From Sphingomonas sp. Leaf357 (GTDB lineage: Bacteria; Pseudomonadota; Alphaproteobacteria; Sphingomonadales; Sphingomonadaceae): DNA of 64,000 nucleotides. The notes beneath the pieces are model-generated. The model was not told the DNA's origin. It was given only the letters and a program-made list of their open reading frames with translations, and did not search any database. Location: NCBI RefSeq assembly GCF_001423845.1, contig NZ_LMPM01000002.1, positions 62,001 to 126,000 on the forward strand, given 5' to 3'. A program made the position numbers and the translations under genes. Positions 1-64,000 of this stretch are shown one piece after another (the first letter of the stretch is position 1; each line of letters begins with the position of its first letter).

Positions 1-308
1 ATGCCGCCGATCGGGTTCCACGCGCCGATCCGCGCCATCTCCTCCTGCAGCACGCGCACCTCGGCCTTGCCCAGGCCACCGCCGCCATATTGCGCCGGCC
101 AGGCCGGCACGCCCCAGCCCTTCTCGCCGACCGCTTTCTTCCACTGCGCCTCGGCCGGGGACAATTCGGTCGGCCCGTCGATCGCGGACATCGCATTGTC
201 CTTGCCCTTCAGCTCGGGCGGGAAATTCGCCGCAAGCCAGTCGCGCGCCTCCTTCCGGAACGCATCGGTGGGGTTGACGGGAGCGTCGAGTTCGGCGGCG
301 GAAGCCAT
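1..308 (-). CDS. Acyl-CoA dehydrogenase, N-terminal part (runs off the window)
   Basis: The reverse strand reads from an ATG at 308 to the window edge without a stop, giving 102 codons that begin MASAAELDAPVNPTDAFRKE. It continues with a WLAANFPPEL segment and then WGVPAWPAQYGGGGLG and EMARIGAWNP. The W-P-x-x-x-G-G-G-G stretch followed by an E-E-M-A-R helix is typical of the N-terminal helical domain of FAD-dependent acyl-CoA dehydrogenases, which oxidise acyl-CoA to enoyl-CoA in the cytoplasm. The catalytic and FAD-binding parts lie outside the window, so substrate class cannot be judged. It is transcribed away from the following MFS gene. Confidence 0.85.
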   Translation of the reverse strand, partial: MASAAELDAPVNPTDAFRKEARDWLAANFPPELKGKDNAMSAIDGPTELSPAEAQWKKAVGEKGWGVPAWPAQYGGGGLGKAEVRVLQEEMARIGAWNPIGG

Positions 309-711
309 GAATCCTCATCCTTTTATGCGAATCTGAATTTCGGGTATGGCGAAACGATGCCACAGAACGAAGCCCAAGCAAAGGGGCGTCCCTGTTCCCC
401 GGCGAAGGCCGGGGTCCAGTCGCGAAGCTCGCCGTAACGACGCGCAGCACCAGCCAACGTCAATCTGGCAACTGCCTCGACCGACGTCGCCTCAAGGGAG
501 AAGAAGTATCGCTCGCACGAAGACACGAAGACGCGAGGCAGAAAAAGAAGGGATTGCGCAGGAACACAGCACGATATCGTCCCTTTAGCGCCTTTCTCCT
601 TCGCGTCTTCGTGGCTTCGTGCGAGCCCAAACCTTCTTCTTGCTTAGCCGAAGGACAGGGCCGAGAACCCTCCGCCGAAGCCAGCAAGCCCCACCGACAT
701 AAGGCCCTGAC
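309..711. repeat. 403-bp gene-free stretch with a 26-bp inverted repeat and a GC-rich palindrome
   Basis: No convincing gene is present. Positions 397-414 form a short palindrome (CCCCGGCGAAGGCCGGGG) of the type that recurs between genes in this window. Positions 511-536 and 601-626 are inverted copies matching at 25 of 26 bases, both containing CGAAGACGCGA or its complement, with 64 bp between them. These look like dispersed intergenic repeats. The stretch also carries the promoter regions of the two divergent neighbours, but I see no clear -35/-10 pair. Confidence 0.7.
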
Positions 712-1929
712 ATGCGATTCGATCACCGCGCCGTTCCCATCGTGCTCGCCGCCGTGCTGATCGACACGATCGGCTTCGGCATCGTCATGCCCGTCTTCCC
801 CGCGCTCATCACCCAGCTTGGCCATGTCGGCCTCGAACAGGCGACGCGCATCGCCGGCTACATGCTGGTGATGTTTGCGGTCACGCAATTCTTCGCCGGG
901 CCGATCCTCGGAAACTTGAGCGACCGGTTCGGCCGCCGCCCGGTCCTGCTCTTCTCGATGCTCGCCTTCGCCGCCGATTACGCATTGATGTCGGTCGCCC
1001 CGACGCTCGCCTGGCTGTTCCTCGGCCGCGCCATCGCTGGCGCGGCAGGCGCGGTCTACGGCCCGGCCAGTTCGGTGCTGGCCGACGTCACCCCGCCCGA
1101 AAAGCGCAGCGGCGTTTTCGGCCTGATCGGCGCGGCGTTCGGCATCGGCTTCATCGTCGGCCCGGCGATCGGCGGGCTGCTCGCGCAGTTCGGCCACCGC
1201 GCGCCGTTCATCGCCGCCGCCGTGCTGGCGTTCGTCAACGCGCTCGTCATACTGGTCGCGATGCCGGAGACGCTGAAGCCGGAGAACCGCCGCCCGTTTC
1301 ACCTGCGCGACGCGCACGTCATCGGCGCGTTCCGCCCGCTGTTCGCCGCCGGCCTCGCCGCGCCTTTGCTGATCGCATGGTTCATCTGGCAGCTCGCGCA
1401 CATGATCTACCCCGCGACCTGGTCGTTCTGGGCCGCGATCCGCTTCGGCTGGGATGCCAAGGCGATCGGCTGGAGCCTCGCCTTTGTCGGCCTTGTCATG
1501 GCGATCGTGCAGGGGGGCCTGACCGGCAAGTTCATCGCCCGCTACGGCGAGCGCCGCGCGCTGGTCGTCGGCCTCGCGGCGGGCGGCACCGCCTTCCTGG
1601 CCTACGCCTTCGTCACCGCCAGCTGGCAGGCCTACGCGCTGTTCCTGGTCAGCGCCCTCTCCGGCTTCGTCTTCCCGGCTATGAACGGCCTGCTCTCGCA
1701 CCTCGTCGACGCCTCGCATCAGGGCGCGTTGCAGGGCGGGATCGGCAGCATGACCAGCGTGTCCTCGATCATTGCGCCCCTGTTGCTGACCCAGGCGCTG
1801 GCGTTCGGCGTCGATCGCGGCTTTCCCGGCGCGGCGTTCCTGCTCGCGGCGATCTTCGCGTTCATCGCGCTCGGCATCATCGTGTGGAAGGTGCTGGACC
1901 GCGTACCGCCGCCCGAACCGGTTGCGTGA
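712..1929 (+). CDS. MFS transporter of the DHA1/TetA-like group
   Basis: This 405-residue inner-membrane protein has about twelve hydrophobic segments. The MFS motif A, NLSDRFGRRPVL, lies between segments 2 and 3 near residue 67, and the segment 5 glycine-rich motif (GAAFGIGFIVGPAIGG) lies near residue 140. Both are typical of proton-coupled drug antiporters of the tetracycline/multidrug type. Length is normal for the family. The ATG is preceded by AAGG at about the right spacing. The substrate cannot be told from sequence; resistance to tetracycline is not implied. A GST follows 46 bp downstream on the same strand and may be co-transcribed. Confidence 0.85.
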   Translation: MRFDHRAVPIVLAAVLIDTIGFGIVMPVFPALITQLGHVGLEQATRIAGYMLVMFAVTQFFAGPILGNLSDRFGRRPVLLFSMLAFAADYALMSVAPTLAWLFLGRAIAGAAGAVYGPASSVLADVTPPEKRSGVFGLIGAAFGIGFIVGPAIGGLLAQFGHRAPFIAAAVLAFVNALVILVAMPETLKPENRRPFHLRDAHVIGAFRPLFAAGLAAPLLIAWFIWQLAHMIYPATWSFWAAIRFGWDAKAIGWSLAFVGLVMAIVQGGLTGKFIARYGERRALVVGLAAGGTAFLAYAFVTASWQAYALFLVSALSGFVFPAMNGLLSHLVDASHQGALQGGIGSMTSVSSIIAPLLLTQALAFGVDRGFPGAAFLLAAIFAFIALGIIVWKVLDRVPPPEPVA

Positions 1930-1975
1930 GCCGAGCCGGCTCCCCACCTCGCGCGCACCAACCAAGGAGCATGCG

Positions 1976-2674
1976 ATGATCGACCTGCATTACTGGCCCA
2001 CGCCGAACGGCCACAAGATCACGCTGTTCCTGGAGGAAGCCGGGCTCGAGTATCGCATCGTCCCCGTCAACATCGGCAAGGGCGAGCAGTTCGAACCCGA
2101 TTTCCTGAAGATCGCCCCCAACAACCGCATGCCCGCGATCGTCGATCACGCCCCCACCGGCGGCGGAAACCCGATCGCGGTGTTCGAAAGCGGCGCGATC
2201 CTGTTCTATCTCGCCAACAAGACCGGCCGCTTCATCGGCGACGACGAACGCGCCCGCACCGATACGATGCAATGGCTGATGTGGCAGATGGGCGGCCTCG
2301 GCCCGATGCTCGGCCAGAACCACCACTTCACGCGCTACGCACCCGAACAAGTGCCCTACGCGATCGACCGCTACGTCAAGGAAACCAACCGCTTGTACGG
2401 CGTGCTCGATCGCCGCCTGGAGGGCCGCGACTTCATCACCGGCGCTGAGTACACGATCGCCGACATGGCCAGCTATCCGTGGATCCTCCCCGAAGCGCAG
2501 GGCCAGGACATCGAGGATTTCCCGAACCTGAAACGCTGGCATGCCGCGATCAAGGCCCGTCCCGCCACGATCGCCGCCTACGAGAAGGGCAAGGCAATCC
2601 AGCCGACCCAGACCCCGATGTCCGACGAGCAGAAGAAGGTGCTGTTCGGCCAGACCGCGAAGGTCGGGGGCTGA
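1976..2674 (+). CDS. Glutathione S-transferase family protein, YghU/YfcG-like
   Basis: The 232-residue protein has an N-terminal thioredoxin fold (YWPTPNGHKITLFLEE, then NNRMPAIVDH and ESGAILFYLA) and an all-helical C-terminal domain ending near ADMASYPWI and LKRWHAAI. The T-P-N-x-x-K-I active-site segment and the NNRMPAI cis-proline motif resemble the disulfide-bond oxidoreductase branch (YfcG/YghU), which uses glutathione rather than acting as a classic conjugating GST. The start at 1976 is chosen because AAGGAGC lies seven bases upstream; a longer reading frame from 1922 lacks such support. It may share a transcript with the upstream MFS gene. Confidence 0.88.
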   Translation: MIDLHYWPTPNGHKITLFLEEAGLEYRIVPVNIGKGEQFEPDFLKIAPNNRMPAIVDHAPTGGGNPIAVFESGAILFYLANKTGRFIGDDERARTDTMQWLMWQMGGLGPMLGQNHHFTRYAPEQVPYAIDRYVKETNRLYGVLDRRLEGRDFITGAEYTIADMASYPWILPEAQGQDIEDFPNLKRWHAAIKARPATIAAYEKGKAIQPTQTPMSDEQKKVLFGQTAKVGG

Positions 2675-2704
2675 CAGAAAGCCTCGACCGTCCGCCAATC
2701 ACGA

Positions 2705-2808
2705 GTTCCCCGGCGAAGGCCGGGGTCCAGTCGGGAGACAGAAGTGATCGTGCGCTGCGCGACGTAGCTTCGCACTTCGCCCCTGGACCCCGGCCTTCGC
2801 CGGGGAAC
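2705..2808. repeat. Perfect 26-bp inverted repeat between convergent genes
   Basis: Positions 2705-2730 and 2783-2808 are exact reverse complements, and each arm holds the palindrome CCCCGGCGAAGGCCGGGG. A 52-bp spacer separates them. This is one of the dispersed paired palindromes of the window. It sits between the 3' ends of the GST and the secreted-protein gene. Confidence 0.85.
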
Positions 2809-2821
2809 CGCTAAGGCGGTC

Positions 2822-2855
2822 AAAAAAAACGGGGGCAGCCAACAGACCGCCCCCG
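2822..2855 (-). terminator. Rho-independent terminator for the secreted-protein gene
   Basis: On the minus strand a CGGGGGC/GCCCCCG stem is followed directly by eight T residues (A-run at 2822-2829 on the plus strand). It begins about nine bases past the stop of the 2864-3559 gene. Confidence 0.88.
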
Positions 2856-2863
2856 AAATCGCT

Positions 2864-3559
2864 TCACTTCTTGGCCGGAACCGCAACCGGAACCGTGGGT
2901 GCGACCGCGCCGGAAACCGGCACACTTGCGACCGGTGCCACCACCGTGAGCGGCTTCACCGCAGCCGTGTTGACGACGAACGGCACGTCCTCATCGATAA
3001 AGCCCTTCACCGGAGCGCCGAGCGCGATCTTCGCGCTAGTGCCCGTCATGAAGAACCCCGCCGGCAGGAACACGACCGCCGACACCGCCGCGGCACCGAT
3101 GCCGCCCGCAGTGCCCTTGTCGTCGAACGCGCCTGAGAGGCGAATCTGCCGACCATTCACCGTCAGATACAGGATCCGCGCGGCGAGATGGCCCGACTTC
3201 CCCCACATACCCTTGTTCCGCACGTCGGTGATCTCTCCGACCGCAGGCGATCCTGCGGGCACCACGATCGATCCGTTGACCGTCATGTTTTCCGCGACTT
3301 CCATCTGGAAGCGCTGCCCGACCTTCAGCTTCTTGCCCTTGGTGGTCAATTCCTCGCTCGTCTTGAGCGGCACGGGCGTTCCAACCCGCAGCACGCTCTC
3401 GCCCGCAGCCGGCTGCAAGACGACGCCGGTCGCGGACGGGGTCTGTGCGACTTCGGTGGCCACGACAGGCTTCACCGTGGCGGCTGGAATAGCGACCTGA
3501 GCAATGGCGGTACCGGAAACCGCAGACGCAAAGACGGCGCTAACAACTAACAAACGCAT
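2864..3559 (-). CDS. Secreted protein of unknown function
   Basis: The 231-residue product begins with a clear signal peptide (MRLLVVSAVFASAVSG, cleavage probably after GTAIA-Q). The mature protein has a proline/valine/alanine-rich N-terminal stretch, then a compact region with KTSEELTTKGKKLKVGQRF and GSIVVPAGSPAVGEITDV, which looks like a beta-rich domain. A hydrophobic glycine/alanine segment follows (GIGAAAVSAVVFLPAGFFM), and the tail is low in complexity. I do not recognise a named family; similar proteins occur as hypothetical exported proteins in sphingomonads. It is monocistronic with its own terminator. Its location is likely periplasm or outer envelope. Confidence 0.75.
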   Translation of the reverse strand: MRLLVVSAVFASAVSGTAIAQVAIPAATVKPVVATEVAQTPSATGVVLQPAAGESVLRVGTPVPLKTSEELTTKGKKLKVGQRFQMEVAENMTVNGSIVVPAGSPAVGEITDVRNKGMWGKSGHLAARILYLTVNGRQIRLSGAFDDKGTAGGIGAAAVSAVVFLPAGFFMTGTSAKIALGAPVKGFIDEDVPFVVNTAAVKPLTVVAPVASVPVSGAVAPTVPVAVPAKK

Positions 3560-3652
3560 GATAAAATTTCCCCCGGGATGAGAATCTCCCCAAGGTTACA
3601 TCTGTGACCAATCATGCCCTGTCAATGTAATATGAACCCGGAATGAATGAAC

Positions 3653-4438
3653 TCAGATCTCCCGCCCCGGCCGCCGGCTCAGCCCCACGTCCAGATGCGC
3701 GCCCGCGTCCACCAGCATCACCTCGCCGGTGATCGCGCGGGCGTCGGGGTCGAGCAGCTGGACGATCGGCCCGGCCACGTCGTCCGGCCCCGCCGCGATC
3801 CCCATCGGCGTCTTGCTCGCGATTCGTTCGTTGAGCGCCGCGAAGCCCTCCTCGCCCAGCCGTTTCTCGAACCAGCCGGTGCCGACATAGCCCGGTGCCA
3901 CCGCATTCACGCGGATCGCCGGGGCCAGCGCCCGCGCCAGGCTGCGCGTCATCGTCACCAGTGCGCCCTTCGACGCGGCATAGGCAACCGACGATCCGTT
4001 GCCGAACACCCCGGCCACGCTCGCCACGTTGACGACCGCGCCGATCCCGCCACCGCGCATCGCCGGCGCGCACGCGCGGATCATCTGGAACGGCGCGATC
4101 GTATTGAGCCGGTAGATGTCCACGAAATCCTCCGCGTCCAGCGCATCGAGATCCTCGTGATCGGCGAACTTGGTCCGCCCCGCATTGTTGACCAGGAAGT
4201 CGATCCGCCCGAACGCGTCCACCGCCGCCCCGGCCAGCGCGCGGCACGCCGCATCCTCGACGATGTCCGCCTGCACCGCGATCGCACCGGTGCCGACCTC
4301 GGCCGCCAGCGCCTCGGCCTCGTCGCGGCTCGACGCATAGTTGATCACGCAGCGCACGCCACGCTTGGCAAGCTTGCGCACCACCGACGCCCCGATCCCG
4401 GTGCCGCCCCCGGTAACGATCGCAACCGCATCCTGCAT
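3653..4438 (-). CDS. SDR-family oxidoreductase (3-oxoacyl-ACP reductase-like)
   Basis: The 261-residue protein has the classical short-chain dehydrogenase layout: nucleotide-binding TGGGTGIG at residues 9-16, a VNNAG segment, a catalytic serine in NVASVAG, and YAASK as the catalytic Tyr/Lys pair. The C-terminal end has the usual ITGEVMLVDAG. It should reduce or oxidise a carbonyl/alcohol with NAD(P)(H) in the cytosol. Two ATG codons lie side by side at 4441 and 4438 behind AAGGGG; either could be used. The gene diverges from the acyl-CoA ligase at 4517, so a lipid-related substrate is plausible but not shown. Confidence 0.9.
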   Translation of the reverse strand: MQDAVAIVTGGGTGIGASVVRKLAKRGVRCVINYASSRDEAEALAAEVGTGAIAVQADIVEDAACRALAGAAVDAFGRIDFLVNNAGRTKFADHEDLDALDAEDFVDIYRLNTIAPFQMIRACAPAMRGGGIGAVVNVASVAGVFGNGSSVAYAASKGALVTMTRSLARALAPAIRVNAVAPGYVGTGWFEKRLGEEGFAALNERIASKTPMGIAAGPDDVAGPIVQLLDPDARAITGEVMLVDAGAHLDVGLSRRPGREI

Positions 4439-4516
4439 CATCCGCCCCTTCCCGATTCCATTTTTCGAACGTTGCGTATGGCATTTCGCGAAGGCCTGGC
4501 CTAGCGATCTCGAACC

Positions 4517-6070
4517 ATGGGAACCGAAACCACCGCCGCCGCCCCGACCGCCGCCGAGATGCTCGAGAGCGACTTCGCCACCCTCCCCGATCTGATCCGC
4601 GCGCACGGCCGAGACCGCGGCGAGAAGATCGCGCTGGCCGAGGCCGGCGGCGAACTCGATTATGCCGGGCTGGACGCGCTGATGGACCGCATCGCCGCCG
4701 CCTTGCAGCGCGACGGGATCGCGCAAGGATCGTCCGTCGCGATCGTCGCCGCCGCCAGCATCGAATATGCCACCGTTTTCCTCGGTGCGCTGCGCGCCGG
4801 CTGCGTCGCCACCCCGCTCGCCCCCTCCTCCACCGGCGAGGCGCTGGTCGCGATGATCGCCGATTGCGGCGCGCCCATCACCTTCATCGACGCCGACGCC
4901 GCGACCACGCTCGCCGGCCGGCACATTCCCGGCAAGCTCGTCCATCTGAAGTCGCTCGGCACCTGGATCGCGCCCGAAGGCGCGGAGCCGACGCCGGTCG
5001 AGATGGCGCCCGAGGACGGCTTCAACATCATCTATTCGTCCGGCACCACCGGCACGCCCAAGGGTATCGTGCAGAGCCATGCGATGCGCTGGGCGCATAT
5101 CGCGCGCAACGCCGCCGCCGGGTTCGGCGAAGCCGTCACGATGATCGCCACGCCGCTCTATTCGAACACGACGCTCGTCAGCTTCCTGCCGACGCTCGGC
5201 TGGGGCGGCACCGTCGTGCTGATGAAGAAATTCGACGCGCGCGGCTATCTGCAACTCGCCGAACGCCATCGCGCCACGCACACCATGCTCGTGCCCGTCC
5301 AATATCAGCGCATCATGGCGCTGCCCGATTTCGACGGCTTCGATCTGACCAGTTTCCGCCTCAAGACCAGCACCAGCGCGCCTTTCTCCGCCGCGCTGAA
5401 ATCGGACGTCGTCGCGCGCTGGCCCGGCATGCTGCTCGAATATTACGGCATGACCGAGGGCGGCGCCTCGACCGGGCTCAACGCCACCGCGCATCCGGAC
5501 AAGCTCCACACCGTCGGCGTGCCGCTGCCCGGCCACGAGATCCGCCTGATCGACGAAGACGGCAACGAAGTCGCCCCCGGCGAAATGGGCGAGGTCGTCG
5601 GCCGCAGCCCGACGATGATGACCGGCTATCACGGCCGCGCGGACGCCACCGCCTCGGCCGAATGGCACGATGCGGAGGGCAATCGCTACATCCGCCACGG
5701 CGATGTCGGCCGCTTCGATGAGGACGGCTTCCTGATCCTGATGGACCGCAAGAAGGACCTGATCATCTCGGGCGGCTTCAACATCTATCCGACCGACCTC
5801 GAGGCGGTGCTGCGCCAGCATCCCGCCGTCGCGGATTGCAGCGTCATCGGCGTGCCGAGCGAAGCTTGGGGCGAAACCCCGGTCGGTTTCTACGTGCCGC
5901 ACACCGGGATCGACGCCAGCGCGGAGGACATCCGCCAATGGACCAACACGCAGCTCGGCAAGACGCAGCGGCTGTCCGAACTCCACGCGATCGAGGAACT
6001 GCCCAGGAGCGCGATCGGCAAGGTGCTGAAACGCGAATTGCGCGATCGTCTCGCGGGGGTCGACGCATGA
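4517..6070 (+). CDS. AMP-dependent acyl-CoA synthetase/ligase
   Basis: The 517-residue enzyme is of the ANL superfamily, which activates a carboxylic acid with ATP and transfers the acyl group to CoA. It has the P-loop-like YSSGTTGTPKG at residues 173-183, the YYGMTEGG adenine-binding motif, the hinge region after RHGDVGRFDEDGF with LMDRKKDLIISGGFNI, and the C-terminal catalytic lysine in GKVLKREL. Length fits the medium/long-chain or aryl acyl-CoA ligase group. It overlaps the next gene by four bases (ATGA), so ligase and thioesterase are translationally coupled. No good Shine-Dalgarno sequence is seen at the first ATG; a later start at 4559 is possible. Confidence 0.9.
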   Translation: MGTETTAAAPTAAEMLESDFATLPDLIRAHGRDRGEKIALAEAGGELDYAGLDALMDRIAAALQRDGIAQGSSVAIVAAASIEYATVFLGALRAGCVATPLAPSSTGEALVAMIADCGAPITFIDADAATTLAGRHIPGKLVHLKSLGTWIAPEGAEPTPVEMAPEDGFNIIYSSGTTGTPKGIVQSHAMRWAHIARNAAAGFGEAVTMIATPLYSNTTLVSFLPTLGWGGTVVLMKKFDARGYLQLAERHRATHTMLVPVQYQRIMALPDFDGFDLTSFRLKTSTSAPFSAALKSDVVARWPGMLLEYYGMTEGGASTGLNATAHPDKLHTVGVPLPGHEIRLIDEDGNEVAPGEMGEVVGRSPTMMTGYHGRADATASAEWHDAEGNRYIRHGDVGRFDEDGFLILMDRKKDLIISGGFNIYPTDLEAVLRQHPAVADCSVIGVPSEAWGETPVGFYVPHTGIDASAEDIRQWTNTQLGKTQRLSELHAIEELPRSAIGKVLKRELRDRLAGVDA

Positions 6071-6840
6071 ATACGCTGCGCGACATCCTCGCCGCCGCCA
6101 CGCCCACGGACACCGGCTTCACCGCCAACATTCCCGCCAACTGGCTGCAGGGCCGTACCGCTTATGGCGGCCTGTCCAGCGCGCTCGCGCTCCACGCCGC
6201 GCAGGGCATCGAGCCGGACCTGCCCCCGCTCCGCTCGGCGCAGGTCTCCTTCATCGGCCCGCTCGCCGGCGACATCACCGTCACCGCGACCAAGCTGCGT
6301 CGCGGCCGCAACGCCGCCTTCATCCAGTCCGACATCACGTCCGATGCGGGCTTGGGCTACCGCGCCACCTTCGTCTTCATGGCGCCGCAGCAATCGCGCG
6401 TCGATCTCGACGCCGCCGCGCCCGCCACGCGCACGCCGCCCACCGCCGACGATAAACTGTATGTCGGCCCGCCGGAATTCTTCACCGGCAATTTCGAGTT
6501 CTTCGACTACAAGGACGAACCGGGTGCCGCGACCTGGCTCCGCTGGGCGCGGCTGCGCGATCGATCGGCGCTGGATCCGATGGTCGAGATGCTGGCGATC
6601 GGCGACGCGCTGCCCCCCGCCGCGTTCAAGCTGTTCGGCAAGGAATTCGTGCCGCTCTCCTCGCTCACCTGGATCATCAATCTGCTCACGCCCGAACCGA
6701 GGACGACCGACGGCTGGTGGTTGCTCGCCGCCGAGTCCAGCTTCGCGCGCGGCGGCTGCTCCAGCCAGACGATGGCGGTATGGAACGCCGACGGAGTCAA
6801 GGTCGCCGAGGGCATGCAGAGCGTCGCGATCTTCGGGTGA
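6067..6840 (+). CDS. Thioesterase family protein (TesB-like double hotdog)
   Basis: This 257-residue protein has the two-hotdog layout of TesB-like acyl-CoA thioesterases. The first half carries WLQGRTAYGGLSSALALHAA and VSFIGPLAGDITVTA; the second half carries the SSLTWIINLLTP and WWLLAAESSFARGG strands and ends MAVWNADGVKVAEGMQSVAI. These enzymes hydrolyse acyl-CoA to free acid and CoA. The ATG overlaps the stop of the acyl-CoA ligase (ATGA), so the pair acts together; a salvage or turnover role for an unusual acyl-CoA is an inference. The canonical catalytic Asp/Gln/Thr set could not be assigned with certainty by eye. Confidence 0.82.
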   Translation: MNTLRDILAAATPTDTGFTANIPANWLQGRTAYGGLSSALALHAAQGIEPDLPPLRSAQVSFIGPLAGDITVTATKLRRGRNAAFIQSDITSDAGLGYRATFVFMAPQQSRVDLDAAAPATRTPPTADDKLYVGPPEFFTGNFEFFDYKDEPGAATWLRWARLRDRSALDPMVEMLAIGDALPPAAFKLFGKEFVPLSSLTWIINLLTPEPRTTDGWWLLAAESSFARGGCSSQTMAVWNADGVKVAEGMQSVAIFG

Positions 6841-7176
6841 GATAGGGCCGATCGACCGTCCCATGTTTGGCGCGCCGTATCCCCAATCAACCGTCACCCC
6901 GGACTTGTTCCGGGGTGACGGCGCCGCGAGTCCGGCGCCCATATCGTCCGCAACGAAAGCCGCTTGGTGGACCCCGGAACGAGTCCGGGGTGACGGTTTC
7001 AGGGACGACAAATCGATCTCAAACCTTCTGCCACGAAATCACGCTCCCAGCCCATTTGCGACAAGTTGCGACACTTTCCCCCGCCGCCTGACACATCGCA
7101 ACGACAGCCCCGGTGCATTACCCTGTTCAGGACGCGGATCGACTGCGTCGTTCGTGAACAAGGAAATTTTAGGGCC
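6841..7176. repeat. 336-bp gene-free stretch with paired CCGTCACCCCGGA palindromes
   Basis: Positions 6891-6921 form a near-perfect hairpin with 13-base arms (CCGTCACCCCGGA / TCCGGGGTGACGG). A second copy of the same element, in the form GGACCCCGGAACGAGTCCGG, lies at about 6968-6996. No gene is supported. The rest is upstream of the EF-hand gene; AAGGAAA at 7160-7166 is its probable ribosome binding site. Confidence 0.75.
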
Positions 7177-7860
7177 ATGAAGATGCTCTTTCTCGCCGCC
7201 GCGCTTGCCGGCACCACGCTGGCCGGTGCCGCCATCGCCGGACAGACCGCCCCCGCCCCCGCCGCGCCGAAACCCGGCCGCATGCTGCAGGCCGACGTCA
7301 ATGGCGACGGCACGATCACTCGCGCCGAATTCCTTGCCCAGGCCGGCGCGCGCTTCGACGCGCGGGACACCAACAAGGACGGCACGATCTCCGGCGACGA
7401 ACTCGTCGGCCGCAACGGCCAGACGCGCCCCAATGCCAGGCCGATGACGCGCACTTCGGCGATGGAGCGCGCCGCCGCGATGTTCGACCGGCTCGACACC
7501 AACAAGGACGGCAAGCTCGATTCCGCAGAGCGTCAGGCGATGATGGAGCGCGTGGGTAACATGCGGCGCGGCGGCGGTGGCGAAGGCGCACCCGGCATGG
7601 CCCCCCCGCCCCCGCCGCCCGGCGCGGACGGCCCGCACGCCATGAACGGCGGCCGCCACGGCAAGATGCTCGCCAGGCTCGACGCGAACAAGGACGGCAG
7701 GATCAGCCGCGACGAGATGCGCGCACAGGCCGACGCCCGCTTCGCCCGGCTGGACACCAACAAGGACGGCTTCGTCGACCAGACCGAACTCGCCGCCGCC
7801 CGCGCGCGCCACAAGATGCACGCCCCCGGCGCCATGCCCCCGCCCCCGCCGGCCGGGTAA
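7177..7860 (+). CDS. Exported EF-hand calcium-binding protein
   Basis: The 227-residue protein opens with a signal peptide (MKMLFLAAALAGTTLAG, cleavage near AIAG-Q). It carries five EF-hand loops: DVNGDGTITRAE at residues 40-51, DTNKDGTISGDE at 64-75, DTNKDGKLDSAE near 107-118, DANKDGRISRDE near 168-179 and DTNKDGFVDQTE near 189-200. Each has the D-x-N-x-D-G pattern with a terminal Glu, so all should bind Ca2+. Between the third and fourth loops is a glycine/proline-rich linker. It probably acts in the periplasm as a calcium buffer or sensor. A two-component system follows 178 bp downstream on the same strand; a link to it is only positional. Confidence 0.88.
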   Translation: MKMLFLAAALAGTTLAGAAIAGQTAPAPAAPKPGRMLQADVNGDGTITRAEFLAQAGARFDARDTNKDGTISGDELVGRNGQTRPNARPMTRTSAMERAAAMFDRLDTNKDGKLDSAERQAMMERVGNMRRGGGGEGAPGMAPPPPPPGADGPHAMNGGRHGKMLARLDANKDGRISRDEMRAQADARFARLDTNKDGFVDQTELAAARARHKMHAPGAMPPPPPAG

Positions 7861-7882
7861 TCGGGCCGCTTCCTCACCCACC

Positions 7883-7913
7883 CCGTCACCCCGGAACAGG
7901 TCCGGGGTGACGG
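7883..7913. repeat. Dispersed palindrome, CCCCGTCACCCCGGA type
   Basis: The sequence CGTCACCCCGGA...TCCGGGGTGACG forms a hairpin just after the EF-hand gene. It is the same element as at 6891 and 35085. Confidence 0.75.
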
Positions 7914-8038
7914 AGAGTTTGGAGTGACGCGCTCTACCGGTATCGAATGCCGCTCGGCTCCCGGCGAATGGCTGCCTCGCCAAACGCCTCGCACCGCCCG
8001 GCACCTTCCCCCAAGCCTTCTTCCCTACAGGGAGTATC

Positions 8039-8776
8039 ATGCTAAGCCCGGACCCGATGGGAGATCTGCCACATCTGCTGCTGGTCGATGACGAGCGCTC
8101 GATCCGCGAGCCGCTCGCGCAATATCTGACCAAGCAGGGCTTCCGCGTGACCCAGGCCGGCGACGCCGAGACGGCGCGCACGCGGCTCGCCGCCTATGCG
8201 ATCGATCTCGTCGTGCTCGACATCATGATGCCGGGCGAGGACGGGCTGAGCCTGACCCGCCACATCCGCGAGAATGGCGAGATCCCCGTCATCCTGCTCA
8301 CCGCGCGCAGCGAGGAGACCGACCGCATCGTCGGCCTCGAAATGGGCGCCGACGATTATGTCGTGAAGCCCTTTTCGCCGCGCGAACTCTCCGCCCGCAT
8401 CAAGGTCATCCTGCGCCGCGCCGCCGCCGGCGGCACGCGCCAGCATGCGCCGGACAGCGGATCCTTCGCCTTCGCCAGCTGGGTGCTGAAATCGGGCGAG
8501 CGCGCGCTGGTCGATCGCGAGGGCGTCTCCGTCCCGCTCTCGACCGGCGAATACAATCTCCTCCACGCGCTCGTCATCCGCCCGCGCCAGGTGTTGACCC
8601 GCGATCAGCTGCTCGATCTGACGCAGGGCCGCGAGGCCGCCGCCTTCGATCGCGCGATCGACAATCAGGTCAGCCGCCTGCGCCGCAAGATCGAGGCCGA
8701 TCCGAAGAATCCGGACCTCATCAAGACGGTGTGGGGCGGCGGCTACACGCTGGCCGCCGAAGTGACGCGGTTATGA
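8039..8776 (+). CDS. OmpR-family response regulator
   Basis: The 245-residue protein has an N-terminal receiver domain (VDDERS acidic pocket near 17-20, phospho-acceptor Asp61 in VVLDIMMPG, Thr in LLTARSE, Lys in VVKPF). A C-terminal winged-helix DNA-binding domain follows, with STGEYNLLHAL, RDQLLDL and the SRLRRKIEADPKNPDLIKTV recognition/wing region. It is a transcription factor activated by its partner kinase. AGGGAG lies about seven bases before the ATG. The histidine kinase gene begins 13 bases downstream, so the two form an operon. The C-terminal layout resembles OmpR, but no target is visible. Confidence 0.93.
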   Translation: MLSPDPMGDLPHLLLVDDERSIREPLAQYLTKQGFRVTQAGDAETARTRLAAYAIDLVVLDIMMPGEDGLSLTRHIRENGEIPVILLTARSEETDRIVGLEMGADDYVVKPFSPRELSARIKVILRRAAAGGTRQHAPDSGSFAFASWVLKSGERALVDREGVSVPLSTGEYNLLHALVIRPRQVLTRDQLLDLTQGREAAAFDRAIDNQVSRLRRKIEADPKNPDLIKTVWGGGYTLAAEVTRL

Positions 8777-8789
8777 TCGTGTCACGCCT

Positions 8790-10139
8790 GTGAAGCATCT
8801 CCGCTTATGGCCGCGCAGCCTTGCCGGCCAGATGGCGCTGATCATCGCCATCGCGCTGTTCCTCGCCCAGGCGATCAACTTCACCCTGTTGCTGCAGGAG
8901 CGGAAGAACTTCCGCTACGAACAGGCCACCGGCCCCGCCGTCGCCCGGATCGTCGATGCGGTCGAGCGCGCCAACAATGGCGGCTTCTCCGAGCGGCGCG
9001 GCGGGCGCGTCCGGGCCATGGCCGCCTCTCCGATCAAGCCCGGTGCCGAGCGTCGCGCCGAGATCGAACAGGGCGTGCACGAGGCGCTGGCCGAGGCCGG
9101 GCTGAAGGTCGGCCGGGTCGAGACCGGCGTGCGCGATGTCCGCGCCGACAGCCCGCGCCTGAAGGGCATCAATCCCCGCCTGGCCCAGCGCATGGTCCGG
9201 CGCGGCGGCGAACTGGTCATCGCGGTCGAACAGGCCGGCGGCACGTGGCTCGTCCTCACCTCGCCCTGGCCCCGCGCCGACATGGCGATGATCTGGCGCA
9301 CGATCGCGCAGACGCTGATCCTCTACGGCATCGTCCTGCTGCCGGTATTGTGGATCGGCCGCCGCATCTCGCGCCCCTTGCGCAGCCTCGCGCTCGCCGC
9401 GCGCAACTTCACCCCCGGCGAGGTCGACACCCCGATCGCGGAAGGGGGGCCGCAGGATCTGCGCGACGTGGTCAGCGCCTTCAACGCGCTGCGCCTGCGC
9501 GTCACCGCGATGCTGGACGAGAAGGACCGCATGCTCGGCGCGATCGGCCACGATCTGCGCACCCCGCTCGCCGCTTTGCGGGTCCGCATCGAATCGGTCG
9601 AGGACGATGCCGATCGCACCAAGATGGCCGATACGATCATGGAGATGGATCGCACGCTGGACGATATCCTCAGCCTCGCCCGCCTAGGTCGCCCGAGCGA
9701 ACCGCTGACCGAGGTCGATCTCGCCGCGCTGGTCGATGCCGTGGTCGAGGATTTCCGCGATCTCGGCGCGGACGTGTCGTTCGACGAGGAGACGCCCCGC
9801 CTGCGCATGCGCCTCCGCCCCTCGCTGATGCGCCGCGCGGTGCGCAACCTGATCGAGAATGCGGTGAAATACGGCACCACCGCGGAGGTCAGCATCGCCG
9901 CGACACCGGACAGGGTCGAGATCGTCGTCGCCGATTCCGGCCCCGGCATCCCGGCCGATCGGCTGGGCGACGTGTTCGATCCCTTCACGCGCCTCGAAAC
10001 CTCCCGCAACCGCGACACCGGCGGCATCGGTCTCGGCCTGGCCCTGGCGCGCGCGATCGTCGGCGATGCCGGCGGTCAGATCGTGCTGGCAAACCGCCCC
10101 GAAGGCGGCCTCAACGCGATCATCGCGCTTCCGCGCTGA
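8790..10139 (+). CDS. Sensor histidine kinase, EnvZ-type
   Basis: The 449-residue membrane kinase starts at a GTG codon 13 bases after the response regulator. Residues 12-35 form one membrane segment, a periplasmic region of about 130 residues follows, and residues 168-190 form a second membrane segment. A HAMP linker (RRISRPLRSLALAARNF) precedes the HisKA domain with phospho-accepting His254 in GHDLRTPL. The HATPase domain has NLIENAVKYG (N box), DSGPGIP (G1) and GGIGLGLALARAI (G2). It should autophosphorylate and pass phosphate to the regulator at 8039. The periplasmic domain gives no clue to the signal. Confidence 0.92.
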   Translation: MKHLRLWPRSLAGQMALIIAIALFLAQAINFTLLLQERKNFRYEQATGPAVARIVDAVERANNGGFSERRGGRVRAMAASPIKPGAERRAEIEQGVHEALAEAGLKVGRVETGVRDVRADSPRLKGINPRLAQRMVRRGGELVIAVEQAGGTWLVLTSPWPRADMAMIWRTIAQTLILYGIVLLPVLWIGRRISRPLRSLALAARNFTPGEVDTPIAEGGPQDLRDVVSAFNALRLRVTAMLDEKDRMLGAIGHDLRTPLAALRVRIESVEDDADRTKMADTIMEMDRTLDDILSLARLGRPSEPLTEVDLAALVDAVVEDFRDLGADVSFDEETPRLRMRLRPSLMRRAVRNLIENAVKYGTTAEVSIAATPDRVEIVVADSGPGIPADRLGDVFDPFTRLETSRNRDTGGIGLGLALARAIVGDAGGQIVLANRPEGGLNAIIALPR

Positions 10140-10160
10140 CTGGCCTCTCGATCGAAAAGT

Positions 10161-10245
10161 TGGTGCGGGCGGTCGGAATCGAACCGACACTCCTTTCGGA
10201 ACCGGATTTTGAGTCCGGCGCGTCTACCAGTTCCACCACGCCCGC
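10161..10245 (-). tRNA. tRNA-Leu (anticodon CAA)
   Basis: On the minus strand the 85-nt sequence begins GCGGGCGTGGTGGAACTGG and ends with an encoded CCA at 10161-10163. The anticodon arm is CCGGA-CTCAAAA-TCCGG, giving anticodon CAA, which reads UUG. A long variable arm, typical of the class II leucine tRNA, precedes the GGTTCGATTCC T-arm. The acceptor stem GCGGGCG pairs with CGCCCGC. Confidence 0.95.
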
Positions 10246-10375
10246 ATCGGCCAGGACGGATCGAGCGTTGCCGCTCCCGTAATCGCGAGCGGCGCAGATG
10301 GCATAACTGGTCCCGCCCCGTCCACCCCCTTTCGCTGGACTTGCCCGCCAGGCTTTCTCCGGGGATGGTCCGGCG

Positions 10376-10756
10376 ATGCACGACGCCGACTTCCCCATTC
10401 CCGTTTCCGACATCGCGCATGTCCGCGCCCTGCTGATCGCGGCCGCGCGGGAGCGGCGGGCGATCAGCTATTCCGAAATCCTCCTCGCGCTCGGCCACCG
10501 TTTCACCCGGCCGAAGATGCGCGCGATGTGCAAGACGCTCGACGCGATCGACGCCCGCGCCGCGGCGGACGGCGAGCCCGAACTGGCGGTGCTGGTGGTG
10601 CGCGAGTCGGATCGTCTGCCGGGGCAAGGCTGGTGGGTCGGTCTCGCGCAATCGCCTCATGATTATGCCGGCCCGTGGGATGGCCCCGAGGCGCTGGCCT
10701 TCGTCCGCCGCCTTCACGGCGTCGCCTTCGAATATTGGGCCAAGCATTCCTTTTGA
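10376..10756 (+). CDS. Conserved hypothetical protein, 126 residues
   Basis: The protein has no signal peptide or membrane segment. It reads as a small mixed alpha/beta domain: a helical start (IAHVRALLIAAARERRAISYSEIL), a basic helix (TRPKMRAMCKTLDAIDARA), a strand (ELAVLVVRESDRLPG) and an aromatic C-terminal half with WWVGLA and FEYWAKHSF. I do not recognise a named family. The S-Y-S-E-I-L segment after a basic helix could be part of a winged-helix-like fold, but this is a guess. It precedes ogt by 67 bases on the same strand and may be co-expressed. Confidence 0.7.
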   Translation: MHDADFPIPVSDIAHVRALLIAAARERRAISYSEILLALGHRFTRPKMRAMCKTLDAIDARAAADGEPELAVLVVRESDRLPGQGWWVGLAQSPHDYAGPWDGPEALAFVRRLHGVAFEYWAKHSF

Positions 10757-10823
10757 GCGCAGGAATCGGAAAGCATCGCCGCCCATCCTGCCCTATCCAA
10801 AGGATACAGGAAGGACGCGAACC

Positions 10824-11327
10824 ATGACCTACGCCTACAAGACGATGCCCTCCCCGGTCGGACACTTGAAGCTGGTCGCCAGCGCGAGCGGCCTCGTCGC
10901 GATCCTGTGGGAGAACGACGCCCCCGACCGCGTCCGCCTCGGCGCGATGCTCGAAGACCCGGCCGACCCCATCCTTGCCGAAACCGAACGCCAGCTCGCC
11001 GCCTATTTCGCCGGCACGCTCACCGAATTCACCGTGCCGCTCGATTTCCGGGGCACCGATTTCCAGAAAAGCGTCTGGGCGGCATTGCTCGCCATCCCGT
11101 TCGGCGAAACCCGCAGCTATGGCGATATCGCGCGCGCGATCGGCCGCCCCACCGCCTCTCGCGCGGTCGGTGCCGCGAACGGCCGGAACCCGATCTCGAT
11201 CATCGCCCCCTGCCACCGCGTGATCGGCACCAACGGCAGCCTTACGGGCTTCGCCGGCGGGCTGGAGGCGAAGCGGCTGTTGATCGAATTGGAGTGTGGA
11301 CATCACCCCCAATCCCGTCTGTGCTGA
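10824..11327 (+). CDS. ogt: Methylated-DNA--protein-cysteine methyltransferase
   Basis: The 167-residue protein removes alkyl groups from O6-alkylguanine onto its own cysteine. The active-site PCHRV contains Cys130; GTDFQKSVWAALLAIPFGET and SRAVGAANGRNP are the DNA-binding and recognition segments. The start at 10824 is supported by AGGAAGG a few bases upstream; a longer frame from 10659 is not. The last few codons (about residues 164-167) and the stop lie inside a dispersed repeat (11315-11400), so the native C-terminus seems to have been replaced by repeat sequence. The core domain is complete and activity is expected. Confidence 0.93.
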   Translation: MTYAYKTMPSPVGHLKLVASASGLVAILWENDAPDRVRLGAMLEDPADPILAETERQLAAYFAGTLTEFTVPLDFRGTDFQKSVWAALLAIPFGETRSYGDIARAIGRPTASRAVGAANGRNPISIIAPCHRVIGTNGSLTGFAGGLEAKRLLIELECGHHPQSRLC

Positions 11328-11400
11328 GCCTGTCGAAGCACTGCCCTTTTTCTCAACGGCAGAAAGAAGGACAGTCCTTCGACAAGCTCAGGACAGACGG
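11315..11400. repeat. 86-bp dispersed imperfect inverted repeat (copy A)
   Basis: The element has CTGAGCCTGTCGAAG at its left and CTTCGACAAGCTCAGGACAG at its right, so it can fold on itself. A diverged copy with the same ends lies at 33017-33101 between rnpA and yidD. Copy A overlaps the 3' end of ogt. Confidence 0.85.
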
Positions 11401-11420
11401 CAATTTTGGCACGCGCCCCC

Positions 11421-12302
11421 CTAACTCCGCGGGACCTGCCGCCGATAACTCAACGCCTCCGCCACATGCACCCGCCCCACCGTCTCACTCCCGCCAAGGT
11501 CCGCGATCGTCCGCGCCACCCGCAGGATCCGCGTATAACCGCGCGCGGACAGCCGCATCGCCTCGCTGGCCTGCGCCAGCAGCTTGCGGCCCGCTTCGTC
11601 CGGCGTCGCCACCGCCTCCAGCAGCACGCCGTCGATCTCGGCATTGGTCCGCACCGGATGCTCGCCGTAGCGCGCCGCCTGCACCCCGCGCGCCACCGCC
11701 ACCCGTGCCCTGACCTCGGCCGACCCCTCGGCCGGCGGCGGCAGTACCAGATCGGCCGCGCTCACCGCCTGCACGTCGACATGCAGGTCGATCCGGTCGA
11801 GCAACGGCCCCGACACCTTCGCCTGATAATCCGCCGCGCATTTCGGCGCGCGCGAACAGGCCAGGGCCGCATCGCCCAGATGCCCGCAGCGGCACGGGTT
11901 CATCGCCGCGACCAGCTGCACGCGGGCCGGGAACGTCACATGCGCATTGGCCCGCGCCACGCTCACGGTGCCCGTCTCCAGCGGCTGCCGCAGCGAATCG
12001 AGCACCGCGCGCTGGAATTCGGGCAGTTCGTCGAGGAACAGCACGCCCAGATGCGCGAGGCTCACCTCGCCCGGCTTCACCTTCAGTCCGCCGCCGACCA
12101 GTGCCGCCATCGATGCCGAATGATGCGGGCTGCGATACGGTCGCGTCCGCGTCAGCCGACCGTTCTGCAACGTCCCCGCCACGCTCGCCACCATCGACAC
12201 TTCCAGCGCGTCGGCGGCGTCCAGCGGCGGCAAGATTCCAGGCAAACACGCCGCCATCAGCGATTTGCCCGCGCCCGGCGGCCCGACCATCAGCAGGTTG
12301 TG
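11421..12302 (-). pseudogene. comM: comM (yifB) 3' fragment, separated from its 5' part by an integrated element
   Basis: This piece encodes the C-terminal part of a ComM/YifB Mg-chelatase-like AAA+ ATPase: the Walker A in MVGPPGAGKS, Walker B in LGVLFLDELPEF, the zinc-ribbon-like CRCGHLGDAALAC segment, and a C-terminal domain ending RRQVPRS before a TAG at 11421. ComM acts as a hexameric helicase for branch migration in natural transformation. The 5' portion is at 31312-31956 on the same strand. Joining the two across one copy of the 11-bp repeat gives 503 codons including the stop, in frame. As it stands this fragment lacks the N-terminal Lon-like domain and its own promoter; translation from the ATG at 12290 would give a partial protein. 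Confidence 0.93.
12292..12302. repeat. Left junction core (attL side), AGCAGGTTGTG
   Basis: The same 11 bp occur at 31319-31329. To the left of this copy is comM sequence; to the right is element sequence. In comM the complement of the core encodes the HNLL of GGHNLLMVGPPG. Confidence 0.92.
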
Positions 12303-12305
12303 TCA

Positions 12306-12315
12306 AGCTACACCT
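12306..12315. repeat. Left inner arm of the putative att dyad (AGCTACACCT)
   Basis: This decamer is the reverse complement of AGGTGTAGCT at 31297-31306 near the other end. When the element is circular the two would flank the core symmetrically; the dyad centre falls on the AG that begins the core. Confidence 0.6.
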
Positions 12316-12333
12316 CATGGTAGCTAATTGCGT

Positions 12334-14031
12334 ATGGATACCATCATCTACGTGCGCTGGTCCAGTGCTGAGCAGTCCAAGGGGGATTCTAAGGAGCGTC
12401 AGCTCGGGCTGTGCTACGATCACGCGAAGCGCAACGGCTGGAACGTCATCCGTCCCCCCGTCATAGAAGAGGGCCAGTCTGCGTTCACAGGCGTGCACCT
12501 ACGCCTCGGTGAATTGGGGAAACTTCAGCGGGAGTTCGAGGAGGACAAATACCCCAATGGCGTAATCCTGCTCGTCGAGCGGCTCGATCGCCTTTCCCGC
12601 GAGGCTCCGGGCCAGTTCTTCCTCTGGCTCAGTGCTATGACGCAGAAGGGTGTCACGATCGCCACTGTCGATGGCAATCGGACCTATCGCGGCAACCTCG
12701 ACATGGCGACAATCATCGAGGTCGTCGTCAAGGCCTCGCTCGCGAACGACGAGTCGGTCGCCAAAAGTGGCCGTATTGCATCGGCATGGGCGAATAAGAG
12801 GGCACGCCTTGCCGCAGGCGACACGCAGGTGATGACGGCGCGAATTCCGGGGTGGCTGACTATAACCGAGGAACGGACCTTCGCTGTCGATCCTGGTCGA
12901 GCCGCTACCATTAAGCGCATTTTTGAAGAGACCGTTCAGGGAGCCGGAAAGCATACAATTGCCCGTCGACTCAACGCCGATGAAGTTCCTACATTCGGCA
13001 GGTCGTCCGCATGGCACGCTTCTTATATTCAGAAGATCCTGAACAGCCCCGCCGTTCTCGGAGAGTTTCAGCCCGGAGTTAAGCCAAGAGGAGCTGCACG
13101 CACGATCGTAGATCAGCCTGTGGCTGATTACTATCCAGCAGTAATCGACGCTGACTTGTATTCAAGAGCGCGAGTAAGCATGCAGGCTAGATCGCGCAAG
13201 ACTCTCGGAAAGGGCCGCCGCGTCGCGAATCTATTCTCCGGCTTGGGGCGCTGCGACACTTGTGGTGGTAAGATGACAATGCGTAGTAAAGGTGCCAAGA
13301 CGCGGGCCGATGGAAGGATCGTCCATGAGGATTACCTCGTATGCGATAACATGCAACGCGGAGTCATTCGCGACACCGGCGATAAGTGCCATAACAATGT
13401 CCGCTTCAATTACGGAGTCGTAGAAGATGCTGTTCTTGACGCAATTCTGTCTGATGCGTTGGACGATACTCATTTCGCGGAAGGATCGCTTTCGCATCAG
13501 TTGTCGATTGAACATGCACAGCTGAGTATGGATCTCGATCGGCTGCGCAGAAAAGCTAAATCAACACTCGATCTTCTTGGAGACGACAAAGGGGACCAGG
13601 ACGTCAAGGAGGCATATCGTCAAGCGAAGGTTGGGCAAGATAATTTGAAGATACAGATTGCTGAGGTTTATGATCGACTACTATTAGCACGGGGCCACGT
13701 TTCTCCCGAGGAGCATGCAACTAGAATTGCATCCGTTCGCGCTGACATGCATAGTGCAGACGAAGATACTAGACATCGTGCTCGAACCACTGTTCGGCTA
13801 GCCATCAATGAGCTAGTTTCTGAGCTTAGCTTTCATCGAAAAGGACGGAGAGTTGGCGTTAAGTTGCTCAGCGGCTCACGCAACATCACAATTAGCGGAG
13901 AAGACGGTCGTATCACTTTCGACATCGCGCCCTCTAAAGTCAGCGCTGCCACCAGCGATCTTTCCGATCGTCAGGAACGTGCACGTGATCGGGTGCTTGA
14001 GTCGAACCGGTCTAGGCGCCGACAGATTTAA
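12334..14031 (+). CDS. Large serine recombinase (integrase of the element)
   Basis: The 565-residue protein has the three-part layout of large serine recombinases. The N-terminal resolvase domain carries the catalytic Ser10 in YVRWSSAEQ, with VERLDRLSR further on. A recombinase domain runs near 150-250 (PGWLTI, IFEETVQGAGKHTIARRLN, YIQKILNSPAVLGEF). A zinc-ribbon domain follows with CDTC and later cysteines, then a coiled coil rich in Leu/Lys/Asp. It should catalyse site-specific integration and excision of the element at comM, 31 bases from the left core. The ATG at 12334 is preferred; a TTG at 12328 is an alternative and no strong ribosome binding site is seen. The final codons overlap the RND gene's stop by four bases, tail to tail. 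The second half is less GC-rich than its neighbours. Confidence 0.93.
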   Translation: MDTIIYVRWSSAEQSKGDSKERQLGLCYDHAKRNGWNVIRPPVIEEGQSAFTGVHLRLGELGKLQREFEEDKYPNGVILLVERLDRLSREAPGQFFLWLSAMTQKGVTIATVDGNRTYRGNLDMATIIEVVVKASLANDESVAKSGRIASAWANKRARLAAGDTQVMTARIPGWLTITEERTFAVDPGRAATIKRIFEETVQGAGKHTIARRLNADEVPTFGRSSAWHASYIQKILNSPAVLGEFQPGVKPRGAARTIVDQPVADYYPAVIDADLYSRARVSMQARSRKTLGKGRRVANLFSGLGRCDTCGGKMTMRSKGAKTRADGRIVHEDYLVCDNMQRGVIRDTGDKCHNNVRFNYGVVEDAVLDAILSDALDDTHFAEGSLSHQLSIEHAQLSMDLDRLRRKAKSTLDLLGDDKGDQDVKEAYRQAKVGQDNLKIQIAEVYDRLLLARGHVSPEEHATRIASVRADMHSADEDTRHRARTTVRLAINELVSELSFHRKGRRVGVKLLSGSRNITISGEDGRITFDIAPSKVSAATSDLSDRQERARDRVLESNRSRRRQI

Positions 14032-17000
14032 CCACCCACGGACACTCTCGGAGTATCCCCCTCCCTCCTCAACGATCCGAAGCGTGCATACAACGTCGGC
14101 AGCACGAACAAGGTGAGTAGCGTCGCGGAGATCAGCCCTCCGATCACCACGGTGGCCAGCGGCTTCTGCACCTCGGCACCCGCGCCGTGACCCAAGGCCA
14201 TCGGCACGAAGCCGAGGCTTGCTACAAGCGCCGTCATCACGACGGGCCGGAATCGGAGGAGCGCACCCTCGCGCGCCGCCTCGGCTCTGACCCGTCCCTG
14301 TCGAACGAGTTCCTGGATCGAGCTCAGCATGACGAGGCCGTTGAGCACGGCGACACCGGACAGGGCGATGAACCCGACGGCCGCGGAGATGGAGAACGGC
14401 AGGCCGCGGAGCAGCAGCGCCAGGATGCCGCCGACCAGTGCCAGCGGCACGCCGGTGAACACGAGCGCCGCGTCGCGGACGCTGCCTAGTGCGCCGTAGA
14501 GCAGCAGCATGATGGCGGCGAAGCAGATCGGGACGACGATGGCGAGCCGTGCGCGCGCCGAGGCGAGGTTCTCGAACTGCCCACCCCATTCGAGATAGGT
14601 CCCGGCTGGAAGCTGCACCTGCGCAGCGATGCCGGCTTGCGCGTCCTCGACGACGCCGGCCACGTCGCGGCCGCGGACGTTCGCCTGCACCACGACGCGG
14701 CGCTTGCCGTTCTCGCGGCTGATCTGGTTGGGTCCGTCACCGATGCCGATCTCCGCAACGCTGGCGAGCGGCACAAACGAGCCGCCGGCCGTCGGAACGG
14801 GAATTTGACCGAGCGCCTGAAGGTTGGAGCGCGATGTCTCGGCGAGACGGATCACGACGGGGAACCGACGGTCGCCCTCGAAGATCATGCCGGCCTCCCG
14901 GCCGCCGACGGTGGCCGCGACGACGTCCTGCACATCGCCTGCCGTGACGCCGACGCGGGCCATAGCGTCCCGGTTCGGTCGTATGTCGAGCAAGGGCAAT
15001 CCCTCGGTCTGCTCGACGCGCACATCGGCGGCTCCGCGGACCTTACGCAGGACGTCGGCGATCCTGTTGGCTGTGGCGTTCATCTGCCCGAAGTCATCGC
15101 CGAACACCTTGATCGCCAGGTCGCCACGCACGCCCGCGATCAGCTCGTTGAACCGCATCTGGATGGGCTGTGTGATCTCGTAGCTGTTGCCGGGAATGGT
15201 CGAGACCCGCTCCTCGATCCGCTCGACCAGCTCCTCCTTCGGGAGGCCCGGCTCCGGCCACTCGCTGCGGGGCTTCAGGATCACGAAGGTGTCCGTGGCG
15301 TTCGGCGGCATCGGATCGGAGGCGATCTCGGACGTGCCCGTGCGCGAGAACGCGTAGCGGACCTCGGGCTCCCGCGAGATCGTCTTCTCGACCGCGAACT
15401 GCATGCGCTGGCTCTGCTCGACCGACGTGCCGGGTGGGCGCCAGGCCTGGACGAGGATGTTGCCCTCGTCGAGCTGCGGCAGAAACTCCTGTCCGAGGGT
15501 GGTGAACGCGAGCGCCGCGGCGGCGACGCCGAGAACCGCGCCGCCCATAGTCAGCGTTGGTCGGCGCATGGCGGCGGCGAGACCGGGTTCATAGCGGCGC
15601 CGCAGCCAGTGGACGATCCGGCTCTCCTTCTCCTCCACCCGGCCGCTGAGCCAGGCGGCGATCGCCGCGGGCACGAACGTGACGGAGAGGATGAAGGCGA
15701 ACACCAGCGCGATGATGACGGTCAGCGCCATCGGCTCGAACATCTTGCCCTCGACGCCGGTGAAGGTGAGCAGGGGCGCGTAGACGAGTATGATGATCGC
15801 CTGGCCATAGACCGATGGCCGGATCATCTCGCGCGCCGACGCCGCGACGATGTCGAGCCGCTCGCGCAGGGCGAGTCGGTCGCCCGTTTCGTGCTGGCGG
15901 TCGCCAAGTCGCCGAAGCGCGTTCTCGACGATGATGACGGCGCCGTCGACGATGAGGCCGAAGTCGAGCGCGCCGAGGCTCATCAGGTTAGCCGACACGC
16001 CCGCGCGCAGCATGCCGGTGGCGGTCAGCAGCATCGTGATGGGGATGACGAGCGCGGCGATCAGCGCCGCCCTGAAGTTGCCGAGCAAGAGGAACAGGAC
16101 AACGATCACCAGCACCGCGCCCTCCGCAAGGTTGCGGGCGACGGTGGAGATCGTCGAGTTGACCAGGTCGGTGCGGTCGAGGACCGGTTTGACCACGATG
16201 TCGGTGGGCAGCGACTTGCCGATCTCGCCGAGCCGCTCGCGGACCGCGGTCGCGACGGTCCGGCTGTTCTCGCGGATACGCATCACCGCCGTGCCGACCA
16301 CCACCTCGTGGCCGTTCTCCGACGCCGAGCCCGTCCGGATGCCCTGACCCGCCTGCACCGTCGCGACCTGGCTGAGCAGGATGGGGACGCCTTCCCGGGT
16401 CGCCACAACGTTGCGCGCCAGCTCGTCGGCGGTGCGCACGCGCGCGTCCGATCGCACGAACAGCCCGGCGCCGTTGCGGTCGACCGTGCCCGCGCCGATG
16501 CTGGTGTTGCTGCGCTCCAGCGCTCGGGCAAGGTCGTCGATCGTCAGCCTGAGCGCAGCGAGCCGCTGGAGATCGGGGACGACGAGGAACTGACGATCGA
16601 AGCCGCCGAGCGAGTCGACGCCGGCCACGCCATCGGTGCCGCGCAGCTGTGGCGCCACGATCCACTCCTGAACGGTATGGAGGTAGGTCGCCTTGTCACG
16701 CTCGGAGACGAGGTGCTCGCCTTCCGGGGTTATGTAGCTTCCGTCCCTTTGGACGCCGGGGTCGCCGTCTCGGTGCCGGACGCGGTCAAGCTCGCGGTAT
16801 TCCACCGTCCACATGAAGATGTCGCCGAGCCCCGTGGCGATCGGACCCATCTCGGGCATCACGCCCTGCGGCAGCCGGCTCTGGGCCGCGTTGATCCGTT
16901 CGCTGACCTGCTGGCGGGCGAAGTAGATGTCGGTGGAGTCGGAGAACACCGCGGTGATCTGCGCGAAGCCGTTTCGGTTCAGCGAGCGGGTGAATTCCAG

Positions 17001-17234
17001 ACCGGGGATGCCCTTCAACGCCGTCTCGATCGTGAAGGACACCTGGCGCTCGATCTGGTCGGGTGACAGCGATGGCGCCATCACGTTGACCTGGACCTGG
17101 TTGTTAGTGATGTCCGGGACGGCGTCGATCGGCAGGCGCTGAAGCGCGAACACGTCCGCGAGGGCGGCGACCGCGGTGAACAGGAGGACGAGCCAACGGC
17201 GCTCGACCGAGAAGGTGACGAGGCGGCTGAGCAT
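14028..17234 (-). CDS. czcA: RND-family heavy-metal efflux pump inner-membrane subunit (CzcA/CusA type)
   Basis: The 1068-residue protein is a proton-driven resistance-nodulation-division transporter. It starts with the usual first membrane helix (WLVLLFTAVAALADVFAL) and LPIDAVPDITNNQVQV. It has two sets of membrane helices with large periplasmic loops, including LMSLGALDFGLIVDGAVIIVEN, the TM4 D-F-G-x-x-x-D segment of heavy-metal RND pumps (CzcA/CnrA type). CusA instead relies on methionine pairs that I did not locate, so Zn/Co/Cd/Ni is favoured over Cu/Ag, with moderate certainty. The start at 17234 overlaps the adaptor stop (TGATG). It ends tail-to-tail with the recombinase. It works with the adaptor at 17234-18400 and the outer-membrane channel at 18397-19653. 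Confidence 0.9.
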   Translation of the reverse strand: MLSRLVTFSVERRWLVLLFTAVAALADVFALQRLPIDAVPDITNNQVQVNVMAPSLSPDQIERQVSFTIETALKGIPGLEFTRSLNRNGFAQITAVFSDSTDIYFARQQVSERINAAQSRLPQGVMPEMGPIATGLGDIFMWTVEYRELDRVRHRDGDPGVQRDGSYITPEGEHLVSERDKATYLHTVQEWIVAPQLRGTDGVAGVDSLGGFDRQFLVVPDLQRLAALRLTIDDLARALERSNTSIGAGTVDRNGAGLFVRSDARVRTADELARNVVATREGVPILLSQVATVQAGQGIRTGSASENGHEVVVGTAVMRIRENSRTVATAVRERLGEIGKSLPTDIVVKPVLDRTDLVNSTISTVARNLAEGAVLVIVVLFLLLGNFRAALIAALVIPITMLLTATGMLRAGVSANLMSLGALDFGLIVDGAVIIVENALRRLGDRQHETGDRLALRERLDIVAASAREMIRPSVYGQAIIILVYAPLLTFTGVEGKMFEPMALTVIIALVFAFILSVTFVPAAIAAWLSGRVEEKESRIVHWLRRRYEPGLAAAMRRPTLTMGGAVLGVAAAALAFTTLGQEFLPQLDEGNILVQAWRPPGTSVEQSQRMQFAVEKTISREPEVRYAFSRTGTSEIASDPMPPNATDTFVILKPRSEWPEPGLPKEELVERIEERVSTIPGNSYEITQPIQMRFNELIAGVRGDLAIKVFGDDFGQMNATANRIADVLRKVRGAADVRVEQTEGLPLLDIRPNRDAMARVGVTAGDVQDVVAATVGGREAGMIFEGDRRFPVVIRLAETSRSNLQALGQIPVPTAGGSFVPLASVAEIGIGDGPNQISRENGKRRVVVQANVRGRDVAGVVEDAQAGIAAQVQLPAGTYLEWGGQFENLASARARLAIVVPICFAAIMLLLYGALGSVRDAALVFTGVPLALVGGILALLLRGLPFSISAAVGFIALSGVAVLNGLVMLSSIQELVRQGRVRAEAAREGALLRFRPVVMTALVASLGFVPMALGHGAGAEVQKPLATVVIGGLISATLLTLFVLPTLYARFGSLRREGDTPRVSVGG

Positions 17235-18400
17235 CAGTCCATGTCCATTTCGCCGCCCTTGCCGAGTTCGGCCTTGAGCGTGAACGAGTTCGTCGTCGCG
17301 ATCCGCTCCTTGCCGGTCAGCCCGGAGGTGACCACGATCCTGTCCCCATTCGGGCGGCCGGTCGCGACCGGCACGGCGCGGAAGCCGGTAGGCGTGCGCA
17401 CGAAGACGACGGTCCTGTTCTCGACCGACTGGATGGCGGTGGACGGCACCGAGATGCCGCCGCCCCCGGTCGACGGCAGGATCACCGCGGCGGTCACGGG
17501 CTCGCCGACACGCCAAGTCGATCCGGCATTGTCGAGCCCGACGATGACCTGCACCAGCCGGGTGGTCTCGTCGAGGATCGGCGAGACGAAGGTGACGCGC
17601 CCTTCCTGCCGTCGTCCTGCGGCAGTTACCTCTACGCGGGTTCCTGGTCGCACCCGGCCCGCGTCCGCTGGCGACAGCGAGGCGGTGACGGTCACCTTGG
17701 CCAGGTTCGCCACCCGGAACAGCTCCGCGTTCGCGTCGACGGCCTGGCCGAGCACCGCAGGGCGCGCGATCACCTTGCCCGCGATGGGCGAGCGCATGGC
17801 GATCCGGTTGGGCGCGCCCCCGCCGCCGCCGGTCGCACCGAGCTGCTGCCGCGCGAGCCGCAGCGCGATGCCGGCCTCCGTTGCCGCGGTGCGCGCGGCG
17901 ATCAGGTCCTGCTCGGGTGACACGCGCTCCGCGAACAGCCGCTGCTCCCGCCGCAGGTTCGACTGGGCAAGGGCGGCACGCGCGCCGGCTGCCTCGAGTT
18001 CGGCCTTCAGCGAGGCGGCCTCACGGCTCTCGATGACGGCAAGGGCGTCACCGCGCGCTACGGACTGTCCGAGGTTGCGGGTGAGCGAGACGATCCGGCC
18101 GCCCAGCGTAGCGGACACGACCTGCACACCCTGCGGATCGCCCTGGATGATGCCCGGGGCTTCGATCGTGCCGGACGCGCCGCCAACCGTCGGCGCCGCG
18201 ACCTCGATGCCGGCATCCGCGATCTGGCGCGCGGTCAGAGTGACGGCGTCCTTGTCGGCGCGTTCCCCCGCCTCGCCCTTTTCCGTTCCCTCCATGCCGG
18301 CCATCTCGCCGGTCTCGTTCTCGGTCGTCCCACCACCGCACGCGGCAAGCGCGACCGGCAAGAGCATTGCCAGCAAAGACCGGCTGATCATCGTCGTCAT
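17234..18400 (-). CDS. czcB: RND efflux periplasmic adaptor subunit (CzcB/CusB type)
   Basis: The 388-residue membrane-fusion protein begins with a lipoprotein signal; the lipobox ALAAC places the lipidated cysteine at residue 21. A short Gly/Glu/Met-rich linker follows. Then come the barrel-sandwich halves (ATLGGRIVSLTRNLGQSVARGD and IAMRSPIAGKVI), separated by an alpha-helical hairpin (about 125-190), and a beta-barrel and membrane-proximal domain with RVTFVSPILDETTRLVQV. It bridges the inner-membrane pump and the outer-membrane channel. It overlaps the channel gene by four bases and the pump gene by one, so the three are translationally coupled. Confidence 0.9.
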   Translation of the reverse strand: MTTMISRSLLAMLLPVALAACGGGTTENETGEMAGMEGTEKGEAGERADKDAVTLTARQIADAGIEVAAPTVGGASGTIEAPGIIQGDPQGVQVVSATLGGRIVSLTRNLGQSVARGDALAVIESREAASLKAELEAAGARAALAQSNLRREQRLFAERVSPEQDLIAARTAATEAGIALRLARQQLGATGGGGGAPNRIAMRSPIAGKVIARPAVLGQAVDANAELFRVANLAKVTVTASLSPADAGRVRPGTRVEVTAAGRRQEGRVTFVSPILDETTRLVQVIVGLDNAGSTWRVGEPVTAAVILPSTGGGGISVPSTAIQSVENRTVVFVRTPTGFRAVPVATGRPNGDRIVVTSGLTGKERIATTNSFTLKAELGKGGEMDMD

Positions 18401-19653
18401 CGTGGAAGCTCCGCGTCGGTGGGCGCCGGGGCGGTCAACCGTTCCAGCCGGGCCTGTGCGTCATGGTAGGCTGCGAGTGCGTCTATCGCGGCGGAACGTG
18501 TCTCGGCGAGGGTCCGCTCGGCCTCCAGCAGGTCGAGCTGGCCGAACTTGCCTTCGCGGTAGCCGATCCGCGCGATACGCGCTGCCTCCTGCGCCGCCGC
18601 CAGCGTCGGCCCGGTGGCGTTGCGCGCCGTGGTGGCGCCGTTCGCCGCGTCCACCTGTGCTGAGGCGATCCCCTGCTCGGCGTCCAGCACTGCGGCGCGG
18701 CGCTGGGCGTCGGCCTGCTGCCGCTGGGCCGAGGCGAGGTCGACCCCTGCGCGCCCGTTGTTGAACAGAGGCAGCGGAACCGACACGCTGAACACGCCCG
18801 CGATGTCGTTGCTGGCCTCCAGGCGACGCGCGGCGGCGCTGACGGTGACGTCGGGAATTCGCTGGCTGCGCGCGAGTCGTACCTGCGCGGTCGCGGTGGT
18901 CAGGTCGGCCCGGGCGGCCGCCACGGCGAGCGTGTCCCCCGTCGCGACGGGGAGTGCTGGGCCGGTCGCGGCCACGCGCGCGAACCACGCTCCGTCAAGC
19001 GTTCCCATGGCGCGCCCTGTGAGCCTGGCAAGGTTGTCGAGCGCCACCTGGGCGGAGCGCTCGGTCCGTTCGGCGGCTCCCTCGGCGTTGAGTCGGGCCA
19101 CGTCGGCGCGCTGCTCCTCCAGCGGTGAAGCGCGCCCTGCGGCGACGCGGACACGAGCGGCCCGCAGGACCTCGGCGGCTATGCCCACCTGCTCGCGCGC
19201 GTTCTCCGCCCTGCGCCGGGCGGCGACCGCGTCGTTGTAGGCCTGCGTCACCCGCAACCGCAGGTCCGCCCGCGCGATTGCCGCCCCCAACGTCGCCCTG
19301 TCGAGCTGAGCGCTGGCAACGGCAACCCGTGCCGAGCGCTTGCCGCCGAGTTCGAGCGGAAGGGACAACCCCACGGTTGTCTCCGACGAGCGCAGGCCGC
19401 TGTAGGCGCCGGTGCCCGCGACGTTCTCAGCCATCGCGTCGATCGAGGGGTTCGGACGCAGCCCTGCCACACTCCGCTGCGCCTCGGCCGCGCGGATGCC
19501 GGACTGCGATGCCTCGATCGATGGGTTGGTCGCGCCTGCCGCGGCGAGTGCGTCGTCGAGCGACATGACCGGGCCGGGGTAGGTCTGCCCGATTGCCGGG
19601 CTCGCGGCGATTGCCAGCCCGATTGCGAAGGCTAGATGGCGGGCGATCATCAT
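18397..19653 (-). CDS. czcC: TolC-family outer-membrane channel of the metal efflux system (CzcC type)
   Basis: The 418-residue protein has a signal peptide (MMIARHLAFAIGLAIAASPAIG-Q). Two tandem OEP repeats follow with long alpha-helical stretches; the first contains NPSIEASQSGIRAAEAQRSVAGLRPNPS and the second IGYREGKFGQLDLLEAERTLAE, a hallmark of TolC-like proteins. It is the outer-membrane exit duct of the CzcCBA-type tripartite pump. It overlaps both neighbours by four bases. Length is usual for CzcC. Confidence 0.9.
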   Translation of the reverse strand: MMIARHLAFAIGLAIAASPAIGQTYPGPVMSLDDALAAAGATNPSIEASQSGIRAAEAQRSVAGLRPNPSIDAMAENVAGTGAYSGLRSSETTVGLSLPLELGGKRSARVAVASAQLDRATLGAAIARADLRLRVTQAYNDAVAARRRAENAREQVGIAAEVLRAARVRVAAGRASPLEEQRADVARLNAEGAAERTERSAQVALDNLARLTGRAMGTLDGAWFARVAATGPALPVATGDTLAVAAARADLTTATAQVRLARSQRIPDVTVSAAARRLEASNDIAGVFSVSVPLPLFNNGRAGVDLASAQRQQADAQRRAAVLDAEQGIASAQVDAANGATTARNATGPTLAAAQEAARIARIGYREGKFGQLDLLEAERTLAETRSAAIDALAAYHDAQARLERLTAPAPTDAELPR

Positions 19654-20303
19654 GCGCGAGCCCTTCTGTGTGCGGTGTCACCCCGCATCTCGGCGGACGC
19701 GCCGCTGATGATCTCCCACGCCGAATGCAGGAAGATCAGCGCGATGACGCCCGCGACGGCGAGGTCGGGCCATGCGCTGCCTGTCCATGCGACCATTCCC
19801 GCCGCCGCGATGACGGCGACGTTCGCCAGCGCGTCGTTCCTGCTGAACAGCCAGATCGCGCGGACGTTTGCGTCGCCATCGCGGAAGCGCGCCAGCATCA
19901 GCGCGGCCGCGACGTTGACTGCCAAGGCGGCGATCCCGATCCCGCCCATCAGGTCGGCCTCGGGCGCGAGCGCGTTTATCGCGCGCCACGCGGCGAACGC
20001 CAGGACGCCGATGCCGAGCAGCGCGAGGAACGCGCCTTGCGCCAGCGCCACCTGGGACCGTGCCCGTGCCGTCCAGCCGAGGGCCAGCAGACCGAGGAGC
20101 GAGATCGTGCCGTCACCGACGAAATCGAGCGCATCGGCCTTTAGCGCCTGACTGTCGGCGAGGAAACCGCCGACGATCTCGAGCGCGCCGAATCCGAGGT
20201 TGAGGACGATGACGCTGAGGAGCGCGCGCCGATACGCGGGGTCGCGCGTCGCACGACTCGTATCGCCGGTGCAGCCGCACGATGTGGTTTCGCTTGTGGT
20301 CAT
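19650..20303 (-). CDS. Short cation diffusion facilitator-type transporter
   Basis: The 217-residue inner-membrane protein has about six hydrophobic segments and the CDF topology, but lacks the C-terminal cytoplasmic domain. The usual His/Asp metal sites of the helices appear altered: helix 2 reads DALDFVGD with Asp60 and Asp64, and helix 5 reads SRNDALANVAV with Asp157 and Asn161, where many CDFs have His. The N-terminus has a CGCTGD cysteine cluster. It should move a divalent cation from cytoplasm to periplasm in exchange for protons, feeding the RND pump. It is the first gene of the efflux operon and sits behind a MerR-type promoter; it overlaps the channel gene by four bases. Confidence 0.85.
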   Translation of the reverse strand: MTTSETTSCGCTGDTSRATRDPAYRRALLSVIVLNLGFGALEIVGGFLADSQALKADALDFVGDGTISLLGLLALGWTARARSQVALAQGAFLALLGIGVLAFAAWRAINALAPEADLMGGIGIAALAVNVAAALMLARFRDGDANVRAIWLFSRNDALANVAVIAAAGMVAWTGSAWPDLAVAGVIALIFLHSAWEIISGASAEMRGDTAHRRARA

Positions 20304-20309
20304 CGCGGC

Positions 20310-20340
20310 CCCTTACGATCTACAGCAACTGTAGGATCAA
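20310..20340 (-). promoter_or_regulatory. MerR-type promoter/operator for the efflux operon
   Basis: On the minus strand TTGATC (-35, at 20335-20340) and TAAGGG (-10, at 20310-20315) are separated by 19 bp, the over-long spacer typical of MerR-controlled promoters. The spacer is filled by the dyad CTACAG-TTG-CTGTAG (20320-20334). The divergent merR-like gene starts at 20362. Confidence 0.85.
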
Positions 20341-20361
20341 GCATTATCTGAGGGATGCAGG

Positions 20362-20772
20362 ATGTTGATGATCGGCGACTTGGCCAAGCTGACAGGGACC
20401 AAGGTCAACACCGTCCGGTTCTACGAGGCGGGCGGGCTGCTGCCGCTTGCCGAACGAACCGCGTCAGGACGCCGGATATACGGTCAGGCCGACGTGCAGC
20501 GGCTGCGGTTCATCCGCCGCACTCGACATCTCGGGTTCTCCTTGGACGAGGTCAGGACCTTGCTCGATCTCGCGGGCCAGCATGATCGAGACTGCGGCAC
20601 GGTGGACGAGATCGCCAATCTTCACCTGGAGGAAATCGACAGGAAGATCGCCGACCTGACCGCGCTCAGGCGCGAGCTGTCGGGAGTGATAGCGAGCTGC
20701 ACGGGCGGCAAGATGGCCGAGTGCCGCATCCTGGAGGCGTTCTCACCAACAGCCAATTGCGAACCGACCTGA
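20362..20772 (+). CDS. MerR-family metal-responsive regulator
   Basis: The 136-residue protein has an N-terminal winged helix (MIGDLAKLTGTKVNTVRFYEAGGLLP), a dimerisation helix (near 75-110), and cysteines at 78, 113 and 121 (DC..., SC..., EC...). This is the three-cysteine arrangement found in the MerR/PbrR/CadR/ZntR group. It binds the 19-bp-spacer promoter at 20310-20340 and activates the divergent CDF-czcCBA operon when loaded with metal. Hg, Pb, Cd and Zn are all possible; the absence of mer genes argues against Hg. AGGG lies about ten bases before the ATG. A TTG-rich start with a second Met at residue 3 is also possible. Confidence 0.9.
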   Translation: MLMIGDLAKLTGTKVNTVRFYEAGGLLPLAERTASGRRIYGQADVQRLRFIRRTRHLGFSLDEVRTLLDLAGQHDRDCGTVDEIANLHLEEIDRKIADLTALRRELSGVIASCTGGKMAECRILEAFSPTANCEPT

Positions 20773-20946
20773 TTCATGAAGAGCTAGACGCCGATCGTTG
20801 TGATTCAGTGTCGTGCGCCAGATATTTTTTGACAGGATCGCTGGGCCTTAGCGGCACGGCTGCATAGGCTGTCACCGGAAGTCTACGTTCGACGCGCCAA
20901 CATCACATAAGCTCGCAATACACCAGATATCCGTTATGCTGGATAT
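20773..20946. promoter_or_regulatory. Intergenic region with ArsR-type dyad before arsR
   Basis: ATATCC (20927-20932) and GGATAT (20941-20946) form an inverted repeat with an 8-bp centre that ends exactly at the arsR ATG. It is the likely autoregulatory operator. A clear sigma-70 promoter could not be fixed by eye, and no ribosome binding site fits between dyad and ATG, so the transcript may be leaderless. Confidence 0.55.
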
Positions 20947-21279
20947 ATGAATAACGATTCGGCCATCGCCGCCCTCGGGGCGCTCGCGCAGGGCACCCGC
21001 CTCGACGTGTTCCGCCTGCTGGTCCGGCACGAGCCAGACGGCATGGCGGCGGGTGAGATCGCCCGCCAGCTCGACGTGCCGCAGAACACCATGTCCGCGC
21101 ATCTCGGCATCCTCGCGCGCGCCGGCATCGTTCGATCCGAGCGGCACAGCCGGTCCATCATCTACCGCGCCGACCTCGACGGCCTGCGGGCGCTGACGCT
21201 GTTCCTGGTCAAGGACTGCTGCGCCGGCTCGCCCGAGCTGTGCGCGCCGCTCCTCGCCGAAATCACCCCCTGCTGCTGA
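20947..21279 (+). CDS. arsR: ArsR-family arsenic-responsive repressor
   Basis: The 110-residue protein is a winged-helix repressor with the recognition helix region [23 protein letters not shown]. Cys91, Cys92 and Cys99 ([11 protein letters not shown]) form a C-terminal cluster spaced like the three-cysteine As(III) site of some ArsR proteins, such as that of Acidithiobacillus. A further Cys109-Cys110 pair ends the protein. It should leave DNA when As(III) or Sb(III) binds. It is the first gene of the ars operon and is 11 bases from arsC. Confidence 0.92.
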
Positions 21280-21290
21280 AAGGACGCTCC

Positions 21291-21719
21291 ATGGCCGTCG
21301 ACGTCGTGATCTACCACAACCCCGCCTGCGGCACCTCGCGCAACACGCTGGCGATGATCCGCAACGCCGGCATCGAGCCGCACGTCGTGGAGTATCTGAA
21401 GACCCCGCCGTCCCGCGCCCTCCTGGTCGAGCTGATCGATCGCGCCGGCATCACGCCCCGGGATCTGCTGCGCGAGAAGGGCACGCCCTACGCCGAGTTC
21501 GGTCTCGCCGACGTCTCGCTGACCGACGACGCCCTGCTCGACGCCATGATCGCGCACCCGGTCCTCATCAACCGCCCGCTGGTCGTCTCGCCGCTCGGCG
21601 TGAGGCTCTGCCGCCCGTCCGAGGCGGTCCTCAATCTGCTGCCAGAGCCGCAGCAGGGCGCGTTCGCCAAGGAGGATGGCGAGCAGGTCGTGGACGTCTC
21701 CGGGCAGCGCATCGTCTGA
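21291..21719 (+). CDS. arsC: Arsenate reductase, glutaredoxin-dependent
   Basis: The 142-residue enzyme reduces As(V) to As(III) in the cytosol with glutathione/glutaredoxin. Catalytic Cys13 sits in [10 protein letters not shown], and the arginines in the L-I-N-R-P-L-V-V segment and the later RLCRPSE motif shape the oxyanion site, as in the plasmid R773 ArsC family. GAAAGGA lies before the ATG at 21291; a longer frame from 21240 overlaps arsR and is not preferred. Its stop overlaps the arsB start (TGATG). Confidence 0.93.
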
Positions 21720-23005
21720 TGCTTCTCGCCCTCGCCATCTTCGTCGTCACGATCGCGCTCGTCATCTGGCAGCCCCGAGGCCTCGGCATCGGATGGAGCG
21801 CGTTGGGCGGCGCAGCCGTGGCGCTGCTCGTCGGAGTGGTCTCGCTCTCCGACGTCCCGGTGGTGTGGGGCATCGTCTGGAACGCGACCGCGACGTTCGT
21901 CGCGATCATCATCGTCAGCCTGCTGCTGGACGAAGCCGGGTTCTTCGAATGGGCGGCGTTGCACGTCGCCCGCTGGGGCGGCGGGCACGGTCGACGGCTG
22001 TTCGTCCTAATCGTCCTCCTCGGCGCGGCCGTGTCGGCGCTGTTCGCCAACGACGGCGCGGCGCTGATCCTGACGCCGATCGTCATCGCGATGCTGCGGG
22101 CGCTCGGCTACCGCGACAAGGCGACGCTGGCGTTCGTCATGGCGGCGGGCTTCGTGGCCGACACGGCCAGCCTGCCCCTGATCGTCTCCAACCTGGTCAA
22201 CATCGTGTCGGCCGACTTCTTCCGCATCGGGTTCGCCGACTACGCGTCCGTGATGGTGCCGGTGGATCTCGCGTCGATCGCCGCGACGCTGGTCGTGCTG
22301 CTGCTGTTCTTCCGCCGCGATGTGCCGACTAGCTACCACGTTGCGCAACTCCGTGCGCCAGCCGACGCGATCCGCGACCGGGCCACGTTCCGGGCCGGCT
22401 GGGTGGTCCTCGCCGCCCTCCTGGCCGGCTTCTTCTTGCTCGAACCTATCGGCGTACCGGTCAGCGCCGTCGCCGCTGCCGGCGCGGTCCTGCTGCTCGT
22501 CGTCGCCGCGCGCGGCCAGGTCATCGAGACCCGCAAGGTGCTGCGGGGCGCGCCCTGGCAGGTCGTCATCTTCTCGCTCGGCATGTATCTGGTCGTCTAC
22601 GGCCTCCGAAACGCCGGCCTGACCGACCACCTCGCCGGTCTCCTCGATCGCACCGCCCAGGGCGGCGTCTGGGGCGCGGCGTTCGGCACCGGCATCATCG
22701 CCGCGCTGCTGTCGTCGGTGATGAACAACATGCCGACGGTCTTGGTCGGCGCGCTGTCGATCGACGCGACCCACGCCACGGGCGCGGTCAAGGAAGCCAT
22801 GATCTACGCCAACGTGATCGGCTGCGACCTCGGCCCCAAGATCACCCCGATCGGCTCGCTCGCTACGCTGCTATGGCTGCACGTCCTAGGACAGAAGGGC
22901 ATCCGCATCGGCTGGGGCTACTACTTCAGGATCGGCGCGACCCTGACCGTCCCGGTGCTGCTGGTGACGCTCGCCGCGCTCGCGCTGCGGATCAGCGGGC
23001 AGTGA
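21719..23005 (+). CDS. arsB: Arsenite efflux transporter ArsB
   Basis: The 428-residue inner-membrane protein has about twelve hydrophobic segments. Its [19 protein letters not shown] and [17 protein letters not shown] repeats are typical of the ArsB/NhaD ion-transporter superfamily. It exports As(III) made by ArsC, driven by membrane potential. No arsA ATPase is seen in this operon. Its start overlaps the arsC stop by one base. Confidence 0.93.
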
Positions 23006-23045
23006 GCCGTGGAAACCCCCTGAACATCACCGGAAACCCCACCTG

Positions 23046-23789
23046 ATGCCCCTCCGCACCCTCACCAACCCCGATCATCTGCCCGCGCTCGATCGCCGCT
23101 ACGCGCTGGATCGCCCCGCCCTTGGCCTGGGCGCGGGCGACCCGCCCCCGCGCATCCTGCTGCTCTACGGATCCCTGCGGGAACGGTCCTACTCCCGGCT
23201 GTGCGTCGAGGAGGCGGCGCGCCTGCTGCGCTTCTTCGGCGCGGAGACGCGCATCTTCGACCCCTCGACCCTGCCGCTGCCCGACCAGGTGACCGGCGAC
23301 GACCATCCGGCCGTAAACGAACTGCGCGAGCTGTCGATGTGGTCGGAGGGGCATGTGTGGTGCAGCCCCGAACGGCATGGCCAGATCACCGGCATCATGA
23401 AGCTGCAGGTCGATCACCTGCCGCTGTCAATGGGCGGGATGCGACCGACGCAGGGCCGGACGCTCGCCGTCATGCAGGTGTCAGCCGGATCGCAGTCGTT
23501 CAACAGCGTGAACACCCTGCGCGTCCTCGGCCGCTGGATGCGGATGGTGACGATTCCGAACCAGTCGAGCGTCGCCAAGGCGTTCGAGGAGTTTGACGAC
23601 GCCGGCCGGATGAAGCCGTCGAGCTACTACGACCGCATCGTGGACGTGATGGAGGAGCTGGTCCGCTTCACGGTCCTGCTGCGCCCTCACGCCGCCCAGC
23701 TGGTCGACCGGTATTCGGAGCGGAAGGACGCCGGCGTGCCGATCGACGCGGCTATCGATTTATCGAGCATAGCAACAGCTAGACCATAA
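23046..23789 (+). CDS. arsH: NADPH-dependent FMN reductase ArsH
   Basis: The 247-residue flavoprotein has the FMN-binding [11 protein letters not shown] loop, the [20 protein letters not shown] segment and an N-terminal extension usual for ArsH. Members reduce quinones and O2 and oxidise trivalent organoarsenicals. It is 40 bases after arsB and closes the ars operon. The C-terminal residues after [10 protein letters not shown] appear ordinary for the family. Confidence 0.92.
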
Positions 23790-23974
23790 CAAAAACCCGA
23801 TCTCCCGATCGAACAAGTTGAAAGAGGTGTCACAAACCCCGGTCAGCGGTTCAGAACCCTGTCCGTGGGCTTAGACGAATTGGGATTCGTTCTGGAGCAG
23901 CAGGACCAGTTTGCGCGTCAAGGCCTAACAGAATCTAAGCGGGTGGTAGCTGCTGCGCTCGGAACTATGCATCG
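23790..23974. other. 185-bp intergenic gap between convergent arsH and the reverse transcriptase
   Basis: No gene is supported. A short hairpin GGTTCAGAACC occurs in the middle. I looked on the minus strand for a group II intron domain V-like hairpin after the reverse transcriptase stop and did not see one. Confidence 0.5.
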
Positions 23975-25183
23975 TCACGTTTTCAGAAGAAGGCTGACCT
24001 TCATCGCTTGCCTCTGCTGCGCACGGTTCATCTTGGCCATCCGCGCCCGATAGTAGCCGTGAAAGCCCTCTAGCCGGCGATCGATCTCTCTATCCATGGC
24101 TGCAAAGACATCTGGACAATTCGACGTTCGGAATGAGCCGCGCCAGCCCCGAACGGTATTGTCGATCGCGACGAGAGTCTGAGCGTAGCACCTATCTTGT
24201 GATTGAAGCGCGCGCCCGCTCCCAGCCTTGTCAATTGAGCGCTGTCCTTCGGCGATGAGCGTTCCGATTTGAGACATCAGTCTTTCGCGTGCGCCAGCGG
24301 CTGGCGGAAATGACCCAGGGCAGAGTTCATGTCCAAGAAACGTATGTGGCTCGCCGATCTTACCTTCGAAGGCCTTCGTTGGCGCGCGCACTGGATCATA
24401 GATGCTCATCCCATAAGCTGCCAGCATTTCGCCAGCCGAGGTCATTGCCTTACGCACCCCTCGCTCGCTTCGTCCGAGCACGATGAAGTCGTCGATATAG
24501 CGAATGCAAGTGATGCCCCGCTCGTTCATACGTGCATCGAATTCCCGGAGCACGATGTTGCCCGCAAGCGCGGAAAGCGGGCAGCCCTGCGCAACACCGT
24601 CCGGGCCCGTGGGAAACAGCTTCCTATCAGCAGCACTAAGCCGATCCTCGTTGGCGAGCTCAACGGTGAGAGCTTTCTCGACCAATTCAACAAATTCTAT
24701 TTCGACTCCGGCGCCCGTCAAGAACTCAAAAACTTTCTGCCGAGGAATTTTTGTGAAAAATGCAGCAATGTCAGATCCAGCACAATACTGATCCCCGGCC
24801 TCAACTCGGGCCTGGAAGAGTTTCAATCCTGTATCGACACCTCGCCCGCGAATGCCTCCAACGGAAGTTGGACACGCCAGCACGGCTTGCAGAAGCGGCA
24901 AATCATCCGCATCCTGCAAGACATCCAAAAGTGCTCGCTGAACGATCCGGTCTTCTAACGGAGCGACGACTAGCGGGCGCTTGCCCGGCTTTCCCCCGGC
25001 CTTGGGGGGCGTGGCACCGTGCGCCTTGGCGAACACGTATCCTGCTTCCAACCTGCTCTGGAGCTTGCGGAGATTTACGACCAAGTCCTCTCCGAACTCA
25101 CGCGCACGGCGCTTCGTCGCTTCCTGCCGCGAAGTTTCCGCGTTTCGACGGATCGCGTGCCAAGCCCCCATGAGCACAGCCAT
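23975..25183 (-). CDS. Reverse transcriptase (group II-like / unknown-group, solitary)
   Basis: The 402-residue protein has an intact RNA-directed DNA polymerase core: RPLVVAPLEDRIVQRAL near 69-84, the first catalytic Asp138 in GSDIAAFF, QGCPLSALAGN at 199-209, YIDD at 229-232, and FLGHEL near 282. The C-terminal part (VRGWRGSFRTSN and later basic helices) resembles a thumb, but no HNH nuclease or typical maturase domain follows. QGCPLS rather than a GxxxSQ motif argues against a diversity-generating retroelement. The start is uncertain: ATG at 25183 is chosen, and a TTG at 25246 is possible. No partner gene lies on its strand; two identical 98-bp repeats lie upstream. It could be a defence-type (DRT-like) or retron-like enzyme, or a relic of a group II intron. 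Confidence 0.85.
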   Translation of the reverse strand: MAVLMGAWHAIRRNAETSRQEATKRRAREFGEDLVVNLRKLQSRLEAGYVFAKAHGATPPKAGGKPGKRPLVVAPLEDRIVQRALLDVLQDADDLPLLQAVLACPTSVGGIRGRGVDTGLKLFQARVEAGDQYCAGSDIAAFFTKIPRQKVFEFLTGAGVEIEFVELVEKALTVELANEDRLSAADRKLFPTGPDGVAQGCPLSALAGNIVLREFDARMNERGITCIRYIDDFIVLGRSERGVRKAMTSAGEMLAAYGMSIYDPVRAPTKAFEGKIGEPHTFLGHELCPGSFPPAAGARERLMSQIGTLIAEGQRSIDKAGSGRALQSQDRCYAQTLVAIDNTVRGWRGSFRTSNCPDVFAAMDREIDRRLEGFHGYYRARMAKMNRAQQRQAMKVSLLLKT

Positions 25184-25264
25184 GGAGCGCGCACGCTTGC
25201 ACAACCCCTTCGGGCGCCGCCTTCTAGCTGCGGGGCCTGCCGACAAAGTCTTCCCCCGGCCAGT

Positions 25265-25362
25265 GGCGTCCTTCCATCGCCGCCCCGACGATCAACGTCG
25301 CCGATGCGTCGACATGCACCGCAAGGCTCATCGCCCGGCGATGGTCCCCGCCTCTCGGACCT
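25265..25362 (-). repeat. 98-bp direct repeat, copy nearer the reverse transcriptase
   Basis: Identical over 98 bp to 25592-25689; both are followed (plus strand) by AATAAGGGACA, directly here and after six extra bases (GGCGAG) in the other copy. The repeat is 82 bp upstream of the chosen reverse transcriptase start. Confidence 0.93.
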
Positions 25363-25591
25363 AATAAGGGACAGCGACAAAGCGGCAACCCAGCAGCGAA
25401 CAAAGCTCGCCGCGAGCGCCGTAGTAACTCCGCGTCCACGCATACTATCTCCCCCCATCAGCTTAGCAGCTTTTTGGGCGCGTCAAGCACTTGCATGGCT
25501 CGCCGCCCAGACCGACACTTATGTTCGGAGACTGATCGGCAGGCCGCCGTGAGCGGAACACCAGTCTCGCACATGCTAGCCGGGGCGTGCG

Positions 25592-25689
25592 GGCGTCCTT
25601 CCATCGCCGCCCCGACGATCAACGTCGCCGATGCGTCGACATGCACCGCAAGGCTCATCGCCCGGCGATGGTCCCCGCCTCTCGGACCT
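25592..25689 (-). repeat. 98-bp direct repeat, distal copy
   Basis: Second identical copy, offset 327 bp from the first. The flanks beyond the shared AATAAGGGACA are different, so the duplication is limited to about 110 bp. Confidence 0.93.
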
Positions 25690-25780
25690 GGCGAGAATAA
25701 GGGACAAGTCAGCATCCGCTCCGTAGCTCATTCGCAAGTGGAAGGAAAGGAGAACAGAGCGAAGGCCCGATGGCGTTTCG

Positions 25781-28573
25781 CTAAAGGCCTATAGCGATGC
25801 CCACAGTCCGTGCAGATAGCGGCGACGCGACCGACGCTCCCTGGCGCTTCAGCATCTCGTCGATCGCGCCGACCTTGGCGCTGCTGCGTCCTTCGATGGC
25901 ACTGGCGAGGCGGTCGCGGTCGTCGGTGTAGATGATCGCAGACGCTTTGGCTCGGGAGACGGCGACGTAGGCGATGTTGGCGTCGACGTTGCTGCGAAAA
26001 GATTCGAGGTGAGCCATGACGCGCTCACAGGTCGCCCCTTGCGCGCTGTGGATGGTGCGGACCCAGCCTGGGCGGATGTGACGGTCGGCGACGTTGGCCA
26101 TGTCGAGGGCCTGCCGATTGCCGTTCTTGGAGCGGACGACGAGGATGCCTTCGTCGGGGTCGATCGCAACCACCTCGGCAGTGCGTCCGTTGAGCCGCTT
26201 GGCCTCGTAGTTGTTGCGGGTGAACTGGATGCGGTCGCCGGTGCGGAACTGCTGTTCGACTTCCGTGAAGGCATCGGCATTGGCGGCGCTGCCATCGCCG
26301 GGGGACCAGGTGAGCGCCTGACCTTCGGGGTCGAGCAGGCGGACGGTGCCGCCCTCGGCGTCGACAGACCCGACGCGGTAGCCGGTGTTGCGACGTGGCG
26401 CGCCGTCTTCCCCGCCCTTGCGGAAAATGACGACGGTGCCGGGGCGGTAGCTGGCGGCGCGGGTGCGGGCGGCGTCGGTGAGCCCGACCGATTCGAGTAC
26501 AGTGACGGCCATCGCGCGCTCGCCCAGCGTGCCGTCGCGAACCAGTTCGGCGCGAATGGCGTCGGTGAGCGCCTGGCGACCCTCGCGGGTCGGGTCGAGG
26601 ACGAGCGTGCGGGCGCGGTCCTTCGGCGACAGGCGCGCGAAGTCGCGGGCGAGCCGCGCACGCCGCACGTCGTGGTCGGCGTGCTGGATGACCTCGCCAC
26701 CCCCGTCGTCGAGGGCGGCGAACGCGGCCTCGGCATTGCCGGCGAGCAGCGCCTCGACCGCACGCTTTGTGTCGGGGTTGGACTGGCGGACGATCTCGGC
26801 GAGCTTGGGCGTCTCCATGCCGGCGTCCTGAAGCTGGCCGAATGCACGGCCGGCCGCGACGCTACCCAATTGCTTCACGTCACCGACCAACACGACGCGT
26901 GCGCCCTCGGTATGGGCCTGGGCGAGCAGCGCCTCGCCGTCGCGGGCGCTGAGCATGGACGCTTCGTCGACGATCCAGATTTCGGGCTTCCTGTCGCCGC
27001 ACGGCGTGGCGGGACTGGCGGTGAGCATCTTGGCGACGGTCATCGGCTCGCCCCCGATCGCGCGCGCCAGTTCGTCCGCAGCCGTGGCCGTGGGTGCGAG
27101 CGCGCGGACGGTGTAGCCGCGTGCCTTGGCGGCATCGGCATGGACGCGCAGGACCGTAGTGGTCTTGGCGGTGCCGGCGCTGCCCAGGATGCCGACGACG
27201 CTGTTTGGAGAGACAAGCAGCGCCTTGGTGGCGGTGCGCTGCCCGTCGGTCCATGTGTGGCCCATCTTCTCCGACACGGCCTCAGCCTTAGCGACGATGA
27301 TGGCGGCGTCGAAATGGTCGGCGAGCGGATCGAGCGTGCCCCGACCGGCGCGTTCCAGACCCAGCATCCGCTCTTCGGTCGCGATGGCCTCGCGGGTGGT
27401 ATAGCCGACGACGCCGCGCGCCATGCCGGGGGCGGCGCGGATGACGAGGTCCTGGGCGCGCTCGGCGCGGGCGATGGCGGCGACGATGTCGCCGGGGAAC
27501 ACTTGGCCGCGTGCGGCGTCGCCGGCCTCGCGTTCGAGGATGGCGGCTGCGAACACCGCGTCGCGCTCGCCGACATGCGCAGCGGCGAAGGCGACCTCGC
27601 GGTCTGCGATGCGCATCCGGGCGCGGGTGCCAGGCATGGCCTGACCCACGCGAGCTTCGGCCTCGGCGACAAGCGTGCGGCGCGCGGCCTCGGTGAAGCC
27701 GAGTTCATGGGCGCGGTCGCGCCATGCGCCGGTGAGCTGCTGGTAGTCGACGGCCTCCTTGGGGCTGCGGGTGTCGAGCGCGACGACGGCCTTCTCGGCT
27801 GCGGTTGCGCTGGCACGGGTCTGGCCGCGTGCGGCGAGCGCCGCCTCGATCTGGCGGGAGCGGTTGGCGAAGGCGTCGCGCACTTCTGGGGTGATGGCGT
27901 CGAGTTCGAACAGCCCGTTCTCTCCCCCGATCGTGACGGTATAGCCCAGCCGCTGCACCTCGGCCGCGAGCTGCTGGTGGTAGATGGCACCGATAGCCTT
28001 CTGCAGCTGATAGAGGGGATGGCTTTCGATGCTGCGCCATGTGCCGTCGTCGTCGCAGGTGGCGTTGATGATGACGCAGTGGGTGTGGACCTGCGGGTCG
28101 GGCAGGTTCTCGGTCTCGCGGGCGGTAAAATGCGGGAACGCGGCAATGGCGAGATTGCCGGTCGCGACGCGCGGGGTGGTCTTGCCCTCGCGGATGCGGG
28201 CGGTGGCGGCGTGCCTCTCGGTATAGTCGAGCGCGACCCCAACGGCGCGGTCATGGGCGTCGAGCAGGCGACGGTCGCCCGCCACCAGTGCCGCGACCGA
28301 CACGGATTTCGGTGCGGAGCAGGCCAAGTCCCAACCGGGCTTGTGCTCGCGCACGCCGTCGCGAACGGTGCCGAGCACGGTCCCGTTCGGCAGCTTGCCG
28401 TGGAGCGAGGCGGCGAAGGCGTCGGGGTCGACCTCGCCACGCAGGCCCAGCTTGGCCGCGCCGCGTCCGTGCCATGCCGAGGGGGCCTTAGCGTCGCCGA
28501 CATAATATTCGTCGGCCTCGTAATAGCCGAGCGCGTCGTCGGGGTTGGTGAGGTTGATAAGGGTGGCGACCAT
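25781..28573 (-). CDS. MobF-family conjugative relaxase/helicase (TrwC/TraA type)
   Basis: The 930-residue protein has an N-terminal relaxase domain with paired tyrosines (YY at 17-18 and 24-25) and the metal-binding HTH of the three-histidine motif in DPQVHTHCVIIN. A C-terminal superfamily 1 helicase domain follows, with Walker A GSAGTAKTTTV, IVDEASML (Walker B) and a distal GWVRTIHSAQGATCERV motif. It should nick oriT, remain bound to the 5' end and unwind the transferred strand. It overlaps the coupling-protein gene (28573), so the two are coupled. The length is on the short side for TraI/TrwC but normal for TraA-like MobF proteins of sphingomonad plasmids. Confidence 0.93.
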   Translation of the reverse strand: MVATLINLTNPDDALGYYEADEYYVGDAKAPSAWHGRGAAKLGLRGEVDPDAFAASLHGKLPNGTVLGTVRDGVREHKPGWDLACSAPKSVSVAALVAGDRRLLDAHDRAVGVALDYTERHAATARIREGKTTPRVATGNLAIAAFPHFTARETENLPDPQVHTHCVIINATCDDDGTWRSIESHPLYQLQKAIGAIYHQQLAAEVQRLGYTVTIGGENGLFELDAITPEVRDAFANRSRQIEAALAARGQTRASATAAEKAVVALDTRSPKEAVDYQQLTGAWRDRAHELGFTEAARRTLVAEAEARVGQAMPGTRARMRIADREVAFAAAHVGERDAVFAAAILEREAGDAARGQVFPGDIVAAIARAERAQDLVIRAAPGMARGVVGYTTREAIATEERMLGLERAGRGTLDPLADHFDAAIIVAKAEAVSEKMGHTWTDGQRTATKALLVSPNSVVGILGSAGTAKTTTVLRVHADAAKARGYTVRALAPTATAADELARAIGGEPMTVAKMLTASPATPCGDRKPEIWIVDEASMLSARDGEALLAQAHTEGARVVLVGDVKQLGSVAAGRAFGQLQDAGMETPKLAEIVRQSNPDTKRAVEALLAGNAEAAFAALDDGGGEVIQHADHDVRRARLARDFARLSPKDRARTLVLDPTREGRQALTDAIRAELVRDGTLGERAMAVTVLESVGLTDAARTRAASYRPGTVVIFRKGGEDGAPRRNTGYRVGSVDAEGGTVRLLDPEGQALTWSPGDGSAANADAFTEVEQQFRTGDRIQFTRNNYEAKRLNGRTAEVVAIDPDEGILVVRSKNGNRQALDMANVADRHIRPGWVRTIHSAQGATCERVMAHLESFRSNVDANIAYVAVSRAKASAIIYTDDRDRLASAIEGRSSAKVGAIDEMLKRQGASVASPLSARTVGIAIGL

Positions 28574-30399
28574 CAGCGGGGTCCTGCGGTGAGCCAGTCG
28601 TCGCCGTCCTCGATGCGGGCCTCGATGTGGGGGCGTGCTGGCGTAGTGTCGCCCGATAGCGGGGCGATGTCGGGCATGGTGACGGGTGCGGGCACCCATG
28701 CGGGCGCGATGTCGGGCATGGTGGGGCCTGGGTCGATCGTCACCCTGGCGAGCGGATAGCCCGACAGGCGCAGATAGGCCTGGCCGGTCGCCAGCCCCGT
28801 CACCTCGGAGTCGATGATGAGCGAGTTGCGCTCGCGGTGCGTGGCGAACGAGCCGCGCTCGCCCTTGGCGCTGCCTTCGAGCGATTCGGTCGTGCGCTGG
28901 TTCTCGACTTCGACGGTGCCGCACAGCTCGACCGCCCATGTCGCGGTCGGATGGTCGCCGACCGACATGATGAACTGGGTCGAGGTCTGGCCGGTGATGA
29001 TATGGACGCCCTCCTCGCCGTATTTGTCGCGGAGCTGGGCGACGGACTGGAAGGCGATGGTGATGGCCGCGCCGTATTTTCTCCCCTCCGGGAACAAGGT
29101 CATCAACGAGGTGATGGGCGGCAGCGAGGGCAGTTCGTCGAGGATAAGCCATGCCCGGCACGGCGCGTTGGTATCGCGCTGGAGGATGGCGGATGCGGCC
29201 GCATCCAGCCACGCGGTGACGACGGGAAGGCCGGCGTCGCGGTAGCGGCGCGGTGCCGTGAGGAAGATGAAGGGTCTGTCCCCCTCGTGCTGATCGAGCG
29301 CGGCATAGAAGGCGTCGAAGCTGAACGTCTGCGCCGATGTCGGCACGGCCGCGAGCATGGCGACGATGCGGGCGGGCTGGCTGAGCATGAAGGCGACGCT
29401 GGAGGACGCCCGTTCGGCTCCCGGCTCGAAGGCGCGCGCGGCCTCGGTCCTGGCGACGAGTTCGCGCAGTTCGTCGATGTTGGCCACGGTGAGCGTGGTG
29501 GCGAGCTGGTCGAGGTCGGTGCGACCCTCGCGGACGAACCGATAGATGATGCGGGCGATGACGGCGCGCGCCTGGTCATACCATATATCGTTGTCGCCGC
29601 GCCCCTTGGGGAGTGGGAGCAGGATGGCGGCAAGCCGGTAGGCGTCGGCCGGGTCGGCGATGTCGGCCAGCGGATTCCAGCGCACGGTCCTGGCATCCCA
29701 GACGTTGAGGATGATGTCGCCGCGTGCGGCGTTGTAGAAGCTGCGGATGTAGGAGCCATCGGGGTCATAGACGAGCGCATGGTCGCCGCGTGCGGCGATC
29801 TGGCGGACAATGCCGCGCAAGGCGGTCGACTTGCCAGACCCGGACTGACCGACCGCGAGCAAGTGGCGGGTCTCGTTCTCGGGGGGTAGCGGCACGCCGC
29901 CCAGCTCGATGGGGGCACCGGTCTTCCTCGTCCATGCGAGCAGCGACGCCAGTTCCTGCGGTGTGACGATGCGGTTGCCGCGCTTCACCTGGTCGCGTGC
30001 CGCCTCGCGCGACGCCTTGATCCACTGGCGCCCCAGCAATGTCGGCAGGCCGATCGCGAGCAGGACGGCGAACGGCACGCCGATGTAGCCGAGCCTGTGC
30101 AGCATCCCGGTCGCGGCGACCTGTTCCGGCGGTGCCGGCACCTCGAACCCGGTGTAGGTGGGCGGGGACTGCTGCGCCTGCAACATCGCGGCCGGGTTGA
30201 GTCTCTGGTTGATCTCGTGGCGCAGCCATACTTGCGCCAGCACCCGGTCCCCGGCGCTGGTGGTCGCCCAGGTGAGCGCGGTGCCGAGCACCATGCCGAG
30301 CAGCCCGCCCAGCGCCGCGACGCGCAGCAAGGTCAGAACGGCGTTGGAGCGATGCGCCTCGATGACGCGGCCCCGGCTCGCTTCGAGTACGCGGTTCAT
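28573..30399 (-). CDS. Type IV coupling protein (VirD4/TraD type)
   Basis: The 608-residue protein has N-terminal membrane helices (AALGGLLGMVLGTALTWA near 25-45 and GYIGVPFAVLLAIGLPTLL near 110-130). A P-loop ATPase follows with Walker A VGQSGSGKSTAL and Walker B WLILDELPSLP. It links the relaxosome to a transfer channel. Its presence without channel genes indicates that the element borrows a helper conjugation system. The start at 30399 overlaps the small upstream gene by four bases; a longer frame from 30546 would run across that gene and is rejected. Confidence 0.92.
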   Translation of the reverse strand: MNRVLEASRGRVIEAHRSNAVLTLLRVAALGGLLGMVLGTALTWATTSAGDRVLAQVWLRHEINQRLNPAAMLQAQQSPPTYTGFEVPAPPEQVAATGMLHRLGYIGVPFAVLLAIGLPTLLGRQWIKASREAARDQVKRGNRIVTPQELASLLAWTRKTGAPIELGGVPLPPENETRHLLAVGQSGSGKSTALRGIVRQIAARGDHALVYDPDGSYIRSFYNAARGDIILNVWDARTVRWNPLADIADPADAYRLAAILLPLPKGRGDNDIWYDQARAVIARIIYRFVREGRTDLDQLATTLTVANIDELRELVARTEAARAFEPGAERASSSVAFMLSQPARIVAMLAAVPTSAQTFSFDAFYAALDQHEGDRPFIFLTAPRRYRDAGLPVVTAWLDAAASAILQRDTNAPCRAWLILDELPSLPPITSLMTLFPEGRKYGAAITIAFQSVAQLRDKYGEEGVHIITGQTSTQFIMSVGDHPTATWAVELCGTVEVENQRTTESLEGSAKGERGSFATHRERNSLIIDSEVTGLATGQAYLRLSGYPLARVTIDPGPTMPDIAPAWVPAPVTMPDIAPLSGDTTPARPHIEARIEDGDDWLTAGPR

Positions 30400-30767
30400 G
30401 GCTGCACCACCTTGGCGACGACGGGGACGAGCTGGCCGACGAACGTCGCCTGCTGATCCTGCGGCAGCATCTTGAGCGCATGGAGGCGGGTCGTCGCGTA
30501 GGCCGCGAAGGCGTTCACCGCCGCATGCTCGCTCGCCTCGTTGCACGCGTCGACTTTGACCGCGAGGCGGGCGAGCGCGTCGAGGATGCGGTCCATCAGC
30601 GGATCGATGACGGGCACGACCTTGGCCGGCTGCGGGGCGGCGAGTGCCGCTGCCAGCAACTCGCGTAGGACCTCGGCACGGGTCATCTTGGCGCTGGTTG
30701 CACGGGCGTCGATGGCCTTGACGAGAGTGTGGTCGAGCCTGACCTGAACGGGAATGGTGACGGACAT
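30396..30767 (-). CDS. Ribbon-helix-helix protein of the mobilisation operon
   Basis: The 123-residue protein opens with VTIPVQVRLDHTLVKAID and KMTRAEVLRELLAAAL, the beta strand plus two helices of a ribbon-helix-helix DNA-binding domain. The rest is helical. Such proteins often bind oriT as relaxosome accessory factors and repress their own operon. It is the first gene of the mobilisation operon (then coupling protein, then relaxase) and overlaps the next gene by four bases. The start is the ATG at 30767; a TTG sits one codon upstream. Confidence 0.82.
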   Translation of the reverse strand: MSVTIPVQVRLDHTLVKAIDARATSAKMTRAEVLRELLAAALAAPQPAKVVPVIDPLMDRILDALARLAVKVDACNEASEHAAVNAFAAYATTRLHALKMLPQDQQATFVGQLVPVVAKVVQP

Positions 30768-30812
30768 CAAGCGGCCTCAGTCTATCGGGAAAGTACCGTT
30801 GTTTCTCAGTGA

Positions 30813-30847
30813 CTTAGCCAAAAAAGATACAGGGAAATACGGCTAAG
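30813..30847. other. Candidate oriT region upstream of the mobilisation operon
   Basis: CTTAGCC (30813-30819) and GGCTAAG (30841-30847) are inverted, with a 21-bp AT-leaning centre, 46 bp before the ribbon-helix-helix gene. Location and structure fit an origin of transfer or an operator. No exact nic consensus was recognised. Confidence 0.4.
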
Positions 30848-30905
30848 GTGCTAGAAACGCTGGCATTGGAACCTGCACTTGTGCGTGGGGTGTGTTCCTA
30901 GCCTT

Positions 30906-30926
30906 GGAGGATGCGGCGCATCCTCC
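30906..30926. other. Perfect 21-bp palindrome (10-bp arms, 1-base centre)
   Basis: GGAGGATGCG and CGCATCCTCC flank a single G. It lies just past the 3' end of the 102-residue gene at 30942. It could be a terminator stem without a T-run, an operator or part of oriT. Confidence 0.6.
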
Positions 30927-30941
30927 AGAGCCAGCGAGCAG

Positions 30942-31250
30942 TCATTGAGGGAAGAGGTTAGCGTCGAAGAAGGAGGGCTCGCGCTCGCTCTCGGTGGAGC
31001 GATATTCGTTGTTGGCCCACGGCTGACGCGAGGTGAAGTAGGTGTTCGTCGTGTCGAAATTGGACCGGTCTTCGGTGGTCTCGTCCCGACAGGAGGCGGT
31101 GCCCAACAGGATCAGGACAGCCACGGCGCGCTGATACAGGGTGGCCCGGCTCTGGATGTACTCGTCGGGATGTTTGGGATGCGGGGGCTCAATCGTAAGC
31201 CAGTAGGCCCAGGCTCCATCTCGGAGGACGATCTTATGCTTCACGGCCAT
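30942..31250 (-). CDS. Hypothetical protein, 102 residues
   Basis: This is the last possible gene before the right end of the element, on the minus strand. GGTGGAG lies about seven bases before the ATG at 31250. The product starts MAVKHKIVLRDGAWAYWLTIE, has a moderately hydrophobic stretch in the middle (RAVAVLILLGTASC), and a polar, acidic C-terminal half. I do not recognise a family. The hydrophobic stretch followed by Cys resembles a lipobox but sits too far from the N-terminus to be a normal signal. It may be a genuine small gene or a degraded one. Confidence 0.45.
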   Translation of the reverse strand: MAVKHKIVLRDGAWAYWLTIEPPHPKHPDEYIQSRATLYQRAVAVLILLGTASCRDETTEDRSNFDTTNTYFTSRQPWANNEYRSTESEREPSFFDANLFPQ

Positions 31251-31296
31251 CTAGTGCGCTCCACCTCTAGCCCTGACCACTATGGCCACGACTCGT

Positions 31297-31306
31297 AGGT
31301 GTAGCT
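31297..31306. repeat. Right inner arm of the putative att dyad (AGGTGTAGCT)
   Basis: Reverse complement of 12306-12315. In the circular form the two arms lie 12 bases either side of the AG at the start of the core. Confidence 0.6.
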
Positions 31307-31311
31307 ATATT

Positions 31312-31956
31312 TCACCGTAGCAGGTTGTGCCCGCCCGCCGCCGCGATCTCCAGCGCGCGCTTTGCCGTCTCCTGCCCCTTCACCTGGCGCAGGTCCGGCC
31401 CGGCGAACGCCTCGTCGGCCTGCCCCGGCTGCGGTGCGGAAAGCAGGCCGTGTCCCTTGAAATGGTTGAGCAGCGACAGCAGGTCCGGCGGCGCGATCAC
31501 CTCGATCGATCCCGCCCAGGCCGCCTCCGCCCCTTGCGCCGCCGGGCAGATCAGCCCCTTGCCGTCCTCCGATGCGTGCAGCGCGGCCAGCAGCACCCCC
31601 GGCGACGGCGCGATCCGCGCATCCAGCCCGAGTTCGCCGACCGCGACATAGCCGCTCAGTGTCTCGGCATCGATCACCCCCATCGCCCCGAGCAAGGCGA
31701 GCGCGATCGGCAGATCGTAATGCGATCCTTCCTTGGGCAGATCGGCCGGCGACAGGTTCACGGAAATCCGCTTCGGCGGCAATGCCAGCCCCATCGCCGA
31801 GATCGCCCCGCGCACCCGCTCGCGGCTTTCCGCCACCGCCTTGTCGGCCAGTCCCACGACAATGAAATTGGGTAGCCCCGGCGCCAGCGACACCTGCACC
31901 TCGACCGCGCGCGCCTCCAGCCCGAGATACGCGACAGTCGATACGATCGCGACCAT
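31312..31956 (-). pseudogene. comM: comM (yifB) 5' fragment, interrupted by the element
   Basis: The fragment encodes the N-terminal Lon-like ChlI domain of ComM (MVAIVSTVAYLGLEARAVEV, GLPNFIVVGLADKAV, NLSPADLPKEGSHYDLPIAL). It then continues to VKGQETAKRALEIAAAGGHNLL, where the element takes over and adds Arg and a TGA. That leaves 214 residues without the ATPase core. The Walker A and the rest are at 11421-12302. The original gene started at the ATG at 31956. Loss of ComM would be expected to lower natural transformation if this strain is competent. Confidence 0.93.
31319..31329. repeat. Right junction core (attR side), AGCAGGTTGTG
   Basis: Second copy of the 11-bp core. On its left is element sequence, on its right intact comM. 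Confidence 0.92.
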
Positions 31957-32109
31957 CCGCGCATTCTCCTCCGAACGACACGACCATAGCGGCAAAACGC
32001 GTATGAGAAATATCCTATGCGCGAATATCCCATATCGCGTCTCGCGGGTGAAGAGGTTGAATGACTGGCTGTCTTGCACAAACAAGACACCTGCCCCACA
32101 TGCCCGATC

Positions 32110-32412
32110 GTGACCGACCCCGCCCCCGCACCCCGTGCCAGACGCAGTCCCGTGCGCCGCCAGGTCGAGCTCGCCGGTGGGATCCTGCTCGTCGTCGTCA
32201 CCCCCGCCGTCGCCATTCTTCCCGGGCCGGCCGGCACGATCGTCTTTGCCGGCGGCATGGTCCTCATCCTGCGCAACTCGCATTGGGCGCGGCTGCGCTG
32301 GGCACGGCTCAAGCGACGCTTTCCCCGCATCGGCGGGTTCATCGATCGCATGATGCGCCGGGGCAGCGCGCTTCGTCGCCACGCGCGCGACAAGATGGCG
32401 GCGGAGAATTGA
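32110..32412 (+). CDS. Small PGPGW-type transmembrane protein
   Basis: The 100-residue protein (GTG start at 32110) has a basic N-terminus, one membrane segment (GGILLVVVTPAVAILPGPAG) running into a second short one (FAGGMVLIL), and a basic C-terminal helix (WARLKRRFPRIGGFIDRMMRR). The L-P-G-P-A-G turn between the two hydrophobic halves resembles small inner-membrane proteins with a PGPGW motif; the exact motif is not conserved here. A TTG at 32074 would add 12 residues. Function is unknown. Confidence 0.65.
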   Translation: MTDPAPAPRARRSPVRRQVELAGGILLVVVTPAVAILPGPAGTIVFAGGMVLILRNSHWARLRWARLKRRFPRIGGFIDRMMRRGSALRRHARDKMAAEN

Positions 32413-32449
32413 CTTCCACGCGACCTTTGCCTAATGGCCCTGCCTTCAA

Positions 32450-32473
32450 GGTCGCCCCTGTGGCGGCCCTTTT
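32450..32473 (+). terminator. Probable rho-independent terminator upstream of rpmH
   Basis: GGTCGCC and GGCGGCC form a seven-pair stem (one G-U) with a five-base loop, followed by CTTTT. It lies 38 bases after the small membrane-protein gene. Confidence 0.6.
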
Positions 32474-32524
32474 ACGTTCAGATGCACCCCCAATGCAGAG
32501 TTCAGGGGGTATAGAATTCAGGGA

Positions 32525-32989
32525 ATGACCGATGAAGCGGACTTTTCAACCGAGCAACCTGGTGCGCGCCCGTCGCCACGGCTTCCGCGCACGCTCGGCG
32601 ACCCCGGGCGGCCGCAACGTCCTGCGCGCTCGCCGCAACCGCGGCCGCAAGAAGCTGTCGGCCTAAAGACTTTAGCGATTCGCCGCGATTTCCTCGCGGC
32701 GAACGCCGGTAAGCGCGCACCGATGCCGGGCTTCGTCCTGCTCGTGCGCGATCGGCAGGACGGTTCGCCCGATATGCGAATCGGCTACACCGTCACCAAG
32801 AAGATCGGCAACGCCGTCGTCCGCAACCGCATGAAACGGCGGTTGCGCGAACTGGCGCGCGAATTGCTCCCGACCTCGGGGATTCGCGGCGCGGATCACG
32901 TCCTGATCGGACGGGCCGGCGGGGTCGAACGCGATTACGGCCTGTTGCGGACCGAACTCGCCAAGGCGCTGGCCAAGGTGATGCGATGA
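32525..32989 (+). CDS. rnpA: Ribonuclease P protein component; start inferred upstream of rpmH
   Basis: The conserved protein spans roughly residues 47-154: [16 protein letters not shown], a central strand region ([34 protein letters not shown], with the RNR signature) and DHVLIGRAG. It pairs with RNase P RNA to mature tRNA 5' ends. There is no ATG, GTG or TTG in frame between the rpmH stop and the conserved RRDF. The only canonical start keeping the domain is the ATG at 32525, seven bases before rpmH, which adds about 46 Pro/Arg-rich residues and places all of rpmH inside rnpA in another frame. This is like the arrangement described for Thermus. A non-canonical start such as ATT at 32678 is the alternative. 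Confidence 0.88.
32532..32666 (+). CDS. rpmH: 50S ribosomal protein L34
   Basis: The 44-residue protein [20 protein letters not shown]... is a textbook L34: very basic, with [20 protein letters not shown] and a short C-terminal KKLSA. It is part of the large ribosomal subunit. CAGGGA lies six bases before the ATG. It lies entirely within the extended rnpA frame if that starts at 32525. Confidence 0.97.
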
Positions 32990-33016
32990 GTTTGTCCCTC
33001 ACCGTGCCGCACATAC

Positions 33017-33101
33017 CGGCCGTGCTGCGCTTGTCGAAGCACTGCGCTTCTTGTCCACCGTCGAAAGAAGGACATTCCTTCGACAGGCTCAGGACAGACG
33101 G
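33017..33101. repeat. Dispersed imperfect inverted repeat (copy B)
   Basis: Diverged copy of the element at 11315-11400, with the same GCTTGTCGAAG and CTTCGACAGGCTCAGGACAG ends. It separates rnpA from yidD. Confidence 0.83.
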
Positions 33102-33116
33102 TGCGGATTGCTACCC

Positions 33117-33329
33117 ATGCTAGCCCGCCTGCTCATCCTTCTCGCCCGCGCCTGGCAGCTCGGCCCGTCGGTCGTCCTGCCGCCCACCTGCCGCTACGCC
33201 CCGAGCTGTTCGGCCTATGCAATCGAGGCACTTCGCCGCTATGGCGCGCTCAAGGGGGGCTGGCTGGCCGCACGCCGTATCGGGCGCTGCCATCCCTGGG
33301 GCGGTTCGGGTTACGACCCGGTTCCTTAA
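33117..33329 (+). CDS. yidD: Membrane protein insertion efficiency factor YidD
   Basis: The 70-residue protein has the family signature [17 protein letters not shown] (with two of the conserved cysteines) and [13 protein letters not shown]. YidD helps YidC-dependent insertion at the inner membrane. It sits in the usual place between rnpA and yidC. The ATG at 33117 is chosen because the family starts close to this helix; a longer frame would run into the repeat. Confidence 0.93.
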
Positions 33330-33359
33330 CTAGACTTAGCACGACAGGATTCCCGACCG

Positions 33360-35066
33360 GTGAAAGACGACCAAAAGAATTTCATCCTGTTCGCGGTGAT
33401 CGCGGCGCTGATCCTGTTCGGCTGGCCGTTCCTGCAGGGCAAGTTCTTCCCCACCGCCAACCCGCCGGTCACGCAGATCGTCGACGGCAAGGCGAAGGTC
33501 GTGCCGAACCCGTCCGCCGATCCCGCCGCCGACGGCGTCGCCGCGACGCGTGATCGCAAGGTCGTGCTGGCCGAATCCCCCCGCATCCGCATCCAGACCC
33601 CGACGCTCAGCGGCTCGATCAACCTGAAGGGCGCGCGGATCGACGATCTCGTGCTGACCAAATACAAGGAAACGATCGCCAGGGATTCGGCGCCGATCCG
33701 CCTGCTTTCCCCCGCCGGGTCGCCCGACGCCTATTTCGCCGGCTTCGGCTGGCAGGATAACGGGCTGAAGCCGCCCGCGCGCGACGCGGTCTGGACCGCC
33801 ACCGGCGACGTCCTCGCCCCCGGCAAGCCCGTCCGCCTCGATGCCGCCAACGCCCAGGGCCAGCGCTTCCGCATCGAACTGTCGGTCGATGACGGCTACA
33901 TGTTCACGATCCGCCAGACCGTGCTGAACGCCGCCACGAACGCGGTGCCGGTGGCGAGCTATGCCTTGGTCAACCGCTCGGGCCATTCGAAGGATCCGAC
34001 GACCTGGACCACCCATGTCGGCCCAATGTCGGTGCATGACGGCGGCGCGAAATACGGCCCCAACTTCACCGATCTCGACAAGGAACCCGCACCCGGCTTT
34101 ACTATCCAGGGCGGCTGGCTCGGCTTCACCGACAAATATTGGCTGACCGCGCTCATCCCCGATCAGGGCCAGCCGGTCTCCGCCGAATTCCGCAAGGGCG
34201 GCAACGACACCTATCAGGGCAATTTCGCCAGCGCCGCGCGTGTTCTCGCCCCCGGCCAGGCGGTCACCCAGACGAGCCGCTTCTTCGCCGGCGCGAAGGA
34301 AGTGAAGCTGCTCCAGCGCTACGAGAATGACGGCAAGATCCTGATGCTCGACAAGGCGATCGACTGGGGCTGGTTCGAGATCGTTGAAAAGCCGATTTTT
34401 ACCTATCTCGACTGGCTGTTCCGCATGGTCGGCAATTTCGGCGTCGCGATCATCCTGCTCACGCTCACGATCCGCGGCCTGATGTTCCCGATCGCGCAGA
34501 AGCAGTTCAAGTCGATGGCCGCGATGAAGCTGCTCCAGCCCAAGATGAAGGCGCTGCAGGAACGCTACAAGGACGACAAGCCGCGCCAGCAGCAGGAAAT
34601 CATGGCGCTCTACAAGACCGAGAAGGTCAATCCGCTCGCCGGCTGCCTGCCCACTTTGCTGCAGATTCCGATCTTCTACGCGCTCTACAAGGTCCTGTTG
34701 CTGACGATCGAAATGCGCCACCAGCCGTTCGTGCTGTGGATCAAGGATCTGTCCGCGCCCGATCCCGCGACGATCCTCAACGCGTTCGGCTATCTCAACT
34801 TCACCCCGCCGCACTTCCTCGCGATCGGCGTCGTGCCGGTGCTGCTCGGCATCAGCATGTACTTCCAGTTCAAGCTGAACCCCGCGCCGATGGACGACAC
34901 GCAGAAGCAGATCTTCGCGATCATGCCCTGGGTGCTGATGTTCGTAATGGCCCCGTTCGCGGTCGGCCTGCAGGTCTACTGGATTACCTCCAACTGCCTG
35001 ACGATCCTGCAGCAGCGCGTGCTGTATGCGCGCCATCCCGGCATGAAAGAGGCGGTGGTGAAGTAG
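33360..35066 (+). CDS. yidC: Membrane protein insertase YidC
   Basis: The 568-residue inner-membrane protein starts at a GTG. It has the N-terminal membrane anchor (FILFAVIAALILFGWPFL), a large periplasmic beta-domain (about residues 60-330), and the conserved C-terminal five-helix core: YLDWLFRMVGNFGVAIILLT, the cytoplasmic coiled loop (QPKMKALQERYKDDKPRQQQ), and NPLAGCLPTLLQIPIFYALY. It inserts membrane proteins with or without Sec. Length is normal for Gram-negative YidC. Confidence 0.97.
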   Translation: MKDDQKNFILFAVIAALILFGWPFLQGKFFPTANPPVTQIVDGKAKVVPNPSADPAADGVAATRDRKVVLAESPRIRIQTPTLSGSINLKGARIDDLVLTKYKETIARDSAPIRLLSPAGSPDAYFAGFGWQDNGLKPPARDAVWTATGDVLAPGKPVRLDAANAQGQRFRIELSVDDGYMFTIRQTVLNAATNAVPVASYALVNRSGHSKDPTTWTTHVGPMSVHDGGAKYGPNFTDLDKEPAPGFTIQGGWLGFTDKYWLTALIPDQGQPVSAEFRKGGNDTYQGNFASAARVLAPGQAVTQTSRFFAGAKEVKLLQRYENDGKILMLDKAIDWGWFEIVEKPIFTYLDWLFRMVGNFGVAIILLTLTIRGLMFPIAQKQFKSMAAMKLLQPKMKALQERYKDDKPRQQQEIMALYKTEKVNPLAGCLPTLLQIPIFYALYKVLLLTIEMRHQPFVLWIKDLSAPDPATILNAFGYLNFTPPHFLAIGVVPVLLGISMYFQFKLNPAPMDDTQKQIFAIMPWVLMFVMAPFAVGLQVYWITSNCLTILQQRVLYARHPGMKEAVVK

Positions 35067-35083
35067 CGAGCTAGCGTCCTTAA

Positions 35084-35192
35084 CCGTCACCCCGGACTTG
35101 TTCCGGGGTCCACCGGGCGGCATGCTCTACACAAGAGGCTCGATCCGAAGCGTTACCGGCGCAGTGGACCCCGGAACGAGCCCGGGGTGACG
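35084..35192. repeat. Paired CCCCGGACTTGTTCCGGGG palindromes between yidC and engB
   Basis: The left arm starts with CGTCACCCCGGACTTGTTCC and the right arm ends with its near reverse complement (GGACCCCGGAACGAG...GGGGTGACG). It is the same family as at 6891 and 48475. Confidence 0.85.
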
Positions 35193-35239
35193 ATTTGGAT
35201 TTGTCGGCCCGAATATACCGAACCGAACGGATCGAAACG

Positions 35240-35905
35240 ATGACCGACGCCCCCGAGACGCCCCCCACCGAAGGCTTCACGCCGGAACTGCTGGAACATG
35301 CGCGAAAGACCTTCGCCGGCCCGGTCACGTTCCTGAAATCCGCGCCGAAGCTGGAATTCCTGCCCGACGCGCACGTGCCCGAGATCGCCTTTGCCGGCCG
35401 CTCCAACGTCGGCAAATCCTCGCTGCTCAACGCGCTCACCGGGCGCAAGGCGCTCGCGCGCACCTCGGTCACGCCGGGCCGCACGCAGGAACTGAACTTC
35501 TTCGACGTGGGCGAGCCGCTGGCGTTCCGGCTGGTCGACATGCCCGGCTACGGCTTCGCCAAGGCGCCCAAGGACATCGTCAGGAAATGGCGTTTCCTGG
35601 TCAACGATTTCCTGCGCGGCCGCCAGGAACTGAAGCGCGTCCTCGTCCTGATCGACAGCCGCCACGGCATCAAGGACGTCGACCGCGACATCCTCGAAAT
35701 GCTCGACAAGGCCGCCGTCAGCTACCGCATGGTGCTGACCAAGGCCGACAAGATCAAGGCCACCGAACTGGCCGACGTCTACCAGCGCACCCAGGAAGAA
35801 GCCCGCAAACGCCCCGCCGCGCACCCCGACATCCTGCAGACGTCGAGCGAGACCGGCCTCGGCATCCCCGAACTCCGCGCCGCGGTGATGGAAGCGATCG
35901 GCTAG
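35240..35905 (+). CDS. engB: Ribosome biogenesis GTP-binding protein YihA/EngB
   Basis: The 221-residue GTPase has G1 [12 protein letters not shown]2-region [10 protein letters not shown]3 VDMPGYGFA and G4 TKADK, with the [12 protein letters not shown]5-like end. It acts in late large-subunit assembly. The ATG at 35240 is preferred because the longer frame begins inside a repeat. In many alphaproteobacteria argB and dapE follow; here a GST comes before dapE. Confidence 0.95.
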
Positions 35906-36258
35906 ACCGAACGACTGGGTTTTGAATCACCCCCTCCGTTCGTTTCGAGCGCAGTCGAGAAACCGCGACCGGGCACAACGTGGCTGTTTCTCGACTGCGC
36001 TCGAAACGAACGGATCAACGTAAAATCGAACATAGTCTGGCGCGGCCACGCAGGTCTCTGTCCTACAAAGGCTGTCTCCTGTTAGAAGGCGACCAACATC
36101 GCCGCACCTGTCCGATCCGCTGCTCGCTGGGAATTCACGGTATGCCTGTACAGGCCGATACCGTGTGAACTTTCGTGAACTTCCGAACTGCCATCGACCG
36201 CCGACCGCCGACCGCCGACCGCCTTGAGAACCACGGTATCAGGCGATAGGGCAATGCC
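35906..36258. repeat. 353-bp gene-free stretch with a perfect 28-bp inverted repeat, a nested palindrome and a 7-bp tandem repeat
   Basis: Positions 35936-35963 and 35986-36013 are exact inverted 28-bp copies (CCGTTCGTTTCGAGCGCAGT...). Positions 36136-36165 form CACGGTAT...ATACCGTG around GCCTGTACAGGC, itself a palindrome. GACCGCC is repeated four times in tandem at 36196-36223. No gene is supported in between; the GST starts at 36259. Confidence 0.85.
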
Positions 36259-36921
36259 ATGAAGCTCATCATCGGCAACAAGGCCTATTCGTCCTGGTCC
36301 CTGCGCGGCTGGCTCGCCTGCAAGCAGTCCGGCCTGCTGTTCGAGGAGGTCGTGGTCCCGCTCTACGACGCCGAATGGGACAAGCGACGGGAAGGCGACG
36401 AGTTCGCCCCCTCCTCCGGCAAGGTGCCGATCCTGTGGGACGGCGATGCGGTGGTATGGGACAGCCTCGCGATCGTCGAATATCTCGCCGAGAAGACCTC
36501 GCGCGACCTGTTCTGGCCCGACGACGACGCCGCCCGCGCCATGGCCCGTTCGATGTCGGCGGAGATGCATTCCAGCTTCACCGCGCTGCGCCGCAAGCAC
36601 AGCATGAACATCCGCCAGTCCTTCCCGCCCAAGACCCCCGACGACGACGTCCTCGCCGACCTCAGGCGGATCATGGAACTCTGGGCACAGGCGCGCGCGC
36701 GCTTCGGCGGCGAGGGCGATTTCCTGTTCGGCGGCTTCGGCGCGGCGGACATCATGTTCGCGCCCGTCGTCACGCGCATCGTCACCTACGGCCTGCCGAT
36801 CGCCCGCTTCGCCGCCGGCTATATGGACGCGGTGATCAATCACCCCTTCATGCAGGACTGGATCGCCGCCGCGCAGGAAGAGGAATGGGTGATCGAGAAG
36901 TTCGAACTGCCCGTCCAGTGA
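36259..36921 (+). CDS. Glutathione S-transferase family protein
   Basis: The 220-residue protein has a thioredoxin fold with NKAYSSWSLRGWLACKQSG (likely Ser active site), KVPILWDGDAVVWDSLAIVEYLAE and a helical C-terminal domain with FGAADIMFAPVVTRI. It resembles zeta-like/maleylacetoacetate-isomerase-type bacterial GSTs, but no isomerase-specific motif (SSCSWRV) is present. The stop overlaps the dapE GTG by four bases, so the two are translationally coupled. An active-site Ser at 11 or 12 seems likely. Confidence 0.9.
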   Translation: MKLIIGNKAYSSWSLRGWLACKQSGLLFEEVVVPLYDAEWDKRREGDEFAPSSGKVPILWDGDAVVWDSLAIVEYLAEKTSRDLFWPDDDAARAMARSMSAEMHSSFTALRRKHSMNIRQSFPPKTPDDDVLADLRRIMELWAQARARFGGEGDFLFGGFGAADIMFAPVVTRIVTYGLPIARFAAGYMDAVINHPFMQDWIAAAQEEEWVIEKFELPVQ

Positions 36922-38033
36922 CCGACGTCGTCGGTCTCGCCAGCGCGCTGATCGCCTGCGACAGCGTCACACCCGCCAGCGGCGCGGTGTTCGACGTGCT
37001 GGAGCAGGCGCTGGTGCCGCTCGGCTTCGACGTCGATCGATTCATCACCGGCGAGGCCCCGGACGGCCCGGTCGAGAACCTCCTCGCGATCCGTGGCACC
37101 ACGGGCAGGCATTTCGCCTTCGCCGGCCATCTCGACGTCGTACCGCCCGGCACCGGCTGGACCGGCGGTGCCTTCGTTCCCGCAATCCGCGACGGCCTGC
37201 TTCACGGGCGCGGCGCGGTCGACATGAAGGGCGCGATCGCCGCCTTCGTCGCCGCCATCCCGGAACGGAGCGACGGCACGATCAGCCTGATCATCACCGG
37301 CGACGAGGAAGGCCCCGCCACCTACGGCACGCCGGTCATCATCGATCGCATGGCCGCGCGCGGGATCCGGCCGGATCTGTGCCTGGTCGGCGAACCCACC
37401 TCCGCCAGGCGGCTCGGCGACATGATCAAGATCGGCCGGCGCGGTTCGGTCAACATCTGGATCGACGTGCCGGGCAAGCAGGGCCATGTCGCCTATCCCG
37501 ACCTCGCCGACAATCCGATCCCCAAGCTGATCGCCGCGCTCGCCGAGATCGACGCGATCGTGCTGGACGCGGGCAATGCGTGGTTCCAGCCCTCGAACAT
37601 CGAGGCGACCGACATCACCGTCGGCAATCCCGCGACCAACGTCATCCCCGCCCACGCCTCGGCCCGGCTCAGCATCCGCTTCAACGACGAACAGACCGGC
37701 CCCGATCTGGTCGCTCGCATCGCGAGCGTCGTCCACGGCCACGCGCCCGGTGCCAAGGTCGTCGCGCGCATCTCGGGCGAGGCGTTCCTGACCCCGCCGG
37801 GCGAAGTCTCGACGCTGATCGGCGACGCGATCGAGGCGCATACCGGGCTGCGGCCGGAACTCTCCACCACCGGTGGCACCTCCGACGCGCGTTTCCTGTC
37901 CGCGCTCTGCCCGGTGGTGGAATTCGGCCTGCTCAACGCCACGATGCACAAGCTCGACGAGGCGGTCGCGGTCGCCGATCTGGAAATGTTACGCGACATC
38001 TACGCCGACATCCTCGCGCGCGCCCTAAAGTAA
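36918..38033 (+). CDS. dapE: Succinyl-diaminopimelate desuccinylase
   Basis: The 371-residue metallohydrolase is of the M20 family and makes LL-diaminopimelate for lysine and peptidoglycan. It has the di-zinc ligands in FAGHLDVVPPG, GRGAVDMKG, TGDEEGPA and GEPTS, and the C-terminal ligand in NATMHKLDE. The GTG start overlaps the GST stop (GTGA). Family length is normal. Confidence 0.94.
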   Translation: MTDVVGLASALIACDSVTPASGAVFDVLEQALVPLGFDVDRFITGEAPDGPVENLLAIRGTTGRHFAFAGHLDVVPPGTGWTGGAFVPAIRDGLLHGRGAVDMKGAIAAFVAAIPERSDGTISLIITGDEEGPATYGTPVIIDRMAARGIRPDLCLVGEPTSARRLGDMIKIGRRGSVNIWIDVPGKQGHVAYPDLADNPIPKLIAALAEIDAIVLDAGNAWFQPSNIEATDITVGNPATNVIPAHASARLSIRFNDEQTGPDLVARIASVVHGHAPGAKVVARISGEAFLTPPGEVSTLIGDAIEAHTGLRPELSTTGGTSDARFLSALCPVVEFGLLNATMHKLDEAVAVADLEMLRDIYADILARALK

Positions 38034-38056
38034 AGGCGCACCTCTACCCTCATATC

Positions 38057-38147
38057 CGTCATCCGAAGGTCAGGATCCGTTTCTCAATAGGCTCAGCCGG
38101 GAATTGTGGAGAAGTGGATGCTGAAACAAGTTCAGCATGACGGTAGC
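38057..38147. repeat. Intergenic palindromes between dapE and the GGDEF-EAL gene
   Basis: The right part reads GGATGCTGAAACAAGTTCAGC..., a hairpin with TGCTGAA/TTCAGCA arms. The left part starts CCGTCATCCGAAGGTCAGGA. It belongs to a second class of dispersed repeats. Confidence 0.65.
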
Positions 38148-38170
38148 GGGTACGGCAAAGAGCAAGCTGA

Positions 38171-39847
38171 TCAGCCCGCCAGCGCGCGCCGCTCGTCCGT
38201 TCGCGACCAGGCGATGAACTCCGCCTCGTCCATCGGTTGGGCGATCGCATAGCCCTGGATCACGTCGCAGCCGATCACGCGCAGCACGTCGGCCTGCGCC
38301 TGATGCTCGATCCCCTCGCCCACCGCCTCGCAGTTCAGGCTGTGGATCAGCCCGATCACCGCATGCGCGATCGTGCGCGCCTCGGCGCTGTCGGCGATAT
38401 GCTCGATCAAGCTCTGGTGCAGCTTGATGCGGTCGACCGGCAGCGCGCGCAGCCGCGCGAGATTGGAATATCCGGTGCCGAAATCGTCGATCGCGATCGT
38501 CGCGCCGTCCGCGCGCAGCAGCTCCAGCGCGGCGATCACCTCCGATGAACAGTGCATCGCCAGCGTCTCGGTGATCTCGAGTTCGAGCAGATGCGCCGGG
38601 GCCTCCGCCGCCAGCATCGCGGCGCGCAGCCGGTTGAAGAACGCGGCATGATCCAACTGGCGTTGCGCGATGTTGATCGCCAGCCGCTGCTCGATCCCCA
38701 TCCGCCCCCAGCGCGCGATCGTCTCGGCGACGGTCGCGATCACCCATTCGCCGATCTCGACGATCAGCCCGGTCTCCTCGGCGCGCTGGATGAACGTTCC
38801 CGGCAGCTTCAGGCCATCGCGCGGATGCTGCCAGCGCAGCAACGCCTCCGCCCCCACGATCCGCCCCGCCGGCAGGCTGACCTGCGGCTGGAACACCAGG
38901 GCGAACTGGTCTTGATCGATCGCCCGGCGCAAGTCGCTTTCCAGCGTGACACGGTCGGCCAATTGATCGGCCAGCGCCTGCGTGAAATATTCCGCCCGGC
39001 CCCGTCCGCACGCTTTGGCGTGATACATCGCGGCATCGGCCGCGCGCATCAGGTCGGTCAGGTTCTCGCCGTGATCGGGGCGCAGCGCGATGCCGATCGA
39101 CGCGCCGATCTCCACCTCGTGCCCCATCAGGTCGAACGGTTCGGACAATGCGAACAGCATCGCCCGCCCAATCTTCGCCGCCTCGCCGATATCCTTCAGG
39201 TCGCGCACGAACATCGTGAATTCGTCGCCGGCCAGCCGCCCGATCAGCGGCGGCGGCAATTCGGTATCGACCTGCACCCGGTCGGCGACCGCGCGGAGAC
39301 GGTTGGCGACCATGCCGAGCAGCATGTCGCCCATCGCATGGCCCATCGTGTCGTTGACCGATTTGAACCGATCCAGATCGATGAAGAACAAGGCGGCGAT
39401 ATTGCCCTGCGGCAATTCGCTCAGCGCGCGCTCGCAGGTGCGGCGGAAATTGGTGCGATTGGGCAGGGCGGTGACCGAATCGAACATCGCCAGCCGGTGC
39501 ACGCTTTCCAGATTGGTGCCGAGCTGCTGGAAAAGCCCGCGCATCGCGACCGCCAGTTGCGGCACCTGCTCGGCGATCTCGGCCGGGATCTCGCTCTCGA
39601 GATCGCCATGCGCGGCACGCGTCAGCCGGGCGATCGCCGAATCGACGGCGGCGGCCGTGCCGGAAATCGCGCGCTCCGCCGATGCCCAGCACATCGCCGC
39701 GCAGACGATCGCCGGAATGATCGCGCGCGCGACGTTGTCGAGGCCGATATTGCCGTTCGACGTCGCAAACACCGCGAGGATGAACGCCACCGCCCCGGCG
39801 CACATCGCGAAGGCGACAGCACGGCTTTTCAGCGTCACTCCTTCCAT
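38171..39847 (-). CDS. GGDEF-EAL domain protein (cyclic-di-GMP turnover)
   Basis: The 558-residue protein has two N-terminal membrane segments (about 8-30 and 35-55), then a GGDEF domain with the catalytic motif written AGDEF (GRLAGDEFTMF), and an EAL domain with EALLRWQHP, ELEITET, DDFGTGYSNL and the late EGIEHQAQAD. Both active-site sets look intact, so it may be bifunctional, with the phosphodiesterase half more certain. The usual K-I-D of the EAL domain reads IKLHQSL, where His replaces the common Asp. The start at 39847 follows a good membrane-anchor boundary; the longer frame to 40216 overlaps the next gene and is rejected. Confidence 0.9.
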   Translation of the reverse strand: MEGVTLKSRAVAFAMCAGAVAFILAVFATSNGNIGLDNVARAIIPAIVCAAMCWASAERAISGTAAAVDSAIARLTRAAHGDLESEIPAEIAEQVPQLAVAMRGLFQQLGTNLESVHRLAMFDSVTALPNRTNFRRTCERALSELPQGNIAALFFIDLDRFKSVNDTMGHAMGDMLLGMVANRLRAVADRVQVDTELPPPLIGRLAGDEFTMFVRDLKDIGEAAKIGRAMLFALSEPFDLMGHEVEIGASIGIALRPDHGENLTDLMRAADAAMYHAKACGRGRAEYFTQALADQLADRVTLESDLRRAIDQDQFALVFQPQVSLPAGRIVGAEALLRWQHPRDGLKLPGTFIQRAEETGLIVEIGEWVIATVAETIARWGRMGIEQRLAINIAQRQLDHAAFFNRLRAAMLAAEAPAHLLELEITETLAMHCSSEVIAALELLRADGATIAIDDFGTGYSNLARLRALPVDRIKLHQSLIEHIADSAEARTIAHAVIGLIHSLNCEAVGEGIEHQAQADVLRVIGCDVIQGYAIAQPMDEAEFIAWSRTDERRALAG

Positions 39848-39915
39848 CGCGTTCGCGCATCCCCGCAATCTGCGACCCACAGGCCGGTCCAGTGCAGGGA
39901 CATGGACCCAATAGG

Positions 39916-40674
39916 TTAATAAATTCGATTCGGGTCGTTTCGCCGCAGGATGATGTACAGCGCACCCGCTCCGCCATGGCGCGGATGCGCGCCGCGCACG
40001 GCGGCGATCGCGGAGGCATGGCGCGACCCCGCGAGCCAATCGCCGATCGCCGCCCGGATCGCGCCCCGGGCGTGCGGTCGCTCGCTTTCGGCGCGCGGCG
40101 GCTTGCCGGTCACGAGCAGCACCACCCGGTCTCCCATGCGGATCGATTGCTCCAGCGCACCGTCCAGCGTGGCATAGGCGGTGGAAAGGTTGTGCCCGTG
40201 CAGATCGATCGAACAATCCGGCGAGACCAGGCCACGCGACAGCTTCTTGTCCCAGGAGCCGTCGAGCGTATTATGGGCCTGCTGCTTCCGATGCCCCTCC
40301 GCTTTAGGAGCATCGGGTCGGTCATCCCCCCGGGATGACCTGAACAGCGCGGGGCGCTGTTCACCCGATGCTGGGTTGGGGTGGGGCCGTGCAGCAGAAC
40401 CATGCTTGGGAGACTCAATCCCCCCCACACCCAGCTTCAAAAGCTTCTCGAACAGATCGACCGCGCTCGACCCAACCCCAGCCCCTACCTTGCCCGAAGG
40501 TTGAGCGGTGTGCGTCACCGTCACACGGTTGGTCTTGGCCGCCGGCTTGACCACCGCGACCTTTGCCGCGGCAACCTTCGCCACCGGCTTCGGCGCCACC
40601 CGCAAGGGCCGCACCGTGGCCAGCACGCGGTCCCACAAGGCCGCCTCATCAGGGGATAGAGGTCGATCCGACAC
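39916..40674 (-). CDS. Smr-domain protein (MutS2 C-terminal-like nuclease domain)
   Basis: The 252-residue protein ends with an Smr domain: the DLHG signature in SIDLHGHNLSTAYATLD, the VLLVTGK strand, and GALYIILRRN. Such domains are found in nucleases acting on branched DNA or on mRNA. The N-terminal half is low in complexity and contains a folded palindromic insertion (40309-40372) that is read through in frame between the Ala-rich region and the Smr domain. The domain itself is complete. The gene lies between the c-di-GMP protein and the Tim44-like protein, all on the minus strand. Confidence 0.88.
   Translation of the reverse strand: MSDRPLSPDEAALWDRVLATVRPLRVAPKPVAKVAAAKVAVVKPAAKTNRVTVTHTAQPSGKVGAGVGSSAVDLFEKLLKLGVGGIESPKHGSAARPHPNPASGEQRPALFRSSRGDDRPDAPKAEGHRKQQAHNTLDGSWDKKLSRGLVSPDCSIDLHGHNLSTAYATLDGALEQSIRMGDRVVLLVTGKPPRAESERPHARGAIRAAIGDWLAGSRHASAIAAVRGAHPRHGGAGALYIILRRNDPNRIY
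40309..40372. repeat. Y-shaped palindromic element inside the Smr gene
   Basis: The outer arms are AGCATCGGGT (40309-40318) and ACCCGATGCT (40363-40372). Inside are two hairpins, GTCATCC/GGATGAC (40321-40339) and GAACAGCGC/GCGCTGTTC (40342-40362). The whole 64 bp can fold as a three-way junction and is translated without a stop. Confidence 0.8.
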
Positions 40675-40730
40675 TCAAGGACCCGGGCGACGCGCCGCGC
40701 GACCAGTCGCCCGCCCCCCGACGCCGCGCA

Positions 40731-41375
40731 TTACGCCTCGTCGGTGTCGGCGAGCTTCCAGTTCGGATCGCTGCTCCTCAGCGTCCGCGCGAAGGTCCAC
40801 ACGTCGTGCGTCTCGACCGCATCGCTCATCGATCCGGCGACCACGTTGCCGTCGGCATCGCGCGTCACCGCGGCGATATCGGCATCGAAGCGCAGCGTGA
40901 TGCGCGCCTGCTTGCCGTCCAGCGCCGCGTCCGCGATCACCGCGCGCTCGATCGACACCAGACGGTTGTCCAGCACATGGCCCGACTCGCTGCGCGCCGC
41001 GATCGCCTCGGCAAAGGCCTGCTTCACGTCCGGTTCGACCAGCCAGTCGAGCGACTCCTCGTCGCCCTTCCAATACGCCTCCAGGATCATGCGATACGCG
41101 CCCTGCGCCCCGTCAACGAACTGGCCGACGTCGAAGCCGGGTTCGGCCGACACGATCTGGCGCAGGCCGGGTTCGGCCTTGGCCTCAACGTTGCGGTTCG
41201 CGATCTCGCGCGGTTCCGGCGCGCTCTCGATCGGGCGCGGCAGCGTCGTGATCGGCGCGCGTTCCTCGACCGGCTTGGGCAGCGATTGCTCGTGCCCGGT
41301 GCGCTTGCCCAGCACCATGTACAGCCGGAGCGCCACGAACCCGGCGATCATCGCGAGAATAACAACGTAAAGCAC
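40731..41375 (-). CDS. Tim44-like domain protein
   Basis: The 214-residue protein begins with a membrane segment (LYVVILAMIAGFVALRLYMVL) and a basic linker. A Tim44/TimA-like domain runs at about 70-214, with FLEA-like YRMILEAYWKGDEESLDWLV, ITLRFDADIAAVTRDADG and a final WTFARTLRSSDPNWKLADT. These bacterial proteins are thought to act in the inner membrane. GGAG lies a few bases before the GTG at 41375, so that start is preferred over the GTG at 41414. The order with secB downstream on the opposite strand is common in sphingomonads. Confidence 0.88.
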   Translation of the reverse strand: MLYVVILAMIAGFVALRLYMVLGKRTGHEQSLPKPVEERAPITTLPRPIESAPEPREIANRNVEAKAEPGLRQIVSAEPGFDVGQFVDGAQGAYRMILEAYWKGDEESLDWLVEPDVKQAFAEAIAARSESGHVLDNRLVSIERAVIADAALDGKQARITLRFDADIAAVTRDADGNVVAGSMSDAVETHDVWTFARTLRSSDPNWKLADTDEA

Positions 41376-41539
41376 CCGGTTCTCCGATATTGGCCGCTGC
41401 GTACGGCCGAACACTCTACATAGGCCGAAGGAGGAAATGTTTCAAATGCCACTCGGGCACGGATTGTTCCCGACCCGTTGAACATGCCGCCCCCTCCTGC
41501 TAGGCGCGCCCATCTCCTACATACAAGGCAAGACTTCAC

Positions 41540-42043
41540 ATGGCAGAGCAGGACAACGGCGGCACCACCGAACCCTATAGCAACGGCGAGGACACGTTGC
41601 CGGCGGTCGGCCTCATCTCGCAATACATCAAGGATCTGTCGTTCGAGAACCCGAACGCCCCGGCGATCTACCAGAACCCGGAAGCGCCGCAGATCGACGT
41701 GCAGTTCAACATCGCCTCCAGCCAGGTCGGCGAGGACGTGTTCGAAGTGATCCTGAAGGTCGAGGTCCGCGCCGAGAGCGATACGACCGTCGCCTTCATC
41801 GTCGACCTTTCGTACGCCGGCCTGTTCGGCATCCGCAACGTGCCGGCCGAGCATATCCAGCCTTTCCTGCTCGGCGAAGCGCCGCGCCTGATCTTCCCGT
41901 TCGCCCGCCGCGTGCTGGCCGATGCCGTGCGCGACGGCGGCTTCCCGCCGCTGCTGCTCGAGCCGATCGATTTCGCCGCGATGTACCAGCAGCAGGCCGC
42001 CGGCCAGCCGGCCGTCACCACGGCGGAAACCGGCACCGCCTGA
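41540..42043 (+). CDS. secB: Protein-export chaperone SecB
   Basis: The 167-residue cytosolic chaperone holds preproteins for SecA. It has SQYIKDLSFENPNAP near 27-41, the VEVRAESDTTVAFIVDLSYAGLF sheet, and the conserved LLLEPIDFAAMY near the end. Length fits alphaproteobacterial SecB. Confidence 0.96.
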   Translation: MAEQDNGGTTEPYSNGEDTLPAVGLISQYIKDLSFENPNAPAIYQNPEAPQIDVQFNIASSQVGEDVFEVILKVEVRAESDTTVAFIVDLSYAGLFGIRNVPAEHIQPFLLGEAPRLIFPFARRVLADAVRDGGFPPLLLEPIDFAAMYQQQAAGQPAVTTAETGTA

Positions 42044-42063
42044 TCGTCTCGGGATAGGCATCC

Positions 42064-42087
42064 CGTCCCCCGTGGAAGCGGGGGACG
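42064..42087. other. Hairpin with 9-bp stem between secB and murJ
   Basis: CGTCCCCCG and CGGGGGACG enclose TGGAAG. There is no following T-run, so termination is uncertain. Confidence 0.65.
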
Positions 42088-42104
42088 GCTAAGAGGCGAC
42101 CGGC

Positions 42105-43673
42105 ATGAACCTGACACGCGCGCTGGGCTCAGTCGGGGGCCTCACCCTCGCCAGCCGCGTGCTCGGGCTGGTGCGCGATTCGCTGTTCGCGCGCTTCGTC
42201 GGCGCCAGCTTCGCCTCCGACGCCTTTCTCGTCGCGTTCCGCCTGCCCAACATGTTCCGCGCCCTGTTCGCGGAAGGGGCCTTCTCCGCCGCCTTCATCC
42301 CGATGTTCAACCGCAAGGTCGGCGACCGGCACGGTGCCGGGCTGGCCGACGGGGTGCGCTTCGCCGAGGACGCATTGTCCGTCCTGCTGCCGATCCTGAT
42401 CGTGATGACGGTGATCCTGGAGATCGCCGCCTGGCCGGTGACGCTGGCGCTGTCCGGCAAGTTCAACGGCGTCAGCCACGATCAGTTCGCCTTCGCGGTC
42501 CTGCTCTCGCGCTTCACCATTCCCTATCTGATGCTGATCAGCCTCGTCTCGCTGCTCGGCAGCATCCTCAATTCGTTGCACAAATTCTGGGTCAATGCCG
42601 CCGCGCCGATCCTGCTCAACCTCACGCTGATCGCGGCGTTGCTGTTCTTCCACGATCCCGATCCGTACCTCACCGCGCGCAATCAGGCGATCGCGGTCAG
42701 CGTTTCGGGAGCGCTGCAACTGCTCTGGCTGGTCTGGGCCTGCCGCGCCAACGGCGTCCGTCTGCGCCTGCGCGGGCCGCGGCTCGGGCCCGACGTGAAG
42801 CGGCTGCTGTCGCTGATCTGGCCCGCCGCCGCCGGGGCCGGCGCGGTGCAGATCAACCTCGTCGTCTCCACCGCTCTGGCCGCCTCGCTGCTCGACCACG
42901 GCTCGGTCACCTATATCTACATGGCTGACCGGGTGAACCAGTTGCCGCTCGGCCTGATCGGCATCGGTCTCGGCACCGTCCTCCTGCCACTCATCTCGCG
43001 ACAGCTCGGCGCGGGCGAGGAGGCGGCGGCGATGGAGACGCAGAATCGCGGGCTGGAACTGGCGCTGTTGCTCACCCTGCCCGCCACCGTCGCATTGATA
43101 CTGTGCGGCGGCCCGATCGTCGCGGCGCTGTTCGAACACGGCAAGTTCGGCGCGCAGGACACGCATTTCACCGCGCAGGCGCTTGCCGCCTTCTCGATCG
43201 GCCTGCCCAGCTACATCCTCGTCAAGGTGCTGACCCCCGGTTTCTACGCCCGTGCCGACACGCGGACGCCGGTGCGCTATGCGACGATCTCGATGGCGGT
43301 GAACCTCGTGCTGAACCTCGCGTTGATCGTGCCGCTCAAGCATATGGGCCCGCCGCTCGCGACCGCGCTCGCCTCCACCGTCAACGTCGCGTTGCTCTAC
43401 GGCATGCTGCGCCGGCGCGGCCATTTCGTGCCCGACGCCCGGCTGAAGCGCCGTGCCTGGCGCCTGGCCCTCGCGGCACTCGCGATGGGCGCGATCCTGT
43501 GGCTGCTGCAGGGGCTGCTCACGCCCTACACCCACGGCAATTGGCTCGTCCGCTCCACCGCCATGCTCGCGCTGGTCGGCGCGGGCGGCGTGGTCTATGC
43601 GATCGCCACGTTCGTCCTCGGCGCGTTCACCCGCGACGATCTTGCCTTCCTGCGGCGCAAACGCGCCGCCTGA
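42105..43673 (+). CDS. murJ: Lipid II flippase MurJ (MviN)
   Basis: The 522-residue inner-membrane protein has about fourteen hydrophobic segments. It has the family signature AFSAAFIPMF near 59-68, the N-terminal LASRVLGLVRDSLFARFVG, NQLPLGLIGIGLGTVLLP and FYARADTRTP. It flips lipid II to the periplasm for peptidoglycan synthesis. trpS follows 17 bases downstream, so the pair is probably co-transcribed. Confidence 0.96.
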   Translation: MNLTRALGSVGGLTLASRVLGLVRDSLFARFVGASFASDAFLVAFRLPNMFRALFAEGAFSAAFIPMFNRKVGDRHGAGLADGVRFAEDALSVLLPILIVMTVILEIAAWPVTLALSGKFNGVSHDQFAFAVLLSRFTIPYLMLISLVSLLGSILNSLHKFWVNAAAPILLNLTLIAALLFFHDPDPYLTARNQAIAVSVSGALQLLWLVWACRANGVRLRLRGPRLGPDVKRLLSLIWPAAAGAGAVQINLVVSTALAASLLDHGSVTYIYMADRVNQLPLGLIGIGLGTVLLPLISRQLGAGEEAAAMETQNRGLELALLLTLPATVALILCGGPIVAALFEHGKFGAQDTHFTAQALAAFSIGLPSYILVKVLTPGFYARADTRTPVRYATISMAVNLVLNLALIVPLKHMGPPLATALASTVNVALLYGMLRRRGHFVPDARLKRRAWRLALAALAMGAILWLLQGLLTPYTHGNWLVRSTAMLALVGAGGVVYAIATFVLGAFTRDDLAFLRRKRAA

Positions 43674-43690
43674 CACGAGTCCCCAGTCCC

Positions 43691-44698
43691 ATGCGCGTCC
43701 TTTCCGGCATCAAGCCCACCGGCAATCTCCACCTTGGTAACTATCTGGGTGCCGTGAAGCAGTGGGTTGCGATGCAGGACGCGATCCAGGCACAGGGGGG
43801 CGAGACGTTGTACTTCATCGCCGATCTACACGGCCTGACCGAGTGGATCGCGCCCGCCGAATTGTCCGCCAATACGATCGAGATGACCGCGACCATCGTT
43901 GCGGCCGGCATCGATCCCGATCGCTCGATCCTTTTCAACCAGACTCGCGTTCCGCAACATAGTGAACTGGCGTGGTTGCTTAACAACGTCGCGCGCGTCG
44001 GCTGGCTGAACCGCATGACCCAATTCAAGGACAAGGCCGGCAAGAACCGTGAGGGCGCCAGCGTCGGACTCTACGATTATCCTGTGCTGATGGCCGCTGA
44101 TGTACTGCTCTACAATACCACGCACGTGCCGGTCGGTGAGGATCAAAAGCAGCATCTCGAATTGGCGCGTGACATCGCCGCGAAGTTCAACCTCGATTAC
44201 GATATCGATCTGTTTACGCCGCCCGAGCCCATGGTCAGCGCCGAAGCACCGCGGATCATGAGCCTGCGCGATGCGAGCACGAAGATGTCCAAATCCAACC
44301 CGTCCGAACAAGCGCGCGTCAACTTGGTAGATGACGACGACACCATCGCTGCCAAGTTCCGCAAGGCGAAGACCGACGCCGAGCCGCTACCTGATACCGT
44401 AGCCGCATTGACCGACCGCCCTGAGGCGAAGAACCTCGTGACGATCTACGCCGCGCTCGCTGATTTGACGCCAGACGCGGTGATCACGCAATACGCCGGT
44501 CAGGGCTTCGGCACCTTCAAGCCAGCGCTGGCGGACCTCGCCGTCGCCAAGCTCGGGCCGATCCGCGATCGCATGCTGCGCCTGCTCGACGACCGCGCCG
44601 AAGTCGGAAAACTACTCGACCAAGGGGCCGAAAAAGCCCGCGCACTGGCCGCGCCGACACTACTGAAGGCACAGCGCGCAATGGGGCTGCACGTCTAG
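43691..44698 (+). CDS. trpS: Tryptophanyl-tRNA synthetase
   Basis: The 335-residue class I synthetase has the HIGH-type motif GNLHLGNYLGA near 12-22, YPVLMAADVLLY and DQKQHLELARDIA, and the KMSKS loop (KMSKSNPSE near 197). It charges tRNA-Trp. The ATG at 43691 is the normal family start (MRVLSGIKPTG). The synonymous codons in the middle are a little less GC-skewed than in neighbours. Its stop overlaps the vapC-like stop by four bases, tail to tail. Confidence 0.96.
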   Translation: MRVLSGIKPTGNLHLGNYLGAVKQWVAMQDAIQAQGGETLYFIADLHGLTEWIAPAELSANTIEMTATIVAAGIDPDRSILFNQTRVPQHSELAWLLNNVARVGWLNRMTQFKDKAGKNREGASVGLYDYPVLMAADVLLYNTTHVPVGEDQKQHLELARDIAAKFNLDYDIDLFTPPEPMVSAEAPRIMSLRDASTKMSKSNPSEQARVNLVDDDDTIAAKFRKAKTDAEPLPDTVAALTDRPEAKNLVTIYAALADLTPDAVITQYAGQGFGTFKPALADLAVAKLGPIRDRMLRLLDDRAEVGKLLDQGAEKARALAAPTLLKAQRAMGLHV

Positions 44699-45096
44699 GC
44701 GGCGAACGGATTGCGGATCGTCAGGCGACCGTCGATCACGAGGCCGTCGCGCATGTCTTCGGACCAGAGCGTGTCGCAATCGGAGAGCAATGCCGACGCC
44801 ACGATGGCCGCATCGTAGAATGCCAGATCATAGCGCCACGACAGGGCGACCGCGCGATCATGGACCGCGGTATCGAGGGGCACGACGTTCAGGAGGAGCT
44901 TGAGCCGCTTCAGAAAGGCCACGATTATCGGCCACTCCAGGCGCAGCTTGCGACGGCTGACACTGACGATTTCGTTCAGGACCTGCACGCTGATGGTGCC
45001 GCCCTCCGCGATCAGGAAACGGCCCCGCTCCGCCTTAACTGGATCGTCGGCGAGGATATAGATCAGCACATTGCTGTCGAAGGCGTTACCGGGCAT
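44695..45096 (-). CDS. vapC: PIN-domain toxin (VapC-like)
   Basis: The 133-residue protein has the PIN-domain acidic set: Asp7 in FDSNVLIYIL, Glu in VLNEIV, Asp in DAAIVASALL, and the late DCDTLWSEDM. PIN toxins cut RNA. Its start overlaps the antitoxin gene by 11 bases. It ends tail-to-tail with trpS. The location between trpS and dnaA suggests insertion of the module. Confidence 0.9.
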   Translation of the reverse strand: MPGNAFDSNVLIYILADDPVKAERGRFLIAEGGTISVQVLNEIVSVSRRKLRLEWPIIVAFLKRLKLLLNVVPLDTAVHDRAVALSWRYDLAFYDAAIVASALLSDCDTLWSEDMRDGLVIDGRLTIRNPFAA

Positions 45097-45316
45097 TTGC
45101 CTCTTCGCGATCGAACTTGAAATCCGCCGAAATCAACCCTTCGAAGCGGCGCAGATCTTCAAGCGCCTGCTCGCGCGTCAAGGAACGGGAAATCTCGATC
45201 GTACGCGGCCCGACCGCGTCCATGTCCACCTCGTCCCCGATCTTCAGCTTGAGCGTCTCGACGACGTCCTTGGGTATTCGAATGGCGAGGCTGTTACCCC
45301 ATTTCGCGACCTGCAT
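45086..45316 (-). CDS. vapB: AbrB-type antitoxin (VapB/MazE-like)
   Basis: The 76-residue protein starts MQVAKWGNSLAIRIPKDVVE, a typical AbrB/SpoVT swapped-hairpin DNA-binding domain, and ends in an acidic/basic helix (LEDLRRFEGLI) that should bind and neutralise the toxin. The ATG at 45316 is chosen; a GTG lies one codon upstream. A 13-bp-arm palindrome at 45327-45358, just before the start, is the likely autoregulatory operator. Confidence 0.9.
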   Translation of the reverse strand: MQVAKWGNSLAIRIPKDVVETLKLKIGDEVDMDAVGPRTIEISRSLTREQALEDLRRFEGLISADFKFDREEANAR

Positions 45317-45326
45317 CACAACCTCC

Positions 45327-45358
45327 GATGATATACATTTTAATTAATGTATATCATC
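45327..45358. promoter_or_regulatory. 32-bp palindromic operator of the toxin-antitoxin pair
   Basis: GATGATATACATT and AATGTATATCATC are exact inverted 13-bp arms around a 6-bp centre. It starts 10 bp before the antitoxin ATG and ends 18 bp from the dnaA stop. Confidence 0.85.
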
Positions 45359-45376
45359 GCGAAGCCAGTTGCAATC

Positions 45377-46747
45377 TCAGCCCTCCAGCTCCCGCAACAG
45401 CATCCGCACCGCGCCGTCGATCTCGCGGTCGGTGTCGCGCAGTTCCTCGATCCGGCGCACCGCGTGGATCACGGTGGAATGGTCCCGACCGCCGAACTTG
45501 CGGCCGATCTCGGGCAGCGAGCGCGTCGTCAGCCGCTTGGCGAGGTACATCGCGATCTGCCGTGGCCGCGCCACCACCACGGCGCGCCGGGCCGAGACCA
45601 GATCGATCGTCTTCAGTTCGAAATGCGCCGATACCGCTTTCTGGATCTCGTCGATCGTCACCCGACGCTCCGCCCCGCGCAGCACGTCGCCGAGCGTCGC
45701 CACGGCAAAATCGAGATCGACCCGGTCGCCCGTCAACTGAGCATAGGCGACGACACGGCCCAATGCCCCTTCCAGATCGCGGATGCTCTGCGTGATCCGC
45801 GCCGCCAGCAGGTCGAGCACCTCGTCCGGCACGGTCGCGCCCGGCATGTCGGCCAGCTTGCGCGTCAGGATCGCTCGGCGCAGCGTCAGGTCCGGCGCCT
45901 TGATGTCCGCCACCAGCCCAACCGACAGGCGCGACGTGATCCGTGCCTCGACACCGTCCAGCCCCTGCGGGCAGCGATCCGCGCAGATCACCAGCCGTTT
46001 GCCGGCGGCCATAACCTCGTTGATCGTGTGGAAGAATTCCTCCTGCGTGGAATCCTTGCCGGCGATGAATTGCAGATCGTCGATCAACAGCAGATCAGCC
46101 GAGCGCAACCGGGTCTTGAAGGCATGCGTATCGCGCGCGCGCATCGCCGCGACGAACTCGAACATGAAGCGCTCGGCCGACATCAGGATCACCCGGGCTT
46201 CCGGCACCGCCGCCAGATAGGCCGCGCCGATCGCATGCATCAGGTGCGTCTTGCCCTGCCCCGTACCGCCGTGAAGGAACAGCGGGCTGAAGCGCGGCAC
46301 GCCGGGCTCGGCCAGCGCCTTGCCGGCATTGTACGCCACCTTGTTCGAGGCATCGACCACGAACCGGTCGAACGTGAAGCGCGCATCCAGCGGCGGGCGC
46401 TCGGACGGTGCGGCGGCAACCACCACCGGCGCGGCGGACGTCTCGACCGTCAGGACGGCGGGCTTGGGCGCGGAGGCGGCGCGGGTCTCGATCGCGACGT
46501 TGCGCACGTCGGGCAGGATCGCGCGGAATTCGGCCACCAGCCGGTCCGCATAATGGTTGCGCACCCAGTTGGTCATGAAGGCCGACGGCAGCGCGAGACG
46601 GATCGTGTCGAGCTGGTCGTCCTCGATCAGTTCGATCGGCTTCAGCCACTGGTCGAACAGGCGTGCGCCCGCCGACTCGCGAAGATGCCCCCGCACGGTC
46701 GCCCATGCGCGCGCGGCATCATCCGGTCGGTTGATCGCAGACCCCAT
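45377..46747 (-). CDS. dnaA: Chromosomal replication initiator protein DnaA
   Basis: The 456-residue protein has the N-terminal helicase-loader domain, an AAA+ core with Walker A GGTGQGKTHL and Walker B LLLIDDLQFI, sensor residues, and a C-terminal DNA-binding domain with the GRDHSTVIHA signature. The ATG at 46747 is chosen because AGAGGA lies about ten bases upstream; the TTG at 46756 is too close to that site. rpsT is the upstream neighbour on the same strand, as in many alphaproteobacteria. Confidence 0.96.
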   Translation of the reverse strand: MGSAINRPDDAARAWATVRGHLRESAGARLFDQWLKPIELIEDDQLDTIRLALPSAFMTNWVRNHYADRLVAEFRAILPDVRNVAIETRAASAPKPAVLTVETSAAPVVVAAAPSERPPLDARFTFDRFVVDASNKVAYNAGKALAEPGVPRFSPLFLHGGTGQGKTHLMHAIGAAYLAAVPEARVILMSAERFMFEFVAAMRARDTHAFKTRLRSADLLLIDDLQFIAGKDSTQEEFFHTINEVMAAGKRLVICADRCPQGLDGVEARITSRLSVGLVADIKAPDLTLRRAILTRKLADMPGATVPDEVLDLLAARITQSIRDLEGALGRVVAYAQLTGDRVDLDFAVATLGDVLRGAERRVTIDEIQKAVSAHFELKTIDLVSARRAVVVARPRQIAMYLAKRLTTRSLPEIGRKFGGRDHSTVIHAVRRIEELRDTDREIDGAVRMLLRELEG

Positions 46748-47163
46748 CGAACGCAAATCCTCTCACCCCACGGCGAAGCTTGATGCCCCCTTCGCCGAAT
46801 CGATTTCACCAGCAAAACTCTCCCGCAGCCGGAATCGTGTCCGTCTGACGCCGAAGCTTTCGCATCTGGAACACGGTGGCGAGTCCGCCGCCGCGTGAGT
46901 TGGGTTAAAGGAGATCGGTCTGAGTCGATCAACCTCATTATTTCGGATTTGTGACCTTGACAGCGAACGCGCCAAGGTTTCCCGTCGATTTTCTTACAAG
47001 GTGCTGGAATCGCTTATTTATCCAGCGGAATACGACATCCTTCGTCTACCGCACTCGTGCGAATCGCGAGGAATCCTGCCTTTTCCGGGCACCCGGCCAG
47101 ATCGGATATTTTCTTCGTAACCGCGGCCCGATCCGCTGCCGAACCACATCGCACGCACACGAC
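46748..47163. other. Gene-free region upstream of dnaA
   Basis: About 420 bp hold no supported gene. A dyad GATCG...CGATC occurs near 46911-46928. TTATCCA at 47018-47024 matches the first seven bases of a DnaA box, but only one is seen, so an origin here is not supported. The dnaA promoter should lie in this stretch. Confidence 0.5.
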
Positions 47164-47194
47164 AAAAAGCCCGCCGAGATCGATCCCGGCGGGC
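47164..47194 (-). terminator. Rho-independent terminator of rpsT
   Basis: On the minus strand GCCCGCCGGGA and TCTCGGCGGGC pair and are followed by five T residues. It starts 24 bases after the rpsT stop. Confidence 0.9.
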
Positions 47195-47218
47195 GATATG
47201 CCTGTCCGCTAACGCTTT

Positions 47219-47482
47219 TTAGGCGAGGGCGGCGACGGCCTTGGTCAGGCGCGAGAACTTCCGCGACGCGGTGTTCTTGTGATAGACGCCCTTGGCGACG
47301 CCACGCATCAGTTCCGGCTGCACCTGCGCCAGGGCGGCGGTCGCCGCCGTCTTGTCGCCCGATGCCAGAGCCGATTCGCACTTCTTGACGAAGGTGCGGA
47401 TACGGCCGACGCGGTTGCCGTTCACGATGGTGCGCGCCGCGTTACGACGGATACGCTTTTTCGCCTGTGGCGTGTTCGCCAT
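47219..47482 (-). CDS. rpsT: 30S ribosomal protein S20
   Basis: The 87-residue basic protein starts [20 protein letters not shown] and ends with the [20 protein letters not shown] segment usual for S20, which binds the 16S rRNA. It has its own terminator before dnaA. Confidence 0.97.
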
Positions 47483-47616
47483 GAAATCCTCGTTTCAGAA
47501 ATAGAAAGGGGCGCGGAATCGCTCCGGCCCCGGAAAGCGTCGCCCTTACCGGCGCATCGCGATTCGGTCAAGACTTCGGGTCGAGACTTTGCGTGCGCCG
47601 GGAACGACCCCGGGCA

Positions 47617-48429
47617 TCACCGCTGGCATTTCGGGCACCAGAAGGTCGATCGCCCGCCCTCGCTATACCGCTGCACCTTGCCGCCGCACCCGCACGGCTC
47701 GCCCTCGCGTCCATAGACCGCGAACTGCTTGGAGAAATACCCAAGCTCCCCGTCGGGCCGGGCATAATCGCGCAACGACGATCCCCCTGCCTCGATCGCG
47801 GCGAGCAACACCGCGCGGATCGCCGGCACCAGACGCTCGAGCCGGAGCAACGACACCCGCCCCGCCGCGGTCTTGGGCGAGATCCGCGCCAGGAACAAAG
47901 CTTCGCAGACATAGATGTTGCCCAGCCCCGCCACGATCCGCTGGTCGAGCAGCATCAGCTTGATCGACGCCTTGCGCCCGGCCAGCGCGGCATGCAGATA
48001 TTCGGCGGTCAGATCCTCGCCCAACGGCTCCGGCCCCATCGTGGCGAACGGCGGATAGGCGTCCAGTCCGTCGGTCGCCCAAAGATCGACCGAGCCGAAT
48101 CGCCGCGCGTCGTTCAGCGCCAGCCGCCGCCCCGCATCGGTCGCGATCAGCAGGTGATCGTGCGGCAGCAACTCCGCCGGATCGACCCGCCACCGCCCCG
48201 ACATGCCGAGATGGAAGATCATCGTGTCGCCGCGATCGGTATCGATCAGCCCGTATTTCGCGCGCCGGCGCAGGCCGGTGACGGTCGCGCCGGTCATGCG
48301 CTGGCGCAGATCCGCCGGAAACGGCCGCCGCAGATCGCCGCGTCGCGTCTCCACCGACGCCAGGCGCTGCCCCTCCAGCACGGGCCGCAAGCCCCGCACG
48401 GTGGTTTCGACTTCGGGCAGTTCGGGCAT
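47617..48429 (-). CDS. mutM: Formamidopyrimidine-DNA glycosylase
   Basis: The 270-residue repair enzyme removes 8-oxoguanine and nicks abasic sites. After Met removal the catalytic Pro and Glu come from MPELPEVETTVRGL, so the start is fixed at 48429 and the five-residue longer frame is wrong. It has the RRAKYGLI strand lysine, DYARPDGELGYF and a C-terminal zinc finger with CGCGG and CPKC. ubiE is divergent. Confidence 0.96.
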   Translation of the reverse strand: MPELPEVETTVRGLRPVLEGQRLASVETRRGDLRRPFPADLRQRMTGATVTGLRRRAKYGLIDTDRGDTMIFHLGMSGRWRVDPAELLPHDHLLIATDAGRRLALNDARRFGSVDLWATDGLDAYPPFATMGPEPLGEDLTAEYLHAALAGRKASIKLMLLDQRIVAGLGNIYVCEALFLARISPKTAAGRVSLLRLERLVPAIRAVLLAAIEAGGSSLRDYARPDGELGYFSKQFAVYGREGEPCGCGGKVQRYSEGGRSTFWCPKCQR

Positions 48430-48474
48430 CCAACACTCCGTCACCTCGCTCCTGCGAGACCATATAACCTACTG

Positions 48475-48570
48475 CCGTCACCCCGGACTTGGTCCGGAGT
48501 CCACCGTGCCGCAAGAATGCAAGCGTTGCTTTGCGACACGGTGGACCCCGGAACAAGTCCGGGGTGACGG
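48475..48570. repeat. Paired CCGTCACCCCGGACTTGG palindromes between mutM and ubiE
   Basis: The left part starts CCGTCACCCCGGACTTGGTC and the right part ends with its near reverse complement. Same family as at 6891 and 35084. Confidence 0.85.
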
Positions 48571-48675
48571 ACGAGTCCAGGGACGGACAGCTTCCACATG
48601 TCGAGCGATTGCATGAAGGTCGCATAGTTGATCTGGGAGGTTTGCTATGGCCCCGCCCTCCGCTAGAGCCACGCC

Positions 48676-49419
48676 ATGACCGCGCCCCACACAGACACCG
48701 TCTCCTTCGGCTATGAAGACATCGCCGCTTCCGAAAAGACCGCCCGCGTCGGCGGCGTCTTCACCAGCGTCGCCGCGAAATACGATCTGATGAACGATGC
48801 GATGTCGGGCGGCATGCACCGGCTGTGGAAGGACCGCTTCGTCCGCCGCGTAAAGCCGCGCGAGGGCGAACAGATCCTCGACATGGCCGGCGGCACGGGC
48901 GACATAGCCTTCCGCCTCGCCGCCTCGGGCGCATCGGTGACGGTCGCCGACATCAACCCGGCGATGCTCGAAGTCGGCATGGAGCGCGCCGGCAAGCGCG
49001 GCGTGGACGGCCTGGTCTGGACCGAGGCCAATGCCGAAGTGCTGCAATTCCCCGATCGCTTCTTCGACGCCTATACGATCGCGTTCGGCATCCGCAACGT
49101 CACCGACATCCCCGCCGCGCTGAAGGAAGCGCACCGCGTGCTGCGTCGCGGCGGGCGTTTCTATTGCCTCGAATTCTCGACCACCTTGTGGCCCGGCTTC
49201 GGCGAGATCTACGACGCCTATTCGCACAAGCTGGTGCCGAAACTCGGCCAACTGCTCGCCGGCGACAGCGACTCCTATCGCTACCTGATCGAATCGATCC
49301 GCCGCTTTCCCGACATGGGGCGGTTCGAGGGCATGATCGCCGACGCCGGCTTCGTGCAGACGCGGGTCGAACCGATGCTCGGCGGCCTGGTCGCGATCCA
49401 CAGCGGCTGGAAGATTTGA
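48676..49419 (+). CDS. ubiE: Ubiquinone/menaquinone biosynthesis C-methyltransferase UbiE
   Basis: The 247-residue SAM-dependent enzyme methylates the quinone ring. It has KYDLMNDAMSGGMHRLWK, the SAM motif LDMAGGTGDIAFRLA, the FGIRNV post-motif, and RVLRRGGRFYCLEFS. ubiB follows 48 bases downstream. Confidence 0.96.
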   Translation: MTAPHTDTVSFGYEDIAASEKTARVGGVFTSVAAKYDLMNDAMSGGMHRLWKDRFVRRVKPREGEQILDMAGGTGDIAFRLAASGASVTVADINPAMLEVGMERAGKRGVDGLVWTEANAEVLQFPDRFFDAYTIAFGIRNVTDIPAALKEAHRVLRRGGRFYCLEFSTTLWPGFGEIYDAYSHKLVPKLGQLLAGDSDSYRYLIESIRRFPDMGRFEGMIADAGFVQTRVEPMLGGLVAIHSGWKI

Positions 49420-49467
49420 TGCCGCTCGTACGGCTTGCCCCCTTCCCGATGCGGGCGGGGCGCTGAC

Positions 49468-51003
49468 GTGACCGCCCCCGCCACCCATCTCTGGCGCCTG
49501 ATCAAATGGGGCCGCATCCTCGCCCGCCACGGCGCGCTGCGCGGGATCGAGCGCGACCCCAACACGCCCGCGCCGGTCCGCCGGCTCGTCCGCATCGCCC
49601 GGATCGGCGCGCGCGTGCCGGAAGTCCCGGCCTATGCCGACGCGCTGCAGGCGATCGGCCCGGCCGCGATCAAGCTCGGCCAGTCGCTCGCCACCCGGCC
49701 CGACATCGTCGGCGAGGCCGCCGCGACCGACCTGCTGCGCCTGCAGGACGCGCTGCCCCCCGTCCCCTACGAGACGATCCACGCCGCGATGACGCGCGCG
49801 TTTGGGCGCGATCCGAGCGCGCTGTTCCAGTCGATCGATCCCGTGCCGGTCGGCGCCGCCTCGATCGCGCAGGTCCACCGCGCGATCACCACCGACGGGC
49901 GCACCGTCGCGGTCAAGGTGTTGCGCCCCGGCGTGGAGGAGGATTTCGCCCGCGCGATCGACACCTATCAATGGGCCGCCGCGCAGATCGAGGGGATGGG
50001 CGGCGAACTGTCCCGCCTGCGCCCGCGCCTGGTGATCGAGACGTTCAAGCGCTGGACCGCGCGCGAGCTCGACCTGCGCCGCGAGGCCGCCTCGGCGTCC
50101 GAACTCGCCGATTCGATGGCCGCCGAACCCGATTTCGTCGTGCCCGAGATCGATTGGCAGCGCACCAGCGGCAAGGTGCTGACGCTCGAATGGGTCGACG
50201 GCATCAAGCTCAGCAACCGCGCCGCCCTGGTCGCGGCGGGCTACGACACACACCGCCTCGCCGAGACGCTCGTCCACGCCTTCTTGCGCCAGGCGATCGC
50301 GGAGGGGTTCTTCCATGCCGACATGCATCAGGGCAACCTGTTCGCCTTGCCCGGCAACAAGATCGCCGCGATCGATTTCGGCATCATGGGCCGGATCGAT
50401 CGCCGCGCCCGCGTCTGGCTGGCGGAAATTCTCTACGGCCTGATCACCGGCAACTACAAACGCGTCGCCGAAATCCATTTCGAGGCCGGCTACGTCCCCG
50501 CGCACCACAATGTCGCCGAATTCGCCACCGCCCTGCGCGCGGTGGGCGAGCCGATGCGCGGCCTCGCGGTCAAGGACATGTCGATCGGCATGATGCTCGA
50601 CGGGCTGTTCAACATCACGCGCGATTTCGACATGCAGACCCAGCCGCACCTGCTGCTGCTGCAAAAGACGATGGTGATGGTCGAGGGCGTCGCGACCAGC
50701 CTCGATCCCGAGATCAATCTGTGGGATTCGGCCGCGCCGTTCGTGCGCGAATGGATCCGCACCGAACTCGGGCCGGAGGCGTTCGTGGCCGATCGCCTGA
50801 TCACCGATCTGCGCACCTTCGCGCGCCTGCCCGAGCTGATCCGCAACATCGAGGCGCGCTACCCCACGCCCGGCGGCGCGCCGCCTGCCCCGCCGCTGCG
50901 CGAGATCGAGGTCGTGCGCATCGGCGGCGGCTGGCGCTACGTCGCGGTCGCGGTGCTGAGCGCGGGCCTCGCCGTGGCCGCGACCTGGGCGTTCCTCGGG
51001 TGA
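49468..51003 (+). CDS. ubiB: UbiB-family atypical kinase for ubiquinone biosynthesis
   Basis: The 511-residue protein starts at a GTG (MTAPATHLWRLIKWGRIL). It has the ABC1/UbiB KxGQ motif (AAIKLGQSLATRPDI), the VAVKVLRPG lysine, HADMHQGNLF and AAIDFGIMGR catalytic segments, and a C-terminal membrane helix (VAVAVLSAGLAVAATWAFL). It supports ubiquinone synthesis at the inner membrane. Its stop overlaps the next GTG by four bases. Confidence 0.94.
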   Translation: MTAPATHLWRLIKWGRILARHGALRGIERDPNTPAPVRRLVRIARIGARVPEVPAYADALQAIGPAAIKLGQSLATRPDIVGEAAATDLLRLQDALPPVPYETIHAAMTRAFGRDPSALFQSIDPVPVGAASIAQVHRAITTDGRTVAVKVLRPGVEEDFARAIDTYQWAAAQIEGMGGELSRLRPRLVIETFKRWTARELDLRREAASASELADSMAAEPDFVVPEIDWQRTSGKVLTLEWVDGIKLSNRAALVAAGYDTHRLAETLVHAFLRQAIAEGFFHADMHQGNLFALPGNKIAAIDFGIMGRIDRRARVWLAEILYGLITGNYKRVAEIHFEAGYVPAHHNVAEFATALRAVGEPMRGLAVKDMSIGMMLDGLFNITRDFDMQTQPHLLLLQKTMVMVEGVATSLDPEINLWDSAAPFVREWIRTELGPEAFVADRLITDLRTFARLPELIRNIEARYPTPGGAPPAPPLREIEVVRIGGGWRYVAVAVLSAGLAVAATWAFLG

Positions 51004-51356
51004 TCGTCGTCCCGCTCCTGCTGTCGCTCGCCCAGGCCACGCCCCCGCCCCCGGTGCCGGAGGACGCGACCGACGAGATCGTCGTGACCGCGATCGACCG
51101 GAGCGAGAAATGCCGCATCCGCTTCGCCGATCGCGACATGAACGATGCCGAACTCAAGCGCCGGTCGGTCGAATGGGCCGCCGGCAAGCCGCTGCGCGTC
51201 GTCGCGCGCGCCAGCACCGATCTGAAATGCCTGTCGAAGATCGCCTTCAGGCTGGCCGATCGCGGCGTCACCCGCATCCATTTCGTCGAGCCGAAGGATC
51301 TCGGGCCGGCGCCGACGCCCACCCCCACCCCCACCACCACGACGCCGGCACGATGA
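51000..51356 (+). CDS. Small exported protein of unknown function
   Basis: The 118-residue product starts at a GTG overlapping the ubiB stop. The first 14 residues are hydrophobic (VIVVPLLLSLAQA), consistent with a short signal peptide. The middle has two cysteines (SEKCRIRFADRDM and DLKCLSKIAF) that could form a disulfide, and the tail is Pro/Thr-rich. I do not recognise a family. It overlaps the next gene by four bases, so it is part of the ubiE-ubiB transcript. Confidence 0.65.
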   Translation: MIVVPLLLSLAQATPPPPVPEDATDEIVVTAIDRSEKCRIRFADRDMNDAELKRRSVEWAAGKPLRVVARASTDLKCLSKIAFRLADRGVTRIHFVEPKDLGPAPTPTPTPTTTTPAR

Positions 51357-52489
51357 CCCCGCGCACGCTCGCCCCGCTCTGGCTCGCCACGCCCAGCCGC
51401 TTCGCCGGGCTCAAGCCGGCGCGCGCGCGCTGGGCGCTGGCGCTGCTCGCGGTGCTGCTCGCCGCCAGCCTCACCGCGCTCGCTACGCCCGGCCCGCCGC
51501 CGGTCAGCCACGACAGCAGTGTCAGCGCGGAGGATCGGCGCGCCGACGATCAGGCCGATGTCGTGCTCTACGAATCGATCGTCGCGGGGCTGCGCGCCGG
51601 CGGCAATTACTACGCTGTCACCGCCGCTGCGCTGCGTGCCGGGGATTACCCGCTCAAGCCCTTCGTCACCTTCCGCCTGCCGACGCTCGCCATGCTGCAG
51701 GCGAACCTGCCGCAACCCGCGACGGTCGCGATGCTCTACATCCTCGCCGCCGCGGTGATGCTCGCCTGGTTCGTCCGCCTGCGCGGCGCGTTCGCCCGCC
51801 CGCCGCCACGCGCCATCGCGCTGATCCTGCTCGCGGGCGGCATGGTGGCGTTCGTGCAGGCCGATCTGGCCGGCTTCCACGAGGTCTGGGCCGGCCTGCT
51901 CGTCGCCTTGTCGCTCGCGCTGCGCAAGCCCGGCCGCTGGGTCGAGGCGGTCGCCTTCGGCATGATCGCGATGCTGGTCCGCGAAACCGCCGCCCTGTAC
52001 GTCGGCATCATGGCGGTCATGGCCCTGGCCGAGGGCCGCCGTCGCGAGGCCTATGCCTGGGCCGGCGCGGCGGCGCTGTTCGCGGTCGTCGTCATCCTCC
52101 ACGCCCGCGCCGTCGGGCAGGTCGTCCGCCCGCTCGATCCCACCTCGCCCGGCTGGGCGGGCATGCTCGGCTTCGGTTTCTTCGTGAAGACGATGGGCCT
52201 GTCCACCGCGCTCAATCTCGCGCCCGGCTGGCTCGCCGCCCTGCTCGTCGCGCTCGCCCTGTTCGGCTGGTCCGCGTGGAACGACGCGCTGGCGCTGCGC
52301 GCGCTCGCGATCTTCTCAGGCTATGCGGTCCTGCTCGGCCTGTTCGGGCGGCCCGATACCTTCTATTGGGGCCTGATGATCGCGCCCACGATCCTGATCG
52401 GCCTGGCCTTCGTGCCCGATGGCCTGCGCGACCTGATCGCCGCCGCGCGCGACCGTCGCAAGATCACCGTGACGAGGCTGACGCGATGA
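51353..52489 (+). CDS. Polytopic membrane protein of unknown function
   Basis: The 378-residue protein has about nine hydrophobic segments, the first following a basic N-terminus (ARWALALLAVLLAASLTALA). The segment after it has SVSAEDRRADDQADVVLYESIVAGLRAGGNYY, which resembles the extracytoplasmic loop of some polytopic glycosyltransferase-like (GT-C-like) proteins; that is only a resemblance. No catalytic Asp motif could be fixed. Its ATG overlaps the previous stop, and coaC starts 13 bases after it. Confidence 0.7.
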   Translation: MTPRTLAPLWLATPSRFAGLKPARARWALALLAVLLAASLTALATPGPPPVSHDSSVSAEDRRADDQADVVLYESIVAGLRAGGNYYAVTAAALRAGDYPLKPFVTFRLPTLAMLQANLPQPATVAMLYILAAAVMLAWFVRLRGAFARPPPRAIALILLAGGMVAFVQADLAGFHEVWAGLLVALSLALRKPGRWVEAVAFGMIAMLVRETAALYVGIMAVMALAEGRRREAYAWAGAAALFAVVVILHARAVGQVVRPLDPTSPGWAGMLGFGFFVKTMGLSTALNLAPGWLAALLVALALFGWSAWNDALALRALAIFSGYAVLLGLFGRPDTFYWGLMIAPTILIGLAFVPDGLRDLIAAARDRRKITVTRLTR

Positions 52490-52502
52490 AGATCCTTCTG
52501 CC

Positions 52503-53036
52503 ATGAAGATCTTGCTGATCGTCGCCGGCGGCATCGCGGCCTACAAGGCCTGCGAACTGATCCGCCTGTGCCGCAAGGCCGGGATCGAGGTAAAATGCGT
52601 CCTCACCGCCGGCGGCGCGCATTTCGTCACGCCGATGACGCTCGCGGCCCTGTCCGAAAATCAGGTCTACACCACGCTCTGGGATCTGAAGGACGAGGCC
52701 GAGATGGGCCATATCCAGCTCAGCCGCGAAGCCGATCTGGTCGTCGTCGCCCCCGCCACCGCCGATCTGATGGCCAAGATGGCCGCCGGCATCGCCGACG
52801 ATCTCGCCACCACCCTGCTGCTCGCGACCGACAAGCCGGTCCTCGCCGCCCCCGCGATGAACGTGCGCATGTGGCAGCACGCCGCCACCGTCCGCAACGT
52901 CGCCACGCTGCGCGGCGACGGCGTGACCGTGCTGGAGCCGGACGAAGGCGCGATGGCGTGCGGCGAATACGGCCCCGGCCGCCTGCCCGAACCGGCGGCG
53001 ATCCTCGCGGCGATACAGGTGGCGTTGAAGCGGTGA
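52503..53036 (+). CDS. coaC: Phosphopantothenoylcysteine decarboxylase (CoaC domain as a separate protein)
   Basis: The 177-residue flavoprotein has the CoaC domain: GGIAAYKACELIRLCRKAG, a catalytic His in MGHIQLSREADLVVVAPATADLMAKMA, and PAMNVRMW. It decarboxylates phosphopantothenoylcysteine in coenzyme A synthesis. In most bacteria it is fused to CoaB; here it ends at a TGA right at the domain boundary. CoaB is in another frame 130 bases downstream, behind a palindromic repeat. Confidence 0.95.
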   Translation: MKILLIVAGGIAAYKACELIRLCRKAGIEVKCVLTAGGAHFVTPMTLAALSENQVYTTLWDLKDEAEMGHIQLSREADLVVVAPATADLMAKMAAGIADDLATTLLLATDKPVLAAPAMNVRMWQHAATVRNVATLRGDGVTVLEPDEGAMACGEYGPGRLPEPAAILAAIQVALKR

Positions 53037-53053
53037 TCGGTCTGACGAGAATC

Positions 53054-53159
53054 CTCCCCTCCCTGGAAGGGAGGGGTTGGGGGTGGGTCGCTCTCGATGA
53101 CCTGCTGCGCCAGGCCCCATACCCACCCACCCCCGCCCCCTCCCTTCCAGGGAGGGGAG
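53054..53159. repeat. 23-bp perfect inverted repeat splitting coaC and coaB
   Basis: CTCCCCTCCCTGGAAGGGAG... at 53054-53076 and its exact reverse complement at 53137-53159. The right arm ends GGGAGGGGAG, eight bases before the coaB start, so the repeat supplies the ribosome binding site. Confidence 0.9.
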
Positions 53160-53166
53160 CCGACAC

Positions 53167-53799
53167 GTGCTGACCGGCCTTCACATCCTCGTCACCGCCG
53201 GCCCGACGCACGAGCCGATCGATCCGGTGCGCTATCTCGCCAATCGCTCCTCCGGCCGTCAGGGCTTCGCCATCGCGGCCGCGCTCGCCGAACTCGGCGC
53301 TCGGGTCACGCTGATCGCCGGACCGGTCACACTCGATACGCCACCCGGCGTCACGCGTATCGATGTCGAGACCGCGCTGCAGATGGCGGCGGCGGTCGAG
53401 GCCGCGCTCCCCGCCGACGCCGCCGTGATGGTCGCCGCCGTCGCCGACTGGCGAGTCGAGGGCTCGGGCCAGAAGATCAAGAAATCCGGCGCGCCCCCCG
53501 TCCTGCACTTGGTCGAGAATCCCGACATCCTCGCCGGCCTCGCGCGCAGCCTGCATCGCCCGAAGCTGCTGATCGGGTTCGCGGCGGAGACCGAAAAGGT
53601 CATCGAACACGCCACCGCCAAGCGCACGCGCAAGAATGTCGACTGGATCGTCGCCAACGACGTATCGGGCGACGTGATGGGCGGCAGCGCCAACACCGTC
53701 CACATCGTCACCGCGGCCGGCGTCGAAAGCTGGGAAAGACTGCCCAAGGACGATGTCGCCGCCCGCCTCGCCGATCGCATCGCCCAGACGCTCGTCTGA
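53167..53799 (+). CDS. coaB: Phosphopantothenate--cysteine ligase (CoaB domain as a separate protein)
   Basis: The 210-residue protein begins at a GTG ([22 protein letters not shown]) and contains the CoaB signature set: [29 protein letters not shown] and IVANDVSG. It joins cysteine to phosphopantothenate with CTP. The glutaminase gene follows eight bases later. Confidence 0.95.
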
Positions 53800-53806
53800 C
53801 CGGATC

Positions 53807-54745
53807 ATGCCCGATCTGGACGCCATCATCGCCGACATCGCCGCCGAAATCGCCGACGCGCCCGATCGCGGCACGGTCGCCGGCTATATCCCGCCGCTCG
53901 CCGCGATCGATCCCGCGCGCTTCGGCATGGCGGTGATCACCGCCGACGGGACCTGCCACGAGGCAGGCGATGCCGACGCCCCGTTCTCGATCCAGAGCGT
54001 CGCCAAGGTGTTCGGGCTGACGATGGCGCTGGGCCAGCATGGCGAGGCGCTATGGCGGCGCGTCGGGCGCGAACCCTCGGGCACAGCGTTCAACTCGATC
54101 GTCCAGCTCGAATCCGAACACGGCATCCCGCGCAATCCGTTCATCAATGCCGGCGCGATCGTCGTGGCGGACCTGCTGCTCGGTCATGGCCGCCCGGCCG
54201 AGGTGCTGGGCGAACTTCTCCGCTTCGTCCGCGCACTGGCCGGCGACGATGCGATCTTCATCGACGAAACCGTGGCAGAAGCCGAACGCGCGACCGGATA
54301 CCGCAACATCGCGCTCGGCAATTACATGCGGTCATTCGGCAATATCGACAACGACGTGGATCGCGTGCTCGGCGTCTATTTCCACCAATGCGCGATCGCA
54401 ATGACGTGCCGGCAACTGGCGCAGGCCGGCGCGTTCCTGATGCATGGCGGTCGCAACCCGATGACCGGGCGCAGCATCGTCTCGCGGCAGCGCGCACGGC
54501 GCATCAACGCGCTGATGATGACCTGCGGCCATTATGACGGATCGGGCGAATTCGCCTTCCGCGTCGGCCTGCCGGGCAAATCCGGCGTCGGCGGCGGCAT
54601 CCTCGCGATCGTGCCGGGCAAGGCGAGCATCGCGGTCTGGTCGCCCGGCCTCAACGATCGCGGCAATTCGCAACTCGGCACGCTCGCGCTCGAACGGCTG
54701 GTACAGCGCACCGGCTGGTCGGTGTTCGACCCGCCGGAGGGTTAG
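53807..54745 (+). CDS. glsA: Glutaminase
   Basis: The 312-residue enzyme hydrolyses glutamine to glutamate and ammonia. It has the S-x-x-K catalytic pair in [31 protein letters not shown] and the [16 protein letters not shown] segment of the serine-dependent beta-lactamase-like fold. The ATG at 53807 is the family start. It follows coaB closely and may be co-transcribed. Confidence 0.93.
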
Positions 54746-54773
54746 TTGGGAACGTGACGCGCCTTGCCGTATC

Positions 54774-54856
54774 GTCTCCCCGGGCTTGACCCGGGGCCCA
54801 GCTTCTTTCGACGGTCAAGGGTGCAGCGGGACCCCGGCTCAAGGCCGGGGTGACGG
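54774..54856. repeat. Paired palindromes between glsA and the bacteriophytochrome gene
   Basis: CCCCGGGCTTGACCCGGGG and CCCCGGCTCAAGGCCGGGGTG are two related hairpins in the gap between convergent genes. Confidence 0.75.
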
Positions 54857-54877
54857 AAGGGTGGCTCGTTCCGCCCC

Positions 54878-57448
54878 CTACGCCTCCGCCTCCACCGGCA
54901 GCAACTCCGCCATGGCCCGCGCGATATTCTCCAGCGTGTAGGGCTTCTGCACGACGATGCGGTTCTGGTGTTCCGCCGGCAGCTGCGCCTGTTCGCCATA
55001 TCCGGTGGCGAAGACGAACGGCACCTGCAATTCCAGCAACCGGTCGGCGATCGGGAAGCTGTTGCGGTCGCCCAGGTTGATGTCCAGCATCGCCACGCTC
55101 GGCCGGGCCGTCTCGATCAGTTCCAGCGCGGCGTCCACGGTCGCCGCGGTGGAGATCGTGGCCGCCCCCAGCCGGCCGACGATATCCTCGGCATCCAGCG
55201 CGATGATCAAACTGTCCTCGACCACCAGCACGTCGTATCCGGCGAGCAGGCTCGGCGGCGGCGATTGCGGATGGCCGAGCGCCGGCCGCGCGAACTTGAT
55301 CGCCGGCCCGGCAAAGCTCTTCGGTTCGGACACGTGCCGCGCCGGGATGCGGAAACTCGCCTCCACGCCGTTCCCGGCATACTCCACCTTGGCCGTCCCG
55401 CCGAGGTCGTACGGCACGGAGCGGTGGATGATCGTGGTGCCGAAGCCCTTGCGCGTCGGCTTCCTGACCATCGGGCCACCGGTCTCGCGCCATTCGATCA
55501 GCAGGTCGCCCGCGTCGTTCCGCGTCCAGCTCAGGTCCACGCGCCCTTCGGGCACCGACAGGCTGCCATATTTGGTCGAATTGGTGACCAGTTCGTGGAT
55601 CACCAATGCCATGGTCGAATAAGCCTGCGGGTTGAGCAGGATCGGCGCACCGCGCGACGCGACGCGCTCCCTCTCGGTGACGAACGCGGCCGCCTCGGCG
55701 TCGATCAGCGCCTGCATCGGTGCCGGGCCCCAATGGTCGTCGGTGATCTGGTTGTGCGCCCGCGCCAGGGCGTGGACGCGGCCGTCGATCACCTTTACGA
55801 ATTCCTTCACCGCCTCTTCGCTCGGCTGCGACTGGCGGATCAGGCCGCGGATCACGCCCAGGATATTGCGTACGCGGTGGTTCAGTTCGGCGATCAGCAA
55901 TTCCTGCCGTGCGCCGGCCTGTTGCCGCTCGGCCGAGGCTTCGTCCGCCAGGCGCAGCACCACCTCGATCAGCGTCGCCCGCAGCGTCTCCGCGACGCGC
56001 ACCTCGGAGGGCGTGAAGGGCTGCGATTTGCCCTGCACCAATTCCTTCCATTCGGCGAAGCTTTCGCGCGGCGACAGACGCGGGCCGTTCGGGCCATAGT
56101 CCACCGGCTTGTGCGGGTCGCCCGCCCAGCGCACCGATCGCACCAGTTCCGACCGGAACAGCACGACATAATCGCGCGGGGATCGCGAGATCGGGATGGC
56201 GAGCATCCCCGCCGCTTCGGACGCGAAGCTCTCCGCGCCCTGCACGATACCGGCGATATTGTCGGTGGCGTACACCTTGCCCGCCGCCGTGCTGTTCAGT
56301 GCGCGCACGATCTTGCGGAAATCCTCCAGCGGCGGCGTCACGCCCGAAAAGGCGTAATTGCCCGCGATCCACACGCCGACGCCGTCCGCCGGGATCGCAT
56401 GCGTCAGGATGTCGCCCAGCCAGTCCGGGTCCTTCAGCAGCGTCTCGTCGGACGCCACCGCGCCGAGCAGCTGGTCGGAAATGTCGCGCGCGCGCCGTTC
56501 GTATTCCACCGTCTGCTGCCGCTCGCGGCTTTCCAGGCGCATCGCGAACATCTGCGCGAACAGCTCCGCCACCGATCGCCGCTCGAACGTCGGGCAGCGC
56601 GGCGCATAATGGTGGCACGCGAACAGCCCCCACAATTTGCCCTCGACGATGATCGAGATCGACAGGCTCGCTTGGACGCCCATGTTCTTCAAATATTCGA
56701 TATGAATGGGCGAAACCGCGCGCAGCACGGAAAGCGACAGGTCCAGCGGCGCGCCGGTCGCGTCGCGCGGCGGCACGATTTGTACAGGAACGGCGTTCAC
56801 GTCGGTGATAATGCGCAATAAATTGCGCCGATACAGCTCGCGCGCTTGGACCGGTATGTCACTCGCCGGGTAACGCAGCCCCAAAAACGCCCCAATCCCC
56901 CCCCGCACCGCCTCGGCTACGACCTCGCCCGATTGGTCGGCAGCGAAGCGATAGACCATCACCCGATCGAACCCGATCAAAGCGCGCACCTGTCGTGCAC
57001 CTTCCTTGAAGAACGTCGCCATGTCGTCGCATTGATCGAGCCGGGTGATCATCGATCGCACCATGCCGCTCGCGTCGCCATGTTCGCCCGACGCCGGCTC
57101 GCATTCGATCACGATAGTGCCGTTCGAGAAATGAAGCGCCACATCGAAACGATGCCCGCTGCCGAGCAGATCGCAGTCGAACAGGCGCTCGATCGCGTCC
57201 GGCCCACGTAGCATCGCAGCGCGATTGCGAAGATCGTGGATCACGTTCGACGGCAAAACATCCGAAATGGGTTGGCCGATCACCTCTTGCGGCGTGCGAC
57301 CGATAAAGTCAGCGAGATTGGCCGAGGCACGCGCCACCAGCCAGTCGGCGGTGAGTGCGAGCAGGAAGCCGATCGGCTGGATCGCGCCGAGGATGTGGAT
57401 CGGTTCGCGATCGCAGTTGGTCAGATCGACCGTAGTTTTGTCGCTCAA
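54878..57448 (-). CDS. Bacteriophytochrome with HWE histidine kinase and receiver domain
   Basis: The 856-residue photosensor has PAS (about 10-120), GAF (140-300), PHY (310-490), an HWE-type kinase with the H box AELNHRVRNILG (about 560-720), and a C-terminal receiver (about 740-850, with VVEDS and MLDINLG). Cys12 in NCDREPIHI is the expected biliverdin thioether site; DIPVQAREL and the PHY-tongue PRLSPRESF are present. The usual I-Q-P-H-G reads IQPIG here. The TTG at 57448 is chosen as start (GAAGG upstream); a GTG at 57484 overlaps the heme oxygenase. It is red/far-red responsive by family, and the output is a phosphorelay. Confidence 0.92.
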   Translation of the reverse strand: MSDKTTVDLTNCDREPIHILGAIQPIGFLLALTADWLVARASANLADFIGRTPQEVIGQPISDVLPSNVIHDLRNRAAMLRGPDAIERLFDCDLLGSGHRFDVALHFSNGTIVIECEPASGEHGDASGMVRSMITRLDQCDDMATFFKEGARQVRALIGFDRVMVYRFAADQSGEVVAEAVRGGIGAFLGLRYPASDIPVQARELYRRNLLRIITDVNAVPVQIVPPRDATGAPLDLSLSVLRAVSPIHIEYLKNMGVQASLSISIIVEGKLWGLFACHHYAPRCPTFERRSVAELFAQMFAMRLESRERQQTVEYERRARDISDQLLGAVASDETLLKDPDWLGDILTHAIPADGVGVWIAGNYAFSGVTPPLEDFRKIVRALNSTAAGKVYATDNIAGIVQGAESFASEAAGMLAIPISRSPRDYVVLFRSELVRSVRWAGDPHKPVDYGPNGPRLSPRESFAEWKELVQGKSQPFTPSEVRVAETLRATLIEVVLRLADEASAERQQAGARQELLIAELNHRVRNILGVIRGLIRQSQPSEEAVKEFVKVIDGRVHALARAHNQITDDHWGPAPMQALIDAEAAAFVTERERVASRGAPILLNPQAYSTMALVIHELVTNSTKYGSLSVPEGRVDLSWTRNDAGDLLIEWRETGGPMVRKPTRKGFGTTIIHRSVPYDLGGTAKVEYAGNGVEASFRIPARHVSEPKSFAGPAIKFARPALGHPQSPPPSLLAGYDVLVVEDSLIIALDAEDIVGRLGAATISTAATVDAALELIETARPSVAMLDINLGDRNSFPIADRLLELQVPFVFATGYGEQAQLPAEHQNRIVVQKPYTLENIARAMAELLPVEAEA

Positions 57449-57450
57449 GA

Positions 57451-57990
57451 TTACGCTACCTTCATACTCGCTTGTCCGGCGCACTCGAACAGTTCGAATA
57501 CGGTTCGCGCCGCTACCACCGCTTCTCCGATCTCCTCATCGGATCGGAGCCGCCCGTCGATCAACTGCATCAGGAATCGCCACGCCCCCGGCACGGATGC
57601 ACCGAGAAAGCTTCGCGGCAGTTCGGTCGGCACGGATCGCACCAGCATCGCCCCCCCGAGGCGCGATCCTTCCAGAACATAGATCGCGCCAAGCACCGCC
57701 GGTGCAGTTTCGAACCGCGGTTCGATGCCAAACGCAGGTGCGGGAAATCCGATCCCTACCAAGTCCTGCTCCAGCAAAGCGGCCCGCCGCCGCGCCGGCC
57801 AATCGGGCACGATCCGCTCGGCCCGGGCACGGTCCAGCGCGGCCTCGCACGGCACATGCGCAGCCGCCTGTGTTGCCAAAAACGCGCCATAGCCTTGCCG
57901 GGTCGAGAGCTCGAAGGTGGAATAGATCGCGTCGACGCGGTCGTGGCAGTCGCGCGTCTCGCGCCGCAAGGCCTCGCGCGCGCCGCTCAT
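57451..57990 (-). CDS. Bacterial heme oxygenase
   Basis: The 179-residue protein begins MSGAREALRRETRDCHDRVDA, with the probable heme-ligating His16, and has GAIYVLEGSRLGGAMLVR over the heme distal side. It cleaves heme to biliverdin, the chromophore of the phytochrome encoded next. Its start overlaps the hybrid kinase stop (ATGA), and its stop is two bases from the phytochrome TTG, so the three form one operon. Confidence 0.9.
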   Translation of the reverse strand: MSGAREALRRETRDCHDRVDAIYSTFELSTRQGYGAFLATQAAAHVPCEAALDRARAERIVPDWPARRRAALLEQDLVGIGFPAPAFGIEPRFETAPAVLGAIYVLEGSRLGGAMLVRSVPTELPRSFLGASVPGAWRFLMQLIDGRLRSDEEIGEAVVAARTVFELFECAGQASMKVA

Positions 57991-59633
57991 GCGTGGAGCA
58001 GATTGTCGACGCGCCGCGCCAGTTCGTCGATCGCGAACGGTTTGGTCAGCACCTCCATGCCGCGCTTGATATGGCCATGGTTGAGCACGGCATTCTCGGC
58101 ATAGCCGGTGACGAACAGAACGCGCAGATCGCTGCGCAGCGCCCGCGCCGCATCGGCGACCTCGCGTCCGTTCATTCCACCCGGCAGACCGACATCCGTA
58201 ATGAGCAGGTCGATCCGCGCGCCGCTCTGCAGGATCTTCAGCCCCGCCGGGCCGTCCCCCGCCTCGACGCAATGATAGCCGAGATCGCTGAGCGCATCGA
58301 CGATCAGCATGCGAACGGTCGGCTCGTCGTCGATCACCAGCACCGCCTCGCCCTGCGCCGTCTCGATCGCGGCATCGTTCGGCCCCGCCGCATCCTCCTC
58401 CTGCTCGCCATCGTGCCGCGGCAGGTAGATGCACACCATCGTGCCTTCGCCCAATTCCGAATAGATCCGCACATGGCCATGGCTCTGTCGCGCGAAGCCG
58501 TACACCATCGACAGGCCCAGACCGGTGCCCTGGCCGATCGGCTTGGTGGTGAAGAAGGGCTCGAACACCCGCTCAAGCGTCGCCTTGTCGATGCCGCACC
58601 CGGTGTCGCTGACGCAGATCGTGACGTACTGGCCGGGTTCCAACGCACGATCCTTGCCGCCCTTGCGGTCGATCCACTTGTTGCCGGTCTCGATCGTGAT
58701 CCGGCCGCCGCCCGGCATCGCATCCCGCGCATTGATGCACAGGTTCAGGATCGCATTCTCGAGTTGGTTGGCATCGACCGAGGTCGCCCACAGCCCCGCA
58801 GCGGCGACCGTTTCGACCTCGATTTCCGGACCGACCGTGCGGCGGACGAGATCGACCAGATCGGTCATCAGTTGGTTGATGATCACGGGCTTGGGCGACA
58901 AGGTCTGCCGCCGCGAGAAAGCGAGCAAACGGTGCGTCAGCGCCGCCGCCCGCCGAGCCGCGCCTTGCCCCGCCGAGATGTAGCGCTCGACATCCACCGC
59001 CCGCCCCTGCGCCACGCGCAGTCCGATCATCTCAAACGCGCCCGATATCCCGGCCAGCAGGTTGTTGAAATCGTGGGCCAACCCTCCTGTGAGTTGCCCC
59101 ACCGCCTCCATCTTCTGCGCCTGACGCAGCGATTCCTCGGCCACCTCGCGTTCCGCCAGCGCGTCGGCGACGCGGGTTTCCAGCTCGGCATTCAGTTTCT
59201 TCAACGCCTTCTCGGCGACGACCCGGTCGGTGACGTCCTTGAACAGCACGGCGACCTGTCGGTCCTCCAGCGATCCGACGCGAAACGACGAAACCTGAAG
59301 ATGCCGTCCGGTGGCGACGAGTTCACGTTCGAAGCGGATCGGCTTGCCGGTCTGCAGCACGCTACCGTACAGTTCGACCCACCCATCCGCCTCGTCCGGC
59401 ACCATCTCACGCAAGGTCTGGCCCACGACGTTCTCGATGCCGGCATTGGTCGCATAGGCGGCATTGGCCTCGACATGGACATAGTCGCTCAAGGGGCCGT
59501 GCGGACCATCGAAGAACTCGATAATGCAAAAGCCTTCGTCCATAGTGTCGAACAAGGTGCGATACCGCTCCGCCGCAAGATGGGCGACACCCACCGGATG
59601 TGCGGATCGGTTGGCCGGATCTTCAGAGGACAT
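57987..59633 (-). CDS. Hybrid sensor histidine kinase with PAS and receiver domains
   Basis: The 548-residue protein has an N-terminal PAS domain (about 20-140), a coiled coil, HisKA with His187 in LTGGLAHDFNNLL, HATPase (NLCINARDAM, DTGCGIDKATLERVFEPFFTTK, GTGLGLSMVYG) and a C-terminal receiver (VLVIDDEPTV and LLITDVGLPG). There is no membrane segment, so it is cytosolic. It is the first gene of the heme oxygenase-phytochrome operon and could act with or downstream of the phytochrome. Confidence 0.92.
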   Translation of the reverse strand: MSSEDPANRSAHPVGVAHLAAERYRTLFDTMDEGFCIIEFFDGPHGPLSDYVHVEANAAYATNAGIENVVGQTLREMVPDEADGWVELYGSVLQTGKPIRFERELVATGRHLQVSSFRVGSLEDRQVAVLFKDVTDRVVAEKALKKLNAELETRVADALAEREVAEESLRQAQKMEAVGQLTGGLAHDFNNLLAGISGAFEMIGLRVAQGRAVDVERYISAGQGAARRAAALTHRLLAFSRRQTLSPKPVIINQLMTDLVDLVRRTVGPEIEVETVAAAGLWATSVDANQLENAILNLCINARDAMPGGGRITIETGNKWIDRKGGKDRALEPGQYVTICVSDTGCGIDKATLERVFEPFFTTKPIGQGTGLGLSMVYGFARQSHGHVRIYSELGEGTMVCIYLPRHDGEQEEDAAGPNDAAIETAQGEAVLVIDDEPTVRMLIVDALSDLGYHCVEAGDGPAGLKILQSGARIDLLITDVGLPGGMNGREVADAARALRSDLRVLFVTGYAENAVLNHGHIKRGMEVLTKPFAIDELARRVDNLLHA

Positions 59634-59990
59634 GACGGCGGATTAGCAGCGCAATTCGCGTGCGGCATCCTTTTTGTGCGAGGCTTTCAGGATCATGAAG
59701 TCGGCATTGTCCCAACTGCGTATGTCACAACGCTCGTACGGGCGGACTACCCGCACCTGACATGGTGCACGCCCGCGATGTTTGATGGGCAGGCCATTGT
59801 CCGGCCGAAGGTCCACTAACTGAATTTATCGCCATCTACAGGTTTTGCCCGCAAAACACTGAGCCGCCATGCTTTACCGCATCCGGATCATGCCGGTACG
59901 CGCGATCAACCGCCTTTCGGGCAGGACGAGATGCGTCCAACGGCGATTTCGTGCGTTGCGGCGATCTAATCTCAATCAGGAATCGCATCC
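59634..59990. other. 357-bp gene-free region between divergent genes
   Basis: No gene is supported. It must hold the promoters of the hybrid kinase operon (minus) and of the exported-protein gene (plus). I looked for an EcfG-type GGAAC/CGTT promoter before the kinase gene and did not find a convincing one. Confidence 0.5.
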
Positions 59991-60446
59991 ATGATCTTGA
60001 AAAAATCCGTGCTCGCGGTGGTCGCACTCGGCCTGTCGGTGACCGCTCAGGCCCAGGACAAGAAGAATACCGGCCAGGTGGCCGGCGATATTGCGAGCCA
60101 GCCGGCGCGCGATGTCGGCATCGCCAAGACGAAGATTCCACCGGTGCTGAAGTCGGCTGCTGCGGCGCCTTACGCCCAGCTCAAATCCTGCACGCAGATA
60201 AACAGCGCAATCCGCGAGTTGACCAGCGCGCTCGGCCCAGATCTCGATTCGGGCAGCAATGCTCCTCGCGCAGGCATCGCCGAAGTGGGCGGCCGCGCCG
60301 TGGTCAATTCGCTGATCCCGTTCCGCGGGGTTGTACGCGAAGTGTCCGGTGCCGCTCCAGCACAGCGGCGCCTGGATGCAGCGATCAGCGCGGGATATGC
60401 GCGGCGCGGTTTCCTGCGCGGCCTGAAGATCGCCAAGCGCTGCTAG
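59991..60446 (+). CDS. Exported protein of unknown function
   Basis: The 151-residue product has a clean signal peptide ([22 protein letters not shown]). The mature part is helical/coil with [25 protein letters not shown] and [25 protein letters not shown], and ends with a single cysteine. It resembles small hypothetical exported proteins in sphingomonads. It ends tail-to-tail with thiSG, overlapping by four bases. Confidence 0.75.
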
Positions 60447-61447
60447 ATCAATCCGCTGAGCGGGCTGGAAGGGTCGGCGTACATTCGCTTGCCCATCCGA
60501 CCCGCCAAATACGCCATGCGCCCGCTCTCGACGCCGGCCTTCATCGCCGCCGCCATCAGGATCGGATCCTTGGCCTCGGCGATCGCGGTATTCATCAGCA
60601 CGCCATCGCAACCTAACTCCATCGCCGCCGCCGCATCCGAGGCAGTGCCGACGCCGGCATCGACCAGTACGGGCACGCCTGCGCCCTCCACGATCAGGCG
60701 GATCGTGACCTTGTTCTGGATGCCGAGGCCCGAACCGATCGGCGCGCCGAGCGGCATGATCGCAACCGCGCCGACATTTTCCAGCCGCTTCGCCGCGATC
60801 GGGTCGTCCACGCAATAGACCATCGGCTTGAAGCCTTCGTTCGACAGGATCTCGCAAGCGCGCAACGTTTCGACCATATCGGGATACAGCGTCTTCGCCT
60901 CGCCCAGCACCTCCAGCTTGACCAGATCCCAGCCGCCCGCCTCTCGCGCCAGACGGAGCGTGCGGATCGCGGATTCGGCATCGAAGCATCCGGCGGTGTT
61001 GGGGAGATACGTGATCTTCTTCGGATCGATGAAGTCCGTCAGCATCGGCGCGTTGCGATCGCTGACATTCACGCGGCGCACGGCAACGGTCACGATCTCG
61101 GCACCCGAAGCCTCCACCGCCGCCGCGTTCTGCGCGAAATCCTTATACTTACCAGTGCCGACGATCAGCCGGGACGTGAACGTCTTGTCCGCGACGGTCC
61201 AAGTATCGGTCCTGACCGGCGTGACGTGATCGCCGCCTCCTACAAAGTGAACGATTTCCAGTTCGTCGCCATCCTCGACCATCACGTCGGCCAGCGTCGA
61301 CCGCGGCACGATCTCCAGATTGCGCTCGACCGCGACTTTCTCGGGCACCAGTCCGAGATCCGCGGCAAGTTGCGCGATGGTCAGGCCGGCAGCGATACGG
61401 CGATGTTCGCCATTGACGCGGATCGAGACGGTATGATCGGAATGCAT
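60443..61447 (-). CDS. thiSG: ThiS-ThiG fusion (sulfur carrier + thiazole synthase)
   Basis: The 334-residue protein joins a ThiS sulfur carrier (about residues 1-70, [21 protein letters not shown], ending VGGGDH) to ThiG thiazole synthase (from about [21 protein letters not shown]). ThiG has the imine-forming Lys in [22 protein letters not shown] and [13 protein letters not shown]. It makes the thiazole phosphate of thiamin. The ThiS Gly-Gly that would carry the thiocarboxylate is internal, so either cleavage or another mechanism is needed; such fusions are known in alphaproteobacteria. The start is the ATG at 61447. Confidence 0.93.
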
Positions 61448-61459
61448 CTTAATCCTTTG

Positions 61460-61529
61460 CCGTTCGCTTCGAGCGAAGTCGAGAAGCCTGCCCCGGAACC
61501 TGTATCTCGACTTCGCTCGATACGAACGG
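61460..61529. repeat. Intergenic inverted repeat between thiSG and aroQ
   Basis: CCGTTCGCTTCGAGCGAAGT... and TCTCGACTTCGCTCGATACG... pair as an imperfect hairpin. It is related to the 28-bp repeat at 35936. Confidence 0.75.
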
Positions 61530-61591
61530 GTAAGGGAAGGTAGACGCGATATAGGCCGTGGTGCCTTGGTCGCAACCGAAAGGCCATTCGC

Positions 61592-62026
61592 TTGCCCGAC
61601 ACGATTTACGTCCTCAACGGCCCGAATCTCAACCTGCTTGGCCTGCGCGAGCCGGATATCTATGGTCATGATACGCTCGATGATATCGCGGGCATGTTGG
61701 AAGACCGCGCGCGCGACCTCGATCTGAAGATCGATATGCGCCAGTCCAACCATGAAGGACATATCGTCGATTGGCTCCACGAGGCGCAGGCCGAGGGTGC
61801 CAAGGCGGTGATCCTGAATGGCGGCGCCTATACCCACACCTCGATCGCGATCCACGACGCGATGAAAGGGATCAAGACGCCGGTTATCGAGGTGCATCTG
61901 TCGAACCCGCACGCACGCGAAAGCTTCCGTCATCAGAGCTATATCGCGCGGGCCGCGAAGGGAACCATCGCCGGGTTCGGCGCGCTTTCCTATGTCCTGG
62001 CGCTTGAAGCCGCCGCGCGTCTCTGA
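61592..62026 (+). CDS. aroQ: Type II 3-dehydroquinate dehydratase
   Basis: The 144-residue shikimate-pathway enzyme starts at a TTG ([21 protein letters not shown]). It has the catalytic Tyr in [41 protein letters not shown] and [22 protein letters not shown] lies about twelve bases upstream. accB follows 52 bases downstream. Confidence 0.95.
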
Positions 62027-62078
62027 CAGGACGCGGGCCGTATAAGGGAAACATCCCGCAAAAGGAGTTCATGGTCGC

Positions 62079-62564
62079 ATGACCGATGCAAATACCAACG
62101 AAGCCATGCGGATCGATGTCGATCTGGTGCGTCAACTCGCACAATTGCTCGACGATACGTCGCTGACCGAGATCGAGGTCGAAGACGGCGGGCGCAAGAT
62201 CCGTATCGCGCGCAAGGCCGCGTCCGTCGCTGCCGCGCCCGTGCAGTATGCCGCCGCCCCGCAGGCTGCCCCGACCGCCCCCGCCGCTGCCGCAACGACC
62301 GAAGTCGGCGCCCCGGCACCGGCGAGCACCGCCGATGCGGTGAAGTCTCCGATGGTCGGCACGGTCTATCTCGCGTCCGACCCGGCGTCGAAGCCGTTCA
62401 TCGCGGTCGGCGACAAGGTCGCGGCCGGCGCGACCTTGCTGATCGTCGAGGCGATGAAGGTAATGAATCCGATCGTCGCGCCCAGCGCCGGCACGGTGAA
62501 GGCAATCCTGGTGCAGGACAAGCAGCCGGTCGAGTTCGACCAGCCGCTCGTCGTGGTCGAGTAA
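62079..62564 (+). CDS. accB: Biotin carboxyl carrier protein of acetyl-CoA carboxylase
   Basis: The 161-residue protein has an N-terminal domain ([20 protein letters not shown]), an Ala/Pro-rich linker, and a C-terminal biotinyl domain with the biotinylated Lys in VEAMKVMN. It carries CO2 in malonyl-CoA synthesis. accC starts six bases after its stop. Confidence 0.96.
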
Positions 62565-62570
62565 CCAGCC

Positions 62571-63920
62571 TTGGCCCAGATCAAGAAACTGCTGATCGCC
62601 AATCGCGGCGAGATCGCGTTGCGCATCCATCGTGCATGCCATGAAATGGGCATCCAGACGGTCGCGGTACATTCCACCGCCGATGCCGATGCGATGCATG
62701 TACGGCTCGCCGATCAGGCGATCTGCATCGGCCCGCCGGCAGCGACCGATTCCTATCTGAACATTGCCAACATCATCTCGGCAGCCGAGATCAGCGGCGC
62801 GGATGCGATCCATCCCGGCTACGGGTTCCTGTCCGAGAACGCCAAGTTCGCGGAGATCGTCGAGGCGCACGGCATCATCTTCGTCGGACCAAAGCCCGAA
62901 CATATCGTCACGATGGGTGACAAGGTGGAAGCCAAGCGCACCGCCGGTCGGCTCGGTCTGCCGCTCGTTCCGGGATCGGATGGCGCGATCAGCGACATCG
63001 CCGAGGCGCGGGAGATCGCGGCGCGGATCGGCTATCCCGTGATCATCAAGGCGGCCTCGGGCGGCGGCGGACGCGGCATGAAGGTGTGCACGTCCGAGGA
63101 TCAACTCGAGACGTTGATCAGCCAGGCCGGCAGCGAGGCCAAGGCCGCGTTCGGCGACGCCACCGTCTATATGGAAAAATATCTCGGCAATCCGAGACAC
63201 ATCGAATTTCAAGTGTTCGGCGACGGCAACGGCAATGCGATCCATCTCGGCGAGCGCGATTGCTCGCTGCAACGTCGCCATCAGAAGGTGCTGGAGGAAG
63301 CCCCCTCCCCGGTGCTCGGTGAGGAGGACCGCGCGCGCATGGGCGCTGTGTGCAGCAAGGCGATGGCCGATATGGGCTATCGCGGCGCGGGCACGATCGA
63401 ATTCCTGTGGGAAGACGGCGAATTCTACTTCATCGAAATGAACACCCGGCTGCAGGTCGAACATCCGGTGACCGAGATGATCACCGGTCTCGATCTGGTG
63501 CGCGAACAGATCCAGATCGCCGAAGGTCGCCCGCTGACCCTTCGCCAGCAGGATGTGGTGTTCCGGGGCCATGCGATCGAATGCCGCATCAACGCCGAGA
63601 ATCCGCGCACTTTCGCACCTTCGCCGGGACTGGTGACGATGTTCCACGCGCCGGGCGGCATGCACGTTCGCGTCGATAGCGGGCTGTATGCCGGCTATCG
63701 CGTGCCGCCTTACTACGATTCGATGATCGCCAAGCTCATCGTCTACGGCACGACGCGCAACGGCGCGTTGCGGCGTTTGCGGCGGGCGCTGGAGGAGTTC
63801 GTGATCGAGGGGCCGACGACGACGATCCCCCTGCATCAGGCGTTGCTCGACGATCCGGATTTCCAGGCCGGCGATTATACGATCAAGTGGCTGGAGGAAT
63901 GGCTGGCCAAGCAGGAATGA
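62571..63920 (+). CDS. accC: Acetyl-CoA carboxylase biotin carboxylase subunit
   Basis: The 449-residue ATP-grasp enzyme starts at a TTG ([19 protein letters not shown]). It has [13 protein letters not shown] (ATP-binding glycine loop), [17 protein letters not shown], the [15 protein letters not shown] catalytic segment and ECRINAENP. It carboxylates biotin on AccB. It is the last gene of the window. Confidence 0.97.
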
Positions 63921-63948
63921 GGCGGGGCTGACGTCTCCCCTAACACTA

Positions 63949-64000
63949 CCGTCATCCCGGACCGGATCCGGGATCCAACGAGCCGAACGCGCAACGCCCG
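63949..64000. repeat. Palindrome after accC, element truncated by the window end
   Basis: ATCCCGGACCGGATCCGGGAT at 63954-63974 forms a hairpin and belongs to the dispersed palindrome class. The remainder of the element would lie beyond the window. Confidence 0.65.

Follow-up and report, generated by a model that had tools for sequence, protein, structure and literature searches.

A G2L4-type reverse transcriptase preceded by a conserved RNA region and a repeat pair that may join the halves of a permuted small gene

The window, the whole 64,000-nucleotide stretch of Sphingomonas sp. Leaf357 DNA analysed here, carries a reverse transcriptase (RT) gene preceded by two direct repeats. A preliminary description had reported an RT with polymerase motifs and two exact 98-bp repeats upstream of it, and we confirmed both: the RT frame is open over 423 aa and contains QGCPLS and YIDD, and the exact copies lie at 25265-25362 and 25592-25689, 327 bp apart. 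Similarity between the copies extends beyond the exact core to 126 bp at 90%. A search of the window's genome with an E limit of 0.001 returned no copy besides these (two matches in total). The mobile-element and arsenic setting described earlier was also recovered, with a TrwC relaxase and a TrwB-type coupling protein (a conjugative region) on one flank of the RT, and ArsB, an FMN reductase, and an ArsC-family protein on the other. The features of the locus, some of them discussed further below, are the following.

23975-25246, minus strand: G2L4-type RT, 423 aa, YIDD active site, TTG start at 25246
25592-25717, minus strand: repeat A, the first copy on the RT strand, with the exact 98-bp core at 25592-25689
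25265-25390, minus strand: repeat B, the second copy on the RT strand, with the exact 98-bp core at 25265-25362
25576-25585, minus strand: P, the 5' arm of a long-range helix, directly after repeat A
25254-25263, minus strand: P', the 3' arm of the long-range helix, between the end of repeat B and the RT start
25559-25570, minus strand: 5' arm of hairpin H1, GAGACTG core, with covariation in the family
25527-25537, minus strand: 3' arm of hairpin H1, CAGTCTC core, with covariation in the family
25461-25591, minus strand: the "tail", a stop-free frame of 131 nt that follows repeat A and includes P and H1
25460-25486, minus strand: P2, promoter-like by consensus match only, TTGACG-15 nt-TAAGCT with AAAAA in the spacer
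25265-25443, minus strand: small ORF, with a hydrophobic N-terminus leading into repeat B, ATG at 25443
25741-25755, minus strand: possible LexA box, GTTC-N7-cTTC, upstream of repeat A, a weak lead

By sequence, fold, and YIDD active site, the window RT is a G2L4 (group II intron-like 4) reverse transcriptase, of the same family as the solved enzyme (PDB 9d4s/9d5x). The crystal chains 9d5x and 9d4s were its top phmmer matches (E 1.5e-61, 212 bits), followed among solved RTs by Cas6-RT-Cas1 (E 2.1e-11). Its AlphaFold model (mean pLDDT 91) was matched best by 9d4s/9d5x in Foldseek (TM 0.79-0.84), which ranked G2L4 above group II intron, DGR, DRT, and retron RTs. The YIDD motif, named as the distinctive mark of G2L4 in the available text of PMC4244168, was seen in the window RT and in the other family rows except L059 (YVDD), L052 (no match), and the truncated L045 and L055; L046 (YADD) is not G2L4. 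The RT3a insertion of G2L4, which has an acidic residue and paired arginines, precedes AQG; by eye, the window RT has a stretch of about this length with an acidic residue, but its arginine pair is placed differently. The earlier claim that the enzyme has no maturase domain stood insofar as nothing passed a threshold, but Pfam GIIM did give a sub-threshold match (18.9 bits, cut-off 23); the TIGR04416 maturase model reached 110 bits, with a cut-off of 300.

Other classes were considered for the enzyme and rejected. In PADLOC, the best model was the generic RT with 106 bits, while the best UG model, UG17, reached 77 bits, which argued against the DRT/UG class. The retron motifs NAxxH and VTG were not seen in the window RT by eye. 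As for a group II intron, whose RNA the preliminary description had named as evidence against its own reading, Rfam found no intron RNA at the window RT or in five relatives. The affinity to retrons or DRTs that had been proposed for the enzyme was thus not upheld, since sequence and fold place it in G2L4. The available text of PMC4424553 describes G2L4 RTs as devoid of ribozyme structures and of unknown role. In that of PMC12337344, G2L4 appears as a free-standing enzyme for microhomology end joining and double-strand-break repair; the Pseudomonas aeruginosa RT acts on DNA ends, and those passages mention no cognate RNA.

To see the locus in its family, we gathered relatives from genome contigs, viral contigs, and plasmids. 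Dropped before any count were the window's own place (L001/L002), duplicates of L038, L042, and L044 (L060-L062), and rows that were truncated or not G2L4 (L045-L048, L051, and L055). One of these, L051, excluded for its distant RT, also carries a 113-bp repeat pair of 90% identity. Eight loci with short upstream sequence and two with N gaps stood outside the remaining 43. A repeat pair lies directly before the RT in 34 of these 43 G2L4 loci with usable upstream sequence, the window included. Eight have, by eye, a single fused copy in which the left flank of A is joined to the right flank of B, and in the last, L044, the repeat is interrupted by an N gap. Fused loci are dispersed over the RT tree, where the eight rows need seven changes, and some of them may be assembly collapses. 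Because the layout was found again in 33 further loci, with RT protein identity down to about 27%, it is not a product of chance. The carriers are Alphaproteobacteria, Gammaproteobacteria, and one Desulfovibrio. The RT itself occurs in about 1% of genomes (3/397, 5/385, 4/398, and 5/298, counted at differing E limits and each time including the genome searched from).

Across the 34 loci, the repeats are 98-148 bp long (median, 132), and the two copies of one locus are 94.8-100% identical (median, 99.3), perfectly so in 15 of the 34. The repeat period is 327-381 bp, or 485 bp in the four Pseudomonas loci. The spacing "in phase" noted for the window is not a family feature, as the period is 0, 1, and 2 modulo 3 in 9, 10, and 8 of 27 loci; the same split led us to reject an endless neo-like ORF as a rule. 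No Rfam family matched the repeat region above threshold, in keeping with the earlier remark that the duplicated repeat fits no described family. Searches for a phage origin of the window repeats gave no match, and the repeats of L056 produced only short, chance-like matches to phages (13 records). Close copies were absent from phages and from Escherichia coli genomes and occurred in one plasmid record. The view that a structured region and the RT form a system of which the repeat is a part was supported by its recurrence in homologues, which do share a conserved upstream region. No widely shared partner gene was found beside the RT in the family; a serine recombinase recurs at six loci.

The two copies of a locus evolve in concert. 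Over 17 overlapping locus pairs, we counted 424 concerted sites, with each of the two copies in one locus unlike each of the two in the other; 18 sites at which the copies differ within one locus; and no site with an orthologous pattern (A like A and B like B between loci). Identity in the 20 nt beyond the repeat edges is at chance (24-26%), partly by construction for the first outer bases because the edges were set by BLAST. The A-B differences gather at the repeat ends, with 28 of the 41 mismatch columns within the outer 20 nt; these columns show no adenine bias, and adenine hypermutation was rejected. Between L050 and L056, the RT dS is 1.43, and yet the repeats are 100% and the interval 96.6% identical; between L038 and L042 (RT dS, 1.33), the values are 94 and 83%. 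Within the sphingomonad clade, repeat divergence equals or exceeds that of the interval, as in L005/L013 (repeats 50%, interval 61% identical). Thus, the sequence is constrained within lineages and drifts in concert between them.

The transcript of this region is predicted to be structured, with the best-supported helices adjoining the repeats rather than inside them, contrary to the hairpin-rich template repeat proposed earlier. A scan of 21 region pairs in 28 of the 34 loci (near-duplicates dropped) gave one clear outlier, the pairing of the segment after A with the segment after B. This helix, P:P', was found at the same place in 21 of the 28 loci, as compared to 6-8 in cross-locus controls. 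The anchored position scan is decisive here, not the duplex energy, which taken alone is modest (31 of 34 loci below the cross-locus mean, 14 of 34 below z -2; mean z, -1.6). P:P' also emerged unguided from RNAalifold, run on an alignment made blind to pairing of 27 of the 34 loci (without near-duplicates and the Pseudomonas loci), with 77% of cells paired and 29 double changes. The same analysis detected H1 between the repeats (87% paired, 40 double changes) and a third, weaker hairpin (69% paired, 4 double changes). In a separate 27-locus alignment, 92.6% of H1 cells were paired and 25 double-changed, with slid versions at 18-43%. None of 500 shuffles attained the H1 covariation score, and 7 attained its count of pairs with changes in both arms; for the number of different pair types, H1 was ordinary (297 of 500).

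Of 199 Pseudomonas genomes searched with a covariance model of the RNA, 4 gave a match, each of them at a G2L4 locus of an RT-positive genome; since these loci belonged to the training set, the result speaks to specificity only. Applied to 25 sources, the model also picked up L027, a locus not used in training, ahead of the RT gene (E 0.0055). Its match to L016 was no better than E 0.81, and neither the window nor any other sphingomonad-type locus was recovered with a limit of E 1. P:P' provides complementary flanks around a structured RNA upstream of an RT, a feature known from retrons. P' and the hairpin that follows it are situated at the RT start or close to it.

We next considered the coding content of the region. 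A start codon and a hydrophobic N-terminus (often MQKRA...) precede repeat B, which is crossed by one or more open frames in 33 of 34 loci. Downstream of repeat A, the small-ORF register runs without a stop for 120 nt or longer in 31 of 34 loci (median, 167 nt), as compared to 5 and 6 of 34 for the two other frames (Fisher p 1e-13). Base composition alone predicts an open tail frame in 6.0 of 27 lineages. These counts serve as a guide only because the loci are related and shared RNA motifs place stops in the other frames. A stronger test uses phase. With positions mapped through the repeat middle, the joined distance, from the small-ORF start to B plus from A to H1, takes 10 values between 202 and 232 nt, all of them 1 modulo 3, in 27 of 27 loci, whereas the distance in genomic order is not in phase (a 14/8/5 split modulo 3 in the 27). 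The differences in H1 arm spacing between loci are likewise all multiples of three. The start was set by a CAAAAA motif in 22 of the 27 loci and chosen by hand in L024, L025, L026, L057, and L058. The test covered 27 of the 34 loci, the seven sphingomonad-type loci, including the window, being left out because H1 aligns differently there.

The joined frame is open in five of these seven; it is closed in L003, and in L016 the frame read from the start that we selected ends within B. In the window, the joined frame stops after 64 codons. By eye, with L049 as reference, the window frame is shifted by unlike deletions near the 5' edge of the copies (17 nt in A and 23 nt in B), so that its small ORF is probably frame-broken, whereas its RT is intact. 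Start signals were counted in 33 of the 34 loci, leaving out the window. No A-side frame has an ATG with a Shine-Dalgarno sequence (0 of 33); in 14 of 33, a stop in frame lies no more than 15 nt upstream, and 31 of 33 have some in-frame ATG, GTG, or TTG (ATG in 10). Such a codon stands exactly at the A edge (-1 or 0) in 9 of 33, which would suit leaderless translation. The small-ORF start has a Shine-Dalgarno sequence of at least four matches in 8 of 33 only. Over 15 locus pairs, pN/pS in repeat B is 0.63 in frame and 1.07 and 1.33 in the other frames, while the tail shows no clear frame preference (0.77, 0.98, and 0.74), and the tail as ordinary coding sequence was therefore rejected for want of a pN/pS signal. 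A search with the small-ORF protein returned three homologues.

As judged from these alignments, the frame appears to be continuous only after joining, and leaderless A-side translation is also compatible with the data. In our preferred reading, the N-terminus, repeat, and tail would be translated as one protein, with the repeat of B continued by the tail of A. The weak constraint on codons and the frequent want of a strong Shine-Dalgarno sequence at the small-ORF start speak against it. Each repeat looks like the shared segment of a permuted small ORF rather than a hairpin-rich template.

Promoter predictions are consistent with this arrangement. In a scan with a simple sigma-70 matrix built from general sigma-70 frequencies, 16 of 33 loci had a predicted transcript start no more than 8 nt from the left edge of A (4.0 expected), and this edge is the probable 5' end of a long transcript. 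In the window, the predicted start is not at the A edge, the best-scoring site predicting -68. The putative promoter P2 between the repeats has a conserved family motif, TTGAC(a/g) with a 15-16 nt spacer containing AAAAA.

Retroviral R repeats are identical repeats, the first of which starts at the RNA 5' end, and they allow strand transfer to the second copy. Our best explanation, to which we give not quite an even chance, is that the G2L4 RT copies the upstream RNA and switches between the repeats in the same manner, assembling a permuted gene. The locus would then be a two-part retroelement made of the RT and its own RNA. The long transcript would read 5'-A-P-H1/tail-P2-N-terminus-B-P'-RT-3', and pairing of P with P' would set the 3' ends of both repeats side by side. 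The RT would copy the tail and A up to the RNA 5' end at the left edge of A. Because the new DNA end is complementary to B as well as to A, it could move to B, from where copying would run on through the N-terminus and P2. This course has the geometry of strong-stop transfer in retroviruses and, on a larger scale, of the resetting of the DRT10 template; unlike in retroviruses, we see no LTRs and no integration, and both copies lie upstream of the RT. The product would contain P2, the N-terminus, the repeat, and the tail in continuous order, a gene for a small hydrophobic protein that the genome does not hold in one piece, as with neo of DRT2. Being homologous to both genomic copies, the same cDNA could also overwrite the repeats and keep them alike. 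The two-copy layout of 34 of the 43 loci counts in favor of such assembly. Fused loci, which lack the tail and N-terminus, keep the YIDD of their RT, and in the one fused pair compared, the RT dN/dS is low (0.045/0.236); the RT may thus have a role without the joined gene.

Several other explanations have to be weighed against RT-driven assembly. The halves might be two ordinary small proteins that share a domain, one running from the start through the N-terminus into B and the other from A into the tail, perhaps leaderless, with host gene conversion keeping the shared part alike and the helices regulating RT expression. Gene conversion between nearby direct repeats is common, both frames are open, start codons and predicted transcript starts fall at the A edge in part of the loci, and P' and its neighboring hairpin are at or near the RT start. 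We nevertheless regard this explanation as rather unlikely, given the A-side start signals reported above (no ATG with a Shine-Dalgarno sequence, few in-frame ATGs). Moreover, conversion should erode the repeat ends, and yet the repeats stay at about 130 bp over very deep divergence, and direct repeats 330-380 bp apart should be deleted unless selected. Another alternative is a recombination switch: a crossover between A and B would excise a circle carrying the complete gene and leave a fused locus in which the RT stands behind the upstream promoter. The eight fused loci, scattered on the tree, are the predicted remnant, and the circle would restore the joined frame just as well. Such a switch gives no role to the P:P' helix or to the adjoining RT, however, and its excision is irreversible, while two copies persist in most lineages, which makes it very improbable. 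Recombination between the repeats could nonetheless join the halves without any RT, and we count this against the assembly reading.

A third possibility, which we consider unlikely, is a retron- or DGR-like element that makes a short single-stranded DNA copy of one repeat, the other copy being a recombination target and the shared frame a by-product. P and P' could act as a1 and a2, the interval as msr, and B as msd; alternatively, A could be the template and B the target. The order P-interval-B-P'-RT indeed matches the retron order a1-msr-msd-a2-RT given in the available text of PMC6868368, the repeat length is nearly constant (median, 132), and recombination with cDNA would yield concerted evolution. 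This leaves unexplained, however, why the tail shares its frame with an ORF begun before B; the window RT shows by eye neither VTG nor NAxxH, and the A-B mismatches lack the adenine bias of DGRs. In DGRs, too, a repeat pair lies near the RT, and a small ORF has one of the copies at its 3' end, but the present RT is of another class.

Among described bacterial systems, retrons share paired flanks, a structured RNA, and then the RT in one cassette; they have other RT motifs, and the text at hand describes neither a second template copy nor gene assembly (PMC6868368). DRT2 comes closer in function: it copies its template repeatedly and thereby assembles neo, a gene missing from the genome, and it too has an adjoining structured RNA, a less conserved template, and a hydrophobic product (as available from PMC12039810). 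Its RT is of another class, however, and the same text places its template between ACA trinucleotides, with a 120-bp concatemer and a rebuilt promoter. Here, the repeats are about 130 nt with a period of 327-485 nt, the promoter-like motif is intact, and the ORF is permuted. DRT10, as far as described in PMC12632851, has an A-B-A' template that is reset through A-A' homology; it differs in a homology of a few nt, a short tandem-repeat product, a SLATT partner, and a UG17 RT. For G2L4 itself, the available passages (PMC12337344; PMC4244168) present a free-standing enzyme and name no cognate RNA, repeats, or gene, in contrast to the RNA region and repeats described here. Direct repeats, operon, and non-coding partner go unmentioned in the accessible part of PMC12337344, as do repeats, operon, and non-coding in that of PMC13015716. 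Our search, conducted outside the Cell 2022 paper on G2L4, returned no published report of G2L4 repeats or an RNA partner in the texts as available.

We tentatively propose, judging it somewhat more apt to fail than to hold, that G2L4, rather than polymerizing alone in repair, is the protein half of an RNA-templated system with a stored permuted gene for a small hydrophobic protein, assembly by strand transfer between two long repeats, and repeats homogenized by cDNA. If true, G2L4 RT could no longer be seen as a domesticated enzyme that works on its own, and the use of its RT activity would be explained. The small gene would also be a second, separately evolved gene existing only as cDNA, with gene assembly as in DRT2 having arisen a second time, by a different and retrovirus-like route, in a lineage of group II intron-like RTs. 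We know of no other bacterial R-repeat mechanism, and this one would be the first. A frame kept only across unjoined halves would provide a sequence test for hidden genes beside other RTs. Even on the rival explanations, a conserved RNA partner and concerted repeats across a published RT family are worth testing.

The small protein could have a growth-arresting or anti-phage role. As a weak lead, the sequence upstream of the repeats hints at SOS control through a LexA-like box. Of 37 upstream regions, 6 contain GTTC-N7-GTTC with up to one mismatch (1.65 expected), all but one of them from the window's clade, and three contain CTG-N10-CAG (0.6 expected).

The 133-bp repeat is 100% identical between two Pseudomonas loci of different layout, namely L039, a fused locus in which a single copy joins the left flank of repeat A to the right flank of repeat B, and L064, which carries both copies. 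Despite this identity, the reverse transcriptases (RTs) of the two loci differ (90% amino acid identity, dS 0.44).

A promoter/hairpin block is duplicated inside the interval between the repeats in Pseudomonas loci L038 (4437-4787), L042, L063, and L064, and its copies are recognisable by CCAAAAAGG... and TGCAAAAACGTGCC... The longer A-to-B period of the Pseudomonas loci, 485 bp, is explained by this duplication. The motif TGCAAAAACGTGCC(loop)GGCGC is strongly conserved in the interval of many loci, including L018 and L056, and is able to form a hairpin. Two overlapping frames, MQKRA (the frequent N terminus of a small hydrophobic ORF) and CKNVP, are open through it. The motif could serve as a frameshift or initiation signal.

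Next to repeat A, we found a further element in the window:

25741-25755, LexA-like box upstream of repeat A, GTTC-N7-GTTC pattern

Such boxes lie at -38 to -48 relative to repeat A in the window's clade (window, L005, L049, L009, and L014), with an exact match in L005. Overall, they occur in 6 of 37 upstream regions versus 1.65 expected. Such boxes would be consistent with a repair-type RT being under SOS regulation.

In L051, a locus on a viral contig, a 113-bp repeat pair (90% identical, 534 bp apart) precedes a distant YIDD RT with only 25% identity to the query. This locus may show the same arrangement in a more diverged form.

In the P. aeruginosa plasmid record NZ_CP131792 (L056), the G2L4 RT locus is flanked by purC and a recombinase family gene, with a TIR-domain protein, an inovirus-type Gp2 protein, and an integrase nearby, which is a genomic-island setting. 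Serine recombinase-like genes, assigned by eye, were located within ~3 kb of the RT in six loci, including L011, L012, L026, L038, and L056.
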